Under the pieces are notes generated by a model, which was given only the letters and a program-made list of their open reading frames with translations, had not been told where the DNA came from and searched no databases. Positions 1 to 64,000 of a DNA stretch of 64,000 bases are shown here, in pieces. This stretch comes from Leptolyngbya sp. FACHB-261. Its GTDB lineage: Bacteria > Cyanobacteriota > Cyanobacteriia > FACHB-261. Where the stretch lies: assembly GCF_014696065.1 (NCBI RefSeq), contig NZ_JACJPL010000015.1:372001-436000 (forward strand). The letters run 5' to 3'. Each line of letters starts with the position of its first letter. The stretch's first letter is position 1. The translations under genes and the position numbers were made by a program.

Positions 1-109
1 CATGGTTCTGCCCAATGGTTTGGTGGGCTGGTTGCGGCATCAAGGTGTGGGGCAGCTACAAGCTTTGCGGTCTCGATGGAAACAACCCCTGCCCAGGAGC
101 ACGACATGA
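1..109 (+). CDS. urtC: Urea ABC transporter permease UrtC, C-terminal end only
   Basis: An open frame enters from the left edge and ends at a TGA at 107-109. The visible tail includes NGLVGWLRHQGVG, which fits the conserved end of UrtC/LivM-type permeases (PxGLVGW). The stop overlaps the next start as ATGA, the usual arrangement in urtABCDE operons. UrtC would be one of two membrane subunits of the high-affinity urea importer. Only about 35 residues are visible, so the assignment rests mainly on the UrtD and UrtE genes that follow. Confidence 0.7.
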   Translation, partial: MVLPNGLVGWLRHQGVGQLQALRSRWKQPLPRSTT

Positions 110-897
110 CAAGAATTCTAGAAATCGAGAATTTGACAGTTAGTTTTGACGGCTTCAAGGCGCTGAACCATCTAAATTTCAGCATGGAGACGGGCGAGTT
201 GCGGGTGGTCATTGGCCCTAATGGTGCGGGCAAAACCACGTTCTTAGATGTGATTACAGGCAAAGTCAAACCGACTGAAGGACGCGTTTTATTTAAAGGC
301 CGTTCGTTACGCTCATTTTCTGAACATCAAATTGCTGTTCACGGCGTAGGTCGCAAATTCCAAACGCCTCGTGTGTACCTGAATTTAACGCCCCGCGAGA
401 ATTTGGAGTTGTCGTACAACCGCCACAAAAACGTATTTTCAACCCTGCTTGAACGACCTTCAGTTACAGAACGCCACAAAATCGCCGACCTGCTCGCCAC
501 GATTGGCTTAACCCAAAAAGCGGATATCCAAGCCGGTTTGCTATCTCATGGCGAGAAGCAATGGCTAGAGATTGGCATGGTGATCGCCCAGGATCCCGAT
601 TTGCTTCTGGTAGATGAGCCAGTTGCGGGGCTAACCGATGAGGAAACCGAAAAAACTGGCGAGCTACTGATGTCGTTGGCAGGCCAACATTCTGTGTTGG
701 TCATTGAGCATGACATGGTATTCGTGCGTCAGATCGCACGCACCGTTACTGTGTTGCATGAGGGATCCCGGCTTTGCGAAGGCACCATTGATGATGTGCA
801 AAATGACCCTCAAGTGATTGCAGTTTATCTGGGCCAACCCGAAACTGAACATCAAGCCGAGCGCCAGAACGAATTGGTCAATGAGGTGGCAGGCTAA
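106..897 (+). CDS. urtD: Urea ABC transporter ATP-binding protein UrtD
   Basis: Cytoplasmic ATPase of the urea importer. Walker A GPNGAGKTT lies at residues 37-45, the signature is the UrtD-typical SHGEKQWLEIGM rather than LSGGQ, and Walker B is LLLVDEP followed by the H-loop IEHDM. The sequence is closer to UrtD than to LivG. I start it at the ATG at 106, which overlaps the urtC stop (ATGA) and begins MTRILEIENL; an in-frame ATG at 76 would add ten residues but lies inside urtC. Its stop is directly followed by the urtE ATG, so the genes are translationally coupled. Confidence 0.93.
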   Translation: MTRILEIENLTVSFDGFKALNHLNFSMETGELRVVIGPNGAGKTTFLDVITGKVKPTEGRVLFKGRSLRSFSEHQIAVHGVGRKFQTPRVYLNLTPRENLELSYNRHKNVFSTLLERPSVTERHKIADLLATIGLTQKADIQAGLLSHGEKQWLEIGMVIAQDPDLLLVDEPVAGLTDEETEKTGELLMSLAGQHSVLVIEHDMVFVRQIARTVTVLHEGSRLCEGTIDDVQNDPQVIAVYLGQPETEHQAERQNELVNEVAG

Positions 898-1647
898 ATG
901 ACCCAAACCCAGCGCTTAGACCCAGCCGATACAACCACTGTATCGATGCTAGAGGTTAGTAACCTCGACGTTTATTACGGCCAGAGTCACATTCTTCGCA
1001 ATGTCGAGTTGGTGGTGCCTCAAGGCAAAATGGTTTGCCTGATCGGGCGCAATGGTGTTGGCAAAACCACCCTGCTCAAAACTGTGATGGGCTTGCTGAA
1101 TCCACGGCAGGGGGTGATCCGTTTGGGTGGTCAAAACATCACCCGCCTCAGGCCTGATCAACGGGCTAAGCAGGGGATTGGTTATGTCCCGCAGGGACGC
1201 GAAGTTATTCCTCGGCTGACAGTGTTTGAGAATTTATTACTGGGTCTGGAAGCCCGGAGCGGTCGAGGGAGCAGCACGAGAACAGTCCCCGATGAGATCT
1301 TTGAACTCTTTCCAGTCTTGCGGACCATGTTGGGTCGAATGGGTGGCGATCTGAGCGGTGGGCAGCAGCAGCAACTTGCCATTGCTCGGGCACTAATGTC
1401 GTCGCCACGCCTATTGGTGCTCGACGAGCCGACCGAAGGCATTCAACCCTCGATCATTCTGGAAATTGAGTCTGCTGTGCGTCAGATTATCAAAACCCAC
1501 AATATCTCGGTTTTGCTTGTTGAGCAGCATTTGCATTTTGCGCGTCAGGCCGACATCTATTACGCCATGCAAAAGGGAGCCATCGTCGCATCAGGAACGA
1601 CCGATGAACTCTCCAATGACGTTATCCAACGTTTTCTGGCGGTTTAA
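898..1647 (+). CDS. urtE: Urea ABC transporter ATP-binding protein UrtE
   Basis: Second ATPase of the urea importer and last gene of the urt operon. Walker A is GRNGVGKTT, the signature LSGGQQQQLAIARAL, Walker B LLVLDEP, and a Gln-rich H-loop VEQH follows, as in UrtE/LivF proteins. The ATG at 898 abuts the urtD stop and has GAGGTGG upstream as ribosome binding site. A second ATG at 946 (MLEVSNLDVYYG) matches the usual N-terminus of the family, so a 16-residue shorter product is possible. Expected to be induced with the operon under nitrogen limitation, although its promoter is outside the window. Confidence 0.93.
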   Translation: MTQTQRLDPADTTTVSMLEVSNLDVYYGQSHILRNVELVVPQGKMVCLIGRNGVGKTTLLKTVMGLLNPRQGVIRLGGQNITRLRPDQRAKQGIGYVPQGREVIPRLTVFENLLLGLEARSGRGSSTRTVPDEIFELFPVLRTMLGRMGGDLSGGQQQQLAIARALMSSPRLLVLDEPTEGIQPSIILEIESAVRQIIKTHNISVLLVEQHLHFARQADIYYAMQKGAIVASGTTDELSNDVIQRFLAV

Positions 1648-1847
1648 AGTGTAACTCCAACGGGATAAACCCAAGCAATCACCCGAGGGTTGCACTCAAA
1701 GCCCATAACACAGACAAGCAAAGGCAAGCCAGCATAAACTATGCATAAACACTAGATCAAAATCATTAACTCTTTCTTAAATCCATTGGTGCTTTTAAGT
1801 AGCTTGTGACCTGTTGCTCAGTTGTTGATTAAGGTCAGGAAGTAGTA

Positions 1848-1861
1848 GTATACGTTGTTAC
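1848..1861 (+). promoter_or_regulatory. NtcA-type binding site upstream of amino-acid binding protein gene
   Basis: Exact GTA-N8-TAC (GTATACGTTGTTAC), the consensus of the cyanobacterial global nitrogen regulator NtcA. It lies 84 bases before the binding-protein start. The segment 22 bases downstream (TAAGGA at 1884-1889) is only a weak -10. The extended sequence GTATACGTTGTTACACT strongly resembles the site before the other amino-acid operon (9477-9493, GTATATGACGTTACACT), which supports a shared regulator. Confidence 0.68.
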
Positions 1862-1905
1862 ACTCTGGCAGCTACTGCAATGTTAAGGATGTTGTCGAGT
1901 GTAAC
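1857..1905. repeat. Nine-base perfect inverted repeat in the promoter region
   Basis: GTTACACTC at 1857-1865 and GAGTGTAAC at 1897-1905 are perfect reverse complements separated by 31 bases. The left arm overlaps the right half of the NtcA-like site. It could be a second operator pair or a 5'-UTR hairpin with a large loop; the sequence alone does not decide. Confidence 0.45.
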
Positions 1906-1945
1906 GAAGTGAACGGCAGAATGGAACATTAGAGAGTTAACTAAC

Positions 1946-3262
1946 ATGCTTAAGAAATTACAGAATTCTCGTACCTTCGTGACAGGAATGCCACGGGTAG
2001 GTCTAAGCCGATTGGCTTTGGCATTGTGGGTAGCGTCGCTATGCGCGAGCTGTGCCAGTTCTGGGTCTAGCCCCAATGCCGGTGCAAGTCCGGCTGCAGG
2101 TACTACTGCCTCGGGTAGCACAGACAGCAGCACCCTTAAGATCGTTTCTAGTTTGCCAATGACAGGCAGTTCTTTAGGCCAAACTCAAACGATCATTAAT
2201 GGCATTAAACAAGCGTTAGACGAAACCAATTCAGCTGCTTGTGATGGCAAGATCAAGCTCGAATACGAACCTTTAGACGACGCAACGGCTGCTGCAGGTA
2301 AATGGGATCCAGCCCAAGAAACAGCCAACGCTAACCAAGCCGCTGCCGATCCTAATATCGTTGCTTACATTGGCACCTATAATTCCGGGGCTGCTAAGCT
2401 GGCGATTCCCATTTTGAACCAGGCTGACGTGGTAATGGTTAGCCCTGCTAACACCTATCCAGGTCTCACAAAACCGGGCAAAGGTGAGCCGAATGAGCCC
2501 AATATCTATTATCCCAAGAACACACGCAACTTCGCTCGCGTTGTGCCTGCCGATGACCTTCAAGGGGTCGCTGCCGCCAACTGGGCTAAATCTTTAGGCG
2601 CTAAGAGGGTTTACATCCTGGATGATCAGGAGCTTTACGGCAAAGGCATTGCTGACATTTTTGACCAGACGGCTAAGAAGATTGGTCTAGAGGTGTTGGG
2701 ACATGAAGGTATCGATGCCAAAGCTGCCGATTACAAAGCGCTAATGACTAAGATCAAAGCGCTCAATCCTGACTTGATCTACTTTGGCGGCATTACTCAA
2801 AACAACGCTGGGCAACTGATCAAAGACGCTCGCAACGTTGGCATGACTAACGATAAGGTCAAAATCATGGGGCCGGATGGCACCTTTGAGCAAGCACTGA
2901 TTGATGCTGCTGGCAAAGATGCTGAGGGCTACTATGCAACCTTTGGTGGAGTTCCAGGCAAGGAACTAACCGGTGCCGGTAAGACTTGGTACGAAAACTA
3001 CAAGACAAAATACAACGCTGAACCAGAAGCTTACGCTTCTTACGGTTACGAAGCCGCTAAAGTAGTCGTGAACGGGATCAACCAAGTCTGTAAGAATGAT
3101 CGCGCAGCAATTCGCGATGCGGTCATGGGCACCAAAGACTTTAAGGGCCTACTGGGCACTTGGAGCTTTGACGCGAATGGTGACACTAGCCTCGGCACTA
3201 TGTCTGGCAACGTGGTTAAGGATGGCAAATTCCAGTTTGTCAGTGTCATTAAAGCCCAATAA
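1946..3262 (+). CDS. natB: Branched-chain/neutral amino-acid ABC transporter substrate-binding protein
   Basis: Periplasmic binding protein of the LivJ/NatB family (Peripla_BP_6 fold), 438 residues. A signal segment (about residues 20-36) ends in a cysteine pair before a Ser/Gly/Ala-rich linker, suggesting a lipoprotein, though the lipobox (LCASC) is imperfect. The body has the family features KIVSSLPMTGSSLGQT near the mature start and DDQELYGKG and YASYGYEAAK further on. It heads a five-gene operon with livH, livM, livG and livF. The NtcA-like site at 1848-1861 suggests nitrogen control. A stem-loop after the gene separates it from the permeases. Exact substrate (neutral amino acids as in the cyanobacterial N-I system, or others) is inferred. 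Confidence 0.92.
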   Translation: MLKKLQNSRTFVTGMPRVGLSRLALALWVASLCASCASSGSSPNAGASPAAGTTASGSTDSSTLKIVSSLPMTGSSLGQTQTIINGIKQALDETNSAACDGKIKLEYEPLDDATAAAGKWDPAQETANANQAAADPNIVAYIGTYNSGAAKLAIPILNQADVVMVSPANTYPGLTKPGKGEPNEPNIYYPKNTRNFARVVPADDLQGVAAANWAKSLGAKRVYILDDQELYGKGIADIFDQTAKKIGLEVLGHEGIDAKAADYKALMTKIKALNPDLIYFGGITQNNAGQLIKDARNVGMTNDKVKIMGPDGTFEQALIDAAGKDAEGYYATFGGVPGKELTGAGKTWYENYKTKYNAEPEAYASYGYEAAKVVVNGINQVCKNDRAAIRDAVMGTKDFKGLLGTWSFDANGDTSLGTMSGNVVKDGKFQFVSVIKAQ

Positions 3263-3286
3263 GTTGAAGACGGGCTGATGTCATCA

Positions 3287-3317
3287 GAGGGGTGGATTCC
3301 GTGGGAATTCCCCCCTC
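3287..3317 (+). other. Stem-loop between binding-protein and permease genes
   Basis: GAGGGG at 3287-3292 pairs with CCCCTC at 3312-3317, and the inner arms GGATTCC and GGAATTCC extend the stem with one bulge. No T-run follows, so it is more likely an mRNA-stabilising or attenuating hairpin than a full terminator. Such hairpins are common where a binding protein must be made in excess over its permeases. Confidence 0.5.
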
Positions 3318-3355
3318 ACCTGTTAAAGCGTGTGTTCCCTCCGGTTCGATGAAAG

Positions 3356-4432
3356 ATGAAGCGTTGGCAGAGAATTCTTCTGTATCTTGCGGTAGCCTAT
3401 GTCGTCCTCTTGTTAGGACCGATTGCGGGCTTTGATCTCCCCCGAATTGTTGGTGCCATTGCTCAAAGCCCTGAGGTTTTAATTCAGCAGTTACTAGTGG
3501 GTCTGATCAACGGGGCGATTATCGCCATCATTGCCTTGGGCTATACCCTGGTCTACGGCATTATCGAGCTGATCAATTTCGCCCACGGCGACCTCTACAT
3601 GTTGGGAGCCTTTGCTTCCCTCACGGTGATTAATTTGTTTGGGCTTGAGGATGGGGCCTCTTTGGCAACAGCCATCGTGCCAATGTTGTTGGCTTTGGTG
3701 ATTGCAGGCCTCTTCTGTGGAGGTTTGAACCTGCTGACTGAGCGCTACGCTTATCGTCCCCTGCGCAATTCTTCGCGTTTGGCTCCCTTGATTTCCGCCA
3801 TTGGGGTTTCGTTCATTTTTCAAAACCTGGGTCTGTTTTGGGGAGGCTTAAAGTCGTTCATTCCAGGCATGGGCAATAATGCTGCGGCTCCCAAAACTTT
3901 TCCAGACTTACTGCCCCGCACGGACCTGCTGCAAGCCCTAGGGATTCAGACCAGTGTGGCCTTTACGGTCAAGGATCTCGTGGTGCTAGTCGTTGCTGCG
4001 GTCTTGATGGTGGGATTGCACTTGTTTGTGCAGTACACGCGCCCTGGTAAGGCCATGCGAGCGACGGCGCAGAATCCAATGGCAGCTCGGATCATGGGCA
4101 TCAATGTCGATCAAATTATTGCCCTGACCTTTGTGCTGGGTGGCATCCTAGCGGGTTCTGCTGGGCTGCTAGTGGCGCTCTATAACAACACCGTTGTCTT
4201 TACAATGGGATTCACCGCTGGCCTGCGAGCGTTTACCGCAGCGGTATTGGGCGGCATCGGTAACATTATTGGGGCCATGCTGGGCGGGGTTTTGATTGGC
4301 GTTCTGTCGGCCCTCAGCGATCAGTATCTCTCCAGTCGTTGGACTAACGCCTGGGTGTTTGCTGTTTTGGTGATCATTTTGGCCTTTCGACCCGGTGGCC
4401 TACTCGGTGAAAACGTTCAGGAAAAGGTGTAG
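3356..4432 (+). CDS. livH: Branched-chain/neutral amino-acid ABC transporter permease LivH
   Basis: Inner-membrane permease of the LivH family (NatC/NatD type), 358 residues with about eight hydrophobic segments. Family signatures are GLINGAIIAIIALGYTLVYG, ELINFAHGDLYMLGAF and the ATPase-coupling loop RATAQNPMAARIMGINVD. It follows the binding protein and ends six bases before livM. An extra hydrophobic segment at residues 7-24 precedes the usual LivH core. Confidence 0.93.
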   Translation: MKRWQRILLYLAVAYVVLLLGPIAGFDLPRIVGAIAQSPEVLIQQLLVGLINGAIIAIIALGYTLVYGIIELINFAHGDLYMLGAFASLTVINLFGLEDGASLATAIVPMLLALVIAGLFCGGLNLLTERYAYRPLRNSSRLAPLISAIGVSFIFQNLGLFWGGLKSFIPGMGNNAAAPKTFPDLLPRTDLLQALGIQTSVAFTVKDLVVLVVAAVLMVGLHLFVQYTRPGKAMRATAQNPMAARIMGINVDQIIALTFVLGGILAGSAGLLVALYNNTVVFTMGFTAGLRAFTAAVLGGIGNIIGAMLGGVLIGVLSALSDQYLSSRWTNAWVFAVLVIILAFRPGGLLGENVQEKV

Positions 4433-4438
4433 GCAGCG

Positions 4439-6010
4439 ATGGCAGAGCGGGCGCTGAAGGTCCTCCGGTTGAGTATCGCCTTAGGGTTGATCGCGGCTCT
4501 AACGGTGCTGGTGTTTGGGGGTTGGAGTAGCTCAGTCATTGGCTGGCTCTTGGGCGCAGGGGCAGGTCTTATGGCTTGTCAGCGGCAAAGCATTCCTTCG
4601 CCCAAAGTCGGAGCCAGGTTAGGGCTAGAGGCAGGGCTGGTTCTGGGCGGTTGGATTTTGCTGGCTCTCGTGCTGCAGGGGCTAGTGTTGCGTCCGGCGG
4701 CAGGGCAACCGGCATTGGCGCTGCCGCAACTCCTGCAATATGCCCTTCTCGCACCAGTGATTACAACGGTGGCAGCAACAGTCACGGGGGCAGTACAGGG
4801 GTTAAAGCAGTACCGGCAAATTGCAACTTGGATTCTACTGGCCCTGATCTTGCTGATCTTTCCCTGGATCGACCAGATTGCCCGAACCAACTGGATTGCC
4901 ACGGTGATTCAGATTCAGATTTTCGTGATGCTGGCTCTGGGCTTAAACATTGTCGTGGGCTACGCAGGACTGCTGGACTTGGGCTATGCGGCCTTCTTTG
5001 CAATTGGCGCTTATACCACTGGCTTTTTGTCCTCGCCGCAAATTAATTTGCAGTGGAATTTCTGGATTGTGATCTGGATTGCCGCTGCCGTTGCTGCCTT
5101 GGCAGGGGTCATTTTAGGCGCACCGACGCTGCGCTTGCGAGGCGACTACTTAGCAATTGTGACCCTGGGGTTCGGCGAAATTGTGCCGGTTCTGTTTCGC
5201 AATTTGACTGATATCCAAATCTACGAACCGATCTCTAAAATTCTGGGCAGCATTCTGGGCCGTCCAGAAATGGCTATTTGTCTAGTTGGCTGCGATAAAC
5301 CGTTCAATTTGACAGGAGGCGAAGCCGGTATTAATCCGATTGGACGGCCCTATCTACCAATCGTGGGCACGTTCCAATCCAGCAATTATCTGCCCTGGTA
5401 CTACTTGATTTTGCTGCTGGTAGTGTTTGCTGTTTTCATGATCGGCCGTCTACGCAATAGCCGTTTAGGCCGGGCCTGGACAGCAATTCGAGAAGATGAA
5501 TTAGCGGCCAGCGCTATGGGCATTAATTTGGTGAAAACTAAGCTTCTCGCTTTTGCGATGGGAGCAACTTTTTCCGGCTTTGCTGGTTCTTTTTACGCAG
5601 CCTACATCAGCGCTATTTTCCCCAGTGTCTTTGACTTTTCCGTCTCAGTGATCATTCTATGCATGGTGATTTTGGGGGGATTGGGCAACATGACTGGTGT
5701 CATTCTGGGCGGCATTATCATCATGGGTGCTGACCGTCTTTACTTGCCGCAGTTAGCCTTGGTACTCAAAGGCGTTCTCAGCACGTCGGTACTGCCTAAT
5801 GTTGCTAACCCAGCGCTGAAAGACTTTTTGGCAACCAGCGTTGACCCCATTCAGATGCGTCTGCTTCTATTCGGTTTAACGCTGGTGGTTATGATGATTG
5901 TGCGTCCCGAAGGGCTAGTGCCCGATGCCATGCGCCAGGCCGAATTGCATTCGCCGGAACCCGACTCGGTTCCAGTGGTAGAAGACCCTGCGGTGGAAGC
6001 CAGGAGTTAG
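4439..6010 (+). CDS. livM: Branched-chain/neutral amino-acid ABC transporter permease LivM
   Basis: Second permease of the importer. The C-terminal two thirds carry the LivM core: ALGLNIVVGYAGLLDLGYAA, the LRGDYLAIVTLGFGEI stretch and the EAA-like loop RAWTAIREDELAASAMGIN. At 523 residues it is longer than many LivM proteins because of an N-terminal block of extra hydrophobic helices (about residues 1-150), a variation also seen in some proteobacterial LivM. The stop at 6010 is followed after two bases by livG, so the operon is tightly packed. Confidence 0.93.
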   Translation: MAERALKVLRLSIALGLIAALTVLVFGGWSSSVIGWLLGAGAGLMACQRQSIPSPKVGARLGLEAGLVLGGWILLALVLQGLVLRPAAGQPALALPQLLQYALLAPVITTVAATVTGAVQGLKQYRQIATWILLALILLIFPWIDQIARTNWIATVIQIQIFVMLALGLNIVVGYAGLLDLGYAAFFAIGAYTTGFLSSPQINLQWNFWIVIWIAAAVAALAGVILGAPTLRLRGDYLAIVTLGFGEIVPVLFRNLTDIQIYEPISKILGSILGRPEMAICLVGCDKPFNLTGGEAGINPIGRPYLPIVGTFQSSNYLPWYYLILLLVVFAVFMIGRLRNSRLGRAWTAIREDELAASAMGINLVKTKLLAFAMGATFSGFAGSFYAAYISAIFPSVFDFSVSVIILCMVILGGLGNMTGVILGGIIIMGADRLYLPQLALVLKGVLSTSVLPNVANPALKDFLATSVDPIQMRLLLFGLTLVVMMIVRPEGLVPDAMRQAELHSPEPDSVPVVEDPAVEARS

Positions 6011-6012
6011 AA

Positions 6013-6789
6013 ATGGCTCTGTTAGAAGCTCAAAAACTCACTATGCGCTTTGGTGGTCTGGTTGCGGTTAACCAGGTAGATTTTGCAATTGAGCCCGGTA
6101 TGATTGCTAGCCTCATTGGCCCCAATGGCGCCGGCAAAACCACGTTTTTCAACATGATTACCGGCATCTACACGCCGACTTCCGGCCACCTGGTCTTCGA
6201 TGGCAGGGAGATTACCGGGTCGCCTCCGCACCGACTCACAACTCTGGGCATTGCCCGAACCTTTCAGAACATTCGGCTGTTCAGCAACATGAGCGTACTG
6301 GAAAATGTATTGGTGGGCCGCCACAGCCGTCTCAAAACGGGGTTGCTGGGCACTGTGTTTCGGCCGCCTTCAGTAGCTAGTGAAGAAAAGAATGCTGAGC
6401 GCAAAGCGTTACATCTCCTAGACTTCGTGGGCTTAGGCAGCAACAAAGCGCAAGAACGGGCCAAGAATCTGGCCTATGGCGAACAGCGACTTCTAGAAAT
6501 TGCCCGAGCCTTGGCCTCAGAACCAAAACTCTTGTTGCTGGATGAGCCAACCGCAGGCATGAACCCGAATGAAACAGCGGGGCTGACTCGCTTCATCCAT
6601 CGCATCCGGGACGAACTCCAACTTACGGTTCTGCTCATTGAGCACGATATGAAAGTTGTGATGGGCATTTCTGATCGCGTCAGTGTCATGGAGTACGGCT
6701 CCAAAATTGCCGAGGGTTCTCCCACAGCAGTCCGAGCCGATCCACGCGTGATCGAAGCCTATTTGGGCAAAGAGGAAGAGACAGCATAA
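6013..6789 (+). CDS. livG: Branched-chain/neutral amino-acid ABC transporter ATP-binding protein LivG
   Basis: ATPase subunit with Walker A GPNGAGKTT, signature LAYGEQRLLEIARAL (typical of LivG), Walker B LLLLDEP and the BCA_ABC_TP_C tail. A 258-residue protein is normal for the family. It sits between livM and livF with two-base spacings, so equal expression with the permeases is likely. Confidence 0.94.
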   Translation: MALLEAQKLTMRFGGLVAVNQVDFAIEPGMIASLIGPNGAGKTTFFNMITGIYTPTSGHLVFDGREITGSPPHRLTTLGIARTFQNIRLFSNMSVLENVLVGRHSRLKTGLLGTVFRPPSVASEEKNAERKALHLLDFVGLGSNKAQERAKNLAYGEQRLLEIARALASEPKLLLLDEPTAGMNPNETAGLTRFIHRIRDELQLTVLLIEHDMKVVMGISDRVSVMEYGSKIAEGSPTAVRADPRVIEAYLGKEEETA

Positions 6790-6791
6790 CC

Positions 6792-7499
6792 ATGCTAGAG
6801 GTCAGGGACATCCACACCTATTACGGCAATATCCACGCGCTCAAAGGGGCTTCGCTGAAGGTTGAGCAGGGAGAGGTCGTGACGCTGATTGGCAGTAATG
6901 GCGCCGGAAAAACGACTTTTTTGCGCACGGTTCAGGGCTTATTGCGACCGCGCGAGGGCAGTATTTTGTTTGAGGGACGGCCCTTAGAGGCAATGCCCAC
7001 CAAGGATATTGTTCGCCTTGGCATTTCTCAAAGCCCAGAAGGTCGCCTGATTTTCCCACGGATGACCGTGCTGGAAAACCTGGAGATGGGCGCGTTCTCC
7101 CGTCGCGACGGCGTCGGCGTCAGAAGCGATCTGGAGCGCATCTTAACCCTGTTTCCTCGGCTCAAAGAGCGGATTAATCAAAAAGGCGGCACCTTGTCTG
7201 GTGGCGAACAGCAGATGCTGGCCATTGGCCGGGCGATGATGTCGCGGCCTCGCCTGCTGATGCTAGACGAGCCCAGTATGGGCTTGGCACCCTTACTGGT
7301 TGCTCAAATTTTCTCGATCGTTAAAGACATTAATGAGCAGGGAACGACGATCTTGCTGGTTGAGCAGAATGCTCGTATGGCCTTAACTGTGGCTAACCGC
7401 GCTTATGTTTTGCAAACGGGTCAGGTTGTACTAACCGGTACTGCCCGAGACCTGCAAACGAATGAGATGGTTCGCAAGGCTTATTTGGGTGAGAGTTAA
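6792..7499 (+). CDS. livF: Branched-chain/neutral amino-acid ABC transporter ATP-binding protein LivF
   Basis: Second ATPase of the importer: Walker A GSNGAGKTT, signature LSGGEQQMLAIGRAL, Walker B LLMLDEP and the Gln-loop stretch SQSPEGRLIFPRMTVLENL characteristic of LivF. It is 235 residues and the last gene of the five-gene operon. It converges on the small gene at 7533-7853, with a hairpin in the 33-base gap. Confidence 0.94.
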   Translation: MLEVRDIHTYYGNIHALKGASLKVEQGEVVTLIGSNGAGKTTFLRTVQGLLRPREGSILFEGRPLEAMPTKDIVRLGISQSPEGRLIFPRMTVLENLEMGAFSRRDGVGVRSDLERILTLFPRLKERINQKGGTLSGGEQQMLAIGRAMMSRPRLLMLDEPSMGLAPLLVAQIFSIVKDINEQGTTILLVEQNARMALTVANRAYVLQTGQVVLTGTARDLQTNEMVRKAYLGES

Positions 7500-7502
7500 G
7501 AC

Positions 7503-7536
7503 TTAGCGATCGGGCAATCAATCGACTTATCGCTAA
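7503..7536. terminator. Hairpin between convergent genes
   Basis: TTAGCGAT at 7503-7510 and ATCGCTAA at 7529-7536 form an eight-base perfect inverted repeat between the livF stop and the opposing gene, overlapping the latter's stop codon. It lacks a clear T-run on either strand, so it is at best a weak bidirectional terminator. Confidence 0.35.
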
Positions 7537-7853
7537 GCAGCCAGCAGCAGAGGCTCACTTCCAAGCGCCGAGATAATCGTGTCGCTGTCCTTGCTCACCA
7601 AAGCCTTCTCACCTTGCGCCAAGATCAGATCTTGACCGGCACTGGTAACCCAGGCTATACCCGATAGGACTTCAACCTCGCGACAAGCTTGCGGCAAGCG
7701 CAGAACTTCAGGACCCACTAGGCTAAATAAGCAAGGCGCTCCAGATAGTGCTTTGTTTTCTGTCTTGCCCTCAAGCTGAGGAGTGATAGCCTTTACCTTA
7801 TACAGATAGGAACTCAAAGCTTGAGCAAAGCCGTTCGTTATGGTTAAACGCAT
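7533..7853 (-). CDS. Small DUF2917-like protein
   Basis: A 106-residue protein whose centre, LRLPQACREVEVLSGIAWVT followed by AGQDLILAQGEKALV, resembles the DUF2917 motif (a predicted small cupin-like beta fold with the pattern vlsGtaWvT..g.D..L..Ge). Its start ATG is preceded by GGGAAAGAG as ribosome binding site. It is convergent with the amino-acid operon, so a functional link is not implied. Biochemical role unknown. Confidence 0.62.
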   Translation of the reverse strand: MRLTITNGFAQALSSYLYKVKAITPQLEGKTENKALSGAPCLFSLVGPEVLRLPQACREVEVLSGIAWVTSAGQDLILAQGEKALVSKDSDTIISALGSEPLLLAA

Positions 7854-8412
7854 CGCTCTTTCCCGTTGTAATTTAGTTGGACGGTTTAATCAGCCAGATA
7901 GCAAACCAGTCAAGTAGCAAGCCAATGGGTCAGCCAGGCAGCGAGCTAGTCGGGGAGTTGGGGAGTTGGCCGGGGAGCCAACTGGTAAGCCAGGGGTTAA
8001 GTCGGATGTCTACACTTTATTGCTCCTTGCTTAGGGAAGCAAAGCATAGCGTGAATGGTATCCATGAGCGAAATAGATGCATTAGATTGAGAAGGGCTCT
8101 ATAGCGATTCATTGTGCCCTAAGCATTTCAGAGGGAGAAGGTACGATTTCAACATTTTTGACTAGAACACTAACTAGAACAGACTGAATGAGGCTACTGG
8201 CCAACTGTCCTAGTCAAAACTCGGCAAATTGTACCAGTGATTGAGGCAGAAGGGAGGCAAATGCTGGTAGGGGCTAAGGCTTGTCTTTTTATCACTTAAT
8301 CCTAAATTTAAGTTTGATTATAAGCTCATACAAAAACCAAGCTATCTATCACAGTAGAGACAAGATCATAAGAAGCTATAAGAAATAATTACTAGCTATT
8401 GATGCAATACCC
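7854..8412. other. Intergenic region with degenerate AGCCAG-type repeats
   Basis: From about 7890 to 7995 the sequence is built from degenerate AGCCAG/AGCAAG and GGGGAGTTGG/GTTGGCC words, a low-complexity pattern that recurs near 10680-10760 and 14620-14680. The rest becomes AT-rich toward 8400. The only open frame of note has biased composition and no family resemblance. No RNA gene recognised. Confidence 0.4.
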
Positions 8413-8459
8413 AAAAAAATTAACAGGAACAATGGATGGTCTCCAACTGTTCCTGTTAA
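8413..8459 (-). terminator. Intrinsic terminator of the amino-acid ATPase gene
   Basis: Twelve-base perfect inverted repeat TTAACAGGAACA (8420-8431) and TGTTCCTGTTAA (8448-8459). Read on the minus strand the hairpin is followed by a run of seven T (A-run at 8413-8419 on the plus strand). It lies 50 bases downstream of the stop of the gene ending at 8510. Confidence 0.8.
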
Positions 8460-8509
8460 GTTTAAGCAAATTATATAGTCTAACCAGGTTTACCACTAAA
8501 CCACTAGCA

Positions 8510-9316
8510 CTAATGGCTCAGGATTTGCGATAGGAATAGCTTAGTCCGTTCCTCTTGGGGATTATTAAAGAAATCTTCGGGCGTATTTTGTTCCACAATT
8601 GTGCCCCGGTCGAAAAATACAACTTTGTCGGCAACGCTGCGGGCAAACCCCATTTCGTGAGTCACACAGACCATCGTCATGCCCGTTTCGGCCAATTCCT
8701 GCATCACATCCAGAACCTCTTTGATCATTTCGGGGTCCAGTGCAGAGGTCGGTTCATCAAATAACATCACGGTTGGGTTCATGGCCAAAGCGCGAGCGAT
8801 AGCAACCCGTTGCTGCTGACCCCCTGAAAGCTGGCCGGGAAACTTCTTGGCCTGCTCAGCAATACCCACCCGGCGTAGCAACTCCATTCCCCGCTCGTCC
8901 GCCTCGCTGCGCTTCACCTTTTTCACCCAGGTTGGACCGAGGGTGACATTCTGTAAAACGGTCAGGTGAGGGAACAGATTAAACTGTTGAAACACCATTC
9001 CGACTTCGCGACGAATGGCATCAATGTTGCGCAAATCTGTGGTCAGTTCAATGCCATCAACAAGAATGCGTCCCCGTTGATGTTCCTCTAGGCGATTAAT
9101 CGTACGGATAAAGGTGGATTTACCTGACCCGGAAGGACCACACAGCACCAAAACTTCGCCGCGCTGAACTCGCAGACTAATGCCCTTAAGAACGTGAAAA
9201 TCGCCGTACCACTTGTGGACGTCTTCACACTCAATAATGGTGTTCGATCCAGGCGTATCTGTCGTCTGCACTGATGCTACTCCTGAGGGCTCGGGGTGCT
9301 GACGCTGATTTTTCAT
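8510..9316 (-). CDS. aapP: Polar amino-acid ABC transporter ATP-binding protein (AapP/BgtA/GlnQ family)
   Basis: ATPase of a polar amino-acid importer: Walker [11 protein letters not shown]-loop [18 protein letters not shown], signature [15 protein letters not shown], Walker [15 protein letters not shown]. Length 268 residues is normal, with about 27 extra residues before the ATPase core. It is divergent from the cognate-looking binding protein and permease genes that start at 9549. In Anabaena the N-II system also takes its ATPase (BgtA) from outside the permease operon, so a shared or separately regulated ATPase is plausible here. Its own promoter is not evident in the 230-base divergent region. 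Confidence 0.92.
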
Positions 9317-9476
9317 ATGATTACTGATGGAAATTGGGGGGTGTAGTTAATAACACGATAGCGTACAGGGCCGGACGAACGCTCTAGCCAAAGTTATCCT
9401 GCTTACATTCATTTACACAAGTCTACAGGTTTATTTCATATCGTTGCAGTACTGAGTTTATTGGCCAAAAAAAACC

Positions 9477-9518
9477 GTATATGACGTTACACTATCGGGA
9501 TTATAGCGGTGTCATATT
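9477..9518 (+). promoter_or_regulatory. NtcA-activated class II promoter
   Basis: Exact NtcA consensus GTA-N8-TAC at 9477-9490 (GTATATGACGTTAC). Exactly 22 bases later comes CATATT (9513-9518) as -10 element, the textbook spacing for NtcA-activated promoters, where the NtcA site replaces the -35 box. A start near 9525 would leave a leader of about 25-30 bases before the binding-protein gene. Confidence 0.78.
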
Positions 9519-9548
9519 GACACCTGGAGTGGTGTGAGAGTTTAAAGT

Positions 9549-10679
9549 GTGGCGATGAACATTGTGAAGCTAGGTAGGATGTTTAGCAGACTTTCGAAAA
9601 TGCGCTCCACGCTGCTAGCGTGGGTTACAGGTATCGGCCTTGTTTTACTGCTGAATTCATTAATAGTTGCTTGTAGCACAGAATCAACAACCCCAACTGG
9701 ATCACCCCAGGCAGGTGGAACACCTGGCCCAGCACGAAGCACATTGCTATCTACGATCCAGGGCCGGGGACAACTCATTTGCGGAGTCAATGATCAATTG
9801 CCAGGCTTTGGCAACGTTGATGCAGCTGGTAAGTACACTGGCTTCGACGTTGACTTTTGCAGAGCAGTTTCGGCGGCTGTCTTTGGTGAGCCAGATAAAG
9901 TTGAATTTGTGCCGGTAAAATCTGCTAACCGTCAGACTGCAATCCAGTCAGGCGAAGTGGATATGATGAGCCGAAATACAACCTGGACTCTGACGCGGGA
10001 TTTTGAGTGGGGCGCCATTTTCGCACCCACGACTTACCACGATGGTCAGGGCTTCATGGTGAAGACGGCCCGAAACATTGACAGCATTGAAAAGATGGAT
10101 GGGGCGAGCATTTGTGTCCTATCTGGAACCACCACTGAATTGAACTTGGCGGATGCCTTTCGGGCCAGAAACTTGAAGTTTACACCCGTGGTATTCGACA
10201 ACGATGATGCTACCTACGCAGCCTACGACCAAGGACGCTGTGATGTAGTCACTAGTGACCAAAGCAGCCTGATTTCGCGTAAGAGCACGCTGAAAGCACC
10301 AAACGAGAGCGCGATTCTCGACCAGGTGATCTCTAAGGAGCCTCTGGGGCCTCTAGTTTCTCAATCTGACCCTGTTTGGGCCGACATTGTTCGTTGGACC
10401 ATTGACTCTCTAATCTATGCCGAAGAGAGGGGCATTACCAGCCAGAACGTCAGCACCTTTGCTAGCACCCAAGATCCTGACATTAAGCGTTTCTTGGGAG
10501 GAGAGGGCAACCTGGGTCAATTGATGGGTTTGGCTCCAGATTGGACGGCTAAAGTAATCGCTAGTGTGGGCAATTATGGCGAGATTTTCGACCGTCACCT
10601 TAAGCCACTAGGTGTAGAGCGGGGCTTAAATGACTTGTACACCAAAGGCGGGTTGATGTACTCCATTCCTTTTCGCTAA
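9549..10679 (+). CDS. aapJ: Polar amino-acid ABC transporter substrate-binding lipoprotein (AapJ/NatF family)
   Basis: Binding protein of the SBP_bac_3 family. The N-terminus has a basic start, a hydrophobic core and a lipobox LIVAC, so it is a membrane-anchored lipoprotein. Domain I features include the GRGQLICGVNDQLPGFG strand and the GFDVDFCRAVSAAVFG motif typical of AapJ/BztA proteins, which bind acidic and neutral polar amino acids. The GTG at 9549 has GAGAG eight bases upstream; an ATG at 9555 is the alternative. A strong terminator follows before the permeases, so the binding protein should be made in excess. Confidence 0.93.
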   Translation: MAMNIVKLGRMFSRLSKMRSTLLAWVTGIGLVLLLNSLIVACSTESTTPTGSPQAGGTPGPARSTLLSTIQGRGQLICGVNDQLPGFGNVDAAGKYTGFDVDFCRAVSAAVFGEPDKVEFVPVKSANRQTAIQSGEVDMMSRNTTWTLTRDFEWGAIFAPTTYHDGQGFMVKTARNIDSIEKMDGASICVLSGTTTELNLADAFRARNLKFTPVVFDNDDATYAAYDQGRCDVVTSDQSSLISRKSTLKAPNESAILDQVISKEPLGPLVSQSDPVWADIVRWTIDSLIYAEERGITSQNVSTFASTQDPDIKRFLGGEGNLGQLMGLAPDWTAKVIASVGNYGEIFDRHLKPLGVERGLNDLYTKGGLMYSIPFR

Positions 10680-10772
10680 ATCTTCCCATTTAGTGAGCCG
10701 TTTAGCGACCGGTTTAATGGCCTATTCACTGGCTGTTAATTAGCCCTTGTACAACGTTGGTTAGGCGATAGC

Positions 10773-10806
10773 TAGGGGCTATAAACTAGCCCCTATTTCA
10801 GTTTTT
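10773..10806 (+). terminator. Intra-operon terminator between binding protein and permeases
   Basis: TAGGGGCTA (10773-10781), loop TAAAC, TAGCCCCTA (10787-10795), then TTTCAGTTTTT. The nine-base perfect GC-rich stem with T-rich tail lies in the 184-base gap between two genes of one transport system, so partial read-through is expected to set the ratio of binding protein to permease. Confidence 0.8.
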
Positions 10807-10863
10807 GTAGCTCAAATTCTGTAGTACAAAACTCAAGTCCTGTTATTAGCGCGAAAATTCGCA

Positions 10864-12030
10864 ATGACTTCCCTTCGAGATCATCACGATCAAACTCGGC
10901 CTCCATTCTGGCGCGACGAACGCATAATCCGGATTGTCCTACAGGCCCTCTTTTTAGTTGCAGTCGCGGTAGGGCTTAGTATTCTCTACCGCAATATGGT
11001 CATCGGCTTGGCAAAAGCAGGCCTTGACTTGGGCTTTGATTTTCTCAAAAACTCAGCTAACTTCGGGATCTCTGAAGGGATTCCCTATACCCCCGCCGAT
11101 AGCTACTTCAAAGCGTTTATTGTGGGGCTAGTTAACACCATTTGGGTATCGGTGGTCAGCATTGTCTTGTCGACCATCATGGGCTTTGCGCTGGGCGTTG
11201 CTCGTCTCTCCAGTAACTGGCTAGCTCGACAACTGGCCTCCGGCTTGACCGAGATCTTCCGCAATATTCCGGTTCTACTGATCATTATTTATTGGTATCA
11301 AGCCGTTTTCCTGGGCTTACCCCAAGTAGAAAGTGGCTTCTCGTTATTCAATATGGCTTACTTCAGCCAGCGGGGCTTAGCTTACCCGCAACCCGATGTC
11401 ATACTACTGCCCACCCTAGTCCTGATGGTGCTGGTTGGTTGGGGCAGTTGGAAACTTTTGCAGCGCTGGCGACCAGACCTAAACGAGAGATGGGCAGGTG
11501 TCATATCGCTAGTGGGGGCTTTGCTGGTCGCAGGTCTCGTCTGGGCCTTCTCAGGTCGTGACCCTTTTGCTTTGGATGTGCCCAAGATGGTGGGCTTCAA
11601 TCTGCAAGGCGGCGGCCAAATTAGTGCCGAATTTCTAGGGATTCTGCTGGGGCTCGTGGCTTACACCGGCACTTATATTGCCGAAATCGTGCGAGGCGGC
11701 TTCCAGGCTGTACCTAAGGGCCAACGAGAGGCAGCGCGTTCAATTGGCTTATCAGAAATGAACGCCTTTCGCTTAGTCATCGCGCCGATTGCCCTGCGCA
11801 GCATTATTCCTTCCCTGAATACTCAGTATCAAACTCTGATCAAAAACTCTAGTTTGGCAACAGCGGTTGGCTATCCCGATTTGTTTGGTGTAGGCAGCAT
11901 CATTGTGAACCAGTCGGGCAAAACCGTCGAAGTCTTCACCATGATCATGCTGTCCTACTTAGCCCTGAATTTGCTGGTTTCCCTAGGGATGAACTGGCTC
12001 AACGAGCGAGTCAAATTGGTGGAGCGTTAA
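10864..12030 (+). CDS. aapQ: Polar amino-acid ABC transporter permease (AapQ/NatG family)
   Basis: Membrane subunit with several hydrophobic segments and the BPD_transp_1 core. Two diagnostic points: VGLVNTIWVSVVSIVLSTIMG at the start of the core, and the ATPase-coupling loop VPKGQREAARSIGLSEMNAF. A large insertion between the first helices (about residues 140-250) is typical of AapQ/BztB compared with short HisQ-like permeases. Four bases separate it from the next permease, so they are co-translated. Confidence 0.93.
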   Translation: MTSLRDHHDQTRPPFWRDERIIRIVLQALFLVAVAVGLSILYRNMVIGLAKAGLDLGFDFLKNSANFGISEGIPYTPADSYFKAFIVGLVNTIWVSVVSIVLSTIMGFALGVARLSSNWLARQLASGLTEIFRNIPVLLIIIYWYQAVFLGLPQVESGFSLFNMAYFSQRGLAYPQPDVILLPTLVLMVLVGWGSWKLLQRWRPDLNERWAGVISLVGALLVAGLVWAFSGRDPFALDVPKMVGFNLQGGGQISAEFLGILLGLVAYTGTYIAEIVRGGFQAVPKGQREAARSIGLSEMNAFRLVIAPIALRSIIPSLNTQYQTLIKNSSLATAVGYPDLFGVGSIIVNQSGKTVEVFTMIMLSYLALNLLVSLGMNWLNERVKLVER

Positions 12031-12033
12031 GCG

Positions 12034-13236
12034 ATGACGACTGGTTCTTATCTGCCTGATTCTGAAGACTTGCTCAGGCCACCTACTAAGCGGGTGACGC
12101 CGCAAGCCTGGCTACACGAAAATCTGTTTAATTCCTGGTTCAATACTGCATTGACCCTAATCTCAGCAGCCCTGCTGATTGCTGTGATTAGTGGTTTTTT
12201 AAGCTGGGCGTTTGGGGCTGCTAGGTGGGCAGTAATCCCGGCCAACCTCAAGATCTTTATGACCGGCACCTATCCCGGTGAGCAACTGTTTCGGGTCTGG
12301 CTGGTTCTGGGCATTGCTTTAGCACTGATGGGATTGAGTGCAGGTGTGTGGCAGGGATTGCTGCTGAAATACACCTACGCTGTAGCGATTTTTTGTGGCA
12401 TTTTGACTTTGCTGCCCTTGGGACAGGCACGACTCTACCTAGGCGTCATCGTAGTTGCGATGATTGCGGGGATTGCCCTAGGCTGGCGGCGGAGCAACTG
12501 GCAGCGCTGGGTTCTGTTGGCCTGGCTGTTGAGTTTGCCGGTAATGGCAATTCTGCTATTGGGCGGCGGCATCACGGGCATGCGCTTAGTGAGCACCCGT
12601 CAATGGTCGGGGCTCCTGCTCACCTTTGTGCTGACGATCTGGTCCTTAATCCTAGGATTTCCCTTGGGCGTGTTGCTGGCCTTGGGGCGTTCCAACGCTA
12701 CCCTGCCGGTAGTAAGGCTGGTCTGCACTTTCACGATCGAGCTGATCCGGGGCATTCCGCTAACCGTGATTTTGTTTGCAGCTAGCTTACTGCTGCCCTT
12801 TTTCCTGGCAGGCGCCAGAATTGACCTAGTCTTCCGAGCAACCGTAGGCTTGACTTTGTTTACCGCTGTCTACATGGCTGAGGACATTCGCGGCGGTTTG
12901 CAATCAATTCCCTCCGGTCAGGCAGAAGCAGCCCGAGCTTTAGGGCTGAACCCGGCCCAGATCACCTTTTTGGTAGTCTTGCCTCAGGCCTTGCGCACTT
13001 CAATCCCATCGCTGGTCGGTTCATTTTTGACCATGTTCAAAGACACCTCATTGGTGTTCATTATTGGTCTAATCGACTTGCTGGGTGCGGGAAGAGCCGC
13101 CTTCGCACAACCCGAGTGGCTGGGCACACAGGCGGAATGCCTAATTTTTGTTGGTGTGATTTACGCCATCTTCTGCTTTGCTATTTCCTATGCAAGCCAA
13201 CAGTTAGAAAAATCCTTGGGTTTGGGGGACCGTTAA
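12034..13236 (+). CDS. aapM: Polar amino-acid ABC transporter permease (AapM/NatH family)
   Basis: Second permease, 400 residues, with an extended N-terminal hydrophobic region and a C-terminal BPD_transp_1 core containing RLVCTFTIELIRGIPL and the coupling loop IPSGQAEAARALGLNPAQI. Paired with the preceding AapQ-like protein it forms the membrane channel. The stop is ten bases before the ridA start, indicating that the operon continues into amino-acid metabolism genes. Confidence 0.93.
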   Translation: MTTGSYLPDSEDLLRPPTKRVTPQAWLHENLFNSWFNTALTLISAALLIAVISGFLSWAFGAARWAVIPANLKIFMTGTYPGEQLFRVWLVLGIALALMGLSAGVWQGLLLKYTYAVAIFCGILTLLPLGQARLYLGVIVVAMIAGIALGWRRSNWQRWVLLAWLLSLPVMAILLLGGGITGMRLVSTRQWSGLLLTFVLTIWSLILGFPLGVLLALGRSNATLPVVRLVCTFTIELIRGIPLTVILFAASLLLPFFLAGARIDLVFRATVGLTLFTAVYMAEDIRGGLQSIPSGQAEAARALGLNPAQITFLVVLPQALRTSIPSLVGSFLTMFKDTSLVFIIGLIDLLGAGRAAFAQPEWLGTQAECLIFVGVIYAIFCFAISYASQQLEKSLGLGDR

Positions 13237-13246
13237 TTCATTCAAG

Positions 13247-13636
13247 ATGCTGGAATACATTACTCTGCCAGAGGGCACGCTACCGCCAGTTGCCCCCTAT
13301 GCGCATGCGGTTAGAGCGGGAGATTTTCTCTACATCACAGGTCAACTTGCAGAAGATCCAGCCACAGGCGAAATCAAACGCGGTCCGATTCCTGAGCAAG
13401 TCAAGCAGGTGATGGACAATCTGAAGCTGGTTCTGGACCACACTCAGGCAGGCTTTGACAAGGTAGTGATGGCGCGGGTTTTCATCACCGACTTCAGGGA
13501 CTACCCGGTGGTCAACGAGATCTATGCCTCCTACTTTCCAGCAGGACGCTTGCCCTGTCGGACCACGGTGGGCGTGATTGGTCTCGCTGGCTTAGGCGAC
13601 GTCGAGATTGACCTCGTCGTCTATTGTGGCGGTTGA
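13247..13636 (+). CDS. ridA: RidA/YjgF family protein
   Basis: 129 residues, the usual RidA length. Family features are the N-terminal APYAHAVRAGDFLYITGQ segment, LDHTQAGFDKVVMARVFITD, and the conserved arginine in GRLPCRTTVGV. RidA proteins hydrolyse reactive enamine/imine intermediates made by PLP-dependent amino-acid dehydratases. Its position ten bases behind an amino-acid permease gene suggests detoxification during catabolism of imported amino acids; this is an inference from context. Confidence 0.9.
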   Translation: MLEYITLPEGTLPPVAPYAHAVRAGDFLYITGQLAEDPATGEIKRGPIPEQVKQVMDNLKLVLDHTQAGFDKVVMARVFITDFRDYPVVNEIYASYFPAGRLPCRTTVGVIGLAGLGDVEIDLVVYCGG

Positions 13637-13669
13637 ACCAGTGCCTTGCAGTCAGCTTGCGAACCAGTG

Positions 13670-14614
13670 ATGCCACTTTACCCAAAGATTGAACCGTACC
13701 ATTCGGGCGAGCTGAAGGTTTCCGAACTGCACACGCTTTATTTCGAGCAGTGTGGCAACCCGCTAGGCAAGCCGATTGTGTTTCTGCATGGTGGGCCTGG
13801 AGGCGGTAGTGACCCATTCCATCGGCGCTATTTCGACCCTGAACTCTGGCGCCTTGTCATTTTCGATCAACGCGGCTGTGGCAAAAGCACCCCCCATGCA
13901 GAACTGCGCGAGAATACCACCTGGAATTTAGTTGCTGATATTGAAAAACTGCGGGAGCAGTTGGGCATTGATCAGTGGGTTGTCTTTGGTGGCAGTTGGG
14001 GCAGTACCTTAGCTCTGGCCTACAGTCAAACTCATCCCGAGCGCTGCAAAGGACTGATTTTGCGGGGCATTTTTATGCTCAGGCAGAAGGAATTGTTGTG
14101 GTTTTACCAAGAAGGCGCGAGCTATTTATTTCCAGACGCCTGGGAGAGCTATCTCCAACCAATTCCAGTGAATGAGCGCCATGATTTAATTGCTGCCTAC
14201 TACCAACGCCTGACTAGTTCAGATCCTCAAATTCAACTGGAAGCGGCTCGGGCTTGGTCCGCTTGGGAGGCTAGTACTAGTAAATTACTCCAGGATCCTG
14301 GCCTATTGAACAAATTTGGCCAGAGCCAATTTGCTGACGCCTTTGCTCGCATTGAATGCCACTATTTTGTCAACAAAGGCTTTTTTGAGCGTGAAGAACA
14401 GCTTATCGAAAATGTCGATCGCATCCGTCAAATTCCGGCGGTAATTGTGCAGGGCCGCTACGACATCGTCTGCCCGATGATTTCGGCTTGGGAACTACAT
14501 CGAGCTTGGCCGGAGGCAGAGTTGAAGGTTATTGCCGATGCTGGTCATTCGATGACGGAGCCTGGAATCCGGGACGCCTTGATCGAGGCGACCGACCGCT
14601 TTGCTCATTTATAG
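13670..14614 (+). CDS. pip: Prolyl aminopeptidase
   Basis: Alpha/beta-hydrolase of peptidase family S33 that removes N-terminal proline from peptides. Oxyanion loop HGGPGGGSDP at residues 40-49, nucleophile serine in GGSWGS (Ser109), later aspartate in GRYDIVCP and histidine in DAGHS. I use the ATG at 13670 (MPLYPKIEPYHSGEL, the family's normal N-terminus); an upstream TTG at 13646 is less likely. It follows ridA closely and probably belongs to the same transcript, linking peptide breakdown with amino-acid uptake. Confidence 0.92.
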   Translation: MPLYPKIEPYHSGELKVSELHTLYFEQCGNPLGKPIVFLHGGPGGGSDPFHRRYFDPELWRLVIFDQRGCGKSTPHAELRENTTWNLVADIEKLREQLGIDQWVVFGGSWGSTLALAYSQTHPERCKGLILRGIFMLRQKELLWFYQEGASYLFPDAWESYLQPIPVNERHDLIAAYYQRLTSSDPQIQLEAARAWSAWEASTSKLLQDPGLLNKFGQSQFADAFARIECHYFVNKGFFEREEQLIENVDRIRQIPAVIVQGRYDIVCPMISAWELHRAWPEAELKVIADAGHSMTEPGIRDALIEATDRFAHL

Positions 14615-14710
14615 TCAATCGGTTGATTAGCCGGCTAATTAGCCAGTTAATCAGTTAGTGAGTCAATAGCCAGTCGGCTTGCGGAACCCTCAACGGTACA
14701 CTGAGGGACT

Positions 14711-15616
14711 ATGTTTGCTGATTTCCTTCCGCCTCAGGTCAACGCTCTGATCGAACCAACCTCTATTGCCCTGGCTCAGAACATTGAGCGGCAACTGATC
14801 TCAACGCCCCTCAGCCCCCAACCAATTGCCACAAGCTATGTGCGTCAGGGCAAGGCAGGAACCCCGGTGCCGCCAATTTTGCTATTACACGGCTTTGATA
14901 GCTCTGTGTTCGAGTTCCGTCGGCTGCTGCCCCTGCTAGCTACTCAGGCTGAAACCTGGGCCCTGGACTTGTTGGGATTCGGCTTCACCGAGCGATTGGC
15001 AGGTATTCCCTTTGGCCCCACAGCGATCAAGACCCATCTTTACCAAGCTTGGCAAACGCTGATTGGGCAACCGGTGACCCTGGTAGGGGTCTCGATGGGC
15101 GGAGCCGCTGCCATCGATCTCGCTATCAGCTATCCAGAGGTAGTCCAAAATCTGGTGCTGATCGGCAGCGCCGGTTACAGCAGTGGTCCAGTGATGGGTC
15201 GCTTCCTAGTGCCGCCGCTGGATGTCTGGGCAGCGGAGTTTCTACGCAGTCCTAGGGTACGGGACCAGGTGAGCCGCACGGCCTACTACGACCCTAGCTT
15301 TGCCTCTGCCGATGCAGCTTTATGTGCGGCCTTACATTTAGAGATGCCGGGTTGGCGCGAAGCCCTAATCGCCTTTACCAAAAGCGGCGGCTACCGGGCG
15401 TTTGGCAACAAGTTGGCACAACTGACCCAGCCCACGCTGATTTTGTGGGGCGACTCGGACCGGATTTTGGGCACAGGCGATGCCTCCCGTCTGCAGCAAG
15501 CGATTGCCCACAGCAAGTTGGTCTGGGTCAAAAATTGTGGGCACGTCCCACACTTGGAACAACCACAGTTCACAGCTGAACAGATTCTTGCCTTCAGGAG
15601 TACATCCGGTTCTTAA
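14711..15616 (+). CDS. Alpha/beta-fold hydrolase
   Basis: 301 residues with a canonical hydrolase core: LLLHGFDSS oxyanion loop at 57-65, nucleophile elbow GVSMGG (Ser128), WGDSD acid region and CGHVPHLEQP histidine near the end. Substrate unknown; cyanobacteria encode many such proteins. The 96 bases upstream contain TTAGCCAG/TTAATCAG-type repeats and no clear promoter. It lies in a run of three consecutive alpha/beta-hydrolase genes on one strand. Confidence 0.85.
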   Translation: MFADFLPPQVNALIEPTSIALAQNIERQLISTPLSPQPIATSYVRQGKAGTPVPPILLLHGFDSSVFEFRRLLPLLATQAETWALDLLGFGFTERLAGIPFGPTAIKTHLYQAWQTLIGQPVTLVGVSMGGAAAIDLAISYPEVVQNLVLIGSAGYSSGPVMGRFLVPPLDVWAAEFLRSPRVRDQVSRTAYYDPSFASADAALCAALHLEMPGWREALIAFTKSGGYRAFGNKLAQLTQPTLILWGDSDRILGTGDASRLQQAIAHSKLVWVKNCGHVPHLEQPQFTAEQILAFRSTSGS

Positions 15617-15677
15617 ACCTGTGCGTTAATGCCAGAAAAGGGCGCTACAACCAACCCGGCCAATCAGGGGAAAAGCT

Positions 15678-16559
15678 ATGGCTGTGCTCGAAGGATCCTG
15701 GCAACACGGCTACATTGCCAGCAATGGCATCCGGCTACATTACGTAACTCAGGGAGAAGGCCCCCTGATGTTGATGCTGCATGGTTTTCCAGAGTTTTGG
15801 TATTCCTGGCGACATCAAATTCCTGAGTTCGCTCAGAACTACAAAGTCGTTGCCCTTGACCTACGCGGCTACAACGAGAGTGATAAGCCTAAGGGGACCG
15901 ACGCCTATCGCATGAGTGAGTTGGTCGAAGATGTCGCAGGCGTGATTCGCGGGCTAGGCTACGAGCACTGTGTTCTCGTGGGACACGATTGGGGCGGTGC
16001 AGTTGCATGGAGCTTCGCCTATGCCCATCCCCAAATGGTGGAGCGTCTGATTGTGCTGAACTTGCCTCACCCCGCCAAATTTGCTGAAGGCCTACGCTTG
16101 CCTCAGCAATTGGTACGCAGTTCATATATTTTTCTGTTTCAATTGCCCTGGATTCCAGAGTTCTTACTTCAACTTTCTGACTACCAATTTATCGAAACTG
16201 CTTTTAGAGGAAGTGCGATCAACAAGAGCGCCTTTACTCAGGCAGACATTGAAGCTTACAAAGATGCAGCCTCAAAGCGGGGCGCGCTGACCGCTATGTT
16301 GAACTACTACCGCAGCGCTGCTAGAGGTCTGCTCGCTCGCTCTTGGCCAGTTTTAGAAGTTCCTACCCTGATGATTTGGGGCGAAAATGATGTCGCTTTG
16401 GGTAAAGAATTGACCGAGGGCACAGAAGCCTACGTGCGTGATTTTCGCATCCGCTATATTCCCAACTGCGGCCACTGGGTTCAACAGGAGCAGCCTGAGT
16501 TGGTGACTCAATACATGCAGGAATTCCTCGCAGCTTTACCTGCTTCTGTGCAGCGCTAG
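15678..16559 (+). CDS. Alpha/beta hydrolase, epoxide-hydrolase-like
   Basis: 293 residues. HGFPEFWYSW at 35-44 and the nucleophile elbow VGHDWGG with aspartate (Asp104) in place of serine are hallmarks of epoxide hydrolases and haloalkane dehalogenases; the C-terminal CGHWVQQEQP supplies the histidine. The HGxPxxW motif favours epoxide hydrolase. ATG at 15678 has AGGGGAAAAG upstream. Physiological substrate unknown. Confidence 0.87.
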   Translation: MAVLEGSWQHGYIASNGIRLHYVTQGEGPLMLMLHGFPEFWYSWRHQIPEFAQNYKVVALDLRGYNESDKPKGTDAYRMSELVEDVAGVIRGLGYEHCVLVGHDWGGAVAWSFAYAHPQMVERLIVLNLPHPAKFAEGLRLPQQLVRSSYIFLFQLPWIPEFLLQLSDYQFIETAFRGSAINKSAFTQADIEAYKDAASKRGALTAMLNYYRSAARGLLARSWPVLEVPTLMIWGENDVALGKELTEGTEAYVRDFRIRYIPNCGHWVQQEQPELVTQYMQEFLAALPASVQR

Positions 16560-16577
16560 GCTTACTCAGGAACGGGC

Positions 16578-16877
16578 TCAGAGACGGGCTAAAAACTTAA
16601 CTAGACGAGCACTAGCCACCATCAATGATTGAGCATCACCTGCCTTTTCAATTGCTTGACGGATGGCTTTCATGTCCTGCACTTGCTGGGGAGAGCAGAG
16701 CTCTTCTTCTTCTAGTAGTTTGATGCGGACTTCTGAGAGCGCACTAAATGCCGCATCTCGCTCTGTTTTAAGCTTGGCCTTGCGATTAAAGTCTGCCTTT
16801 TTGTATCGAACGTCTATCTGGGCAACAGCTGCATAGGCCTCTTGCAGAACGGTCGTATCATTGTCATCCATGATCAA
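16578..16877 (-). CDS. Small hypothetical protein, predicted helical
   Basis: 99 residues, rich in Ala, Lys and Glu, with no signal peptide or membrane segment. Composition and spacing of Leu/Ala suggest a helical, possibly coiled-coil protein. It converges on the epoxide-hydrolase-like gene. I do not recognise a family. The start is one of two adjacent ATG codons (MIMDD). Confidence 0.62.
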   Translation of the reverse strand: MIMDDNDTTVLQEAYAAVAQIDVRYKKADFNRKAKLKTERDAAFSALSEVRIKLLEEEELCSPQQVQDMKAIRQAIEKAGDAQSLMVASARLVKFLARL

Positions 16878-16970
16878 TCACTCCTAAAGAATGAACACGT
16901 GGGGCAGAAACTGTTGAGGAACCGAGCAATTAGAAACCGAGCAATTAGAAACTGGATTAAGAGCGCTGAA

Positions 16971-18032
16971 CTAGGAGCGTGAGGTCGGGCGGCGTGCCGG
17001 TGGGGGTGGAACAGTTATCTCTGGAATTGTGCCACTGACCAATGCCGTGCGATTGGCGACTACTGCACTGACTCGGCTTAAGGCAGTATTGGCAACTCCG
17101 CTCCAAACGGGGCTCTCTTGAATGGCATTGAGGACAGTTGCCGATCTCGCTCTGAGGCTGTTGTAATCCCGGCCTGTGATGCCAGCTACTGTGTTTAAAA
17201 TTCCAGCAACGGCTGAATTGATATCGTTCAGGTTCAGCGTTTCGTAAGTATTGATCAACTGCGTCAGATCTTTACCTAATGTGGCAGTTTTCAAGCATTG
17301 AGCCATCGTGGTTTGCAACAACTCCTGCTCATCTGCTTTAACCTGCTTCCAACGATCCATTAAGACACCCGTTTGCTGCTCTAGTTCACGATTATTGGCT
17401 TGAAGTCGCTCAAGAGTTGCGCTGTTGTTCTGGCTTCTGGCTCGACGAATCTGGCGCTGATTCTTTTGATATTGCTCACGCAGAGCGTCGAGCTCAGTGA
17501 CAATTGCACTGCGATACTGAATTAAAATAGGCGGATTTTTGTCGAGAGCGGCGGCAAAAGCGGCCATCTGTAGAGTTAGCATCTGCGCATGTTCTGCTGA
17601 ACTTTTCACAGCTTCCGCAGCGACAAAACTACCACTCTCCAAATCATCAAAGATGCCGGCAAAGGTGCTGTATTGCGTTCGCAAGTCGTCCATAAACGCA
17701 TTCCATTGAGCCTGCGACTGTGGGTTGAGAGCCACGGCATCCGGATCGAGCGCCAGTTCTACAATCTCTGGGTTCAGGCTCTCGTTGTAGTTCAAGACAT
17801 TGCGGATGAAAGACTCTCGAACTTCCGATTCTGGACGGGGTGGCGGAGCTAGCTCACGCCGATGCATCTCCTCAATATCCTCAATCGCAGCGAGGGACTC
17901 AATCTTGAATTGAACGACTGCACCTTGAAGCGCTCTAGCCTTTTCTGGGGTACAGCCGCCTAGGGCTAAACTGCCGATCAGAAGTGTAGCCGTGAGTCGG
18001 AAACGATGTTGCGACCTACCTGAAACCGTCAT
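16971..18032 (-). CDS. Hypothetical lipoprotein
   Basis: 353 residues. Basic N-terminus, hydrophobic stretch and lipobox LGGC (LIGSLALGGC) indicate a lipoprotein. The middle contains long Gln/Arg/Glu-rich helices (about residues 160-250, coiled-coil-like), and the C-terminus is proline-rich (PPPPARRP). No enzymatic motif seen. The gene upstream on the same strand (18420-18638) is 387 bases away, so it may have its own promoter. Confidence 0.75.
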   Translation of the reverse strand: MTVSGRSQHRFRLTATLLIGSLALGGCTPEKARALQGAVVQFKIESLAAIEDIEEMHRRELAPPPRPESEVRESFIRNVLNYNESLNPEIVELALDPDAVALNPQSQAQWNAFMDDLRTQYSTFAGIFDDLESGSFVAAEAVKSSAEHAQMLTLQMAAFAAALDKNPPILIQYRSAIVTELDALREQYQKNQRQIRRARSQNNSATLERLQANNRELEQQTGVLMDRWKQVKADEQELLQTTMAQCLKTATLGKDLTQLINTYETLNLNDINSAVAGILNTVAGITGRDYNSLRARSATVLNAIQESPVWSGVANTALSRVSAVVANRTALVSGTIPEITVPPPPARRPTSRS

Positions 18033-18419
18033 CGTCCTCTGACCTTACCGGGAGCCAGCCCGATTCTGCATATTGTTAATGGTGTCTGTACAACAGATGC
18101 TACTCGTAAGTGGTCGTGCTTCCCGGACGCCACTCAGAAAGTATTTAGAAAGCTTGAACCCAATGCAAAAAACCAGCAGTTTTTAGCCTGCTGGCCCCAC
18201 AATTTTTAATGATGAACACTCCTAGCCTACTCAAGCATTGGGCTCAAGCGGACCCAGATCCTAAACCAGTTCCTGACCCAGAGCTTAAACCAGTTCCTGA
18301 GTCAGCTTCTACAGGGCAATGCTGAGCGGCTCACTCTCGCAACAGGCCGTCACATGACAGATAGGGGCATACTAGTGAAAATCTCCACAGACCAATCAAC
18401 CCAGCGGGTTCTCTTGCTC
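18033..18419. other. Intergenic region with short duplicated words
   Basis: Contains two imperfect copies of CCAGTTCCTGA joined by CAGA-type words at 18265-18305, and otherwise no recognisable gene, RNA or terminator. Confidence 0.35.
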
Positions 18420-18638
18420 TTATCGGGCGCTAGGTTGTAGTTCCCTAGCTACCCCCAACAATTCACGGGACTGCTGCCTGACTTGCCCCATCATCGCTGC
18501 CTGCTGCAATGCCATGAAAGCTTCCAAGTCTCGGGAGTCGTACCTGGTTCTCAGAAGCAGCCGCAGCTGTTCTTCTGTTTCCACTGTTAGATAACCAGTG
18601 GCAAAAACCTGTTGCACAATTTCACGAATTGGAGTCAT
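18420..18638 (-). CDS. Conserved cyanobacterial small protein
   Basis: 72 residues, MTPIREIVQQVFATGYLTVE at the start and a helical, Gln/Met-rich remainder. It resembles a small cytosolic protein family widespread in cyanobacteria (short proteins starting with PIR.IV...L.TGYLT.E), for which I know no function. No signal or membrane segment. Confidence 0.7.
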   Translation of the reverse strand: MTPIREIVQQVFATGYLTVETEEQLRLLLRTRYDSRDLEAFMALQQAAMMGQVRQQSRELLGVARELQPSAR

Positions 18639-19211
18639 ATCAAGTTACAGGTGTGGAATCAGATGGACTTCAGGCTGACGCTAACCCTGGCTTTTAACAG
18701 CGCTGGCATCCCATCAGGGGTGAGGCAACCAATAACAGATTACGGTTACTTCAACCCGATGACTTCGCCCGATTGGGTAATCCCTTAGGGTTAGTGGGAG
18801 GCAAAGTTATGGCTAGCTACAAACAGAAGAAATTGTCAATACCTTAGTGTCAGCTAAAGTTTTCGTAACACATTCCTGATCTAACCTAGGACCTGCTGTT
18901 TACTGTTTTCAGGCAGATCTTTGAATAGATTACGCATAAAGCACATCGCTATACGGCTCACCGCACAGGCTTGATGAGCTATAGCTAAGGCATAGCGTGG
19001 GTAAGCTAAACCAGGCAACAGCAATGCGAAGGCCGGTCAAATCAGGGTGAAACTCTATCAAGAGAAATACCTCGGCAGATAATTGACATCGAACTCGATA
19101 ACAAGTTCTATGCTGTAAGCAAACTTAATTGTTAGCCTTGTGCCTAGGTGAATTTGCACCTCTGCCCAGGCAGTTTCTTTAAGTTTCGTGCAGTCGAATT
19201 GAGATCAGATT
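18639..19211. other. Long intergenic region between divergent small genes
   Basis: 573 bases without a convincing gene. It contains palindromic words (AGCTATAGCT near 18970) and a short hairpin GAGGTGCAAATTCACCT-type at about 19147-19163, but none resembles a known riboswitch or RNA. It presumably carries the promoters of the divergent genes at 18638 and 19212. Confidence 0.35.
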
Positions 19212-19529
19212 ATGGCCCCAATCTCTCGTTCACCCCAACCCATAGAATCTGTTTATTATCCAGATGGCTTGGGAAATGAGCCAGAAGAACTACAGCAACT
19301 TCGAGCCAAACTGGATCAAGTGGGGGTTACGTTCACGATCCAATGGATGGATGTGGTTGAAGGAAAACTGCAGGAAACACAGCAGACCGTAAACTTTGAG
19401 GACTTGACTCTAGAGCATCAGGCAGAAGCGATGACGTTTGTTGCTGAGCTGGCTGATAAGTGGGATCAGCCGACGGTGGAGCACTCCGAACCTCAGGTAG
19501 AAACCTACTTTGTCGAGCGTCCTTGCTAA
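19212..19529 (+). CDS. Hypothetical acidic protein
   Basis: 105 residues, strongly acidic, no signal or membrane segment. The stretch LRAKLDQVGVTFTIQWMDVVEG reads like a helix followed by a beta strand in a small globular domain. ATG at 19212 follows GAGATCAG. I do not recognise the family. It is convergent with the isomerase gene that ends at 19564. Confidence 0.6.
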   Translation: MAPISRSPQPIESVYYPDGLGNEPEELQQLRAKLDQVGVTFTIQWMDVVEGKLQETQQTVNFEDLTLEHQAEAMTFVAELADKWDQPTVEHSEPQVETYFVERPC

Positions 19530-19563
19530 CGCCTCTTAGAAGGAGTTGGTGTTTACGCGCTGC

Positions 19564-20298
19564 TTACGCTGCGACGATCTTCTCTTGCAACCAGCTCTCA
19601 AACAGCTCATTGAGTAACTGTTGCCGCATCGAGTCATCCAAGCTCGCTGACAGCATCCTTTCTAGCCGCACCACAATCCATTCGCCTAAACGCATGGGTG
19701 ACCAGAGTTGACCTGGCTGGCTGGTAGCAAGAACCCGAGCCAGAGTTGGATGAAGGCTGACCAAATCCACTGGACCGACAAAGCCACCGGTTTGAGCTTC
19801 AGGTCCTTGAGAAAATTCTTGCGCCAATTCTGCAAACATCTGCTCTCCGGCCTGAATCCGAAAGTAAAGCTCTTGCGAAATATTCCAGTTTTGGCTACGG
19901 ATTAGAGAGTAGATAGCTCGGTCGAACTGATCTTTGCGCTTGAGAAAGTAGGATTCCAGCGTATGCCCCCAGGTCACTCGCTTAAACTTCTCAATTCTGA
20001 GTTGCCGGGTTGCTAAATCTTGCAATTGCTCTGAATTTAGGGAATGACGGTCCAACCAGGCCCGCTGTTCTACTTCTGAAGCCAATTGCTTGTGACCATA
20101 AAACTGCTGACAGGCACTAGCAATTTCTTCGGGAGTACAAGCAATTGGCGCAATCGCCTGATCGATTAAAACTTCGCGCCGCAGTTGAGAAAGCATCTGA
20201 TGTTTGACCCAGAGTAGCAACAATGTTTCAGGAGCAATTGCGTCGTCATTAAGTTGACAAACTGCTGTGCTATCCGCTTGAGCTGAGTGAGTTGTCAT
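19564..20298 (-). CDS. Parvulin/SurA-like peptidyl-prolyl cis-trans isomerase
   Basis: 244 residues from the ATG at 20298, which has AAAAGGAA just upstream; an in-frame ATG at 20379 would add 27 basic residues but lacks such a site. N-terminal half: helical SurA/PrsA-like chaperone region. C-terminal part: shortened rotamase domain with EAQTGGFVGPVDLVSLHPTL and the LGEWIVVRLE strand. In cyanobacteria such isomerases often sit beside HlyD/ABC peptide-export genes; no exporter is present here. Likely helps fold or mature a secreted protein. No signal peptide, so location is uncertain. Confidence 0.78.
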   Translation of the reverse strand: MTTHSAQADSTAVCQLNDDAIAPETLLLLWVKHQMLSQLRREVLIDQAIAPIACTPEEIASACQQFYGHKQLASEVEQRAWLDRHSLNSEQLQDLATRQLRIEKFKRVTWGHTLESYFLKRKDQFDRAIYSLIRSQNWNISQELYFRIQAGEQMFAELAQEFSQGPEAQTGGFVGPVDLVSLHPTLARVLATSQPGQLWSPMRLGEWIVVRLERMLSASLDDSMRQQLLNELFESWLQEKIVAA

Positions 20299-20549
20299 TG
20301 TGTTCCTTTTTAATTGTTTTTTACCAGCACTGATAAGCGCTGTTCTACGATTAGAGCAACGTCTTTTACCTTTTGTCAAAGCGTTAGGCTATCTGTAATC
20401 CGTCATGAAGGCGTGAATTAGAACCAAGCTTCAAGATCAATCCGCCTGGATGTGTGTCACTTTTGCTTTCTCTTTTAATGCCATCAATGTTGAGGAAATA
20501 GCGGACTGCAGTTTGTGATTTGGGAAATCCCGATCAGATGCGAAAACAA

Positions 20550-21776
20550 TTAAGTGGGACACATCTTGCCAAACCCTTCGCCCAGGCACTGCAAATGCTG
20601 GGGCAGCAATCGAGCCAAATCGTACTGGGTCTGAATTGTTCTTCGGGCTTTCGCTCGCACTGAGGCCATGCGATTGGGATGATCCAGCGCTTCGTCTACT
20701 CGTTCAGCGATTGCTTGAGGCGAAAAGAAATCTACCAACAGGCCATTTTTACCGTCTTGAATGACTTCTTGGACTGGAGCAGTGCTAGAGCCAACCACCA
20801 GACAACCTGTTGCCATTGCCTCCAACATTGACCAGGACAACACAAACGGACGGGTGAGATAGATATGCGCCGAAGAAGCTTGCAGAACTTGAAGATACTG
20901 CTGGTAGGGTAGCGAGCCGGTGAAGTGTAGGCGGGATAGATCCAGAGGCAGTTTTTCCAGCATGAGCTGCTTATAAGTCTTTCCATCTGGCAAGGCTTTA
21001 CCGTAGGCAACCCGGTCATCACCAACTACCACAACATGACAGTTAGGACGGCGCTGCTGAGTTAGAGCAGCTGCTTCCATAAACTGAGGAAAGCCTCGAT
21101 AAGGTTCCATGCCCCTTGTGGCATAAGTGACAACTTCCTCGACATGGGACAAATCCAAACCTACCGAGGGCAGTACCAATTTTGCACCTGGATTCGGCTG
21201 AAAGAAGCTGGTATCAACCCCGTCATGCATCACTTTGATTTTGGACTGCAATTCGATAGGAAATTGCTGACGCTGCCATTGAGTAGGAGCCAACCCTGCA
21301 TCACAACTGACCAGGTCTAATAGAATCGGAGCATTCTTTACTCGAATCCGGATTTCGTTGTCCGCATCTAAAGGATCGGTGGGGTCAAAATCAGCATCGG
21401 AGCCATGAGCGTGATAGAACCACTCGAAATAGCAGAGCAGTTTGGCTTGGGGAAAAATGTCTTTAATAAATAAGGTTGGTCCCCAACCGGAGTGACCAAA
21501 GACAACATCAGGGACGAAGCCTTGAGCCTTCAATTTTTGCGCCATTCGATACACAGCCTGCCCCTGCAAAACGGCCCCCTCAAGCGGACGCACATAGTGG
21601 TGAGTCTCTGGGTGCACGGCACGGGATTCCTGGTAGAGCACTTTGTGAACACCAGGAAGGCTGCCTTCCCGCCGAGTGGTGCCAAACACAACCTGATTGT
21701 TGGGATCTTTGGCGAGTGCCGTCGCAATGTGGCGGAACTGGGCGGGAAAGTTGGAGTGCAAGAAGAGAATGCGCAT
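20550..21776 (-). CDS. Glycosyltransferase family 4 protein
   Basis: 408 residues, GT-B fold. The N-terminal Rossmann domain starts MRILFLHSNFPAQFRHIA; the C-terminal half has YATRGMEPYRGFPQFMEAA, HFTGSLPYQQYLQVL and the donor-site region LSWSMLEAMATGCLVV. A retaining sugar transferase using a nucleotide sugar; acceptor unknown. It is followed on the same strand by the isomerase gene 250 bases downstream. The start ATG is at 21776. Confidence 0.88.
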   Translation of the reverse strand: MRILFLHSNFPAQFRHIATALAKDPNNQVVFGTTRREGSLPGVHKVLYQESRAVHPETHHYVRPLEGAVLQGQAVYRMAQKLKAQGFVPDVVFGHSGWGPTLFIKDIFPQAKLLCYFEWFYHAHGSDADFDPTDPLDADNEIRIRVKNAPILLDLVSCDAGLAPTQWQRQQFPIELQSKIKVMHDGVDTSFFQPNPGAKLVLPSVGLDLSHVEEVVTYATRGMEPYRGFPQFMEAAALTQQRRPNCHVVVVGDDRVAYGKALPDGKTYKQLMLEKLPLDLSRLHFTGSLPYQQYLQVLQASSAHIYLTRPFVLSWSMLEAMATGCLVVGSSTAPVQEVIQDGKNGLLVDFFSPQAIAERVDEALDHPNRMASVRAKARRTIQTQYDLARLLPQHLQCLGEGFGKMCPT

Positions 21777-22475
21777 GGGACTCGTCCAGGGGGTAAAGGA
21801 TGGAGCCTGTTAGAGCCCTGCGGTGGCTTAGATACAGGCTCTTCGCTCAATATCTTTTAGATTAAAGACTAATCGGGAAGAACTAGAGAAGTTCAACGTC
21901 AGCCAAGAAGAAACTTGGAGCGTCCCTAAAAACACAGGCAACGACTATTAAGCCAGCACTGTGGCAAACGCTCACACTATAAAGTAGGGACGCATGTTGT
22001 GCGCCCCTACCCTACTCAAACTAGCGAGGCGCTATCAGCCCCTTACTAGGCTCACTCACTGAGAAGCGCGGGGAGAGCTACTGAGCTTCTTCTCACAAGT
22101 GCGCAGCCAGCGAAGAGAGGCCTGGAGGGAAGGCTGTTGCAAGAATTAGCTTGAGTAGATCTAAGAAATACCGGTTCAGATCCAGCAAACGCTTGAGCGA
22201 ATTCAAGCAATGCTTGTCCCAATCCAAGAAACGCTTACGTGAATTCACGAAACACTTCAGCCAAACTTATGAATGAATGCTCAGTGCCAAGGCAGGCTTA
22301 AGCAAATGCAAAGAAGACCTGGAGAAAAGCCTCCGAGTCTATCAGCATTCCTTTCCCTCTAATTGCTGTATCTTACGGAAAGGCTCCGCTATCCGTTTGG
22401 AGCCATCCGCTTGGAGCAAGATGTTGTTACTTAAGCCCTGCCATACAGTCTCGCCCCCTCCTGCCTATCTCCACT
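21777..22475. other. Long intergenic region upstream of glycosyltransferase and EamA genes
   Basis: About 700 bases without a convincing gene. It includes a cyanobacterial palindromic repeat (21984-22010) and, at 22140-22260, several degenerate copies of an AAGAAACGCTT/AAGCAATGCTT-like word near GAATTCA words. No open frame with a plausible protein. Confidence 0.4.
21984..22010. repeat. Cyanobacterial interspersed palindrome
   Basis: GTAGGGACGCA followed by a short loop and TGCGCCCCTAC forms an almost perfect hairpin of about 11 bases. GTAGGGGCGCA...TGCGCCCCTAC palindromes are dispersed in many cyanobacterial genomes. No transposase nearby. Confidence 0.65.
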
Positions 22476-22558
22476 AGGGCAGGATCATTGAAGGTTTTTG
22501 AGGTCTCTGAGTGGACCTCTGCTTTGAGTTGAACTCATGGACTAAGCCATCCTGCCCT
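22476..22558 (+). promoter_or_regulatory. Multibranched structured element before the EamA gene
   Basis: Ten-base perfect outer stem AGGGCAGGAT (22476-22485) with ATCCTGCCCT (22549-22558) closing a region with smaller hairpins: AGGTC with GACCT (around 22501-22518), GAGTT with AACTC (around 22525-22536) and ATGG with CCAT (around 22537-22550, competing with the outer stem). It ends 46 bases before the transporter start, as expected for a cis-acting leader RNA. It matches no riboswitch class I recognise; a small inverted-repeat mobile element is the alternative. Confidence 0.45.
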
Positions 22559-22604
22559 CACGCTCGCATGACCCGCTAACTTTGTGAGGCAAGGATAGGC
22601 TTTC

Positions 22605-23540
22605 ATGAAAACGCAAATTGAAGTCCAGGCGCAAGTGCGTCTGGGCCTACGGTTGATCGTGCTTGCTACCACTTTGTGGGGCACGGTCGGGGTGGTTGTC
22701 CAAGCAATTTACCAGTTGAGTGCAGCTAATCCCCTGTCGGTTGCCTTTTTCCGGTTGGCCCTTGCAGTACCCGTCTTGGCCCTGGTCTGCTGGCTCGTCC
22801 TGGGCCGAAGTATGTTCCAGATAGCTCGGCGGCATCTAATGCTGATGTTGCTAATCGGCATCATGATGGCGCTCTCCCAGTCCTGTTATTTTGCAGCGAT
22901 TGCTCAGATTGGGGTCGCGGCAGCAACGCTGATTACCCTCTGCACTGCGCCCGTCTGGGTCGCCCTGCTTGCGTCCGCCCTGCTACATGAGCGGTTATCG
23001 CGCGGTGTGCTTCTGACGGCAGGCCTAGCAGTTATCGGCACAGCTCTCTTAGTTGGAATCGAGCCTCAAGCCGTGACTGCACAAGCGAATCCGGCCCTCG
23101 GGGTACTACTCGCGCTCGGCTCAGGACTGACCTACGCCCTGGTCGTCCTGACTAGCCGGGCCTTGGCTGGGCGATATCATCCACTGCAATCGCTGACAGT
23201 GAGCATCGGTGTAGGGGCAGCGACTTTGCTGCTCTTCACGCTGGCGACCACTGGCTTGGTTATCCAGTATTCGCCTCTTGGCTGGACGCTCTTGCTGTAT
23301 TTGGGCCTGGTACCTACAGCCTTGGCTTACCTGCTGTATTTCAGTGGCATCTGCCATACGACAGCGACGGTTGCCAGCATTGCTGCCTTACTAGAGCCCT
23401 TAACGGCAACGCTGCTTGCCAGTTGGTTGCTAGGTGAGCAGTTGGGCTCGCTTGGGCTACTAGGATCTGTCCTATTACTGAGTGCGATTGGACTGCTGTA
23501 CCTGGAGAGTTGGCAGCGCGGGCAGCAAGATTCTGCCTAA
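22605..23540 (+). CDS. EamA-family (DMT) transporter
   Basis: 311 residues with about ten hydrophobic helices in two homologous halves, the layout of the drug/metabolite transporter superfamily. The first EamA repeat includes LATTLWGTVGVVVQAIYQLS and the second starts LGVLLALGSGLTYALVVLTSR. Probably exports an amino acid or other small metabolite across the inner membrane; substrate unknown. ATG at 22605 follows GGCAAGGATAGG. An intrinsic terminator follows at 23569. The structured element 46 bases upstream may control it. Confidence 0.88.
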   Translation: MKTQIEVQAQVRLGLRLIVLATTLWGTVGVVVQAIYQLSAANPLSVAFFRLALAVPVLALVCWLVLGRSMFQIARRHLMLMLLIGIMMALSQSCYFAAIAQIGVAAATLITLCTAPVWVALLASALLHERLSRGVLLTAGLAVIGTALLVGIEPQAVTAQANPALGVLLALGSGLTYALVVLTSRALAGRYHPLQSLTVSIGVGAATLLLFTLATTGLVIQYSPLGWTLLLYLGLVPTALAYLLYFSGICHTTATVASIAALLEPLTATLLASWLLGEQLGSLGLLGSVLLLSAIGLLYLESWQRGQQDSA

Positions 23541-23568
23541 TTGCTTTTTGTAAGGGCAATCAATAGCT

Positions 23569-23605
23569 GGGTAGAAAGGCAGTAGTTCGCTTTTCTACCC
23601 TTTTT
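23569..23605 (+). terminator. Intrinsic terminator of the EamA gene
   Basis: GGGTAGAAAGGC (23569-23580) pairs with GCTTTTCTACCC (23589-23600) with one mismatch or wobble, followed by TTTTT. It lies 29 bases after the stop of the transporter gene. Confidence 0.82.
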
Positions 23606-23760
23606 ACTGGGCTTGCTCCAGCAGACATTTCAGTTCTGCAACTTTTTTGCTCCCTACGAAACATCCAATTCGTCAAGAGATTTAAGGTTTTAAAGTTGCT
23701 CTAGGTTGAGGCTATATCGGAGTTTTGTAACGCGGGTTGTCCATAGAAATAAGTGTAGGT

Positions 23761-24039
23761 TTAACGAGCAGAAAGGTGCTCCAACCAGCAAAAAACTTCT
23801 GCCTCAGATTCTAGAGTAGTAGTTCGTCCAGTCGCCGGATCATAGACGTACCATTGGGACTTTTTCTTAGAACCCGAACTCTGCCAGATATGAGGCGTGG
23901 GCCTTCTTCTCAAAGCTCCAGTCAGAGTTCGACCAACATTGCTGAGCCACAATGGTAGCTTTAATTGAGCGACTTGAGGCTCCGGAACTGAATTAGGAAT
24001 CAGTTCTAACTCTTTGTAGATTGTCCACTTAGTTTTCAT
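23761..24039 (-). CDS. Small conserved W/DP-motif protein, copy A
   Basis: 92 residues. N-terminal MKTKWTIYKELELIPNSVPEPQ, then a W-L-S helix, then a C-terminal module WYVYDPATGRTTTLESEAEV followed by W-L. The C-terminal pattern W(W/Y)xxxDPxTGxxxxLxxExEVxxWL is shared with two other genes here (24148-24427, 25815-26039) and resembles small proteins I have seen in cyanobacteria. No signal or membrane segment. Function unknown. It is the most downstream member of a minus-strand run. Confidence 0.7.
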   Translation of the reverse strand: MKTKWTIYKELELIPNSVPEPQVAQLKLPLWLSNVGRTLTGALRRRPTPHIWQSSGSKKKSQWYVYDPATGRTTTLESEAEVFCWLEHLSAR

Positions 24040-24147
24040 CAGAGGTAATCCCTTCAGGGTGAACAGAATTTAAGGTTTTTAGAGAGACATGATTTAACAA
24101 TCTAATCGTCTTCTAAACAGCTTGTGTTTCCTAGGCAGAAACAAAAA

Positions 24148-24427
24148 CTAGCGCGAGGAAAGTTGATCCAACCAGAGAAAGACTTTAGTCTCGGTTTCTA
24201 AATAATTAGTCTGTTCTGTGATTGGATCGTGAGCATTCCACCAAAACTGACCGACCCGGTCTACTAATCCCTTAATCTGTGGTTCATCGCATTTGGGCTG
24301 GACGAGTAAACGAAAGCTGCCAGATTTCACTGAGCCATACGGTAAAGCTCCGGCGTGCAGATTGAGGTTCTGGCACTGAATCGGGAATTAATTCTAGTTC
24401 TTTATAAATCATCCACTTGGTTTTCAT
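24148..24427 (-). pseudogene. Small W/DP-motif protein, copy B, frameshifted
   Basis: From the ATG at 24427 the frame reads MKTKWMIYKELELIPDSVPE, almost identical to copy A, then continues WLSEIWQLSFTR and stops at a TGA soon after. The rest of the protein (CDEPQIKG, then FWWNAHDPITEQ and VFLWLDQLSSR) continues in the next frame to 24148. One indel near 24300-24330 would restore a full-length protein of about 92 residues. The ATG overlaps the stop of the upstream glycosyltransferase remnant (ATGA). A GTG at 24330 could in principle start the second half. Confidence 0.7.
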
Positions 24428-25317
24428 GAGAGGTACTCCTTTTCAGAAAGTTGACATTCAAGATTGCTCTTCACACACAGAACATCAAACTTCAACAAAT
24501 AGCCCAACGTGCGATACAGAGAAGTTTGACTGGCAGGCTCTGTGCCGCCATAACGCTGTAGAATCTCCTCTACGGTTAGAGAGCCCAAATTAGTAATGGC
24601 AGTCAACACTTGATCAATAACGGCATTGGAGGAGCGCTTGCTAGAGCCGAAATTGGTCATCCAGGTTGTACGCAGCAGCTGCAACTTCTCCGGCGTTGCC
24701 ATCGCCCCTAAGTGCAAAACCTGCGCTGGCTTTAAGCTCTGAGTGGGATAATGGGCTAGCAGTTGGCAGGGGTCATCGCAGAGAGGATTGGCCGGCATAC
24801 CTGGAGCGCACGGGGCCGTAGAAGAGGCGGCGGCTCGCAGTTCGGCTAGCTCTTGCCAGAAGTTTTCGTAGGCCGCAATCACCACTCGCCAGTCATAAAC
24901 TTCACGGGCCCGTTGACGACCATTAGCTCCTAAACGCTGACGCAGTTCCGGTTGGGTAAACAGAGTTGCTAAAGCCTGAGCACAAGCATCAATATCCACA
25001 GCAGTCATCATGCTGGCGTGACCGACATAGGTACTGTAATTCAGGCTGTCATCGTGGTAACCGACAGCCAGATCCAAACCACAACCAGCCGGTGGCATTA
25101 GGGTGGGAATCCGGAAGCCATCAACCTCGTGGCGCACCGTATCCTGGTAACCATCCCAACCTGCGACCACCACCGGCAAACCAGCCGCCATTGCTTCAAC
25201 AGGTGTCAGGCCGAAAGTTTCCTGAATGTTGTCAGCCAGGGAGATAAAAATATCTGCAACCGACCAGATCCCTTGACGAATTTGCGGTTGCCGACCATCG
25301 ACAAAAATTGGCTCCAT
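24424..25317 (-). pseudogene. Glycosyltransferase family 4, N-terminally truncated, with helical/winged-helix-like tail
   Basis: The 297-residue frame begins inside the C-terminal half of a GT4 enzyme (FVDGRQPQIRQGIWSVADIF, then DNIQETFGLTPVEAMAAG with the donor-binding glutamate, WDGYQDTVRHEVDGFRIPT). The N-terminal acceptor domain, usually some 200-250 residues, is missing. After the GT domain comes an extension with a winged-helix-like stretch (VIDQVLTAITNLGSLTVEEI and RTLGYLLKFDVLCV). Directly upstream, in another frame, is the front of an unrelated hydrolase gene, so a deletion joined two genes near 25305-25317. It might still be translated from the ATG at 25317 but cannot be an active transferase. 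Confidence 0.78.
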
Positions 25318-25597
25318 CCGTAATACATCGGTCCGAGCCAGTGACCCTAGCCTCAGCCGGAACGGTCACCAAGCATCCGGTTGCTGCTCGCAAGTGACTC
25401 GTGCTAGTCACATGATCAGCGTGGATATGAGTTTATAAACAACAGCGGAGAGTAAGGTCTAATTCCTGAAGGAGCTGGCGGTCACGCTCAATCTGTTCCA
25501 GAACCGGGTCTACCAGAACAGCCGCTTTGGTTGCCAAATCAGCGGCCAGGTAAGTATAGGTACAAGACTCCGAATCGAACAACTGGCGGAATAGCAC
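25318..25597 (-). pseudogene. Metallo-beta-lactamase-fold hydrolase (persulfide-dioxygenase-like), 5' fragment
   Basis: From a GTG at 25597 the frame reads LFRQLFDSESCTYTYLAADL, then DPVLEQIERDRQLLQELDLTL, then a TAA stop (25435-25433) just before THIHADHV, and continues for about 38 residues (HLRAATGCLVTVPAEA). This is the N-terminal third of the ETHE1-like family: the HxHxDH zinc motif is recognisable, with the residue just before THIHADH replaced by a stop. The frame then runs out of phase into the glycosyltransferase fragment. Both the internal stop and the missing C-terminus show it is dead. Confidence 0.8.
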
Positions 25598-25814
25598 GAA
25601 GTTCCGGATCTCCTAGAAATATAGACAAGTCAGAGACTGAAGTTGTTTTTGAAGTTGTTTTTACTAGACGAACTTTTACCAAGCAAAATAGAGCTGTGTT
25701 GCTCCGAAACAGGTCTGAGTTTGGAACTCTGGTCTTGGGAACGCGTGAGGCTGAACCCAACTAGAAAGAGTCTAGAGTCCAGCTCTATTAGTCTTAGCAT
25801 CAACGGTCCAGTAG

Positions 25815-26039
25815 CTATGCACCGTAGTGATGATGGTCGATCCAGCGCCTAACTTCCATTTCACAATCAAGGCGAGCAGAGCGGCCTGATACCGGGTCAT
25901 AGATGTCCCACCAGGTATCACCCGTACTATTGGAACTCTGACAAATTTGCAGTTCAAATGTACGCGCAAGCTTGGTTAGGAAGGATTGCCATACGGTGCT
26001 TAGGTATGACCGAAAAATAAACTTATTAGTAGATTTCAT
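25815..26039 (-). CDS. Small W/DP-motif protein, copy C
   Basis: 74 residues. It lacks the MKTKW...EPQ leader of copies A and B but keeps the core: YLSTVWQSFLTKLARTFELQ, then TWWDIYDPVSGRSARLDCEMEV and RWIDHHHYGA. The ATG at 26039 comes one base after the TAA of the preceding small gene, so the two are probably co-translated. Function unknown. The intact length suggests this copy is functional. Confidence 0.65.
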   Translation of the reverse strand: MKSTNKFIFRSYLSTVWQSFLTKLARTFELQICQSSNSTGDTWWDIYDPVSGRSARLDCEMEVRRWIDHHHYGA

Positions 26040-26040
26040 T

Positions 26041-26280
26041 TTAGTAAGCGGTGTAAGAATAAGCTCTGCCCTGTAACCCCTTGCGAGCTAGCTTGGCGTT
26101 TCGAGTCTGATTGGCTTGATTCTCCTGCCCATCAGCCCCAGCCAATTTAGTTTCCTGTAAAACTGGTTCAGCTAGGGGAGTTGTTAGCTCTGCTTGTTTC
26201 AACAGGGAAAGGCTGACGAAGATTTCCAGTATGGCAATTAGCCGGATAAGGTGGTTGCAGGCTCTACGATGAATGATCAT
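26041..26280 (-). CDS. Small hypothetical protein
   Basis: 79 residues: a hydrophobic N-terminal helix (LIRLIAILEIFVSLSLL), then a Gln/Asn/Ala-rich middle and a basic-aromatic tail (KGLQGRAYSYTAY). No family recognised. Being directly coupled to copy C of the W/DP-motif family, it may act with it, or it may be a chance frame preceding a real gene. The tyrosine-rich tail is unusual. Confidence 0.42.
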   Translation of the reverse strand: MIIHRRACNHLIRLIAILEIFVSLSLLKQAELTTPLAEPVLQETKLAGADGQENQANQTRNAKLARKGLQGRAYSYTAY

Positions 26281-26413
26281 GATGACCTTAGAATGGCTTT
26301 AGATTGAGATTTTTTACAATGAGGTGTCCAGAGGGATTTAGATAGAGGGCTGTCCCAGAGGCTTGAACTTCTAGCTCAAAGCCGGTGAACTAGGTTCTGT
26401 AGCTTTAATATTG

Positions 26414-26770
26414 TCAAACGGATTGCTGAAAGGTTAGAGCGGCACCACCAGATGTTAGTTTTAGTCCACAGACTTCTAGCCGAGTTAGTTGTTTGCTGAG
26501 CCTGTGCTCAGAAATGCCCAATGTTCGAGCGATGTCAGTGAACAGAATTGCATATCCCCACGCGGTGCCGGTACCAATCGCTTCATAGGCAAGGTCCTGC
26601 CATACCTCAAATATTTTCTGAATGAAGGCTGACCTTGATTCGAGGCTAGGGCTAGATTTTAGCAATCGCTGGCTAACTACAGCACCCATAAGGCTCTGCT
26701 TATAAAGAGAATCAACATCCGTGTAGTGGAGTAAGTTACTGGGAACACCAGCATAGTTGTAGACTATCAT
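26414..26770 (-). CDS. Hypothetical protein with helix-turn-helix-like C-terminus
   Basis: 118 residues. The C-terminal part, ILFTDIARTLGISEHRLSKQ followed by LTRLEVCGLKLT, has the spacing of a winged-helix/helix-turn-helix (helix, turn with GIS, recognition helix, wing), but no beta-hairpin is obvious. The N-terminal 80 residues are helical with aromatic residues. It lies upstream of the small coupled genes on the same strand. A DNA-binding role is inference. Confidence 0.52.
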   Translation of the reverse strand: MIVYNYAGVPSNLLHYTDVDSLYKQSLMGAVVSQRLLKSSPSLESRSAFIQKIFEVWQDLAYEAIGTGTAWGYAILFTDIARTLGISEHRLSKQLTRLEVCGLKLTSGGAALTFQQSV

Positions 26771-26842
26771 TGTGTTTTCCCTAGAACGGTTTAGTAAGTG
26801 AATTAGCCTTAATTCTGCTTGGGAACCAAGCTCAGAAAGTTG

Positions 26843-26989
26843 TTAGTCTTCAATCAGAAGCCATTTGCAAACTAATTGGCCATCGACCAGAATCCACTTA
26901 GCAACCAGACCAGGTTTCTTGAACTGTTGCTGGAGCAAGGTTAGGTTATCAGTTTGAATTTGAAGGGTTTGAACTGCTGAAGGACGCAT
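26843..26989 (-). CDS. 48-residue small protein
   Basis: ATG at 26989, preceded by GAGTT. The product ends AKWILVDGQLVCKWLLIED, with a regular alternation of hydrophobic and charged residues suggesting a beta-hairpin, preceded by an amphipathic helix with several glutamines. No family named with confidence. It heads the same minus-strand run as the W/DP-motif genes. Confidence 0.42.
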   Translation of the reverse strand: MRPSAVQTLQIQTDNLTLLQQQFKKPGLVAKWILVDGQLVCKWLLIED

Positions 26990-27277
26990 GGTTTAACTCC
27001 GAGTCGGAACTTAATAAATTGGCCACAGAGCCATGCACCTTTCAGATTTAGAAAGTGAAAACATCTGCTCGTTGAGCGGTTGCTTCAAGTTAATCTTCGG
27101 GTTTTTGGTGCAGGCTCTCAGCGCGATGTCTTTGAGGTTAGGGAGCAGTCTTCTCGATTGCTCTTTGTAGGTATAGAGGGACAGGTCCAGCCAGTTATGC
27201 CAATCATGCTGGTGATTCTGGTCACAGCGAGAGGAACTAGAAAACTCACTTTCCTTAACAAATCTTTTTCTGCAAAG

Positions 27278-27379
27278 CTAGCTCTAAAGCATCACGACCC
27301 AAAGCAGCATGGCGGCAAAATTTGGGCTGAGAGTATTTTGGGTCAGGGCAGTACGTTTTTTATCCTGCTGCCTTTATAG
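27278..27379 (+). pseudogene. Sensor histidine kinase, C-terminal remnant
   Basis: About 33 codons ending at a TAG at 27377-27379: HGGKIWAESILGQGSTFFIL matches the last strand and G2-box end of a histidine-kinase ATPase domain. The preceding residues (LALKHHDPKQ) are a corrupted version of the usual helix, and nothing further upstream resembles a kinase. It meets the tail of a response-regulator pseudogene head-on. Confidence 0.72.
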
Positions 27380-27384
27380 CCTGG

Positions 27385-27773
27385 TTATAGCTTTGGAGCT
27401 GATCCTAATCCAGCTAATACTGTGGTGACCTCATCAGCCAATTTCAAGGGACGAAAGGGCTTGGCGAAGACAGCAACAACATCCAGTTCAGCAAAGCTTT
27501 TGCGATCCGAAGATTGGACCTTAGCAGTTACCAAAATGGCCGGGATTTGATTGGTTGTGGAATTTACTTTTAAACGTTGAAGAACAGCGCGTCCGTCCAT
27601 ATCGGGCATCATCATATCTAGCAAAATAACGTCTGGTTGGCTTCAGCTATGACTAAAGCTTCCTGACCAGAACTGGCGGTTAGAACTTGCTATCCAGCGC
27701 CCATTTCCAGTCCCATCTGGGCGATTGTTCACACATCTTCCTCGTCATCTACGATCAATACGCACTTACTCAT
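27385..27773 (-). pseudogene. Response regulator receiver domain, inactivated
   Basis: From ATG 27773 the frame reads MSKCVLIVDDEEDV, stop (TGA), TIAQMGLEMGAG, stop (TAG), QVLTASSGQEALVIAEAN, then needs a frameshift to continue ILLDMMMPDMDGRAVLQRLK to 27385. The acidic pair (DDEED), the phosphoacceptor Asp (LLDMMMPDMDG), the Thr of VTAK and the conserved Lys (FAKPFRP) are all still readable. Two stops plus a frameshift make it clearly dead; the decay looks recent since residues are well kept. Confidence 0.88.
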
Positions 27774-27956
27774 TGCAATTTCTCCAGTAGTTAAAAAACG
27801 TTCGGTTAAAAGACGTTGAGGCAGCCAGAATTGAAGCAGTCAGAATTGAGGCAAGCAGTTCTGCCTAGCTATCTGGCATTGACTGAAACGGAGGAGCTAC
27901 ATCATGAAAGCGCCTGTAGTCGATGGACCGTCTCCCATCCGCCATCTTGAGCGCAG

Positions 27957-28322
27957 TCACTCATCTAAGTCGCTCGCGCGGGGCATGAGCTGGCAACCAG
28001 CAATACGCCAACCGCCATTGATCTGCTTCTGCATTAAGTAGAGTGCCATCACTAATTTACCTTCCGCACTCAATAGCAAAACCTGCTGGGTTGGAAATCC
28101 CTGCATCAGGGTTAGGTCTTCAAACAGAACGGATCGAGGCCGATAAACTGGCTGATAAGCTGTTTTGACCATCCGAATAAAATTGCCGGGTGTTCGAAAT
28201 TGATCTTGAATCTCTGGACTGGCAAAAGCAAAGGCCGCTGCTGAATCGTCTCGACCAAAGGCTTCTAGCTGCCCCTGGATCACGGAGCGAATAGCAGCTC
28301 GATCAGCATCAGTAATTGGCAT
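27957..28322 (-). CDS. DUF4864 domain protein
   Basis: 121 residues. DRAAIRSVIQGQLEAFGRDD followed by AAFAFASPEIQDQF, then FIRMVKTAYQPVYRPRSV and the C-terminal GWRIAGCQL match the DUF4864 pattern, a small NTF2-like alpha+beta fold of unknown function. ATG at 28322, with a GGAGG ribosome binding site inside the end of the upstream small gene, seven bases from its stop, so the two are translationally linked. Confidence 0.82.
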   Translation of the reverse strand: MPITDADRAAIRSVIQGQLEAFGRDDSAAAFAFASPEIQDQFRTPGNFIRMVKTAYQPVYRPRSVLFEDLTLMQGFPTQQVLLLSAEGKLVMALYLMQKQINGGWRIAGCQLMPRASDLDE

Positions 28323-28329
28323 CTACTGC

Positions 28330-28464
28330 TCAAACCTCCTCGGCGATGTAGGCATTAACTTCGTTCTCCACTAACATTTCTGGAGTTGGACCTAATCGAG
28401 CCCCTAATGAGGGGCCAGCTAGAGATTGCCAAGGAGTTCCAGTTGGTATTGTCTGTCTCTGCAT
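28330..28464 (-). CDS. 44-residue peptide coupled to the DUF4864 gene
   Basis: I start at the ATG at 28464 (MQRQTIPTGTPWQS), which has GAGGT upstream; an ATG at 28524 would add 20 residues of poor coding character. The product ends LVENEVNAYIAEEV. No signal peptide, no cysteines, no recognised RiPP leader. Seven bases before the DUF4864 start, it could be a regulatory leader or a partner. Confidence 0.48.
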   Translation of the reverse strand: MQRQTIPTGTPWQSLAGPSLGARLGPTPEMLVENEVNAYIAEEV

Positions 28465-28697
28465 ACTGTTGACCTCAATGCCTACCGGGTTACAGTGCTT
28501 ACTGGCAAAATTGCTCTTGTTCACTGATCTGGTCTAGAAGTTTGGTTGATCACCTGCCGAAGAGGCCTCTCGAAAAGTCACTATCGATGCCCCCCTGCCT
28601 GACCTGTCTCGATGCTTTGCTAGGGCCTCAATAAGGCCAGCGTTTTAACCTACAATCCTAGCTATCTCTTCAGCAGCCTCTAAATTGGCATGATCCC

Positions 28698-29051
28698 ATG
28701 AATGAGCAACCCCGTGCCAGACGCAGCAATCCTACCAAAGCTGATTTAGAAGTCATGCTGGCCGAGTTGAAAGATGAGTTGGAAGAGGCGCACCAAAAGG
28801 AAGCCAAGCTTCAGGCACAAGTGGTGGAGCTAGAGACCGGCTTACAGCAGCATAAAGATCTGCTTGAACAAGCGACCCAGATGATTGCACAGCTCTCGGA
28901 AGCCAATGAGGCAATTACGCAAGAGGTCGAGGCGTTGCGGCAAGGGAATGAAGAACTCAAGGCCTCCCAACAGCTAGCACCCGCAACTCCAGCACTGCCC
29001 AAAACACAACCCGGTCGGTTTCCAGAGGGAGTGTTTGGTTGGGTAGATTGA
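28698..29051 (+). CDS. Coiled-coil hypothetical protein
   Basis: 117 residues. From about residue 16 to 90 there is continuous heptad-patterned sequence (LAELKDELEEAHQKEAKLQ and on) giving a strong coiled coil, followed by a Pro/Ala tail. Basic N-terminus, no membrane segment. Probably a cytosolic scaffold or oligomerisation protein. It precedes lexA by 175 bases but lexA has its own promoter. Confidence 0.7.
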   Translation: MNEQPRARRSNPTKADLEVMLAELKDELEEAHQKEAKLQAQVVELETGLQQHKDLLEQATQMIAQLSEANEAITQEVEALRQGNEELKASQQLAPATPALPKTQPGRFPEGVFGWVD

Positions 29052-29130
29052 TCCTCCCCCAAGGTTCTGCCTGCAAGATTCGCCTACAAGAGCGTAAGTA
29101 CGCCTCAAAGCCAAGGGGGCCGCTGAATAT

Positions 29131-29160
29131 TTGGACGTCTTGATACAAATGTTCTATAGT
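29131..29160 (+). promoter_or_regulatory. lexA promoter (-35/-10)
   Basis: TTGGAC at 29131-29136 and TATAGT at 29155-29160 with an 18-base spacer form a good sigma-70-type promoter. One operator-like site (29142-29155) fills the spacer and a second (29158-29171) covers the -10 and start region, ideal for repression. The lexA ATG is about 60 bases downstream. Confidence 0.7.
29142..29155. promoter_or_regulatory. lexA: Candidate LexA operator 1
   Basis: GATACAAATGTTCT matches the cyanobacterial LexA consensus RGTACNNNDGTWCB at all but one of the specified positions (A instead of G at the second). It lies between -35 and -10 of the lexA promoter, consistent with autorepression. Confidence 0.6.
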
Positions 29161-29171
29161 TCAAAAGAACC
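29158..29171. promoter_or_regulatory. lexA: Candidate LexA operator 2
   Basis: AGTTCAAAAGAACC contains a perfect palindrome GTTC-N4-GAAC and fits RGTACNNNDGTWCB except at two positions that change together and keep the symmetry. It overlaps the end of the -10 and the likely transcription start. Only two bases separate it from operator 1. Confidence 0.52.
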
Positions 29172-29225
29172 TGGAAGCTTTCCCTCTTCCCTGCGCGATT
29201 ACATCGCTCAGTTACTGGACGCACT

Positions 29226-29843
29226 ATGGAATCTCTGACTGGACCCCAGCGGCAACTTCTAGAGTGGCTCTCTGACTACGTAAACCAAAACCGTCATTCG
29301 CCCTCAATCCGCCAGATGATGAAAGCAATGGGGCTCAAGTCTCCGGCCCCAGTACAGAGGCGTCTGGAGCATCTGCGAGATAAGGGCTATATAGCTTGGG
29401 AAGAAGGCCGTGCCCGCACTATCCGGTTGCTGCGCTCCACAGCCACTGAAGGTTTACCGATCAAAGGGGCAATTGTCGCAGGGGGGCCTGTTGAGCCCTT
29501 CCATGATCTGGGCGATGTTGAGCATCTCAATTTCTCAGATTTGATGATTCAGCCCGATTGTTATGCTCTGCGTGTAGTCGGGGACAGCATGATCGAAGAC
29601 TTGATCGCCGAGGGCGATGTCGTAGTGCTGCGTCCCACCACAGAACCTGATCAATTACGCAACGGCACGATTGTGGCTGCTTTCGTGGAAGGCTATGGCA
29701 CAACACTCAAGCGTTTCCGTCGCCAAGGCGCACAGATCACGCTCGAACCGGCTAACCCCAAATATAAACCCATTGTTGCGTCTGCTGAACAGGTGCAGGT
29801 GCAGGGCGTGGTTGTAGGCGTCTGGCGCGGTTATGGTCAGTAA
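29226..29843 (+). CDS. lexA: LexA repressor
   Basis: 205 residues, an N-terminal winged helix (residues 1-70, SPSIRQMMKAMGLKSPAPVQ) and a C-terminal S24 autoprotease. Cleavage site Ala85-Gly86 (IVAGG), nucleophile Ser121 (GDSM) and general base Lys162 (TLKRF) are all present, so RecA-stimulated self-cleavage is expected. This matters because LexA of some cyanobacteria, such as Synechocystis, has lost these residues and the SOS role. Two operator-like sites lie in its own promoter. Confidence 0.93.
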   Translation: MESLTGPQRQLLEWLSDYVNQNRHSPSIRQMMKAMGLKSPAPVQRRLEHLRDKGYIAWEEGRARTIRLLRSTATEGLPIKGAIVAGGPVEPFHDLGDVEHLNFSDLMIQPDCYALRVVGDSMIEDLIAEGDVVVLRPTTEPDQLRNGTIVAAFVEGYGTTLKRFRRQGAQITLEPANPKYKPIVASAEQVQVQGVVVGVWRGYGQ

Positions 29844-29883
29844 GCTTTGGGGCCAGAACTAGGGAAGCCAACCCTTGCAGTCT

Positions 29884-30759
29884 CTACAGTAAGGTGATGA
29901 CGGCAACACCCACAACCATAATTGACGCTCCAGCAAGTCTTGCCTGAAGGCCAGGCTCTTCAAAGAATAAGTGCCCCCAAAGCACACTGAACAGAACGCT
30001 GGTGCGCTTGATCGCAATGACGTGAGCGACCAAAGTTAAGCTGATCGCAGTCATTTGGCAAACGGCAGCTAAAGCATCAAACAGCCCGATTGGCAGTAGG
30101 GCTTTCAGATTCTGCGAAATTTGTTGGAGGCTGCCTTTGGATCGGTAAAAGATGATGGGCAGCATGACCAGAGCGATCAAGCTATTACTGGCAATCAACC
30201 AGAAAACAGCGTTAGAACTCTGCACACCAATCTTGTCAAAATTTGAGGTAATGCTCCAAATAAAGGCGACAAGCAACACCAACCGTGCGCCCTTTTCTTG
30301 CCATAGGGCCTGGAACGGTGCCCAGTAAGCCCAGCGGTTTTCTTGGCGGTTAGTTTTCAGGTTGAGCACATAAGAGCCAACCACAATTAATAGGATACCG
30401 ATCAGATCGATCCAGGTTGGAAACTCACCGACGATCAGGGGTGAAGTCACCAAGAGAAAGAGAGGTGTGAAAGCAACCATTGGAACGGCCAGAGACAGAT
30501 CCGAGTTCTTAATCGCTTTGATATAGAGCAGAAAGGCAACAACATTCAGCCCCCCGCTCACTAGAAGCGCAACCCAGAACGAGGGTTGCAGGGTGGGGAT
30601 GCCTGAGAAAGGCAATAATAAACTCAAGAAAGGCAGCGTAAAAAACTTGAGAGACCAGACAAGAATATATTCATCAACATCTCTCAAGCCTTTCTTACTA
30701 AAGGCATCCCTCAGTGATTCTAGAACTGCTGTAAGCGAGGCCAGAACGAACCAGACCAT
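29884..30759 (-). CDS. EamA-family (DMT) transporter
   Basis: 291 residues and about ten membrane helices. The sequence begins MVWFVLASLTAVLESLRDAF and has the two-fold EamA repeat (FTPLFLLVTSPLIVGEFPTW; SVLWGHLFFEEPG). Such transporters export amino acids, nucleosides or lipid-linked sugars; substrate unknown. It converges on lexA with a gap of only 40 bases. Different subfamily from the transporter at 22605. Confidence 0.87.
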   Translation of the reverse strand: MVWFVLASLTAVLESLRDAFSKKGLRDVDEYILVWSLKFFTLPFLSLLLPFSGIPTLQPSFWVALLVSGGLNVVAFLLYIKAIKNSDLSLAVPMVAFTPLFLLVTSPLIVGEFPTWIDLIGILLIVVGSYVLNLKTNRQENRWAYWAPFQALWQEKGARLVLLVAFIWSITSNFDKIGVQSSNAVFWLIASNSLIALVMLPIIFYRSKGSLQQISQNLKALLPIGLFDALAAVCQMTAISLTLVAHVIAIKRTSVLFSVLWGHLFFEEPGLQARLAGASIMVVGVAVITLL

Positions 30760-30820
30760 CAGAATCGCTAGCCATTAACAAAAGCAATTGATTCCCTCAG
30801 GCCCACCATTCGAGCCTAAG

Positions 30821-31633
30821 CTAACGACCAATAACAACCCCCCAGAAATAATCCTCAAAGGGACCTTCATCAATATCAACATGCAGCCTCTGTGCCCAGG
30901 AATAGACATCAAAGCTGACATGCCCACTATCGTGCTGCAAAAACTTACCTGGTTGAATCGATAGGTTACCGAGTAAAGTGACCCAATGATTGGGCACGGC
31001 TAATAGGGGTGGCTTGTCGCTTAGCAATCCCTCCGCTGTAATTAAGGCAAAGGCTACACCCCCTTCAGCCATCGCGGCCTCAGCCTCACGCATAGCGGCA
31101 AACTCACCATAGATATAGGTGTGTTCATACTTAACATGGGTATACCCAAGCACTTCCCGCACCCAACCTTTCATCTCCCAAGACTTAGTCATACCACCGA
31201 GATTGCGGATGATATCAGGAGCATCGGGCTCAACTGGAAAAATTAGATTTTCGGATTCGCGCAGGGTTGCCAGAACCAACCAATCGGCTTGACCCATGCG
31301 CAACCGGCCTTGGCTCTGACGCAGTCGCTCAGAAGCTTCGATTAGTCGCGATTTGGCTTGAAAAACCCCCCTCTCAAACAGACTCCGGCAAATCTCAACG
31401 TAACGCAGAGGCTGCTTGCGAATGAGTTCGAATAGAACCGAGGCTGGGCCACAGAAGGGCTGACCCCCTTGGTTGAGCAGAAAGGGATCTCTGACCCGAG
31501 ATCGAATCTCAGCTACCAAGGTTGGTTTGCTGAGACCTGGCCAAACTCCTGGTGCCAGAGAGCGCTCAAAATCGTCAATCGCCTGCTGAGCCTGTTGTTG
31601 AGCTGCCCCACTGTGAGAACTGGTCGTAGCCAT
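30821..31633 (-). CDS. Papain-like Cys/His protein of unknown function
   Basis: 270 residues, no signal peptide. The segment NQGGQPFCGPAS (residues 54-65) has the papain-type arrangement oxyanion glutamine (Gln55) then catalytic cysteine (Cys61), and NHWVTLLG gives a histidine (His216) before FDVYSW, which may hold the third residue. The spacing of about 155 residues is right for a papain or transglutaminase fold. I do not recognise a characterised family. It could be a peptidase, amidase or a secreted/polymorphic effector domain. It lies just downstream of the GT2 gene and may share its transcript. Confidence 0.7.
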   Translation of the reverse strand: MATTSSHSGAAQQQAQQAIDDFERSLAPGVWPGLSKPTLVAEIRSRVRDPFLLNQGGQPFCGPASVLFELIRKQPLRYVEICRSLFERGVFQAKSRLIEASERLRQSQGRLRMGQADWLVLATLRESENLIFPVEPDAPDIIRNLGGMTKSWEMKGWVREVLGYTHVKYEHTYIYGEFAAMREAEAAMAEGGVAFALITAEGLLSDKPPLLAVPNHWVTLLGNLSIQPGKFLQHDSGHVSFDVYSWAQRLHVDIDEGPFEDYFWGVVIGR

Positions 31634-31688
31634 CTGCTACCTCCTGAGCTTTTGGCTCATGGTGGCAAATTTCTCAGGTTCTGGTCAA

Positions 31689-33170
31689 TTAACGAAAAGA
31701 CATCAAACCCCGGGGCGTCACAACCCAGTCGGTTCTGCCCATGATGTGATCGTAAAGCGCAACAACGGAGATCGTATTTTTGAGTGCAGCGTAAAAGGGT
31801 AGGGCAAGACAGTAGAACAGGAAATGAGCTGGGGCAGCTCGCAGCATTCCGCTTCTGACCTTCAGGGCGATGAGAGTTTGGTAAGGGCCACTGAGCAAGG
31901 TCAGGATTGTTGTCAGCAAAACATAGGTTTGTATAGAGTCAGGCGTTGAGTTGCCGCTGAGCACTAGCCCAAACAACATGGGGAAGACTTGGAGGGCGGT
32001 CAGCTGAAAAATGACCCGGTAGCACAGCAAGCAAGTCCAATAAAGTTTTTGGCCCAGATTGAGCTTATCTGAGCGCCAAAGCGGCCACTGATACTTCAAA
32101 CTGACTTCTCCCCAACCCTGATCCCAACGCTTACGTTGAGCCCACAAAGAACGCAGGTCAAGCGGAGCCAGTTCAGTGGAAATAATATTCCGGTCGTGAA
32201 CAATGCGATAGCCCGCTAATAATGCCCGCAGAGTTGCATCGATATCCTCGGTCATCATTCCCGGCCTAAAGCGGATCTTGCGAAGGACCGAAGTGCGCCA
32301 ATAGCCGTTGGAGCCACCGAAGATGGCCGTGTCAACTAGCAGAGACTTAGCCGGGTGGCTGATGCCATAGAGGCATTCAAACTCAACAGCAACCAAGCGG
32401 GTTAAAAGATTACAACGGTAATTACGAATGACATTACGCCCTTGCACTACGTCATAGTCGCCATCCCTCAACCAGTTCCAGGCTCTCTCCAAACAGTCAG
32501 CAATTGGACGGTGATCGGCATCTATGATGCAGGTCATCTCACCAGTTGCTATCTGCACGGCGGCGTTCAAGTTCTCAGCCTTGGAGCGGCTCCCTTCCAC
32601 CAAAAGCAACCGAAGCTCCGGATGCAGGGCTGCCAAGCGATGCAAATCCGCCTCGACGGGTAATCGCGTTGGCGTGTTGTAGGCCAAAATAATCTCTAAT
32701 CCCTGCTCTGGCCGCTCAAGGTTATTCAAAAGGTGCCTGAGCGTTCCCAGAATGACACCCTGCTCATTGGGCAGGTAGGCCACAACAATTACTGAGCAAC
32801 GAGGAACTGAGCCATAGGACGCTGGCACAGTAGAGTCTGTATGCTGACTTCTGCCACCCGCCACCACACTGGAAGCGATCCTGGAGCTCGCGGTTGAGAG
32901 GGGTTGGAGGGACTGTTCAACCCGTGGGTGTCTACGCTTGGAACTCGGCCAGAAACCGGCAACTGTGGCTTCGGCGATGACTAAAATCGAGGTCAATAGA
33001 TAAAGCGTAGGAATGATTAGATGCAGAGGGAGCAAAGGCTGCAGGTTGGAAAAAATGCAATAGTAGACAATCGTTGGCAAACCTAGGACGACAATCTGCG
33101 CGAACACAATCCTGTCTGCCATCGGACCAAAAATCACGACAGCCTTGCCCAGCAGTTGTTTTTTCATCAC
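31689..33170 (-). CDS. Membrane glycosyltransferase family 2 (synthase-like)
   Basis: 493 residues with two N-terminal helices, a cytosolic GT2 domain and three or more C-terminal helices, the layout of cellulose/hyaluronan synthases. Motifs: CSVIVVAYLPN, SKAENLNAA, DADH (DxD), MTEDIDATLRA (TED) and QRKRW (the QxxRW motif). It should make a processive beta-linked polysaccharide using a UDP-sugar; the product is unknown. No partner subunits nearby. Confidence 0.88.
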   Translation of the reverse strand: MMKKQLLGKAVVIFGPMADRIVFAQIVVLGLPTIVYYCIFSNLQPLLPLHLIIPTLYLLTSILVIAEATVAGFWPSSKRRHPRVEQSLQPLSTASSRIASSVVAGGRSQHTDSTVPASYGSVPRCSVIVVAYLPNEQGVILGTLRHLLNNLERPEQGLEIILAYNTPTRLPVEADLHRLAALHPELRLLLVEGSRSKAENLNAAVQIATGEMTCIIDADHRPIADCLERAWNWLRDGDYDVVQGRNVIRNYRCNLLTRLVAVEFECLYGISHPAKSLLVDTAIFGGSNGYWRTSVLRKIRFRPGMMTEDIDATLRALLAGYRIVHDRNIISTELAPLDLRSLWAQRKRWDQGWGEVSLKYQWPLWRSDKLNLGQKLYWTCLLCYRVIFQLTALQVFPMLFGLVLSGNSTPDSIQTYVLLTTILTLLSGPYQTLIALKVRSGMLRAAPAHFLFYCLALPFYAALKNTISVVALYDHIMGRTDWVVTPRGLMSFR

Positions 33171-33697
33171 ACCTTTAGTGGCTCTAACCCCTCACACAAC
33201 CAGTCAGGACCTCATCGCTGAGCCCCTTTAGTATCAGCCAGCAGTCAACTGAGACCTTTGTCCGGATCAAGAACCTGCTAAGCTCCACTCAAATTGAACA
33301 TAATCTGAGCAACTGTTCAATCGGTCCTAAAACAAGCAGTCTCTACATATCCCATCTTGCTTTCACAATCCCTGATGACTGATCGGCCTACACGTCCATC
33401 TGAGCTGACCTGCCTAGAGCGCTGGCTGTTGAACTCCTCTCTGCAAAGAAGTCATTAAGCACAAGCGCTAGCACCATGCATTCCGACTGCCCAACCGGGA
33501 CGCTACGACCTTAAGCTAATCATTACCGGATTTTTGTCTATCTTACGATAGAAACGAATCACCTCCGTACCTATCTCTGGCTAGAGACTCTGAGTACAGA
33601 TGGTAAACTTTTTGACGCAAATAAGACAAGTTCCTTTACATTGATTCTCTTAACATTGACAGAACTCAGCCTATGAGCATTAGGGGAGATACAGGCA
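33171..33697. other. Divergent intergenic region
   Basis: 527 bases between divergent genes with no convincing open frame. TCTATC-ttac-GATAGA (around 33537-33552) is a short palindrome. Promoters of both flanking genes presumably lie here. Confidence 0.35.
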
Positions 33698-33943
33698 GTG
33701 CCAACTGAAATTATCCTTCTGATCGGTGCACTTATCGTGGCCTTCCTAGTGTTCACTTGGCTGATCCGGGTGGTCAAAGTCACTATCGGTGCTGCGATCG
33801 GTGTTGCACTACTAATTCTGGTACTTCAGTTGCTGTTTGGCATTGGACCAGCCCAACTGTGGAGCTATCTCAACCAATGGACAGGGCAATGGCTGGGGCA
33901 ACTGCCTGACCAACTGTGGCGCTGGTTCTCTGAAGATCGTTAG
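33698..33943 (+). CDS. Small membrane protein
   Basis: 81 residues from a GTG at 33698. The first 50 residues form two hydrophobic helices (IILLIGALIVAFLVFTWLI and IGVALLILVLQLLFG) followed by an amphipathic Trp/Leu/Gln-rich tail with a repeated QW.G..PDQLW pattern. No family recognised with certainty. Probably inner or thylakoid membrane. Confidence 0.68.
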   Translation: MPTEIILLIGALIVAFLVFTWLIRVVKVTIGAAIGVALLILVLQLLFGIGPAQLWSYLNQWTGQWLGQLPDQLWRWFSEDR

Positions 33944-33962
33944 GATTCAGAATTCGCTAGGG

Positions 33963-34178
33963 CTAATAGCTCAGTGGCTTGCACCGGACGGGCTCTTGCG
34001 GTTTGGCAGTAGGTGTGCCCGAAGTCTGGGGTTCCTCACAGACCTGTTTTTGCAAAGCATTCTGCGCACTCGACAACGAGGTAACCCCCTGAGGGCTAAC
34101 GGTTAATGGCTGCAATAGCCCACTCAACAAACTGATTCCACCCACCCAGGCTAGCAACCGCTCTAGTCGTCGCATCAT
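33963..34178 (-). CDS. Small secreted hypothetical protein
   Basis: 71 residues. MMRRLERLLAWVGGISLL then SGLLQPLTVSPQ resembles a signal peptide; the remainder is hydrophilic with two cysteines 15 residues apart and proline-rich. Short length and absence of a known family make it uncertain. Confidence 0.4.
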   Translation of the reverse strand: MMRRLERLLAWVGGISLLSGLLQPLTVSPQGVTSLSSAQNALQKQVCEEPQTSGTPTAKPQEPVRCKPLSY

Positions 34179-34349
34179 GTCTCAAGGGCTACTACAAGTC
34201 CTAGACTCTAGAACTGTTTTTAGAACTTGAACAAAGGGTTGTTGCCCTGCCTCAAGCAAGGCTCCCACCCCCCAAAGCTCAGGCATCTCTGCCCCTAACG
34301 ACTTGCTTGGCCAAAGCCGTATCAAAGAGAAGAACCACGAAGTTCTGCA

Positions 34350-34377
34350 CCCCCTGGTTGGCCTGCCGGGGGGTTTT
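34350..34377 (+). terminator. Intrinsic terminator, plus strand
   Basis: CCCCCTGG (34350-34357), loop of eight bases, CCGGGGGG (34366-34373), then TTTT. One G-T wobble in an eight-base stem. The nearest plus-strand gene ends 400 bases upstream (33943), so it may end a long 3'-UTR or a small RNA encoded at about 34190-34377. Confidence 0.65.
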
Positions 34378-34436
34378 ATTTGGCCTACTCGGGAGTTCAT
34401 TAAGTAAAGTTAGAAAAGAACTCAAGGACCTTAGCA

Positions 34437-34664
34437 ATGAAAGCAGCCGGTTGGCGGTTCGGAGAGCGTAAGCGCAAGCGCTCCGGCAAAGACCGCTCCC
34501 ATCACAACTCCAGTGCTAACCAACGTCGTATCCAGAAGGCAACTCAAGCTCTACGTCGACAGCTCAAAGACGGCTCCGACAGCCCTGGGTCAAGTCACCC
34601 CAATCCAACCAGACCTAGTTCCCCCACCCAGCCGGTGGGGGTTCTTTTTGGCTCACTTAGCTAG
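34437..34664 (+). CDS. Small basic hypothetical protein
   Basis: 75 residues, very basic over the first 45 (WRFGERKRKRSGKDRSHHNS), then Ser/Pro-rich. ATG at 34437 has AAGGA nine bases upstream. The last residues overlap a strong intrinsic terminator (34621-34649), unusual for a coding sequence, so the true end or even coding status is open. A nucleic-acid-binding protein would fit the composition. Confidence 0.48.
   Translation: MKAAGWRFGERKRKRSGKDRSHHNSSANQRRIQKATQALRRQLKDGSDSPGSSHPNPTRPSSPTQPVGVLFGSLS
34621..34649 (+). terminator. Intrinsic terminator inside the 3' end of a small gene
   Basis: CCCCCACC (34621-34628), loop CAGCC, GGTGGGGG (34634-34641), then TTCTTTTT. Eight-base perfect GC stem with T-rich tail, located 15 bases before the stop codon at 34664. 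Confidence 0.8.
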
Positions 34665-34718
34665 CTATTTTTAGTCACCCAAAGTCAGCACCGCTGAGCA
34701 CGACGGTTAAAGCAACTG

Positions 34719-36953
34719 TTAGAGAAGCTGAACTTTCAAGAGCGCCTTCCAATCAGCCATAATTGGTGCCGTCCACAGCCAGATATCCGGCAGACTATCT
34801 GGAGTTGCGTAGGTCTTGTCTGCCGCTAGAACCTGGTCTCGCTGCTCAATGGCTTGAGCGAGCTTAGCTTCGACAGCCGTGTCGGAGGTTTCATCGCGAG
34901 CACTGCGCATTAGAGTTAAGGCAACTCCAGCCCGAGCCAAAGTTGCAGCCTGACGCCCTTGTGCACTGTTGTCCTGCTCAGCCATTGCCAGAGCTTTCAA
35001 CCAAGCATCATTAGCCAGCATCAGCTCACCGTTGCTGTAATGCGCAAAGCCGAGAGCATTCAAGTAGGTAGCCTGGCCAGGTTGTTGCTCAACTGCCTGT
35101 TGGAAATTTTGACGAGCGACACGAAGACCTGTGTTGCGGTAGTCACTAAAGCGTTGCTGGTAAGCCTGCATCGCTAGCCTGCCCCACAAATAATTGGCCT
35201 CGGCTGGGACTTTTGCTGTCTGAGGATTGGCTGGAATCTGGTTGAGCGCAGCTTCAGCCTCAGCTAACTTGCCCTGGTCCAGCAGCTGAGCAATCGCTCC
35301 ACTATAAGTCGCTGTGGAATCACTGGTTGTAGCCGAATCGGTAATTGAGGGGGGCTCTCCTGCTTCTGGCTCCGGAGCTACGGGGGCCACATTCACTGGG
35401 ATCTCAGGCATGAGCTGTTTGGCGGAGGGGCCATTGCCCTGGCTCGTTCCCCAAGTTGCTAACCCAAGCCCAGCAGCGACAGCCGCACCTGCAATCGCTA
35501 AGGTCAGGGAAAACCGATTCCTCGGCGCTAAAACAGCAGCACTAATACCACTCAGGGCTGGCGCTTCAGCTCCCAAGCCAGGTAGCCTCCAGCGAGACGA
35601 CCGAGCCGATCCTGAAGAATGGGTCGGTTGAACTTCCGCTTCGCGATGGGGTCCCGAAGAGGGGCTAGTTTTCTGATGGCCGCCTGGCAAACTCTCTGGC
35701 AGTAATGGGGGAGCAGTCTTCGTTGCCTCACTGGCAGCTAGCGCAGGCGCAGGTATCTCCGGTCGCTCAGCTGTGGGCCAAGGTAATGGGATCGCCACAG
35801 TTGCCATAGTGCCGATAGGGGAGGGCAGTAGGTAGCCATCGAACTCTGGATGCATGTACAGCACCGGCAGTACCCAATAGGGCTGGCTAGAGCTGTAGCT
35901 CGACAATAAGCCTTGGCGGGCTCGTGCCAGGCTCAAATCGACACTGGCACCTTGCGTAAGGTTGCGATAGAACAAACGACTGAGCGTCAAGGCCACATCG
36001 TCAGGAATGCGCTCGGCCATCGCTAGCACCGCCGGAATCCCCCGCTTCACCAAAGCTTCTGCTAAAGTGCGCTCTTGCGAGGCAGGGGTATGGCTACCCC
36101 GACAGGAGTTGAAAACAGCCAGCCGAACCCCATTGTTAGCCAACAGACCAGCTAGATCATCACCGCTCAGAAACTCTGTTAGGCCAGTCTGACTGCTAAC
36201 CAGACAGAGATTGCCACCATCAGAACCTAAATCACTATGACCGGCATAGTGGAGAACCTGGTAGTTGCCGTGCTCTAGCGCTCGGGTGAGATCAGCCCGA
36301 CCTGGTTGACATAGAAGTGTAATTTCAATCTGGCTACTTAGCTCAAGGCGTAAGTGCTCGGCTTCCTGTTCAGTAGAAAGATCCGCCAGGTCATTAGGCG
36401 TCGCAACGACCATCAACACCCTCAATGGCTGCGGGGGGTGGCGGGCGGGACGAGCAATGCTGCTGAACGTGCCTTGATAGCGGGTAAAGGTCAGATCAGT
36501 GACCATGGTTAGCGCACGGTTGCCGTCGTGTAGGGCTTCCCAGGGCAAGCGGGGCAGTCCAGGTCCCTTCAGCCCCAACCGTAAACGCAGGCGAGGCAAT
36601 AAATCCTCGGGCGCTCCTGCATACTGATGCTGAGCAATCCCCAGAGCAGCCAGCCAGCTGTCCCGCACACTGCCACTGAACAAGGCTTGGTACAGTTCGT
36701 GACCTAAACCGGTCAAACTACTCCCCCCCCCCTCAGCAGCACCTAAGGCGCCGAGTGAGGCAGGTGCTCTGCCGCGCAGCAATCCTAGGAGCGGATCGCC
36801 CATCAGCGCTTGCGCCTGAGTCAGCCAGTCTTCCACTGGCCATACTGCCAACTCTTCGGACAAAGGCACCCCTGGGGCAACTCGCTCTGTGCGAATCAGA
36901 TAGCGGCTGTCGCCTACCGGCGTAACAGACAAATGAAATTCGTGCTGGATCAC
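34719..36953 (-). CDS. CHAT-domain caspase-like protein with membrane anchor and TPR
   Basis: 744 residues. N-terminal region (1-170), CHAT protease domain (about 175-380) with catalytic-type His239 in HYAGH and Cys284 in FNSCRGS, proline-rich linker (385-460), one membrane helix (about 480-501, LTLAIAGAAVAAGLGLATW) and a C-terminal TPR-like helical domain (560-744). CHAT proteins are caspase-related cysteine peptidases; cyanobacteria have many, with stress or cell-death roles proposed. The membrane segment suggests protease and TPR lie on opposite sides. A G10 run sits near codon 75. No partner gene nearby suggests the substrate. Confidence 0.87.
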   Translation of the reverse strand: MIQHEFHLSVTPVGDSRYLIRTERVAPGVPLSEELAVWPVEDWLTQAQALMGDPLLGLLRGRAPASLGALGAAEGGGSSLTGLGHELYQALFSGSVRDSWLAALGIAQHQYAGAPEDLLPRLRLRLGLKGPGLPRLPWEALHDGNRALTMVTDLTFTRYQGTFSSIARPARHPPQPLRVLMVVATPNDLADLSTEQEAEHLRLELSSQIEITLLCQPGRADLTRALEHGNYQVLHYAGHSDLGSDGGNLCLVSSQTGLTEFLSGDDLAGLLANNGVRLAVFNSCRGSHTPASQERTLAEALVKRGIPAVLAMAERIPDDVALTLSRLFYRNLTQGASVDLSLARARQGLLSSYSSSQPYWVLPVLYMHPEFDGYLLPSPIGTMATVAIPLPWPTAERPEIPAPALAASEATKTAPPLLPESLPGGHQKTSPSSGPHREAEVQPTHSSGSARSSRWRLPGLGAEAPALSGISAAVLAPRNRFSLTLAIAGAAVAAGLGLATWGTSQGNGPSAKQLMPEIPVNVAPVAPEPEAGEPPSITDSATTSDSTATYSGAIAQLLDQGKLAEAEAALNQIPANPQTAKVPAEANYLWGRLAMQAYQQRFSDYRNTGLRVARQNFQQAVEQQPGQATYLNALGFAHYSNGELMLANDAWLKALAMAEQDNSAQGRQAATLARAGVALTLMRSARDETSDTAVEAKLAQAIEQRDQVLAADKTYATPDSLPDIWLWTAPIMADWKALLKVQLL
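36723..36732 (-). repeat. Ten-G homopolymer in the CHAT gene
   Basis: Ten C on the plus strand are read as G10 in the gene (codons GAG GGG GGG GGG, about residues 74-77). Such runs slip during replication and can switch a gene on and off. No other homopolymer this long was noticed in the window. Confidence 0.7.
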
Positions 36954-37150
36954 CGGCAGGCGGCTCAGGAAACTCTATCTCTTACTATTCTTACCCATGC
37001 CCCTCTAGCCAGGACCAAAGCTGTAACAAACCGATGTCACCAACCCGAAGCGACAGGAGCGGTAGGGCTAAGTTCCTCAAATCGGCTAACCGCTTTCCGG
37101 ATGGACTAAGCGTCTACAGAAGTAAGGGATGGTAGATGCACCCTGATTCA
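36954..37150 (+). other. Possible small RNA region upstream of a terminator
   Basis: No plausible plus-strand protein precedes the strong terminator at 37151-37187, yet this stretch folds: AGCGGT with ACCGCT (about 37059-37093) and GCGTCTAC with GTAGATGC (about 37110-37139, one wobble). CCCCTCTAG near 37000 could also pair with the CTAGGGG arm of the terminator, giving a long-range closing stem as in 6S-like RNAs. No family recognised; promoter unclear. Confidence 0.35.
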
Positions 37151-37187
37151 AATCCCCTAGCGCCCTCGGGTTCTAGGGGATTTTTTT
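37151..37187 (+). terminator. Strong intrinsic terminator with no gene before it
   Basis: AATCCCCTAG (37151-37160), twelve-base loop, CTAGGGGATT (37173-37182) and a run of seven T. The only plus-strand gene nearby starts after it (37399), so it should terminate an unannotated transcript. The rest of the gap, 37188-37398, holds nothing recognisable. Confidence 0.82.
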
Positions 37188-37398
37188 GCCTGTACTTCCT
37201 CCCACCCATCCCCTCTACCTCTGGGGAGACAAGCTGTGTCGGCATGCCGGCAGCAACCGCACAGTCACAAGTACAGTCTGAGTAAGCAATATCTGACGGT
37301 TTCAGTGGCGTTCTTGAGTTGCCTGTGTCTCTCAAGTATCGTGAGGACATAGCCCTCACCATAAGGGCTAGCTTAAGTCCTAGTCTGACCAGCTATTT

Positions 37399-38124
37399 GT
37401 GTTGACACAGTGGGCTCGCCTCATCTTTGCCACTCCTGGAGAGGGGCCACCCCTGTGGCTCCAGGTGCTGCTGCCAGCCTTGTGGCTACTGTTGGTATTT
37501 GGCCTTGCTGAGGCGCTTAACCGCCTTCAAAAGCCTGTTAGCAGCGAGCTAGCCCGCAAAACCGTCCACATTGGCGTGGGCAATGTGATCTTGTTGGCTT
37601 GGTGGTTAGAGGTGCCGACCTGGCTAGGGCTGGGGGCCGCGACGCTATTTGCAGGTTTGATGGGCCTATCCTACCGGCTGCCGATTCTACGCAGTATCAA
37701 CGGCGTGGGGCGACAAAGCTTTGGCACTCTGTTCTATGCCCTGAGCATTGGCACTTTGATCCTGGCCTTCTGGCCAGCAGGACTGCCACAGTACGCAGCG
37801 CTAGGGATCCTAGTCATGGCTTGGGGCGATGGTTTAGCAGCGCTGGTAGGGCAGCGCTGGGGTAAGCATGTTTACAAGATTGGCGGCATGACCAAGACCC
37901 TAGAGGGCTCTCTAACCATGGTCCTTGCTAGCTATACGGTTACAGCTATCGTTTTAGCTTTAGCCCAAGGACCAAGTCTCGCGACCCTACTCTTAATCCC
38001 GCTGCCAGTAGCACTTTTAGCCGCAGCCTTAGAGATGTTTTCAATCAAGGGCATTGACAATCTCAGCGTTCCCTTGGGTAGTGCTCTAGTGGCCTGGGGG
38101 TTGACAGTTGCTTTGGGAATTTAG
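37399..38124 (+). CDS. Phytol/dolichol kinase-like membrane protein
   Basis: 241 residues with about seven hydrophobic helices. ARKTVHIGVGN and the CTP-binding-like region AWGDGLAALVGQRWGKHVY followed by GGMTKTLEGSLTM match the phytol kinase (VTE5)/dolichol kinase family. In cyanobacteria such an enzyme phosphorylates phytol from chlorophyll breakdown for tocopherol and phylloquinone synthesis. Start is a GTG at 37399 (VLTQWARL), with a TTG right after it. It converges on the gene at 38208 across a strong hairpin. Confidence 0.85.
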   Translation: MLTQWARLIFATPGEGPPLWLQVLLPALWLLLVFGLAEALNRLQKPVSSELARKTVHIGVGNVILLAWWLEVPTWLGLGAATLFAGLMGLSYRLPILRSINGVGRQSFGTLFYALSIGTLILAFWPAGLPQYAALGILVMAWGDGLAALVGQRWGKHVYKIGGMTKTLEGSLTMVLASYTVTAIVLALAQGPSLATLLLIPLPVALLAAALEMFSIKGIDNLSVPLGSALVAWGLTVALGI

Positions 38125-38140
38125 AGGAACGCTCCAGAAC

Positions 38141-38179
38141 AACATAGACAGGAGAGCATGAGGCTCCCCTGTCTATGTT
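38141..38179. terminator. Bidirectional hairpin terminator
   Basis: AACATAGACAGG at 38141-38152 pairs with CCTGTCTATGTT at 38168-38179, and with one mismatch the stem extends to about 17 base pairs around a small loop. It lies between convergent genes; T-runs are poor (TTATC on the plus strand, GTTGTTC on the minus strand). Confidence 0.65.
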
Positions 38180-38207
38180 ATCTCTGGCGATCTAGACGAT
38201 TTGGCCT

Positions 38208-39263
38208 CTAGCCTTCCCCTTCGCGGCGGGGTCGATCAGAGCGCTTGATCGGTTTAGTTACTGGACCGGAGCGCTGTGGGTTAACTGCTGGTCTGACCAC
38301 ATTGTCGCGTCGTAATCCCCCACCACCTTCTCCGCGTCCGACGCCAGCACTGCGACGAGGAGGACCACCCCGGCTTGGACCGATTTCTCCCCGCTTCTTG
38401 CGAGGGGGCATGGGGGCTATCGATTGACCATCCTGAATCATCAGTTGCTCACCGTCGCGCTGAACCTCTAAGCTCCAGAAGTAGCCGACCCCTTTGCTGG
38501 GCAGAAAGCCAGCCAAGCGCAATTTGAAGGATTTTGGTTTTTCCTTGGCGCCCTTACGAGGAGCTTGACGGATTTTGACGATGACATAACCCCGGTCCTG
38601 AGACTGGAAGATTACCTCACCGCGTACCGAGAAATAACCATCTTCAATACCTGGGTCAAGAGGCTCTTCAGCTTTACCAAGTTCTACAGGCTCCCAGACG
38701 CCGAGAATTTGAGCGTGTAGCTGGTGAGTTTTGTCTCGGGTACGCGGGTAAACCACCCACAGATACTCCCGATCTAGCTCCAGATGATTCTTCACTAGAC
38801 TCATCACCCGGCCTAGAAGCACAGCGTTGATCACAGTGCCATCAGCAGCAATGAGGTCACCTCGAGTAAATTGCTCACTAGAGGCAACATAGCGCCCCCG
38901 AATTACCCCGATTGCCCGATACTGAGTGGGCTCACTGGGTGGGGGAATCGGCTGGTTACGTTGCAATCCTTCTAGTTCTTCCTCTGGGGGAGCATCCGGC
39001 TCAGTCTGACTACTAGCAGATGGAGCTGGGGCAGGCTCCGGGTCAGCAGTAGGAACAACAGAGGGGCGGATCGGACGGGCTAGGGGTGGGCGGGGCGAGA
39101 GGCCCGATGAGCTGCTATCAGACGTTCCCCCAGCTTGCTCCCCCTCACTTAGCGGCTGCTCAGGGGATACCCGATCCTGGGTGTCAGTGTTGGGTCGCAC
39201 TGGGCGAGTCTCTGGTGGGCGAGGTGGACGTGGAACACGGGAGTCAGGAGAGGTTTGGCTCAT
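38208..39263 (-). CDS. Conserved protein, proline-rich N-terminus
   Basis: 351 residues. Residues 1-115 are low-complexity Pro/Arg/Ser/Glu sequence; residues 115-270 form a globular domain (RAIGVIRGRYVASSEQFTRG, VNAVLLGRVMSLVKNHLELD, RGEVIFQSQDRGYVIVKIRQ), followed by an Arg/Gly-rich basic tail (GGPPRRSAGVGRGEGGGGLR). The middle domain resembles a protein I associate with many cyanobacteria. The RGG-like tail hints at RNA binding, which is inference. No signal or membrane segment. Confidence 0.78.
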   Translation of the reverse strand: MSQTSPDSRVPRPPRPPETRPVRPNTDTQDRVSPEQPLSEGEQAGGTSDSSSSGLSPRPPLARPIRPSVVPTADPEPAPAPSASSQTEPDAPPEEELEGLQRNQPIPPPSEPTQYRAIGVIRGRYVASSEQFTRGDLIAADGTVINAVLLGRVMSLVKNHLELDREYLWVVYPRTRDKTHQLHAQILGVWEPVELGKAEEPLDPGIEDGYFSVRGEVIFQSQDRGYVIVKIRQAPRKGAKEKPKSFKLRLAGFLPSKGVGYFWSLEVQRDGEQLMIQDGQSIAPMPPRKKRGEIGPSRGGPPRRSAGVGRGEGGGGLRRDNVVRPAVNPQRSGPVTKPIKRSDRPRREGEG

Positions 39264-39571
39264 GGGCTTGTGTCAAGGCTGGGTACAGGCCGATTGCACT
39301 GAGTTTATGGTACTGGCCTTCTCTGACGAAGACCGGTCGCCTAGGGGCGCTTGGTGACCAGGGAACTACTGAGGTCGTGGGTTCCTTGCATCGAGCAGGC
39401 AAGCAAATCCTTCCTGCAGCTAAATCCTTCAACTTTATCCCTGTCCCCGAGAGGAAGTCCGGTAATTGTTTCAACTGTTTGTGTGATGACGGGTCGGAGG
39501 CTTGGACCTGCTCAGAACTCAGAGCTAATCAGAACTAAGATATCCAGGCGTTAATCCTGCCCGCAATCATT
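39264..39571. other. Intergenic region
   Basis: About 300 bases between divergent genes; no clear promoter motif, RNA or repeat noticed. Confidence 0.3.
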
Positions 39572-40594
39572 ATGGCTGGCCCAAGACGGGCGAGAGCATT
39601 GTGCAGAAGCAGCCCTGAACCGATGTGTTCCATAATGGCACCAGAGTTCAAGGGGATTGGTGTGGCTCAGAAACGCAGACGCTGGCTGGTGATTGGTTTT
39701 GTGCTCATCAGCATGGTATCCCTTCTCGGTTTTTCTGTAGCCCCCTTCTTACCCAACCTGTTTGACCAGTCAGCTAGTGTCGCCAGTACGCCTCAAAACA
39801 CGCCTGCCGATCTTCAGGCTGACCTTAAAGCTCAAGAGCGAGGCTATGAATTGGTCATTCAACGAGAGCCTGACAACCGAACAGCTCTTGAGGGATTAGT
39901 TCGCACCCGAGCGCAATTGGGCAACTTTCAGGGCTTGGTGGAGCCCCTACAGCAGCTCGTCAAACTGAGTCCTCAGGAGCCAGGTTACGCAGTCTTACTC
40001 GCTCAGGCTCAGTTGCGCTTAGGAGACCAGGAAGCAGCTGCCAGCACCTATCGGGACGTTCTAACCCGTTCGCCTGGTGAGCCAGATGCTCTCAACGGGT
40101 TAGTGGGTTTACTGCTGCAGCAAAACAAGCCAGAAGCTGCTGTTGGTCTGCTTCAAGACACCCTCAAGGTCGCCAATCAGCAGACAACACCGGCCGTACC
40201 CCCTCCTCCTGGGCAGGCCCCACTCCAACCACAGCCAATTAACAAAGCAGATGTGCAATGGCTGTTAGGCAACGTCTACGCAGCCCAGCAGCGATATCCT
40301 GAAGCCTTGCAAGTGTACGACCAGATTTTGAACCGAGATAAAAATGATTTCCGGCCTCTAGTGGGCAAGGCACTGGTTCTGCGTGAGCAGGGTAAGGCTG
40401 CAGAATCGCAGGCACTATTTGATTCTGCAGTTGCCTTAGCACCAGCAGCGGCGAAAGATCAGATCAAGCAACTGGCCACTCCGCCTGCTGCACCGCCTGC
40501 AACTCCTGCCCCTTCTACTACTCCGCCTGCTGCCGCGCCGCAGTCTCCTGCCGCTATGCCGCCTGCCGCGACATCCCCTGCCACCACGCCTTGA
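39572..40594 (+). CDS. Membrane-anchored TPR protein
   Basis: 340 residues. A membrane helix at about 38-60 (WLVIGFVLISMVSLLGFSVA), TPR-like repeats over about 90-275 (for example GYELVIQREPDNRTALEGL and AQQRYPEALQVYDQIL), then a Pro/Ala/Thr-rich tail. A scaffold facing the periplasm or lumen is likely. The first 17-21 residues look non-coding; ATG codons at 39623 or 39635 (MAPEFKGIGV) are likely true starts. Ten bases separate its stop from fetA, suggesting a shared transcript. Confidence 0.82.
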   Translation: MAGPRRARALCRSSPEPMCSIMAPEFKGIGVAQKRRRWLVIGFVLISMVSLLGFSVAPFLPNLFDQSASVASTPQNTPADLQADLKAQERGYELVIQREPDNRTALEGLVRTRAQLGNFQGLVEPLQQLVKLSPQEPGYAVLLAQAQLRLGDQEAAASTYRDVLTRSPGEPDALNGLVGLLLQQNKPEAAVGLLQDTLKVANQQTTPAVPPPPGQAPLQPQPINKADVQWLLGNVYAAQQRYPEALQVYDQILNRDKNDFRPLVGKALVLREQGKAAESQALFDSAVALAPAAAKDQIKQLATPPAAPPATPAPSTTPPAAAPQSPAAMPPAATSPATTP

Positions 40595-40604
40595 GCTGCT
40601 GTCC

Positions 40605-41303
40605 ATGCTGCTACGGCTAGAGCAGGTTGGTCGTCAGGTCCGTGATGGAGCTACGGGTAATTCAGTCTGGTTACTGCGTGATCTCAGTTTTGGCCTCCAA
40701 GCTGGCGAATGCCTGAGCATTGTTGGTCCTTCAGGATCGGGTAAAACCTCCCTACTGCGGCTGCTGATGCGTCTGGAGGATCCTACACATGGTCAGATTT
40801 TTCTAGAAGACAAACCCTTAACAGATTGGCCAGTACAAACGGTACGACAAAGGCTCAGCTTGGTTTTCCAGGAGGGACGTTTGTTCACAGGCAGTGTGCG
40901 TGACAACTTGCTCTACGGTTTGCAGCTGCGGGGCTGGAGCGGCGCTAAGTTGGATCTCCAGCTCAACGAAAGTGCGGCCTTAGCGGGTATTCCGGCAGAA
41001 TGGCTAGAGCGCCCAGTTGAGCAGCTTTCCAGAGGTCAACAGCAGCAGGTGGCAATAGCACGAGCCTTATGCGTTGAGCCTGAAATTCTGCTCTTGGATG
41101 AACCAACAGCCAACCTGGACACGGCTAAAGCGGTTCAGCTGATAGATGCTCTAGTTGGTTTAAGCTTGCGCCATACGATGACAGTCGTGCTCACAACTCA
41201 CCAGCGAGAGTGGGTAAGCCGCCTGGATGGGCGAGCACTGGCATTGCAGGCAGGTCAATTGGTTTGGCAGGGTCCTGCAGTTGATCTGCCATCTAACCTG
41301 TGA
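40605..41303 (+). CDS. fetA: Iron export ABC transporter ATP-binding protein FetA
   Basis: 232 residues: Walker A GPSGSGKTS, Q-loop LVFQEGRLFTGSVRDNLLYG, signature LSRGQQQQVAIARAL, Walker B ILLLDEP. The paired FetB/UPF0014 permease downstream identifies it as FetA, which together with FetB is proposed to export iron or confer metal and oxidative-stress tolerance. ATG at 40605 follows the TPR gene by ten bases. Confidence 0.85.
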   Translation: MLLRLEQVGRQVRDGATGNSVWLLRDLSFGLQAGECLSIVGPSGSGKTSLLRLLMRLEDPTHGQIFLEDKPLTDWPVQTVRQRLSLVFQEGRLFTGSVRDNLLYGLQLRGWSGAKLDLQLNESAALAGIPAEWLERPVEQLSRGQQQQVAIARALCVEPEILLLDEPTANLDTAKAVQLIDALVGLSLRHTMTVVLTTHQREWVSRLDGRALALQAGQLVWQGPAVDLPSNL

Positions 41304-41399
41304 GCCGTCTCTCTGGCATACAAGTTGGATGGCTCAGCACTGCACTGCTCTAAACTCCATAAAGTGAAAAAGTAAACCTTTGTCTGTAACAGCCCTAAC

Positions 41400-42185
41400 G
41401 TGGAAGCCATAAACCCAAGCTGGACCGATCTGAGTCGCAGTCTGGCGCTAATCGGCGTGGTCATCGGTTTATCAATCTGGCAGCAGCTAGGAGTCACGCG
41501 AGATTTACTAGTGGCGACCCTGCGCACAGTAATTCAGCTGGTCTTAGTTGGCTTCATTCTGAAGTCAGTGTTTGCCATCGATAACCCTTGGGCAGAACTA
41601 GGCATCCTGCTGCTAATGGGTTCTATTGCTGCTTTGGAAGCTCGCAATCGATTGAAGCAGCCTGTAGCGCAAGCGCTGCCCATTCTTACAGGTTCAATTT
41701 TCCTGGCCTCTGGTCTGACTCTGGTCTACGTAACCCAGGTCGTCATTCAACCAGTTATCTGGTACGACCCTCATTACGTGATTCCATTAGCAGGAATGAT
41801 CCTAGGCAATGCCATGAATGCAGCAGCTTTAGCAGCAGAGCGTTTGCAGGCAACCATCCGGAGCCAGCGTAGTGAGATTGAAGCGCGATTAGTTCTCGGG
41901 GCAAGCCCAAGTCAAGTTTGTGCTCCATACATCCGAACTGCTTTAAAGACAGGGCTAATCCCTACAATTAACTCCATGATGGTAGTAGGCTTGGTGAGTT
42001 TACCTGGAACAATGACTGGGCAGATCCTAGCAGGAGCTGATCCTGCTGTTGCTGTAAAGTATCAGCTCGTAATCATAATCATGCTGGCTTTTACTAATGC
42101 AACAACAGCGCTACTGGTCGCGTTGCTCCTAGCTAAACGCTTCTTCAATTCGGCTTGGCAGCTACAGTGCACGGAGCAAATTTAA
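41400..42185 (+). CDS. fetB: Iron export ABC transporter permease FetB (UPF0014)
   Basis: 261 residues and about seven helices. Family signature: VTRDLLVATLRTVIQLVLVG, the GMILGNAMNAAAL loop and the coupling region IEARLVLGASPSQ followed by SMMVVGLVSLPGTMTGQILAG. Start is a GTG at 41400. The 96-base gap after fetA has no terminator, so they are co-transcribed. Substrate inferred from E. coli FetAB (iron). Confidence 0.9.
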   Translation: MEAINPSWTDLSRSLALIGVVIGLSIWQQLGVTRDLLVATLRTVIQLVLVGFILKSVFAIDNPWAELGILLLMGSIAALEARNRLKQPVAQALPILTGSIFLASGLTLVYVTQVVIQPVIWYDPHYVIPLAGMILGNAMNAAALAAERLQATIRSQRSEIEARLVLGASPSQVCAPYIRTALKTGLIPTINSMMVVGLVSLPGTMTGQILAGADPAVAVKYQLVIIIMLAFTNATTALLVALLLAKRFFNSAWQLQCTEQI

Positions 42186-42664
42186 CCTACCTAGTAGTAG
42201 TCGAGCCCAGATTCTCGTTTCACAAAAAATCTCAATCTCAGCAGTTTTTCCTAACTGCCTTCTGTATATTCACTCTATAAACAAAATAGATTTGCGGTTA
42301 ACAAAAGCATCCTACTGCGCTCAGCATAGTTCAAGCTGGCTACTACGCATCTGTTTTTAAGCTGCACAAATTAATTAGCCTATAATTTTTAGCAAGAGCA
42401 AATCAGTTGTTTTACTGATATTTTTTCTAGGTCTCCTTGCAAAAGTTGCGTACCCCTACGGAAGAAGCTTAGTTCAAGCAACTGTTATTACATAGAGAAA
42501 GTGTATTAAACTCAGCCGATGGAGAGGAATCCAACTCTCTAACTTGTGAGTTCTCAGAACATCTTTATCTGTATTTACCTGCCCCCTAAACTCATTTGTT
42601 CTCTTAGTGAGCAAACTGGGTACTTCTAAATCTGCATCCGTTCACGCTGTCAGGAGAAAGCCCC
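42186..42664 (+). other. Leader region of the hps operon
   Basis: 479 AT-rich bases with no open frame, upstream of hpsA. The last stretch contains the ribosome binding site CAGGAGAAAG. The length suggests a long leader or several promoters; I could not assign a -10/-35 pair. Confidence 0.4.
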
Positions 42665-45600
42665 ATGCCCCGTCGAGCACCTAGAAAAGGAAACTTTCAC
42701 CGGTTGCCTTCTTTTCAAAAGATGGCTGTGCGGGCTTTTAAATCTATAAAGCGGCGTGTAGAAACCTGGTTTCCCCACCAGCGTGGGCGATCCACTTTTC
42801 CAACCTTCCCCTGGCAATCTCGCTTTAGCCAAACTGTACGAGTAACCCCAGAAACTCGTAGACGCCGCAGTTCTAACCCATTACAGTGGGTCTTGCAGAA
42901 TTTTGTGAACGGTCGAGGCTTACGCAATACAACTGCTGGCTTCGTCCTGCCCACAACCATTTTAACAGTTCTGCTTTTGGTTCTAGTGTCTAGCACGCTA
43001 GTATTTCGAGCTTATACCCGCACCTCTCAAGTCATTGGCGATCGACAAGACGCCATCATTTACAATGCTGCTGCCCCCGCAGTTGATCGAGCTAGAGCTA
43101 AAGTAGAATACTTATTCACGAAAGATGACCGCCTCCCAGGTGGTGTGCCGGCAGAAGCAGTATTAAAGAGCATTCTGCTCAATGATGGCACTAACGCAAA
43201 CAGCGTTGATGCTGACCTCAATACTGCTGGCGTCCAAAACCGCTACACCTTAGCTGATGAGACACCTTTAGACTTGAATGGAGATAACCAGGCGGATCCA
43301 GCCTGGACTTATACCTCTAATGGTAAAACAGTTGCTTATTCTGTCATCCTAAACACGCCGATTCAGGATTCAACTGCCTCTGGCTACAGTGCAGCTCTCG
43401 ATCTCAAAAATCTGAGCGATACATCTATCCAGCAACGGGCCAACAATCTTCTGGTCCGTAATGGCCCATTGCGAGTACTTCAAGGTACCACTCGCAACTG
43501 TGCAACAGCACAAGGTAACAATAGTGCCTTCGCTGGGGAGAAGGGCTGGTTTAGTGACCCGAGTGGCAACACATCTTATCTCTACAAAGCTGTACAGATC
43601 AACGCTGTAGTTACAAGTAATAACCCTGATGGGACGATCAATCCCTACAAAGCAGTTGCGACTTTAGAGCTTGAGCAGGATAGGCGTGTAGACCGAGGCA
43701 ACAAATGGGCAGTTTGGTTTCGTAATGATCTAGAGATTTTTCCTGGGCCCACCTTCAATATGAACGGGGCCGTGCATACTGAAGGCAACATGTTTGTTTC
43801 TGGAGGCAAGTTTACCTCTTATTTAATCAGCTCACCAAACTCCTGCTTATATAACAAAGATTCTTCAGAAGTTTCAGTCACTGAAATCTCAGCCGATACT
43901 TCGGGTTATCAAGGTTTCCAGGGCCAAGTTGCATCTGGATCAATGGGAGATAATGATTTCGATAGTAGTGGTGGTGCAACCTTCCACCGTCAAATTTCTA
44001 ATCCTGGCAGTAGTGGTATTACTCTGAAGTCAAGTAATGATTCAGTTAGTCCTCCTAGCGGAACTGTATTCGGCAATCTTGCTCTCGACCCAATAACGCT
44101 GTTCACCGAGAATAAATCGCAGTCTCGACAAGCGGCAGATCCAAGCAATAAAAACCTGAGAGCCAGTACCTGGAGTTCTAATTCAGTTGTTACTGATCAG
44201 CGTATTCTTAACCAACGGCAACCTGCCCCCTATGTAGACGATACCTATCGTGCAGATGATCGGTTTGGGCCTAAACCACCCCCTTTAGGAAGCAAGGTTG
44301 GTGAGCAGATTGCCAGCACTAATACGGATCTAGTGCGTAATACCCCTCCAACCAATGAACCTGAAAACCTGGGAGCTGATGGATATTGGGAACGACGAGC
44401 TAGGGTAGATGGCTTACGACTGATCGTAGGTCAAAGGTTAGAGTTAGGTAATACCTTTGGTTGGACTAACAGTGATCCGCTTTACCCACCTAATATTCCA
44501 ATCACAGCAATAACAACGAATTCCATTACTAACGAAGCACGTCAGCAAAGAACACTTCGAGACAATTTAGCTGCGGTGCAAAGCACTGTTGTTTATCATA
44601 AGGCAATCAGTCAGGATGCTCCTATAGCCTGCCTAGCAACCACAGTACATCCTGGAACAGCGACTACCCTTGCCAACAGTACAACTTTTAATAATTTTGA
44701 GTCGACAACAAACCTCGCCACCAATTTCTTGACTGGGAATGGAACCAATGGCTGGGAGTTTAACGCATCAGACTTCTCATCAATTAACGATTCCAGCAGT
44801 TCTATTCGTAAAGCGCTCAAGAATCTCGCTTTGATGGCTGGCGATCCTTACGGTGCTTTCCCTGCAAGACAAGACACAGCATTAAGTCCAGCCGTCTCGG
44901 CAGTAGGCCCAGTTGTACATCCATACTCCAATCTGAGTATGTGGGGGGACTTCTCCAATCTGCGACGAGTGATTGAGGGGAAGCTAGAGGCCACAACGCC
45001 AGTCTCTTATGCAGACCTCAGCATTGCAGATAAATCAACTCTGGATACAGCTGGTTGCACTTTAGGGATGCTAGCCTACAACTTCAAGGGACTAAATGAC
45101 TCGTACAACGCCATACTAGCTGAAATGGAGAGTAATCCTGCGAATGCCTTAGGTGGAAAACTATTCCAGCTAATGGATGGCATCGCTAATACAGGTAATG
45201 AGGAAAAAGGAACCAACTTTCAAGGTCTCTGCGACTCTGGTCCCAACGCTGCCAACCCCTGTCCTGTCACTTATGACCCCAACTGGTATTCACAGTTCAA
45301 ATCGGATGATTGGATCAAGGCGCTGTTAAATACTTCAGGATTAGGAAGTGCTGACGCCAAAGCTCAAATAGTTCGCCAATTCCAGATCATTAGTGAGGAG
45401 CTACAAATAGAGCGAGACCGCACCCTTGGTTTTGCAACAGGTGTTGGTCTTCCAGGCACAAGCCCTGGATATGATCAGGCTAATGCTACCTATACAGTTC
45501 AGGGCACTCTTAACGCTAGGGTCGGACCAGGCACTAAGTTTAGAGTTGCGTGTGATCCTAAGCGATTCGCTCCTCTTGGATCAAACTCAGAGCAATCTAA

Positions 45601-47386
45601 CTTGGGCATGGCAATGGCCTTCTGCTCTGTATCACAAAAGCCTAAGTATCCCTCCCTCTATTATCTCTTTCCAGCTGTTGATCACAACCATGTCGGCAGT
45701 GGCTCAGGAACAGTGAGCCAAACGTCTAGTGGTGATAAATATGCCACCGACTTATACATCACGAATGCTGCTATCAATGGCGCTAAAACCTATCAAACTT
45801 TTAGCCCTTCAGATATCCAGGTTCTACCAAAAGCCCACTCTGCTTGGTCACTCGGCTCTAGTACAACTGTTACAGGCAAACCAAACGTAATCAAGGTTTT
45901 AACGAGTGGTACGGTGGTACCGATAGCCGTTCCTTTTCTAGACAAGGCTTTTTTCAATAGTCGAGAGATGATGAATGTTAGGGTATTAGACCTCGACTTA
46001 GATCTGTTGAGAAGCACTGCTATCGGCACCAACGAAACTATTCTGCCTGCTGGTGGGATTGTCTATGCGTTCCGTGAGGATGCAGCAAGGGAAGATGCTA
46101 TCAGTAGACCAGCATCAGGGGATTGGGCTACTTGCAGAGCTGATCTAACAGCTATCAATTGCCACATGAAGCCTAGCGTGGTTTCTCCTCAAGATCCTCC
46201 TGTGGACCCAAGTAACCTTGTGAGTCCGAAACCCGTTGACTATTACGCAGAACCAGATCGCCGCCCTTATGGTTTTCGGCTTAGAAACGGCCTTCAGTTG
46301 AAGCGTGGAGGGACTGTCGCCAACCAGAACAATATTAATGGTTTGTCACTCATCACCGACAGCTCTGTCTATATACAGGGAAACTTCAATCCTCATAGCA
46401 CAGACGGTAGCGTAACCACCAGCAATTTACTTGAGGAGTTTACAACTAAGGTTTCAGATAGCTGGGACAACTTCTATAGCCGCTCAGCCCTGGAATCTAG
46501 ATTCGCTAAACCATTCACCGCTACAGGTACAGACTCAGACACTTGGCGCCCTGTAGAAATTCTGGCTGACGCTGTAACTATTCTCTCAGATAGCTTCTGT
46601 GATGGAAGTATCCAGGACAGTTTCGTCTTCAACAATGGTGGGACTAACAATAACCCATTAGCAATTGATGACAACGCCAAAAATGACACTGTTGACCGCT
46701 CAATATATGGATGTGGTTCTGGCAACGGTTTAACTTCTTATCTCAATCAGAACCGGGTTGGAGATAACGTTTCCTCCGCAACAAGCTGGCGCCGAGAGAA
46801 CCCAGAGGATAACTCTACAAGTCCCACATCGCCTGTTTTAGTCAATAGCAATGGTGCTCCTGTCCTGTCATCAGGCACTCCTTACCCTGGCTCATATTAC
46901 AGTTTTAATGACGGAAAAGCAGTACAAGGGGCAACTGATACTCGGGTTAATGCAGTCATTATCAGTGGCATTGTACCTTCTCGGGCAGGGCAGACTTATG
47001 GGGGTCTTCATAACTTTCCTCGCTTTATTGAAGACTGGACTGGTGATGATCTCTACTTGTCTGGAGCCTTGCTGCAACTTAACTTTAGTACCTCAGCTAC
47101 AGGTCCTTATGACCAAGACAGTTGGGAACCTCCTACTGGAGCTGATGCATTCAACGAGCGCATCAAATATTACAGCCCACCAAACCGAAAGTGGGGCTAT
47201 GACGTCGGACTACAGCTTGCACCGGCTGGGCCTGTTTCTAAGCGATTTACGACCCCAGGCAATTCTCGCAGCGAGTTCTATCATGAACCCTCAGCTGATG
47301 ATCCTTACATCAAAAAGCTGCTCTGTGGAGATAGGGATTTATCATCCAATGTAAACCGTGTAGATCCCACCGCAAACTGCTCCTAG
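42665..47386 (+). CDS. hpsA: Hormogonium polysaccharide biosynthesis protein HpsA-like
   Basis: 1573 residues. A basic N-terminus of about 90 residues is followed by a pilin-like hydrophobic segment (AGFVLPTTILTVLLLVLVSS, about 91-110) and then AAAPAVDRARAKVEYLFTKD, a motif typical of HpsA. The rest is a long, Ser/Thr/Asn-rich extracytoplasmic region. In Nostoc, HpsA is needed for hormogonium polysaccharide and gliding. It begins an operon with four pseudopilin-like genes. Function beyond this context is unknown. Confidence 0.85.
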   Translation: MPRRAPRKGNFHRLPSFQKMAVRAFKSIKRRVETWFPHQRGRSTFPTFPWQSRFSQTVRVTPETRRRRSSNPLQWVLQNFVNGRGLRNTTAGFVLPTTILTVLLLVLVSSTLVFRAYTRTSQVIGDRQDAIIYNAAAPAVDRARAKVEYLFTKDDRLPGGVPAEAVLKSILLNDGTNANSVDADLNTAGVQNRYTLADETPLDLNGDNQADPAWTYTSNGKTVAYSVILNTPIQDSTASGYSAALDLKNLSDTSIQQRANNLLVRNGPLRVLQGTTRNCATAQGNNSAFAGEKGWFSDPSGNTSYLYKAVQINAVVTSNNPDGTINPYKAVATLELEQDRRVDRGNKWAVWFRNDLEIFPGPTFNMNGAVHTEGNMFVSGGKFTSYLISSPNSCLYNKDSSEVSVTEISADTSGYQGFQGQVASGSMGDNDFDSSGGATFHRQISNPGSSGITLKSSNDSVSPPSGTVFGNLALDPITLFTENKSQSRQAADPSNKNLRASTWSSNSVVTDQRILNQRQPAPYVDDTYRADDRFGPKPPPLGSKVGEQIASTNTDLVRNTPPTNEPENLGADGYWERRARVDGLRLIVGQRLELGNTFGWTNSDPLYPPNIPITAITTNSITNEARQQRTLRDNLAAVQSTVVYHKAISQDAPIACLATTVHPGTATTLANSTTFNNFESTTNLATNFLTGNGTNGWEFNASDFSSINDSSSSIRKALKNLALMAGDPYGAFPARQDTALSPAVSAVGPVVHPYSNLSMWGDFSNLRRVIEGKLEATTPVSYADLSIADKSTLDTAGCTLGMLAYNFKGLNDSYNAILAEMESNPANALGGKLFQLMDGIANTGNEEKGTNFQGLCDSGPNAANPCPVTYDPNWYSQFKSDDWIKALLNTSGLGSADAKAQIVRQFQIISEELQIERDRTLGFATGVGLPGTSPGYDQANATYTVQGTLNARVGPGTKFRVACDPKRFAPLGSNSEQSNLGMAMAFCSVSQKPKYPSLYYLFPAVDHNHVGSGSGTVSQTSSGDKYATDLYITNAAINGAKTYQTFSPSDIQVLPKAHSAWSLGSSTTVTGKPNVIKVLTSGTVVPIAVPFLDKAFFNSREMMNVRVLDLDLDLLRSTAIGTNETILPAGGIVYAFREDAAREDAISRPASGDWATCRADLTAINCHMKPSVVSPQDPPVDPSNLVSPKPVDYYAEPDRRPYGFRLRNGLQLKRGGTVANQNNINGLSLITDSSVYIQGNFNPHSTDGSVTTSNLLEEFTTKVSDSWDNFYSRSALESRFAKPFTATGTDSDTWRPVEILADAVTILSDSFCDGSIQDSFVFNNGGTNNNPLAIDDNAKNDTVDRSIYGCGSGNGLTSYLNQNRVGDNVSSATSWRRENPEDNSTSPTSPVLVNSNGAPVLSSGTPYPGSYYSFNDGKAVQGATDTRVNAVIISGIVPSRAGQTYGGLHNFPRFIEDWTGDDLYLSGALLQLNFSTSATGPYDQDSWEPPTGADAFNERIKYYSPPNRKWGYDVGLQLAPAGPVSKRFTTPGNSRSEFYHEPSADDPYIKKLLCGDRDLSSNVNRVDPTANCS

Positions 47387-47406
47387 CCTCTTGAAACAGA
47401 AATCGA

Positions 47407-48138
47407 ATGGTACTTAGCAGAATGCAAACAACTTATCGTTTACGTACTTGCATAGTCTTCATAGCCTTGAAAGGACTTAAGCAAACTAGTCAGGCGGATA
47501 AGGGCCTGACTCTTCTAGAATGCTTGGCAGCAGTTGCTGTAACGTTACTGGCAACTGCCACGATTACTCCTCAAGTTTTTCTGGTTAATGCAACTCGTGT
47601 TCAGAATCAAAGAGCCGAACAAGCAGTCGCGTTGGCTCAGGCGGAAATGGAGCGAGCCAAGGTGAGAGTTGAGCAGGGAGATTACACTGGCGCAGAACTT
47701 CCTCCCGTAGCCTTCACTACTACAACAACCTGTACTGGCAGCAGTGGTACAAAAATCGAATCCGCAGCAGCGCCCAACACCACTGTTGCCAGTGCTAGTG
47801 CAGTAACTAGCTTTCGGCAAGCTTACCTTGTGGATATAAATCGGGACAGCCAACCGGACTATTTCGTTCAAACTTTTCGAGATAGTGGTCAAGTAGCAGG
47901 CATCAACAGTCAACCTGTTACTTTCCGTATGGGCGTCAGAGTATATACAGCATCAGCATCAAGCAACTTAAACAGTCTCAGCACTGAGCCTGCGTCCTTA
48001 AAATTTACTACTGGTCAGGGTACTCAAAGCAATCGTCCTCTGGCTGTAGGATACTCAGTCCTCACTCGTAATGACACTAAAATGTCCTTAGATAGATACC
48101 AGCAGTACATCACATGTAATCCAGTCCCAGAGAAGTAA
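47407..48138 (+). CDS. hpsB: HpsB-like pseudopilin
   Basis: 243 residues. Prepilin-type leader ending in G, then LTLLECLAAVAVTLLATATI: the mature start keeps Glu at position 5. After the helix comes AEQAVALAQAEMERAKVRVE and a globular Thr/Ser-rich domain with DINRDSQPDYFVQTFRDSG. Twenty bases after hpsA. Probably assembles with the other pseudopilins into a type-IV-pilus-like structure used for polysaccharide secretion. Confidence 0.83.
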   Translation: MVLSRMQTTYRLRTCIVFIALKGLKQTSQADKGLTLLECLAAVAVTLLATATITPQVFLVNATRVQNQRAEQAVALAQAEMERAKVRVEQGDYTGAELPPVAFTTTTTCTGSSGTKIESAAAPNTTVASASAVTSFRQAYLVDINRDSQPDYFVQTFRDSGQVAGINSQPVTFRMGVRVYTASASSNLNSLSTEPASLKFTTGQGTQSNRPLAVGYSVLTRNDTKMSLDRYQQYITCNPVPEK

Positions 48139-48183
48139 TTTCAGGCTACTGCATCAAGAACCTAAAAACCGAGTTAAAAGGCA

Positions 48184-49182
48184 ATGTCTACACAGTTGTT
48201 TAAGCCTCTGTTCCGGATGTTTCGGACATCCCCTGAAAGATCTAAAAAAGCTGGTTTTACACTTGTTGAGTTGTTGGTGTCTGCTGTCATTGCCAGCATA
48301 GTTGTCTCCAGCTTATTGTATATAGTCAATGAGCTTTTACAAACTAATCAGCGCGATTTCGCCAAAACACAAACCCAGCAGGACATGAAAATGGCACTGG
48401 ACTATATTGGTTCAGATGTCAAAGAAGCTATCTACCTGTACCCGCCCAATTGCTTGACAACAACAGGAGTAAACACCTCTAACTCAGCTTCACTTGATTT
48501 TTGTCCTGGCCTATTAAATCATATTGCTTTGCCTCCTGGCAGTGTTCCAGTTATAGCTTTTTGGAAGCCAGAACCTCTACCATCTCAATGCCAGAGTTCA
48601 GGGGTCACAATTTGCAATAACTACAAAATCGTAGGCCGTTCTTATAGTCTAATTCTTTATGCCCTGATGCCGAATCAGACAAATAGTATTTGGAAAGGGA
48701 AAGCACGTATTCTCCGGTATACACTAAACGCATTCGCAACAAGTAATAATACATTGGTTTCAGCCGCTGGATATGTTGCGCCACTTCAGCAGGAAAGTAC
48801 CTTCAGAAAATGGCCATACGAAAAGACTACGAACAATACATGGACCAACCAGCAGAACGGGACGCTTCCAGGAAGTGGCAATACCCCTACATTGGTAGAT
48901 TTTATTGATAACGAACAAAACTCTAGCAAGCGACCAGCTCCTAGTTGTCCTGTTGGTTATGAGCTAACACCTACCAATGCGGCCACTGTAACCAGAAGCT
49001 TTTATGGCTGTATTCGAGCACAATCGGATTTATCGAAAAATTTTAACCAGGACGTTCTAGTCTTTCTTAGAGGCAACGCTAATGGCAGACCAGGAGTAGT
49101 TGGCGACAATATAATTCCTACAATGCAAACTCAGATTCTCAGCCGTGCCATTCTAGATAAAACACCTAGTCCTGATCCCTAA
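48184..49182 (+). CDS. hpsC: HpsC-like pseudopilin (PilW-like)
   Basis: 332 residues. Prepilin motif KAGFTLVELLVSAVIASIVV with Glu5, then TQTQQDMKMALDYIGSDVKEAI typical of PilW/HpsC proteins and a large C-terminal extracellular domain with four or more cysteines. It lies 45 bases behind hpsB in the same direction. Confidence 0.84.
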   Translation: MSTQLFKPLFRMFRTSPERSKKAGFTLVELLVSAVIASIVVSSLLYIVNELLQTNQRDFAKTQTQQDMKMALDYIGSDVKEAIYLYPPNCLTTTGVNTSNSASLDFCPGLLNHIALPPGSVPVIAFWKPEPLPSQCQSSGVTICNNYKIVGRSYSLILYALMPNQTNSIWKGKARILRYTLNAFATSNNTLVSAAGYVAPLQQESTFRKWPYEKTTNNTWTNQQNGTLPGSGNTPTLVDFIDNEQNSSKRPAPSCPVGYELTPTNAATVTRSFYGCIRAQSDLSKNFNQDVLVFLRGNANGRPGVVGDNIIPTMQTQILSRAILDKTPSPDP

Positions 49183-49221
49183 GATGCATCCTAAGCACAA
49201 GTCTAAATATAGAGCAGTTCC

Positions 49222-49710
49222 ATGAGAAGAAAGACTTTTCCAACGCCATCAACGGCTGGATTCACAATGTTGGAAACGCTAGTTATAGTTGCTGTTACTG
49301 GTATCTTGTTCGCAATTTCCGCCCCTGGATGGACTTCTATGGTCCAACGCCAGCAAGCGAGTGCTGCGAAAGCTCAAGTTTTGCAGACCCTACGTCAAGC
49401 TCAGAGTACTGCCAGGCAGAAGCGAGCCAGCCAAATCGTTAAATTTGATACTACCTCAGATCCCCCACAGCTTAGTATCGGCAACACATTCTATAGCTTA
49501 GGGCAAGGAAATATTAAACCGGGGGCGGTACGCCTTGCAGCTAGCTCCCCTTCAATTATCTTTGACTCTTTAGGGAACGTACCGCAGTCTACACCTATCC
49601 CCTATTATGTAACAGTTTCTGTGCCAAACAGCAGCAATTCAAAACAATGTGTTGCCATCCAGTCATTAATCGGCGCAATTACGGAGCTTAATGGCAACGC
49701 CTGTCCTTGA
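49222..49710 (+). CDS. GspH/HpsD-like pseudopilin 1
   Basis: 162 residues. STAGFTMLETLVIVAVTGIL with cleavage after G and Glu5, then a GspH-type domain (VQRQQASAAKAQVLQTLRQAQS) and a C-terminal disulfide-type pair (CVAIQSLIGAITELNGNAC). Follows hpsC by 39 bases. Either this gene or the next corresponds to hpsD of Nostoc. Confidence 0.82.
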   Translation: MRRKTFPTPSTAGFTMLETLVIVAVTGILFAISAPGWTSMVQRQQASAAKAQVLQTLRQAQSTARQKRASQIVKFDTTSDPPQLSIGNTFYSLGQGNIKPGAVRLAASSPSIIFDSLGNVPQSTPIPYYVTVSVPNSSNSKQCVAIQSLIGAITELNGNACP

Positions 49711-49777
49711 ATATTAGCAAGTGCGATTTTTGGGGTTTAATAGCGACAACGGTAAAACGGATCGAAATTGAAACTCA

Positions 49778-50314
49778 ATGGCTTCCCCCATGCAAAGAAA
49801 ACGAGTTAGTAGCCGATCAGTAGATGGACTTACGTTGCTTGAGATACTGGTTGTCCTTTTCGTCTCAGGATTGCTGTCTGCTATCACTGCACCAAGTTGC
49901 CTTGCTTTTTTAGCTAAGAATCAAGTCTCTATGGCTCAACAAACTGTCTTCTCAGCCCACCGAGAAGCTCAAAGCAAAGCTTTACGTGAGGCTCGCTCTT
50001 GGGTTGCTAGTTTTCGCAACAACACTGCGCTGAGAGGTCAATTTGCCATTCATCCTGCTGGTATCACTGCAACTTCGTTAACGGAGGCACAATGGCAGAG
50101 TTTACCCGAGGGTATTGCGATTGATGTCGATAACACTACTCCCCAAAAGCCACCTGGCAGTATTTATTCTGTAACCTTTAGTATGAAGGGAACTTCTACT
50201 AATTTAGGTCGCATAGCACTTACATCTAAAAACACAAAAGCCCGAAGGTGTGTATTTGTGTCCACTTTGCTAGGGAATCTACGTACTGAATCTGATGAGA
50301 ACTGTCTGCGCTAG
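49778..50314 (+). CDS. GspH/HpsD-like pseudopilin 2
   Basis: 178 residues. DGLTLLEILVVLFVSGLLSA with Glu5 and a GspH domain (AKNQVSMAQQTVFSAHREAQ), ending with a Cys-containing strand pair (RRCVFVSTLLGNLRTESDENC). It shows the same architecture as the gene before it and is probably a paralog. Last gene of the hps operon; the next gene is a housekeeping enzyme. Confidence 0.82.
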   Translation: MASPMQRKRVSSRSVDGLTLLEILVVLFVSGLLSAITAPSCLAFLAKNQVSMAQQTVFSAHREAQSKALREARSWVASFRNNTALRGQFAIHPAGITATSLTEAQWQSLPEGIAIDVDNTTPQKPPGSIYSVTFSMKGTSTNLGRIALTSKNTKARRCVFVSTLLGNLRTESDENCLR

Positions 50315-50551
50315 ATCCAGCTGAAGTTAGCAGGGCGGCAGGGCTCTAAACTTGAGCTACTGGTATGTTCATGCCTTCTAGTCCATTGACCCATTGGAAG
50401 ATAAACCCTGGTTTCCGCTGTAGTTGGCCTGCATCTTGCTCTTGTCCTACCAACACTGAGGCTGGTTGTGCCGGTTTCATGGGTATGCCCGCCCACCGGT
50501 AGAGAAATTAGAGTAAAGTGTGCCCAACCTTCAGCAGATTTGGTCTTCCCT

Positions 50552-51403
50552 ATGCCCTGGTCCCGGTTGGTCAGCGGAGTAGTTGCCATTATCCTGGCAC
50601 TCGGGATGATTGTCCTGGGTGGCTGGTACTTTGCCGTGCCGTTCGGGATAATCATCTTCTTGGGGCAGCAGGAGTATTTTCAGTTAGTACGGGCCAAAGG
50701 CATCGAGCCAGCCGCCAAGACTACTTTGGTGGTCAGCCAGGTTCTTTTGGTTGCAGCAATAGCGGCACCCAGACTCGTAGATGCGGTGCTACCAGTAGCT
50801 GGAACGCTGATCTGCTTCTACCTGCTCTTTCAACCTAAGCTAGCTACTATCGCAGATATTTCCGCCTCTATTTTGGGGCTGTTTTATGGAGGCTACCTGC
50901 CCAGTTACTGGATTCGCCTACGGGGACTTGGTGATTTACCTGCCGAGGGCTTGAGCTGGGGGGCATATTGGCCTGGAACCGACAATCCACCTGCAGGTCT
51001 GCTCTACACCCTGCTGGCCTTCGGCTGTATCTGGGCGGCTGATATTGGGGCTTACATCGTAGGCAAGTTCTTTGGCCGTACACGACTGACAGCAATCAGC
51101 CCTAAAAAGACAGTAGAAGGGGCTGTATTTGGAGTCGGTAGCAGTGTGGCTGTTGCAGTGGTGGGCTCTTGGCTGCTGGGCTGGCCAGGTTGGCCTCTGA
51201 CAGGCGTAGCTCTAGGATTAATTATAGGCATCGCCAGCCTACTAGGCGACCTGACCGAGTCAATGATGAAGCGGGATGCTGGCGTGAAAGATTCTGGGCA
51301 AATCATTCCTGGACATGGTGGCATTCTAGATCGGGCCGACAGTTACGTATTCACGGCGCCTCTGGTTTACTATTTTGTGACCCTGCTGCTGACTCAGTTT
51401 TGA
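50552..51403 (+). CDS. cdsA: Phosphatidate cytidylyltransferase
   Basis: Makes CDP-diacylglycerol from phosphatidate and CTP at the membrane, the branch point to phosphatidylglycerol, the only major phospholipid of cyanobacteria. From the ATG at 50552 (MPWSRLVSGVVAI) the protein has about eight helices and the signature DLTESMMKRDAGVKDSGQII followed by PGHGGILDRADS. An upstream in-frame start at 50468 would add 28 non-hydrophobic residues and is less likely. Confidence 0.93.
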   Translation: MPWSRLVSGVVAIILALGMIVLGGWYFAVPFGIIIFLGQQEYFQLVRAKGIEPAAKTTLVVSQVLLVAAIAAPRLVDAVLPVAGTLICFYLLFQPKLATIADISASILGLFYGGYLPSYWIRLRGLGDLPAEGLSWGAYWPGTDNPPAGLLYTLLAFGCIWAADIGAYIVGKFFGRTRLTAISPKKTVEGAVFGVGSSVAVAVVGSWLLGWPGWPLTGVALGLIIGIASLLGDLTESMMKRDAGVKDSGQIIPGHGGILDRADSYVFTAPLVYYFVTLLLTQF

Positions 51404-51451
51404 CATTTGGCGGCCAAACCTCAAGCTTTAGCTGATTAGAGAGAAGATGCT

Positions 51452-51574
51452 TTGAGGAACGTCCCTAAATCCTGGCGCATCCTTTGGGCCAAGTATCAGT
51501 ACCGCATTCGTCCTCTATTCCGGGCTGGGCTATTCCTAGTAGGTGCATTGTTACTCCTCCACTGGAGCCGTTGA
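51452..51574 (+). CDS. Possible 40-residue membrane peptide
   Basis: Open frame from a TTG: LRNVPKSWRILWAKYQYRIR then a hydrophobic run (AGLFLVGALLLLHW). A basic N-terminus with one helix fits a tiny single-pass membrane protein, but the start codon is poor and there is no homology I can name. Confidence 0.22.
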   Translation: MRNVPKSWRILWAKYQYRIRPLFRAGLFLVGALLLLHWSR

Positions 51575-51609
51575 GGCACAATAGGTTGTCTTGTTGAGCG
51601 GTGTCCTCA

Positions 51610-53232
51610 ATGCTCAAGCGCCTGTTTCCTTTTCTTGCTCTGTTTACGTTAACGCTGGGTCTATTACTCGCCTGCGGTGGCCCACCCCAGCCAACAAATT
51701 CATCCACAATTGAACCGGAAGCCTCAACCGCTGGCACTTCCAGTGTGCTGGTATTTGGCCGCGGCTCGGACTCGCCCTCCCTAGATCCAGCTAATGCCAG
51801 TGATTTTGAGTCCTTTATTGTCACGCGTAACCTGTACGAAACCCTAGTTGCTTTAAAGGACGGTACCACTGATATTGAGCCGGAGTTGGCTGAGTCATGG
51901 CAGATCTCCCCAGATGGCAAGACCTACAGCTTTAAATTGCGGCAGGGAGTCAAGTTCCACGACGGTACGGACCTCAATGCTGATGCGGTCGTCACCAATT
52001 ACGAGCGCTGGCTCAACAAAGAGGGAGGTGGCACTTACGACTACTTCCAAACTGTATTCGGTGGCTTTGCTGGGGAACCTGACTTGCTCACACAGTCAGT
52101 GAAGGCTGTCGATCCCTACACCGTTGAGTTTCAACTCAAACGGCCCTTTGGCCCCTTTTTAGGAGCGCTGAGTTTACCTGCGTTTGGCATCGTCTCACCT
52201 AAGGCCCTTGTATCTGGTCAGTCAATCAATGACAAGCCTGTTGGCACTGGTCCCTTTAGGTTTAAGCAGTGGTTACGCAACGAAACGATCACCCTAGAGA
52301 AATTTCCTGAATATTGGCGTCAAGGAGAACCGAGAGTAGCTCAGCTAATTTATCAAGTCGTACCGGAAGATCAGGCCCGTTTGACAGCCCTGAACACTCA
52401 ACAAATTGACTTGATGGATGGTTTGAATCCTGATCAGTTGAGCCAGGTCCAGGGACAAGACCAATTGCAAGTGTTCAAGCGTCCCAGTTTCAGCATTGGC
52501 TACCTTGGTTTTAATGTCACTAAGCCACCCTTCGATAAAGTGCAGGTGCGGCAGGCCATTAGCTACGCCGTTAACAAACAGGCGGTTGTTCAAGCCTTCT
52601 ATGCAGGAAATGCCCAGGCAGCAATTAACCCGATGCCACCGAGTATTCCTGGTTATGCAAACCAAATCCAGGACTACGATTACAACCCGGATAAAGCGAA
52701 GCAACTGTTGACCGAAGCCGGTCTGCCTAATGGTTTTGATACTGAGATTTGGATTTCCTCTAAGGGCAGCAAGATTTTACCCAAAGCAGATCGGATGGCT
52801 GAGGCCTTCCAGCAAGACCTTGCCAAGGTTGGCATTAGAGCCAAAATTGTCGATTCGGAGTGGGCTACATTCTTAGCCGATACCCGTGCGGGCAAACAGC
52901 AGATGTTCCTGTTGGGCTGGTCAGGAGATTATGCCGATGCAGAAAGCTTCCTAGGGCCTTTGTTTAACGGCCGGAATATTCCCGGCAACAATCGCTTCCG
53001 CTACAACAATCCCAGAGTCAACAAGCTGTTGGATGATGCTCTAGTTCTAACTGATGAGGCTGAACGCCGTGCCCTATACGTTCAGGCACAGGAGATTCTG
53101 AAACAAGATGCACCACTGGTGCCACTAGTTCATGTATCGCTGCTCCTGGCAGGGTCCAAAGACGTTCAGGGCTATAAACCTAGCCCCGTTGGCAGTGACT
53201 CCCTTGCTCGCGTGAGTGTAGGCAACACCTAA
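51610..53232 (+). CDS. ABC transporter substrate-binding protein, peptide/nickel (SBP_bac_5) family
   Basis: About 540 residues. Signal with lipobox LLAC (TLGLLLACGGP), then the SBP_bac_5 layout: NLYETLVALKDGTTDIEPELAESW near the N-terminus and RQGVKFHDGTDLNADAVVTN. Binds di- or oligopeptides, nickel or similar. No permease or ATPase gene is adjacent, so it must work with components encoded elsewhere. I use the ATG at 51610; a GTG at 51601 adds three residues. Confidence 0.9.
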   Translation: MLKRLFPFLALFTLTLGLLLACGGPPQPTNSSTIEPEASTAGTSSVLVFGRGSDSPSLDPANASDFESFIVTRNLYETLVALKDGTTDIEPELAESWQISPDGKTYSFKLRQGVKFHDGTDLNADAVVTNYERWLNKEGGGTYDYFQTVFGGFAGEPDLLTQSVKAVDPYTVEFQLKRPFGPFLGALSLPAFGIVSPKALVSGQSINDKPVGTGPFRFKQWLRNETITLEKFPEYWRQGEPRVAQLIYQVVPEDQARLTALNTQQIDLMDGLNPDQLSQVQGQDQLQVFKRPSFSIGYLGFNVTKPPFDKVQVRQAISYAVNKQAVVQAFYAGNAQAAINPMPPSIPGYANQIQDYDYNPDKAKQLLTEAGLPNGFDTEIWISSKGSKILPKADRMAEAFQQDLAKVGIRAKIVDSEWATFLADTRAGKQQMFLLGWSGDYADAESFLGPLFNGRNIPGNNRFRYNNPRVNKLLDDALVLTDEAERRALYVQAQEILKQDAPLVPLVHVSLLLAGSKDVQGYKPSPVGSDSLARVSVGNT

Positions 53233-53439
53233 CCGGTTGACCTAGACGGGTTACCCTGCTTCACCCTCCTGGGTGTGGGCAATCTCAATCTGAGTTGGGT
53301 AAACCATTAAAGAGGGGTAGTCAATATCCCTCGACGAGGGGATGAACTCTCTATCCACTTCGCACCGTGACGGCTCAGTGCCTCTGTTCAGAGCCGACTA
53401 CGTTGGGATGCAACTACCTCACCTACCAGGTCTATCCCT

Positions 53440-54150
53440 ATGAAACTGAAAGTAACTGACGATACCTTCTTCAAAGCAACGCCTAAACAGGCTAGCCAGC
53501 TCAAAGATACAGAGAAGGTTCTAATTAAGAAGAACACTGAATTTGCTGTTCACTCCCATGCACCAGCTGAGCACGAGCATGTGCGTGTGGCTTTGGCAGA
53601 TACCAGATTAGGACCAGAGCAAAAGAACACCTGGTACGTCTATGGCCCGCACATCGAGGTTGAGGGTACAGATGAGGACAACAACCCCAACGACCCTGAT
53701 GAGGACGGTGAGCCCAAGACTGGTCCTTTCAAGCTGCCGGGCAACAAAAGCATCTTCTACCTTTCAGACACGATTGTTCCCGGTGGCAGCTTCACCTGGG
53801 CAGAGGCAACCAAAAACGGCACGCGCATTCCGGTGAGTTCGGAAGTTGTTGTCAGCGTTATTAAGATCGCTAGGGTTTTAGAAGAAATTCGCGATTATTT
53901 GGGTGAAAAACCCGTGCGGGTTAACTCTTGGTACAGAGATCCAGCCAATAACAAGCGGGTGGGTGGGGCACGCGATAGCCGTCACCTCTATGGAGATGCT
54001 GTGGACTTCACTGTCCAAGGCATTCACCCTTCAGAAGTCCACCGTCGCCTTCATAACTGGTGGGGCTCTAAAGGGGGCCTAGCTAGCGCCAGCAACTTCA
54101 CCCATATTGACGCCAGAGGCTACCGGGCTCGATGGACCTATGGGCGTTAG
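53440..54150 (+). CDS. M15A-like peptidase with acidic insert
   Basis: 236 residues. N-terminal SH3-like beta domain (1-75, with VRVALADTRLG and WYVYGPHIEV), a very acidic stretch (about 77-92, DEDNNPNDPDEDGEP) that may bind calcium, and a C-terminal M15_3 domain with SRHLYGDAVDF (His182, Asp189) and THIDARGY (His222) as zinc ligands. Likely a peptidoglycan D,D-peptidase or endopeptidase. No signal peptide, so how it reaches the wall is unclear. Confidence 0.85.
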   Translation: MKLKVTDDTFFKATPKQASQLKDTEKVLIKKNTEFAVHSHAPAEHEHVRVALADTRLGPEQKNTWYVYGPHIEVEGTDEDNNPNDPDEDGEPKTGPFKLPGNKSIFYLSDTIVPGGSFTWAEATKNGTRIPVSSEVVVSVIKIARVLEEIRDYLGEKPVRVNSWYRDPANNKRVGGARDSRHLYGDAVDFTVQGIHPSEVHRRLHNWWGSKGGLASASNFTHIDARGYRARWTYGR

Positions 54151-54177
54151 AGGTTAGCGGACTGAACCAAGGAGAAG

Positions 54178-55002
54178 TTAGGCAAAACGGCTCCAGCCCA
54201 CCAGCAGGAACAGGACACCGCCCAGCACTAGACTAGCGATCACCACGACGCTGAGACTGAGCTGGGCGATGGCTGCTACCCACATGAGTAGAGCCACGGC
54301 TCCACAACCGACGCCAAACAGGTAGAGCAATTTCAGACGCTGCACCACCGACGCAGGAAGCAACCGGGCCGGTAAGGTTTCAGTGCCGACAGCAAAGAAA
54401 GACAGCAAACTTAAAGCCCATGCCCCCCAGCCGATTGAGTTGAGAGGCACATTCCCAGAAGACGGGTTGGGTTGGTTCAGACTAGTCTGAATGGCATCTG
54501 CAAGCTGATGGCTACCCGCAATGATGCCAGCTTCTCGATTGCCACGATTGAGTGAAGGAATGACGGTGCGGTTGAGAACTGAGGCAACTACATCGTCTCT
54601 TAGGCTAGCCCTCAAATAGGGCTGAATAGCAACTTCTGCCTTGCGCTCACCGACAGTGACTAGCAGGAGCGCGCCTCGAAGATCCCAAGTTTGAAGCAGT
54701 TCTCGGGCTAGTTGACGGGGAGTTCGGTTTGAAGGAGCCCGCAATATAGTTGCTACCCCTAAGCCAACGCCTGTACGGTTATAGAGGTCATTGAGCCTAA
54801 CGTTCAGGTTGTTCTCAGACGCTGGCGTCAGCAGTTGGCCTTGATCTGCAATCCAACTCTGCCGCTGCCGAGGATTGGGAATTAAGGCTTGGGTGATAGA
54901 CGTCTCTGAACGGTTAGTTTGGGCTACGGCTGGAGAAAGCCCAAGTAGCCCAAAGCAAGCCCAGACCAAGAGACCCAGGATTGCTAGACGGGTTAAGCGC
55001 AT
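54178..55002 (-). CDS. TPM domain (TLP18.3/Psb32-like) membrane protein
   Basis: 274 residues. Signal peptide (AILGLLVWACFGLLGLSPAVAQ), then a TPM domain (ENNLNVRLNDLYNRTGVGLGVATI; LRGALLLVTVGERKAEVAIQ) and two or three C-terminal helices. Related proteins are linked to photosystem II repair and thylakoid lumen acid phosphatase activity. It lies five bases after the SRPBCC gene, as third gene of an operon with the phosphohexomutase. Confidence 0.8.
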   Translation of the reverse strand: MRLTRLAILGLLVWACFGLLGLSPAVAQTNRSETSITQALIPNPRQRQSWIADQGQLLTPASENNLNVRLNDLYNRTGVGLGVATILRAPSNRTPRQLARELLQTWDLRGALLLVTVGERKAEVAIQPYLRASLRDDVVASVLNRTVIPSLNRGNREAGIIAGSHQLADAIQTSLNQPNPSSGNVPLNSIGWGAWALSLLSFFAVGTETLPARLLPASVVQRLKLLYLFGVGCGAVALLMWVAAIAQLSLSVVVIASLVLGGVLFLLVGWSRFA

Positions 55003-55007
55003 CAGTC

Positions 55008-55625
55008 TCAGCTAGTCGGGTAGCGTTCGCAAACTTGTTGTCGTACGGCTAACAGGTTAGCTGAGAGTTCTCGCTTCAAGCAGCGCTCGATGGCTATGAC
55101 AGGTGTGAGTCGCTTGGGCAAAACCTGAAGGCGATAGGTTAGGCGAGATCCCTCAGCCTCGGGATCTAACTGCCAGCAACCCCTAAACTCCTGGAAGTCA
55201 CCCTCCTGCATCTCAAACCGGATCTCATTAGGATAGTGCTCTTCCATCAGCAGCACGACCCGCGCCGAGAAGTTGAGAAACAAGACGTTCTGAGATCCGA
55301 CCTGCTCTAGTAGGATGCGCCCCTGACTGTCGTGACTCAGGTTGCTCTCAGCCAGGTTGGGGATGAAGTCTGCTAGGGCTTCATAATCAGTGAGCACCTG
55401 CCAGACCTGCTCTAGCGCTCGTGGCACTGTAATACTCGCGGTGAGGAGACGGGAGCGTCCCTCAGCTTTCGTGGTGATTTCGACGGCTTGCAATTCCCCT
55501 GGGGGCAGCCCCTCGACAGCCCCCAACTGGTCATTCGATTTACCCGTTTCATCTGAGAACAGCAGGTCCATTTGTACCCCACCCCTCGGTCTAGTAGGTA
55601 TTTTAACTTGATTTGCCTGCTGCAT
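55008..55625 (-). CDS. SRPBCC (START-like) family protein
   Basis: 205 residues. SITVPRALEQVWQVLTDYEA, LADFIPNLAESNLSHDSQGR and RLTYRLQVLPKRLTPV match the polyketide cyclase/COQ10-like domain that binds hydrophobic ligands. An internal ATG at 55571 (MDLLFSDETG) is an alternative start. Nine bases separate it from the stop of the upstream phosphohexomutase, so it is the middle gene of the operon. Ligand unknown. Confidence 0.85.
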   Translation of the reverse strand: MQQANQVKIPTRPRGGVQMDLLFSDETGKSNDQLGAVEGLPPGELQAVEITTKAEGRSRLLTASITVPRALEQVWQVLTDYEALADFIPNLAESNLSHDSQGRILLEQVGSQNVLFLNFSARVVLLMEEHYPNEIRFEMQEGDFQEFRGCWQLDPEAEGSRLTYRLQVLPKRLTPVIAIERCLKRELSANLLAVRQQVCERYPTS

Positions 55626-55634
55626 AGGTTTGCT

Positions 55635-57095
55635 CTAGCGGGCGGCCCAATCCTTCGCCCAGCGGAGAGTTTGCTGAACCAATTCGGGGGTCGCTGCTTC
55701 GCTGTAGAGCCGCAGGACAGGCTCGGTGCCACTGAACCGGATAATCAGCCAGCTACCATCCACCAGACGGAACTTATAACCATCAATGGTCAAGCAATCT
55801 GCTACGGCACGACCAGCAATCTCAGTAGGAGGTTGGGTTTGCAGTTGAGCCAAAAGCTTGGCTCGCACATCCATACTTGCCAGTGGTAAATCGATTCGGT
55901 CATAGACTGAAGTGTACCCAGCTTGCTGTTGCAAGGCACGATAAAGGTCACTCAGGTCCTTGCCACCTGCAACCATCGCTTCTAGCAAGTACAGACCTGA
56001 CAATAGCCCATCCCGCTCCGGAATGTGGGTGCCAAAGCCAATGCCACCCGACTCCTCACCGCCTAGTAGTACGGACGATGTGAGCATGCGATCGGCAATG
56101 TACTTGTAGCCAATCGGGGTTTCGTGGACTGGCAGGTTGTGCAGAGCAGCAACCTTGGGAATCAGGTCTGAACCGCTGATAGTCTTGACAATCTCACCTG
56201 TCAAACCTCGGTTGCGGGCCAGGTGATCGATCAGAACTGGAATCAGAATTTGGGGGCTCAAAAACTCACCGGCTCCGTTTACGGCGGCAATACGATCACT
56301 GTCGCCATCGAACACCAAACCGACGGAGAGCTTGTCCGGGTGCTCACGACGGAAGCGACGCATCTGACGGAAGAGTCCGGAGAGGTACTGAGGCAGCGGT
56401 TCTGGGGCACCGCCGCCAAATAGGGGGTCACGGCTACTATTCAGTTCGGTGACTTCAACTCCTAGCAGCTGAGCTAGACCACCGGCTGCAGCGCCATGCA
56501 TCACATCTGCAAACACAGTAATTTGCCCTTGTTCGATGGCTGCCCGAATGCGAGGGATGTCCACTTTGGAGCGCAAGACTTCGCAGTAGCTGGGCCAGGG
56601 ATCAAAAGTGGTCAGGCTGCCAGGGGCAACATCGGGGGCAGCAGTTTCCTGCTTGAGCAATGCCTCAATCTGCTTAGTCACTTCTGGTGAAACAGAACCA
56701 CCAAAGGAGCCCTTAACTTTCAACCCGTTATAGCTGCCAGGATTGTGGCTGGCGGTAATTACGATAGCTCCTAGAGCTCCCAAGCTCTTGGCCGCCCAGC
56801 TAAAAGCAGGGGTGGGAGCATAGCCTTCTCCGAGGTATACATCAAAGCCCGCTCGCACAACTGCTTCCGCAGCCCGTTGTGCAAATTGCTCTGATAGAAA
56901 GCGCCGGTCGTAACCAACGATTATCAGTTTGCTCCGGTTCTCCGCACCGTAGGTTTCAGCCAGAACTCGGGCTGCCAGGGGCGCAACTTGAGCCACTCGC
57001 TCGAAGGTGAAATCTGCCGCAATTAGGCCACGCCAGCCATCGGTGCCGAACTGGATGGGGGCTACCTGGGACGGGATCCGGGTCGGTTGAGCCAT
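55635..57095 (-). CDS. Phosphoglucomutase/phosphomannomutase family protein
   Basis: Alpha-D-phosphohexomutase, 486 residues from the ATG at 57095 (MAQPTRIPSQ); an ATG at 57143 would add 16. Catalytic serine loop TASHNPGSYNG (Ser116), Mg-binding loop DGDSDR, sugar-binding GEESGG and phosphate loop RFSGTEP are all intact. Interconverts hexose 1- and 6-phosphates for glycogen or cell-surface sugars. Confidence 0.92.
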   Translation of the reverse strand: MAQPTRIPSQVAPIQFGTDGWRGLIAADFTFERVAQVAPLAARVLAETYGAENRSKLIIVGYDRRFLSEQFAQRAAEAVVRAGFDVYLGEGYAPTPAFSWAAKSLGALGAIVITASHNPGSYNGLKVKGSFGGSVSPEVTKQIEALLKQETAAPDVAPGSLTTFDPWPSYCEVLRSKVDIPRIRAAIEQGQITVFADVMHGAAAGGLAQLLGVEVTELNSSRDPLFGGGAPEPLPQYLSGLFRQMRRFRREHPDKLSVGLVFDGDSDRIAAVNGAGEFLSPQILIPVLIDHLARNRGLTGEIVKTISGSDLIPKVAALHNLPVHETPIGYKYIADRMLTSSVLLGGEESGGIGFGTHIPERDGLLSGLYLLEAMVAGGKDLSDLYRALQQQAGYTSVYDRIDLPLASMDVRAKLLAQLQTQPPTEIAGRAVADCLTIDGYKFRLVDGSWLIIRFSGTEPVLRLYSEAATPELVQQTLRWAKDWAAR

Positions 57096-57311
57096 AGCGA
57101 TTTCGAGGTCTCGTAGATTGAGGGCAATAGGCCAGAACTGCACCCAATCTACGAGAATCCCTGAGCTTACCGGTTAGCTGCTGTTGAAGATTCGGACAGA
57201 GTCTTTGAAGATCTAGTGAAGGCCGAGGCAGATCAAGCCTCGATAAAGACTAGCCTGAGCCCTAGCGACTCAAGCTTGTAGACTAAGGGGGTGCTGCGTC
57301 CTTACGTTTCA

Positions 57312-57944
57312 ATGCCCCTCGATCTCAGCTTCCCAATTGATCAGCTTCGCTTCGATAACCAGGGATTATTACCAGCTATTGTTCAGGATTACCTGGATGG
57401 AACGGTACTGATGCTGGCCTGGATGAACCAGGACTCGTTGCACAAGACACTTGAAACGGGGCGTACCTGGTTCTGGAGCCGTTCTCGGCAAGAGCTGTGG
57501 CCTAAGGGCGAAACCTCAGGCCATGTGCAATGGGTCAAGTCAATCCGCTACGACTGCGATAGCGATGCCCTACTGCTGAGTGTGGAGCAGGTTGGCGATG
57601 TTGCCTGCCACACGGGTGAGCGCAGTTGCTTCTTTGGAACGGGTGAGGCCTCGGTACAACCGCCTGCCGATTCGCTCTCCCAACTCTATGCAGTAATCAC
57701 GGACCGCCGCGACCACCCCAAACCGGATTCGTATACCTGTAGCCTGTTTCGGGGTGGAGACAACAAAATCCTCAAGAAAATTGGCGAAGAAGCTGCCGAA
57801 GTTGTCATGGCTTGCAAGGATGACGAGCCTGAGGCAATTGCGGGGGAAGTAGCCGATTTGTTCTACCACACGCTGGTCGCTCTCGCCCATCACCAGGTGG
57901 ACCTCAAAGCGGTCTACCGCAAGCTCCAAGAGCGAAGAGGTTAA
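57312..57944 (+). CDS. hisIE: Bifunctional phosphoribosyl-AMP cyclohydrolase / phosphoribosyl-ATP pyrophosphatase
   Basis: Catalyses steps 2 and 3 of histidine synthesis. N-terminal HisI domain ([41 protein letters not shown] with metal-binding Cys/Asp) and C-terminal HisE domain ([20 protein letters not shown]). ATG at 57312 is chosen; a GTG at 57291 would add seven residues. Bifunctional HisIE is the usual form in cyanobacteria. No other his genes adjacent. Confidence 0.94.
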
Positions 57945-58257
57945 AGCCCTTCGTCCCTCCTAGACACCCTGACCTTAAAGAACCGGGTAGCTCTGCTAGT
58001 TGCGGTCTAGAGGTTGAAAAGGAAAACACTGCAACAAAGCATAAATACCTGTTCCGCTAGGTATACCTCTTTAGCAATAACTAATTTCTTCCGGATCTGG
58101 GGCTTCCGGTTTTGTATGCAATTCTTTGTAAGTTTCTAAGAGTTTTGGCTAGACAGGCTGGGGCCACTTCCGTATTTTTAAGGATAGGGGTCAGCCACAC
58201 AGAAGTATCAAAGAAGGCTTGTCCAAAGCAGAGCTACGGACATAGATCCCGTCTGGG
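57945..58257. other. Intergenic region
   Basis: 312 bases; contains a weak palindromic ACCTGTTCCGCTAGGTAT word near 58048, otherwise nothing recognisable. Confidence 0.3.
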
Positions 58258-59313
58258 GTGAGTATGGCATACAGCAATTGGTCAATGGCCGGTTCACACT
58301 ACCCACTAATCTACGTCCCGGAGCCAGTGGCAGGGCTGAGCAAAAAGCTGCCACCACCCGTTCCCCGCTACCGTTGCCAGTCTCTACCTGAGAAACCTAG
58401 AGCGAAGAAGACGCATTTGGGGGTGCTGATCGCGGAAGGCACTGCTGGTTTGACTCTGTGGCTTTCAGCGCTAGCAGTGATGCAAGGCGCAGCTATCAGT
58501 TTGGGTGGTGTGTTTCTGGGCCTAATGCTGCTGGTGATCCGCATCCAGATTGCTCAGAACCGGGCGCACAAGGCTCAGGTGAAACGCTATCAGGAGGCTG
58601 TACGGTCACACCTCATGGTGGAAAGCTATCGACGGGAGGCCTATCGGGAGATGGTACGGGAGCGCGAAGAGATTCTTAATGATCCCAGTCGCTTGAGTGC
58701 TTACCGACGTCAAATCCTCAACGATGCGCTTAGTTCCATTCAGTGTTTTCGCAACCCTGCGGCTGATTGGCAAGAACCAGAAAAGGCTTATGAGTTTCGC
58801 TTTCTAAATTATCTGGAACGGTATTTTCCAGGGCGGGTATATCGGGGCAACTTGCTCCTTGTGCCTGATCTGCCGCCGGATTGTGTTTTGGATTTTGCTT
58901 ACATCGATACGGTTACAGGCATACATATCAATATTGAAGTGGATGAGCCTTTTTTCCTGGATGCTAGTACGGGCTCTTGCGAACCACGCAATTTTGTCGG
59001 CAGTTCTGATTTGCGCGACAAACTACTGGCAGATAAAGGCTGGATCGTGATTCATTTCGCAGAGGAACAGGTCATTCGCGCACCCAAGAGTTGCTGCAAG
59101 GCTGTGGCGTTGACCATTGCTGACCTCACTGGCAATCAATTTTTGCTAGCTGCTTTTGAAGATATTCCTAAGCTGCAACCGGTACCGCGTTGGACAGCGG
59201 AAGAGTCGATGCGCATGGCAGTAGAGGAGTTTCGTTCTCGAAAAGCTCAGAAGAAGGCAGCGGGTGTCAAGTCACGCTTGCTACCCGATCAGTCCCGAGC
59301 AGGAATGTCGTAG
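58258..59313 (+). CDS. Membrane protein with possible DUF559-like nuclease-fold domain
   Basis: 351 residues. A GTG at 58258 gives MSMAYSNWSM; an ATG is six bases later. Two helices at about 55-100, a helical basic linker (YREMVREREEILNDPSRLSA), then a C-terminal domain with PDLPPDCVLDFAYID, HINIEVDEP and SSDLRDKLLADKGWIVIHFA. The D-x(n)-E-V-D and the following beta strand with trailing helix resemble the PD-(D/E)xK nuclease fold seen in DUF559, but the key lysine position is replaced by D in EVDE. A related non-catalytic role is equally possible. Confidence 0.72.
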   Translation: MSMAYSNWSMAGSHYPLIYVPEPVAGLSKKLPPPVPRYRCQSLPEKPRAKKTHLGVLIAEGTAGLTLWLSALAVMQGAAISLGGVFLGLMLLVIRIQIAQNRAHKAQVKRYQEAVRSHLMVESYRREAYREMVREREEILNDPSRLSAYRRQILNDALSSIQCFRNPAADWQEPEKAYEFRFLNYLERYFPGRVYRGNLLLVPDLPPDCVLDFAYIDTVTGIHINIEVDEPFFLDASTGSCEPRNFVGSSDLRDKLLADKGWIVIHFAEEQVIRAPKSCCKAVALTIADLTGNQFLLAAFEDIPKLQPVPRWTAEESMRMAVEEFRSRKAQKKAAGVKSRLLPDQSRAGMS

Positions 59314-59357
59314 TTGTAATCGAGAAGTTCTGATCCAGAAAGAGTTAGCCCAAAATT

Positions 59358-59530
59358 CTATTTAGAGCATTTGCGGCTTAGCACTAGCTGCCCATTGCCA
59401 AGCCGATACATACCCTCACTTTTTACTACTGGATCGCCAATCTGCTAAGAACGATTGCTGCTGGCTAAATTGTTGGCAGCAGAGGAATTGTGCAGGTTTC
59501 AAATGTAGAACTTGACCTTGCTGGTGTGGC
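59358..59530 (-). pseudogene. Decayed C-terminus of a TPS exoprotein
   Basis: On the minus strand one frame reads RSSSTFETCTIPLLPTI and another IGDPVVKSEGMYRLGNGQLV followed by LSRKCSK and a TAG stop at 59360-59358. These line up with LSSSTFETYTVPSSN and VGDPIEEPDAAYHLSNGQVV-LSRKCF at the end of the intact exoprotein at 62504. A frameshift and an in-frame TAG separate the two matches, so this is a dead second copy. Confidence 0.78.
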
Positions 59531-59558
59531 TTCTGACCTTGGGACTCAGAGAACCAGG

Positions 59559-59747
59559 CTTTTGGTCTTTAGTCCCAGAGTTTTGGTCCAGCACACCAAG
59601 CTTCTCATTCAGCTCCCCAAAGTTCTGATCTTTAGCTGCAAGCTTTTGATCGAGGACAACAAGCTTTTGATTGAACTCCCCAGAATTCTGGCGAAGCTCT
59701 CCAAAGTTTTGTTCTAGCTCACCAAGTTTCTGATCTAGCACCCCACA
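59559..59747 (-). repeat. Nine tandem 21-bp units encoding heptads
   Basis: Nine imperfect 21-base units, starting CTTTTGGTC... at 59559 and ending near 59747. In the minus frame each unit encodes a heptad such as LDQKLGE, LEQNFGE, LRQNSGE, FNQKLVV, ideal for a coiled coil. The frame starts only at a GTG (59741) with a TAA just upstream and runs into the TPS remnant in the wrong phase, so it is likely a fragment of a repeat protein rather than a gene. Confidence 0.72.
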
Positions 59748-59971
59748 CTTTTATTCCAAGTTTCAAGCCTTATGATCAACCTCACCGACCTCAACTCAGA
59801 GAAACCAGCTCTGCGCTTTGTGCTCGTTGGCTCATGACAAGCGGTGTAAGACAACCGCCTACGATTGCGGCAACTGGGCTTTGCTGAGCTGCACGAGTGG
59901 AATCCACCTTAGGCCATTGCCAGTCATCCCAATTGAGTGGTTAGTGTTCTCATTCGCGCGATTACTGGCTA

Positions 59972-60004
59972 GAGCAAGCTGAGGGCTTAACTCTCAGCTT
60001 GCTC
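59972..60004. other. Twelve-base palindromic hairpin
   Basis: GAGCAAGCTGAG (59972-59983) and CTCAGCTTGCTC (59993-60004) are perfectly complementary with a nine-base loop. No T-run on either strand; lies downstream of the calpain gene on the minus strand and may protect its 3' end. The word AGCTTGCT is shared with the terminator at 62433-62470. Confidence 0.5.
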
Positions 60005-60069
60005 CGCTCCTTCCCGTTCAAGTCGCTCCCTTAGCAGAGACTGTGCCAATTAACCTTGCCAACCAGGGC

Positions 60070-62265
60070 TCAGGCAATTGCAACTCTATCTAGCTGATTG
60101 CGGAAGCTGGCAAACGATAGGTTGATGAAACCATCATCTGAGTTGCCGTTAGCAGCCCGACCATCATATCCCCAGGGATTGCGTAACACGACCCGTTGTT
60201 GACCATTGCTGCTGACATAGACGTTGGTGATTGAGTAGGCGTGCAAGCCCACGATATCTCTTGTAGCAGGTTCTCTATAGCGGCCCACAGAGATGAATCG
60301 ATTGTTGGTGAACGCGCTTTGCAGTTGGCCAAAGCTGATCTCACCTGTATTGAACACACTGGGTCTGCGTCCAGTTACAAACTCTAGAGGCCGTTCTATC
60401 TGATCGCCATTGCCAATCAACTCGTAGCCAGGTCTACCGTTGTACCACTCTTGCCACTGCGCATAAGCCCGCGTCACTAGCGGTGTCCAAAGCACATTAT
60501 TGGGGTTATTGGGATTAGCACTGCCGCTAGCCTGTGCTCCAAACAATTCTCCATTGAACACCGCTAGACGACGATCTACCGTTTCATACTCCGCCTTGCC
60601 ATTGGAGAAAAAGCGCACCGCATAAGAGCCATCACCGTTGTCTGTAATCATGCTGTTAACTACAGCGCTGCTGGTATTGCCAAAGCCATTAACTTGAGGT
60701 CCGAAGGTTGCTCCCAAAGCAGCCAAAAAAGTGCAATCTCCTAAGTCGCGCTGGTCAATATCGCCGATGCGAGCCAGACCTGAAGGGCCAAATAGATTGC
60801 CCTGAACCTGTACATGGGTCAGAGGATACTCATTAAACTGTGGCGTGGGGGTATAAGTGCCCAAGAACCAGCGACCTACGTTAGATCCAAAGAGACTGGC
60901 GGACATATTGCTACTGGTTCCTTCCACAACTTGAGCAGCAAGCCAGCGAACTGGATTACTCATCCTGAAGCGGTTATTGGTATTGACCAGAGCCCACAGG
61001 TCAGCCTGCTCATTCACATCAATAATTGAGTCATCCTGCACACTGCGGAAGATAGACAGCATATCGTTACGGCTGAAATTGCTATCAGCCGCGAGATTAC
61101 GTGCCTGAAACACAACATCCGAATCCCTTAGATTCTGAGCAAACCAATCGCTTGGAGCAGTTGAAGATAAACCCAATGTATAGAGCGTATTGGCATTGCG
61201 GTGAGAATTCACACGGACATAGTAGACCCCTGCATCTAAGGAGAGATCGAGCGTTTCTGAGCGAAGACCACTGTTCGTCGATCTAGCCACTACCGAACCT
61301 CTGCTATTAAGCACAAACAGATCGGCATCGGCTCTGAGATTGGTGAGTGACAGATCGAGAGCGCTGTTCTGTCCTAGCTGGAAGCGATAGTAGTCAGTAG
61401 AGTCAATACCGCTAACCGCTTCGGTTCTGTAGCGGTTTTGGTTATAGCCTGGGGAACCAAGGTTTGAGGCGGTGTTGAGCGCACTACCAGGATCCGAACG
61501 TGAATTTCCACTCCAGTAGCTTAAAGCGTAGCCGGTGCTAGCATTTTCCCAAGCGGTAACCTCGATATAGTAACTGCCCGCAGCTAAGTTACGGCTGATC
61601 CATTCAGCTTGAGTCCCATCAGCTACAGAACTAGCAATCACATTGCCTTGACTATTCAACAAGCGCAGGTCAGCATCGCCAGTCAAACCGTGCAGCGCAA
61701 GATTAAAACGACCCGCCTGGGTTAACTGGCAGCGATAAACATCACTGGTATCATTAATATCAACAAACTCGCGGCGAATCCCCACCAAACTGCCCCTGCC
61801 ACCCCCAAGGTTTGAGGCCGTTGCCAACGTAGAGCCAGGATCAGCTGCTGTTCCAACTCTGGGTGCGTTAGCAGTGACTAAACGATGGTTGGTGAGCGGA
61901 TCCGAGCTTGAATTACCAACCAGAGCAGCACTTGCAACATTGCCAGTCAGCGCATCAACTTCAACTCTGGCCGTTGATGCACCCACTCGATGATTTCCAG
62001 TATTGATAGCTCTAATATCTAAGAGGTTGGCACTGCTCTGGTTAATACCCGTCAGAGTATCCTCATCCGCAGAAGTATAATTAAGCAAAGAGTGGCTTTC
62101 GGAACTGAAGCCAACAGAGTTTCGAGTTGAGGTATTAGCTAGTGAGGCCGTTCCCTCTAAGCCAGAATCGGGACTCAGGTTAGAGGTTCCTATGGTTGAG
62201 GAACCGAGGCCAACCGTTGAATATAGAACACTGCTAGAGTCAGAAACCGATAAATCACTGTGCAT
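60070..62265 (-). CDS. Calpain-family (C2) cysteine protease with two PPC domains
   Basis: 731 residues. Ser/Thr-rich N-terminus (1-140), two pre-peptidase C-terminal domains (about 141-250 and 257-367, the second with SALDLSLTNLRADADLFVLN), a linker domain (about 375-480) and a calpain domain: Gln505, Cys511 (DIDQRDLGDCTFLAALGA), His675 (GLHAYSITNVY) and Asn696 (LRNPWG), all catalytic residues present. No classical signal peptide, so export would be by another route. It lies between a TPS exoprotein gene and a decayed copy of that gene's end. Calpain-like proteases are uncommon in bacteria but known in cyanobacteria. Confidence 0.88.
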   Translation of the reverse strand: MHSDLSVSDSSSVLYSTVGLGSSTIGTSNLSPDSGLEGTASLANTSTRNSVGFSSESHSLLNYTSADEDTLTGINQSSANLLDIRAINTGNHRVGASTARVEVDALTGNVASAALVGNSSSDPLTNHRLVTANAPRVGTAADPGSTLATASNLGGGRGSLVGIRREFVDINDTSDVYRCQLTQAGRFNLALHGLTGDADLRLLNSQGNVIASSVADGTQAEWISRNLAAGSYYIEVTAWENASTGYALSYWSGNSRSDPGSALNTASNLGSPGYNQNRYRTEAVSGIDSTDYYRFQLGQNSALDLSLTNLRADADLFVLNSRGSVVARSTNSGLRSETLDLSLDAGVYYVRVNSHRNANTLYTLGLSSTAPSDWFAQNLRDSDVVFQARNLAADSNFSRNDMLSIFRSVQDDSIIDVNEQADLWALVNTNNRFRMSNPVRWLAAQVVEGTSSNMSASLFGSNVGRWFLGTYTPTPQFNEYPLTHVQVQGNLFGPSGLARIGDIDQRDLGDCTFLAALGATFGPQVNGFGNTSSAVVNSMITDNGDGSYAVRFFSNGKAEYETVDRRLAVFNGELFGAQASGSANPNNPNNVLWTPLVTRAYAQWQEWYNGRPGYELIGNGDQIERPLEFVTGRRPSVFNTGEISFGQLQSAFTNNRFISVGRYREPATRDIVGLHAYSITNVYVSSNGQQRVVLRNPWGYDGRAANGNSDDGFINLSFASFRNQLDRVAIA

Positions 62266-62432
62266 GTTAAATTCCCTGCTGGCTCGTAAGGGTTAGTGGA
62301 ACAGGCGTTAGCTAATTCTTTGACTCACGCAATCGATATGGTAGAGAGCGACACTAACTATTGCATTGACAGCAGCGGCAATTCGCTTTCCAAATCTGGA
62401 AAGCGAAACTCATTTTTTGGAAAGCTTGCTAC

Positions 62433-62470
62433 AAAAACGCAGCAAGCTTGGCGCCCTCGCCAAGCTTGCT
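62433..62470 (-). terminator. Intrinsic terminator of the TPS exoprotein gene
   Basis: AGCAAGCTTGGCG (62441-62453), loop of four, CGCCAAGCTTGCT (62458-62470): thirteen-base perfect stem. On the minus strand it is followed by GCGTTTTTG. It lies about 35 bases after the stop of the gene ending at 62504. A second small hairpin (CGCTTTCCA-aatc-TGGAAAGCG) follows nearby at about 62387. Confidence 0.82.
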
Positions 62471-62503
62471 CAACTCATGCCAAAGCCTCACTCAAGCTGG
62501 TTT

Positions 62504-64000
62504 TTAAAAACATTTGCGGCTCAAGACAACCTGACCGTTGCTTAAGTGATAAGCGGCATCCGGCTCCTCGATTGGGTCGCCCACTTGCCAGGGCCGATTG
62601 TTGATTTCTAGGCTGTTATTAGAGGAGGGGACTGTGTAGGTTTCAAAGGTTGAGCTTGATAAGTCATTTGGAAGTACCGGTAGACCGCCTGCACCTGTCA
62701 CAGTGAATTGACCACTTTGCTGATCGCTATGGGCAATGCAGCTGTTGGCGAGCAGAGTGCTGGTGTCAATTAGATTAGCCGGTAGCTGCGTCAGGCTGTT
62801 TTGCAAAAAGTTGGTATCCGGTAAGAGAATGCTCCCAGAGGCAAGCCTACCTGCGGCGTTGATATCAACTCGGCCATTGCGGTCGAGTGTGAAAGGATCT
62901 GTGCCAGGAGGAGCGGGTTGATAGCGGAAGCCGAAGAAAGCGGAGGTGTTGAGGATAACGTTGCCGCCTCGACCACCTTGAGCAAGGGCCACAATATCAC
63001 TGTCATCGAAGGCCAAGATTGAGTCCGCATTTAGCGTAATATTGCCGCCACCGCCTGGGCCGCTGTTGACGAAGGTGGTGATGTTACTGTCATTTCTCAA
63101 GAGAATATCGCCAGCCGTTATGTCGATGTCGCCACCTTCGTCAACAGCGGCAGCTGTTGAGATGTTGCCGTTATTCATCTGTAGAATGTCGCGGGCGTTG
63201 ATCAAGATCTTGCCTGCGTTTCCCGCGCCAGAACTTCTGGCACTTAGGAAAGCTCGATCCATGACAGACACAGAGCTGGCAGTGATGCGGATGTTTCCGC
63301 CCGCTCCCACTCCGTCCGCTTCCACACTGCTACCAGCTGCACTCCTGCGTCCATTGCTGCCGACACCACTGAAACTCACTGCCCCTTCAGCGTCAATTAC
63401 GACACTGCCTGCTCTGCCTCTACCTCTGGTAACGGCACTTAGGAAGGCGCCATCCGTGACAGATGCAGAGCCAGCAGTGATGCGGATGTTTCCGCCCGCT
63501 CCCACTCCGCCCGCTTCCACGCTGCTGCCCGCTGCACTACTACGTCCATTGCTACCGACACCACTGAAACTCACTGGCCCTTCGGCATCAATCTCTACAT
63601 TCCCGGCTCTGCCTCTGCCTCTGGTAATGGCATTCAGTTGAGCCCCGTCTGTGACAGACACAGAGCCAGCAGTGATGCCGATGTCCCCTCCGACTCCGAC
63701 TCCGCCCACTTCCACATTGCTAAAGGCCCTCCCGTTATCAAATGTGACTGCCCCTTGAGCAGCAATTTCCACATTGCCAGCTTTGCCTCTGCCTCTGGTT
63801 CTGGCAGCCAGCACAGCTCCATCTGTGACAGCAACAGAGTCAGCAGTGATGCGGATGTCTCCTCCGACTCCGACTCCGCCCTCTTCCACACTGCTGAAGG
63901 CCCCACTAATGACCCCATTGCTGCCGACGCCACTGAAACTCACTGCCTCTTGAGCACCAATCACGACATTTCCTGCTCTGCCTCTACCTCGGGTAACGGC
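62504..64000 (-). CDS. Two-partner-secretion exoprotein (filamentous-hemagglutinin-like), 5' end beyond window
   Basis: The frame is open to the right edge; about 498 C-terminal residues are visible. They consist of beta-helix repeats rich in Gly/Val/Ala/Ser (GGNIRITAGSASVTDGAFLS; GRAGNVEIDAEGPVSFSGVG), then a Cys-containing tail and LSNGQVVLSRKCF, the usual end of cyanobacterial hemagglutinin-type exoproteins. It would be exported by a TpsB-type outer-membrane pore encoded elsewhere. The N-terminal secretion domain is outside the window. Confidence 0.86.
   Translation of the reverse strand, partial: AVTRGRGRAGNVVIGAQEAVSFSGVGSNGVISGAFSSVEEGGVGVGGDIRITADSVAVTDGAVLAARTRGRGKAGNVEIAAQGAVTFDNGRAFSNVEVGGVGVGGDIGITAGSVSVTDGAQLNAITRGRGRAGNVEIDAEGPVSFSGVGSNGRSSAAGSSVEAGGVGAGGNIRITAGSASVTDGAFLSAVTRGRGRAGSVVIDAEGAVSFSGVGSNGRRSAAGSSVEADGVGAGGNIRITASSVSVMDRAFLSARSSGAGNAGKILINARDILQMNNGNISTAAAVDEGGDIDITAGDILLRNDSNITTFVNSGPGGGGNITLNADSILAFDDSDIVALAQGGRGGNVILNTSAFFGFRYQPAPPGTDPFTLDRNGRVDINAAGRLASGSILLPDTNFLQNSLTQLPANLIDTSTLLANSCIAHSDQQSGQFTVTGAGGLPVLPNDLSSSTFETYTVPSSNNSLEINNRPWQVGDPIEEPDAAYHLSNGQVVLSRKCF
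63285..63848 (-). repeat. 195-bp tandem repeats in the exoprotein gene
   Basis: ATGCGGATGTTTCC-type unit starts recur at 63285, 63480 and 63675 (195 bases, 65 residues) and at 63849 after a unit shortened by 21 bases, seven residues. Units 63285 and 63480 are very similar at the DNA level, showing recent duplication or gene conversion. The repeated protein unit is one or more beta-helix turns ending in RGRGRAG. Confidence 0.75.

Follow-up and report, generated by a model that had tools for sequence, protein, structure and literature searches.

A polyproline leader peptide and a putative ribosome-operated attenuator upstream of EamA transporter genes in Cyanobacteriota, Desulfuromonadia and Chloroflexota

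The leaders of his, trp, leu and phe biosynthetic operons encode a peptide with several consecutive residues of one amino acid, and the alternative hairpins that come next act on transcription termination. In translational attenuators of the ermC/ermB type, a ribosome stalled on the leader shifts the pairing of the mRNA segments from 1:2/3:4 to 2:3, which frees the downstream Shine-Dalgarno (SD) sequence. An example of such a leader has been described for the translational attenuators of antibiotic resistance (PMC8274638). In Salmonella, the Mg2+ transporter genes mgtA and mgtCBR have the leaders mgtL and mgtP, short ORFs with conserved Pro codons whose slow translation, through low Pro-tRNA or loss of EF-P, favors the ON structure of the mRNA (PMC6460261, PMC5299641). 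Without the action of EF-P, ribosomes stall at three prolines in a row; in E. coli, the residue before PPP tunes the stalling, with R and H promoting it and T and C suppressing it (PMC4176338).

The locus analyzed here lies in a stretch of 64,000 nucleotides from Leptolyngbya sp. FACHB-261 (the window), in the leader of a gene for an EamA-family transporter. We consider it quite probable, from the comparisons and predictions given below, that this leader is a ribosome-mediated attenuator with a polyproline leader peptide, acting most likely on the translation initiation of EamA. It resembles mgtL and mgtP in having conserved Pro codons in a short leader ORF of a transporter gene. Unlike in mgtL, the prolines are consecutive rather than alternating, and the SD lies within the switch, whereas mgtL controls transcription elongation of the Mg2+ transporter gene. 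The target (EamA), the hosts (cyanobacteria, Desulfuromonadia and Chloroflexota) and the lack of a T run in most loci (45 of 53) also separate it from mgtL and mgtP. The proposed 1:2/3:4 to 2:3 switch that would free the SD, predicted here from sequence comparison and folding, is of the ermC/ermB kind, although no sequence relation was seen and the motif is PPP instead of a macrolide-dependent arrest motif. With the his, trp, leu and phe attenuators it shares a leader peptide with a single-residue run and subsequent alternative hairpins; however, the run has only two to five prolines, the gene encodes an EamA transporter and no attenuator model of Rfam matched. Guanidine (ykkC) and other transporter-linked riboswitches are also structured leaders before transporter genes, but here there was no Rfam match and a leader ORF under coding constraint is present. 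In the open-access literature, with most subscription journals and preprints outside the scope of the search, no leader peptide was described for an EamA gene, and a search combining Geobacter, leader peptide and attenuation matched other organisms only. The class of mechanism is known, while the family, the polyproline sensor, the target gene and the spread over three phyla appear to be new.

The starting point was an 83-nt element, which the original prediction had described as a multibranched leader RNA with a ten-base closing stem, ending 46 bases before the start codon of an EamA transporter gene. The perfect inverted repeat of AGGGCAGGAT (22476-22485) and ATCCTGCCCT (22549-22558) on the + strand does form a 10-bp closing stem, exactly 46 nt separate the end of the element from the ATG at 22605, and the EamA identity of the gene was confirmed by its match to PF00892 (Table 1). 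The original prediction had two or three internal hairpins; two were found on the - strand, whereas the + strand is not clearly multibranched, its MFE structure having a single long irregular arm. Compared with dinucleotide shuffles, the folding of the 83 nt gave z = -3.3 on the + strand (2 of 200 shuffles equally good) and z = -3.5 on the - strand (0 of 200). The element had no match in Rfam (4227 models, gathering score), and a lax Rfam search of 22300-22620 returned a single, implausible match. The sensor of the proposed switch, the leader peptide, lies just outside the 83-nt interval, as do the partners for the competing helices S1:S2 and S3:S4.

Table 1. Features of the leader and the EamA gene in the window.
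Feature	Position	Strand	Basis or remark
Likely Shine-Dalgarno of the leader ORF, GGAG	22413..22416	+	Read from the sequence; inference
Leader ORF, 18 aa, MLLLKPCHTVSPPPAYLH, followed by stop	22421..22477	+	Shared position, length and C-terminal Pro run; synonymous excess
Three Pro codons CCC CCT CCT, proposed stall site	22454..22462	+	Pro run of 2-5 in 53 loci
S1 (TCCTGCCT), within the leader ORF, partner of S2	22459..22466	+	Pairing and matched changes
S2 (AGGGCAGGAT), overlapping the leader stop codon; 5' arm of the closing stem	22476..22485	+	
S2-S3 spacer with weak internal hairpins; sequence and length not conserved in cyanobacteria	22486..22548	+	
S3 (ATCCTGCCCT), pairing with S2 (antisequestor) or S4 (sequestor)	22549..22558	+	To 22562 in the S4 pairing
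S4 (TGTGAGGCAAGGAT), containing the EamA Shine-Dalgarno AAGGA (22591-22595)	22583..22596	+	Pairs with ATCCTGCCCTCACG
EamA-family (DMT superfamily) transporter, 311 aa	22605..23540	+	PF00892, E 6.9e-33
Intrinsic-terminator-like hairpin 3' of EamA	23569..23600	+	

No further copy of the element was detected by DNA similarity in 96 related genomes, and relatives were therefore sought through the EamA protein, by a scan of GTDB contigs and whole-genome searches. The leader and the S1-S4 arrangement were found before genes of the same EamA subfamily at 53 non-redundant loci from Cyanobacteriota, Desulfuromonadia and Chloroflexota. The leader was present in all 10 cyanobacterial loci of the whole-genome search with at least 58% EamA identity, in 22 of 23 hits from Desulfuromonadia, in 13 of 14 from Ktedonobacteria and in 7 of 27 from Anaerolineae; 12 EamA homologues of lower identity (31-43%) lacked it. 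Upstream of the cyanobacterial orthologues (58-66% identity), different intervening DNA separates motifs of a common order, CCTGCC, GGGCAGGA, TCCTGCCC (some 40-60 nt upstream of the gene) and a purine-rich SD region, where the first motif lies inside a short ORF and the ORF ends at the second. The leader peptides, each ending at its stop codon, include MSLQNIFYCISPPSARIH, MFLHKIRYTVSPPPTYVR and MVLSKVFFAVSPPPTHI in cyanobacterial relatives, MYYPFSSILPPPSAILA, MYKPTFSILPPPPATLA, MFFQTPPPVSSLR and MFYQMTPPPPSCR in Desulfuromonadia, MALPLHITNPPPVAA and MPHLSLCILPPPAAA in Anaerolineae, and MVDRIFYSSYSILPPPVIATH and MIDRTVSYSHPFCSPPPFSTR in Ktedonobacteria.

Several individual loci showed further peculiarities. 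In one Desulfuromonadia genome (L152, and L122 at 524-577) the leader occurs twice together with about the first 90 codons of EamA; the near-identical copies are about 7 kb apart and one is apparently truncated. The second leader copy in L122 was considered as the leader of a different regulated gene, and this was rejected, as it belongs to the duplicated leader and start of the same EamA gene. Upstream of EamA in L145, comparison with L150 and L151 suggests that S3 and S4 are separated by an inserted, foreign-looking stretch, and no leader was called there within 300 nt. In loci of the Geobacter type (L048, L075, L077 and L081), promoter elements resembling TTGACA...TATATA immediately precede the leader ATG, suggesting a possible start of the leader mRNA directly at the AUG or close to it.

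The leader peptides at the 53 loci are 13-24 aa long and have a run of two to five prolines shortly before the stop codon; in the window this codon overlaps the first arm (S2) of the closing stem. Since the loci were selected by a PP-containing leader, the presence of Pro runs in 53 of 53 is partly a result of the selection, and the fractions of all hits given above are the fair measure. Among single-nucleotide codon differences, the synonymous fraction was 0.75 in 14 Geobacter-type leaders, 0.62 in 5 short Desulfuromonadia leaders and 0.52 in 6 cyanobacterial leaders, with an expectation of 0.26-0.28. These comparisons argue that the leader evolves as a coding sequence under constraint at the protein level. 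All four Pro codons are used in the PP runs (52 CCT, 51 CCC, 37 CCA and 25 CCG), pointing to conservation of proline itself and not of its codon. The run has three prolines in 39 loci, four in 7, two in 5 and five in 2, its end lies 2-8 residues before the stop, and in 34 of the 53 loci it is directly followed by A or V. The leaders of Desulfuromonadia and Ktedonobacteria share the core SILPPP[AVSP]. Just three short ORFs of the window carry PPP close to their C-terminal end, and the one at 22421-22477 has by far the strongest downstream complement to its stop region.

The four segments S1 (leader end), S2 (at the stop codon), S3 and S4 (SD region of EamA, which S4 overlaps in nearly every locus) can pair as 1:2, 2:3 and 3:4, giving two exclusive states: S1:S2 with S3:S4, in which the SD of EamA is paired, and S2:S3, in which S3 is held away from the SD. 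Over the 53 loci, helices between segments of the same locus were stronger than those after permutation, and the observed value was reached in 1 of 5000 permutations for S1:S2 and in 0 of 5000 for both S2:S3 and S3:S4, whereas the control pairings S1:S3 (305/5000) and S2:S4 (908/5000) remained at the permuted level; these permutations carry no correction for kinship. Within clades, the own-locus effect was strongest for S2:S3 and S3:S4 in both Desulfuromonadia groups. In the larger of these groups the S1:S2 effect was weak, own-locus pairing being no better than cross-locus pairing.

Matched changes were found in all three helices. For S1:S2, CCTGCCC/GGGCAGG changes to CCTACCC/GGGTAGG, and in L031, L038 and L039 CCTGCC/GGCAGG is replaced by CCTACC/GGTAGG. 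The matched variants are AGGGCAGGAT/ATCCTGCCCT, AGGCAGGACG/CGTCCTGCCT, TGAGGAAGGA/TCCTTCCTCA and AGGGCAAGC/GCTTGCCCT for S2:S3, and CCTTGA/TCAAGG, CCTGTCCGT/ACGGATAGG and CCGAATG/CATTCGG for S3:S4. When the 14 Geobacter-type leaders were aligned, 11 cells of S2:S3 were changed on both sides with the pairing kept (0 of 500 shuffles), and 91.7% of the cells were paired, compared with 25-54% for slid controls. The covariation of S2:S3 was modest in the cyanobacterial alignment, as the helix is nearly invariant there and hence less informative. In the MAFFT alignment S4 was misaligned in some rows. Compensatory changes before EamA genes of relatives, the check proposed with the original prediction, are thus present, and its reading as a regulatory leader RNA is supported, whereas the evidence does not favor an aptamer-type riboswitch or a protein-binding element, the two forms it had suggested. 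We also observed that the S2-S3 interior in columns 89-126 of the Geobacter-type alignment A3 is conserved (TTCGC ... GCGTT ... CACTAGAGTTGCGCC) to a greater extent than the switch requires, and may hold a second input or structure in these relatives.

In the mechanism we propose, S3 would pair with the SD and keep the transporter off when the leader is read to its stop codon or is left untranslated. A ribosome stalled at the prolines would cover S1 and leave S2 free about 15-24 nt ahead; the free S2 would then capture S3, and the SD of EamA would be freed. Given these two states, the trigger would be something that slows peptide-bond formation at PPP; candidates are a proline analogue, a compound that binds the ribosome and is exported by the transporter, and low levels of Pro-tRNA or of EF-P activity. 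We modelled the folding with the P site occupied by the last Pro codon and the mRNA covered by the ribosome to about +15. In this ribosome-block folding, the mean probability of S2:S3 was 0.92 for a stall at PPP and 0.02 when the ribosome had reached the stop codon. The distance from the first nucleotide of the P-site Pro codon to the beginning of S2 is 11-30 nt (mean 18.8), which mostly places S2 just past the edge of the modelled ribosome, and in the model the stall site is thus positioned so that the ribosome would mask S1 but not S2.

For the window, the MFE structures of the free RNA and of the RNA with the ribosome at the stop have S3 on the SD, and that of the stalled RNA has S2:S3, as predicted, which makes the closing stem the proposed ON-state helix. 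The closing stem is, in our interpretation, the antisequestor helix of a ribosome-operated attenuator and not a stand-alone riboswitch. The accessibility of the SD at equilibrium was higher in the stalled state than at the stop in 34 of 43 loci, but the average gain was small (mean 0.17 to 0.26) and that of the window was almost nil (0.20 to 0.22). If the model is right, the switch would therefore depend on kinetics, on the co-transcriptional order of folding, on competition with ribosomes or on other structure.

The residue before PPP is L, S, T, N or A, and never R or H, at the 53 loci, which suggests that stalling on these leaders is conditional and not constant. A broader reading, which we advance tentatively and would not ourselves favor, takes the leader for a widespread peptide with the motif SILPPP[AVSP] that arrests ribosomes conditionally, senses a small molecule or the EF-P/prolyl-tRNA state and switches on a transporter for the arrest-causing molecule. 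If true, it would be a cross-phylum pair of sensor and transporter without an earlier description. More generally, the leader adds a conserved peptide-controlled switch to lineages where few such leaders seem to have been described, and it may serve as a natural reporter for polyproline stalling and as a handle on this EamA subfamily, as the cause of the PPP stall is probably connected with the substrate of the transporter.

The same leader and segments could also act on transcription, with S3:S4 as an intrinsic terminator like those in classical attenuators of amino-acid operons. At least six T in 8 nt are found just before the start codon, past the S3:S4 helix, in 8 of the 53 loci, all of them cyanobacterial; however, this T run is missing in the other 45, including the window, and S4 lies on the SD region nearly everywhere. 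We therefore regard control by termination as an unlikely explanation overall, possible in the eight cyanobacterial loci with the T run and unlikely elsewhere. A ligand-binding riboswitch with S2:S3 as its P1 stem would account for the P1-like stem with internal structure, the significant folding and the downstream transporter gene, but the absence of an Rfam match counts against it and the protein-constrained leader ORF would be left unexplained. In addition, the variable length and sequence of the interior in the cyanobacterial relatives speak against a conserved junction for ligand binding, and we consider a riboswitch very improbable.

Two explanations at the DNA level take up the perfection of the inverted repeat. 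To an operator, with GGGCAGG half-sites bound by a transcription factor, we give hardly any credence, because the distance between S2 and S3 is widely variable among cyanobacteria, the repeat differs by clade (GGCAGG, GAGGAAGG, GGGCAAG) with its partners matched, and S3 is complementary to the SD as well. A small mobile inverted-repeat element (MITE), which the original prediction had named as the main rival, is likewise suggested by a short element with perfect inverted repeats at its borders. The genome was searched for the unlinked multiple copies expected of such an element; there were none, the element being single in its own 6.9-Mb genome, and no target-site duplication was seen. Moreover, in distant genomes the orthologous genes are preceded by the same arrangement, with a similar spacing to the start codon, and the mobile element, to which we assign next to no probability, was rejected.

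As for the gene downstream, the terminator-like hairpin after EamA suggests that it is probably monocistronic. The EamA/DMT protein has a distant, weak resemblance to YddG, the model of this aromatic amino acid exporter (NF050091) giving 39.5 bits, below the curated cut-off of 300. The genes neighboring the EamA loci included none that was conserved and gave no hint of the substrate, and no plasmid with a close EamA relative was found.

Some other observations were made in the window. Upstream of the leader, the region 22120-22300 contains imperfect repeats of the type AAACGCTTGAGCGAATTCAAGCAA, with a palindrome around 22235-22252. At 63239-63903 there are tandem arrays whose periods are 195 and 174 bases, with 83% matches. 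The sole Rfam match in the window is NsiR1 (nitrogen stress-induced RNA 1, RF02399), located away from the element at 37130-37187 on the + strand with 61.5 bits.
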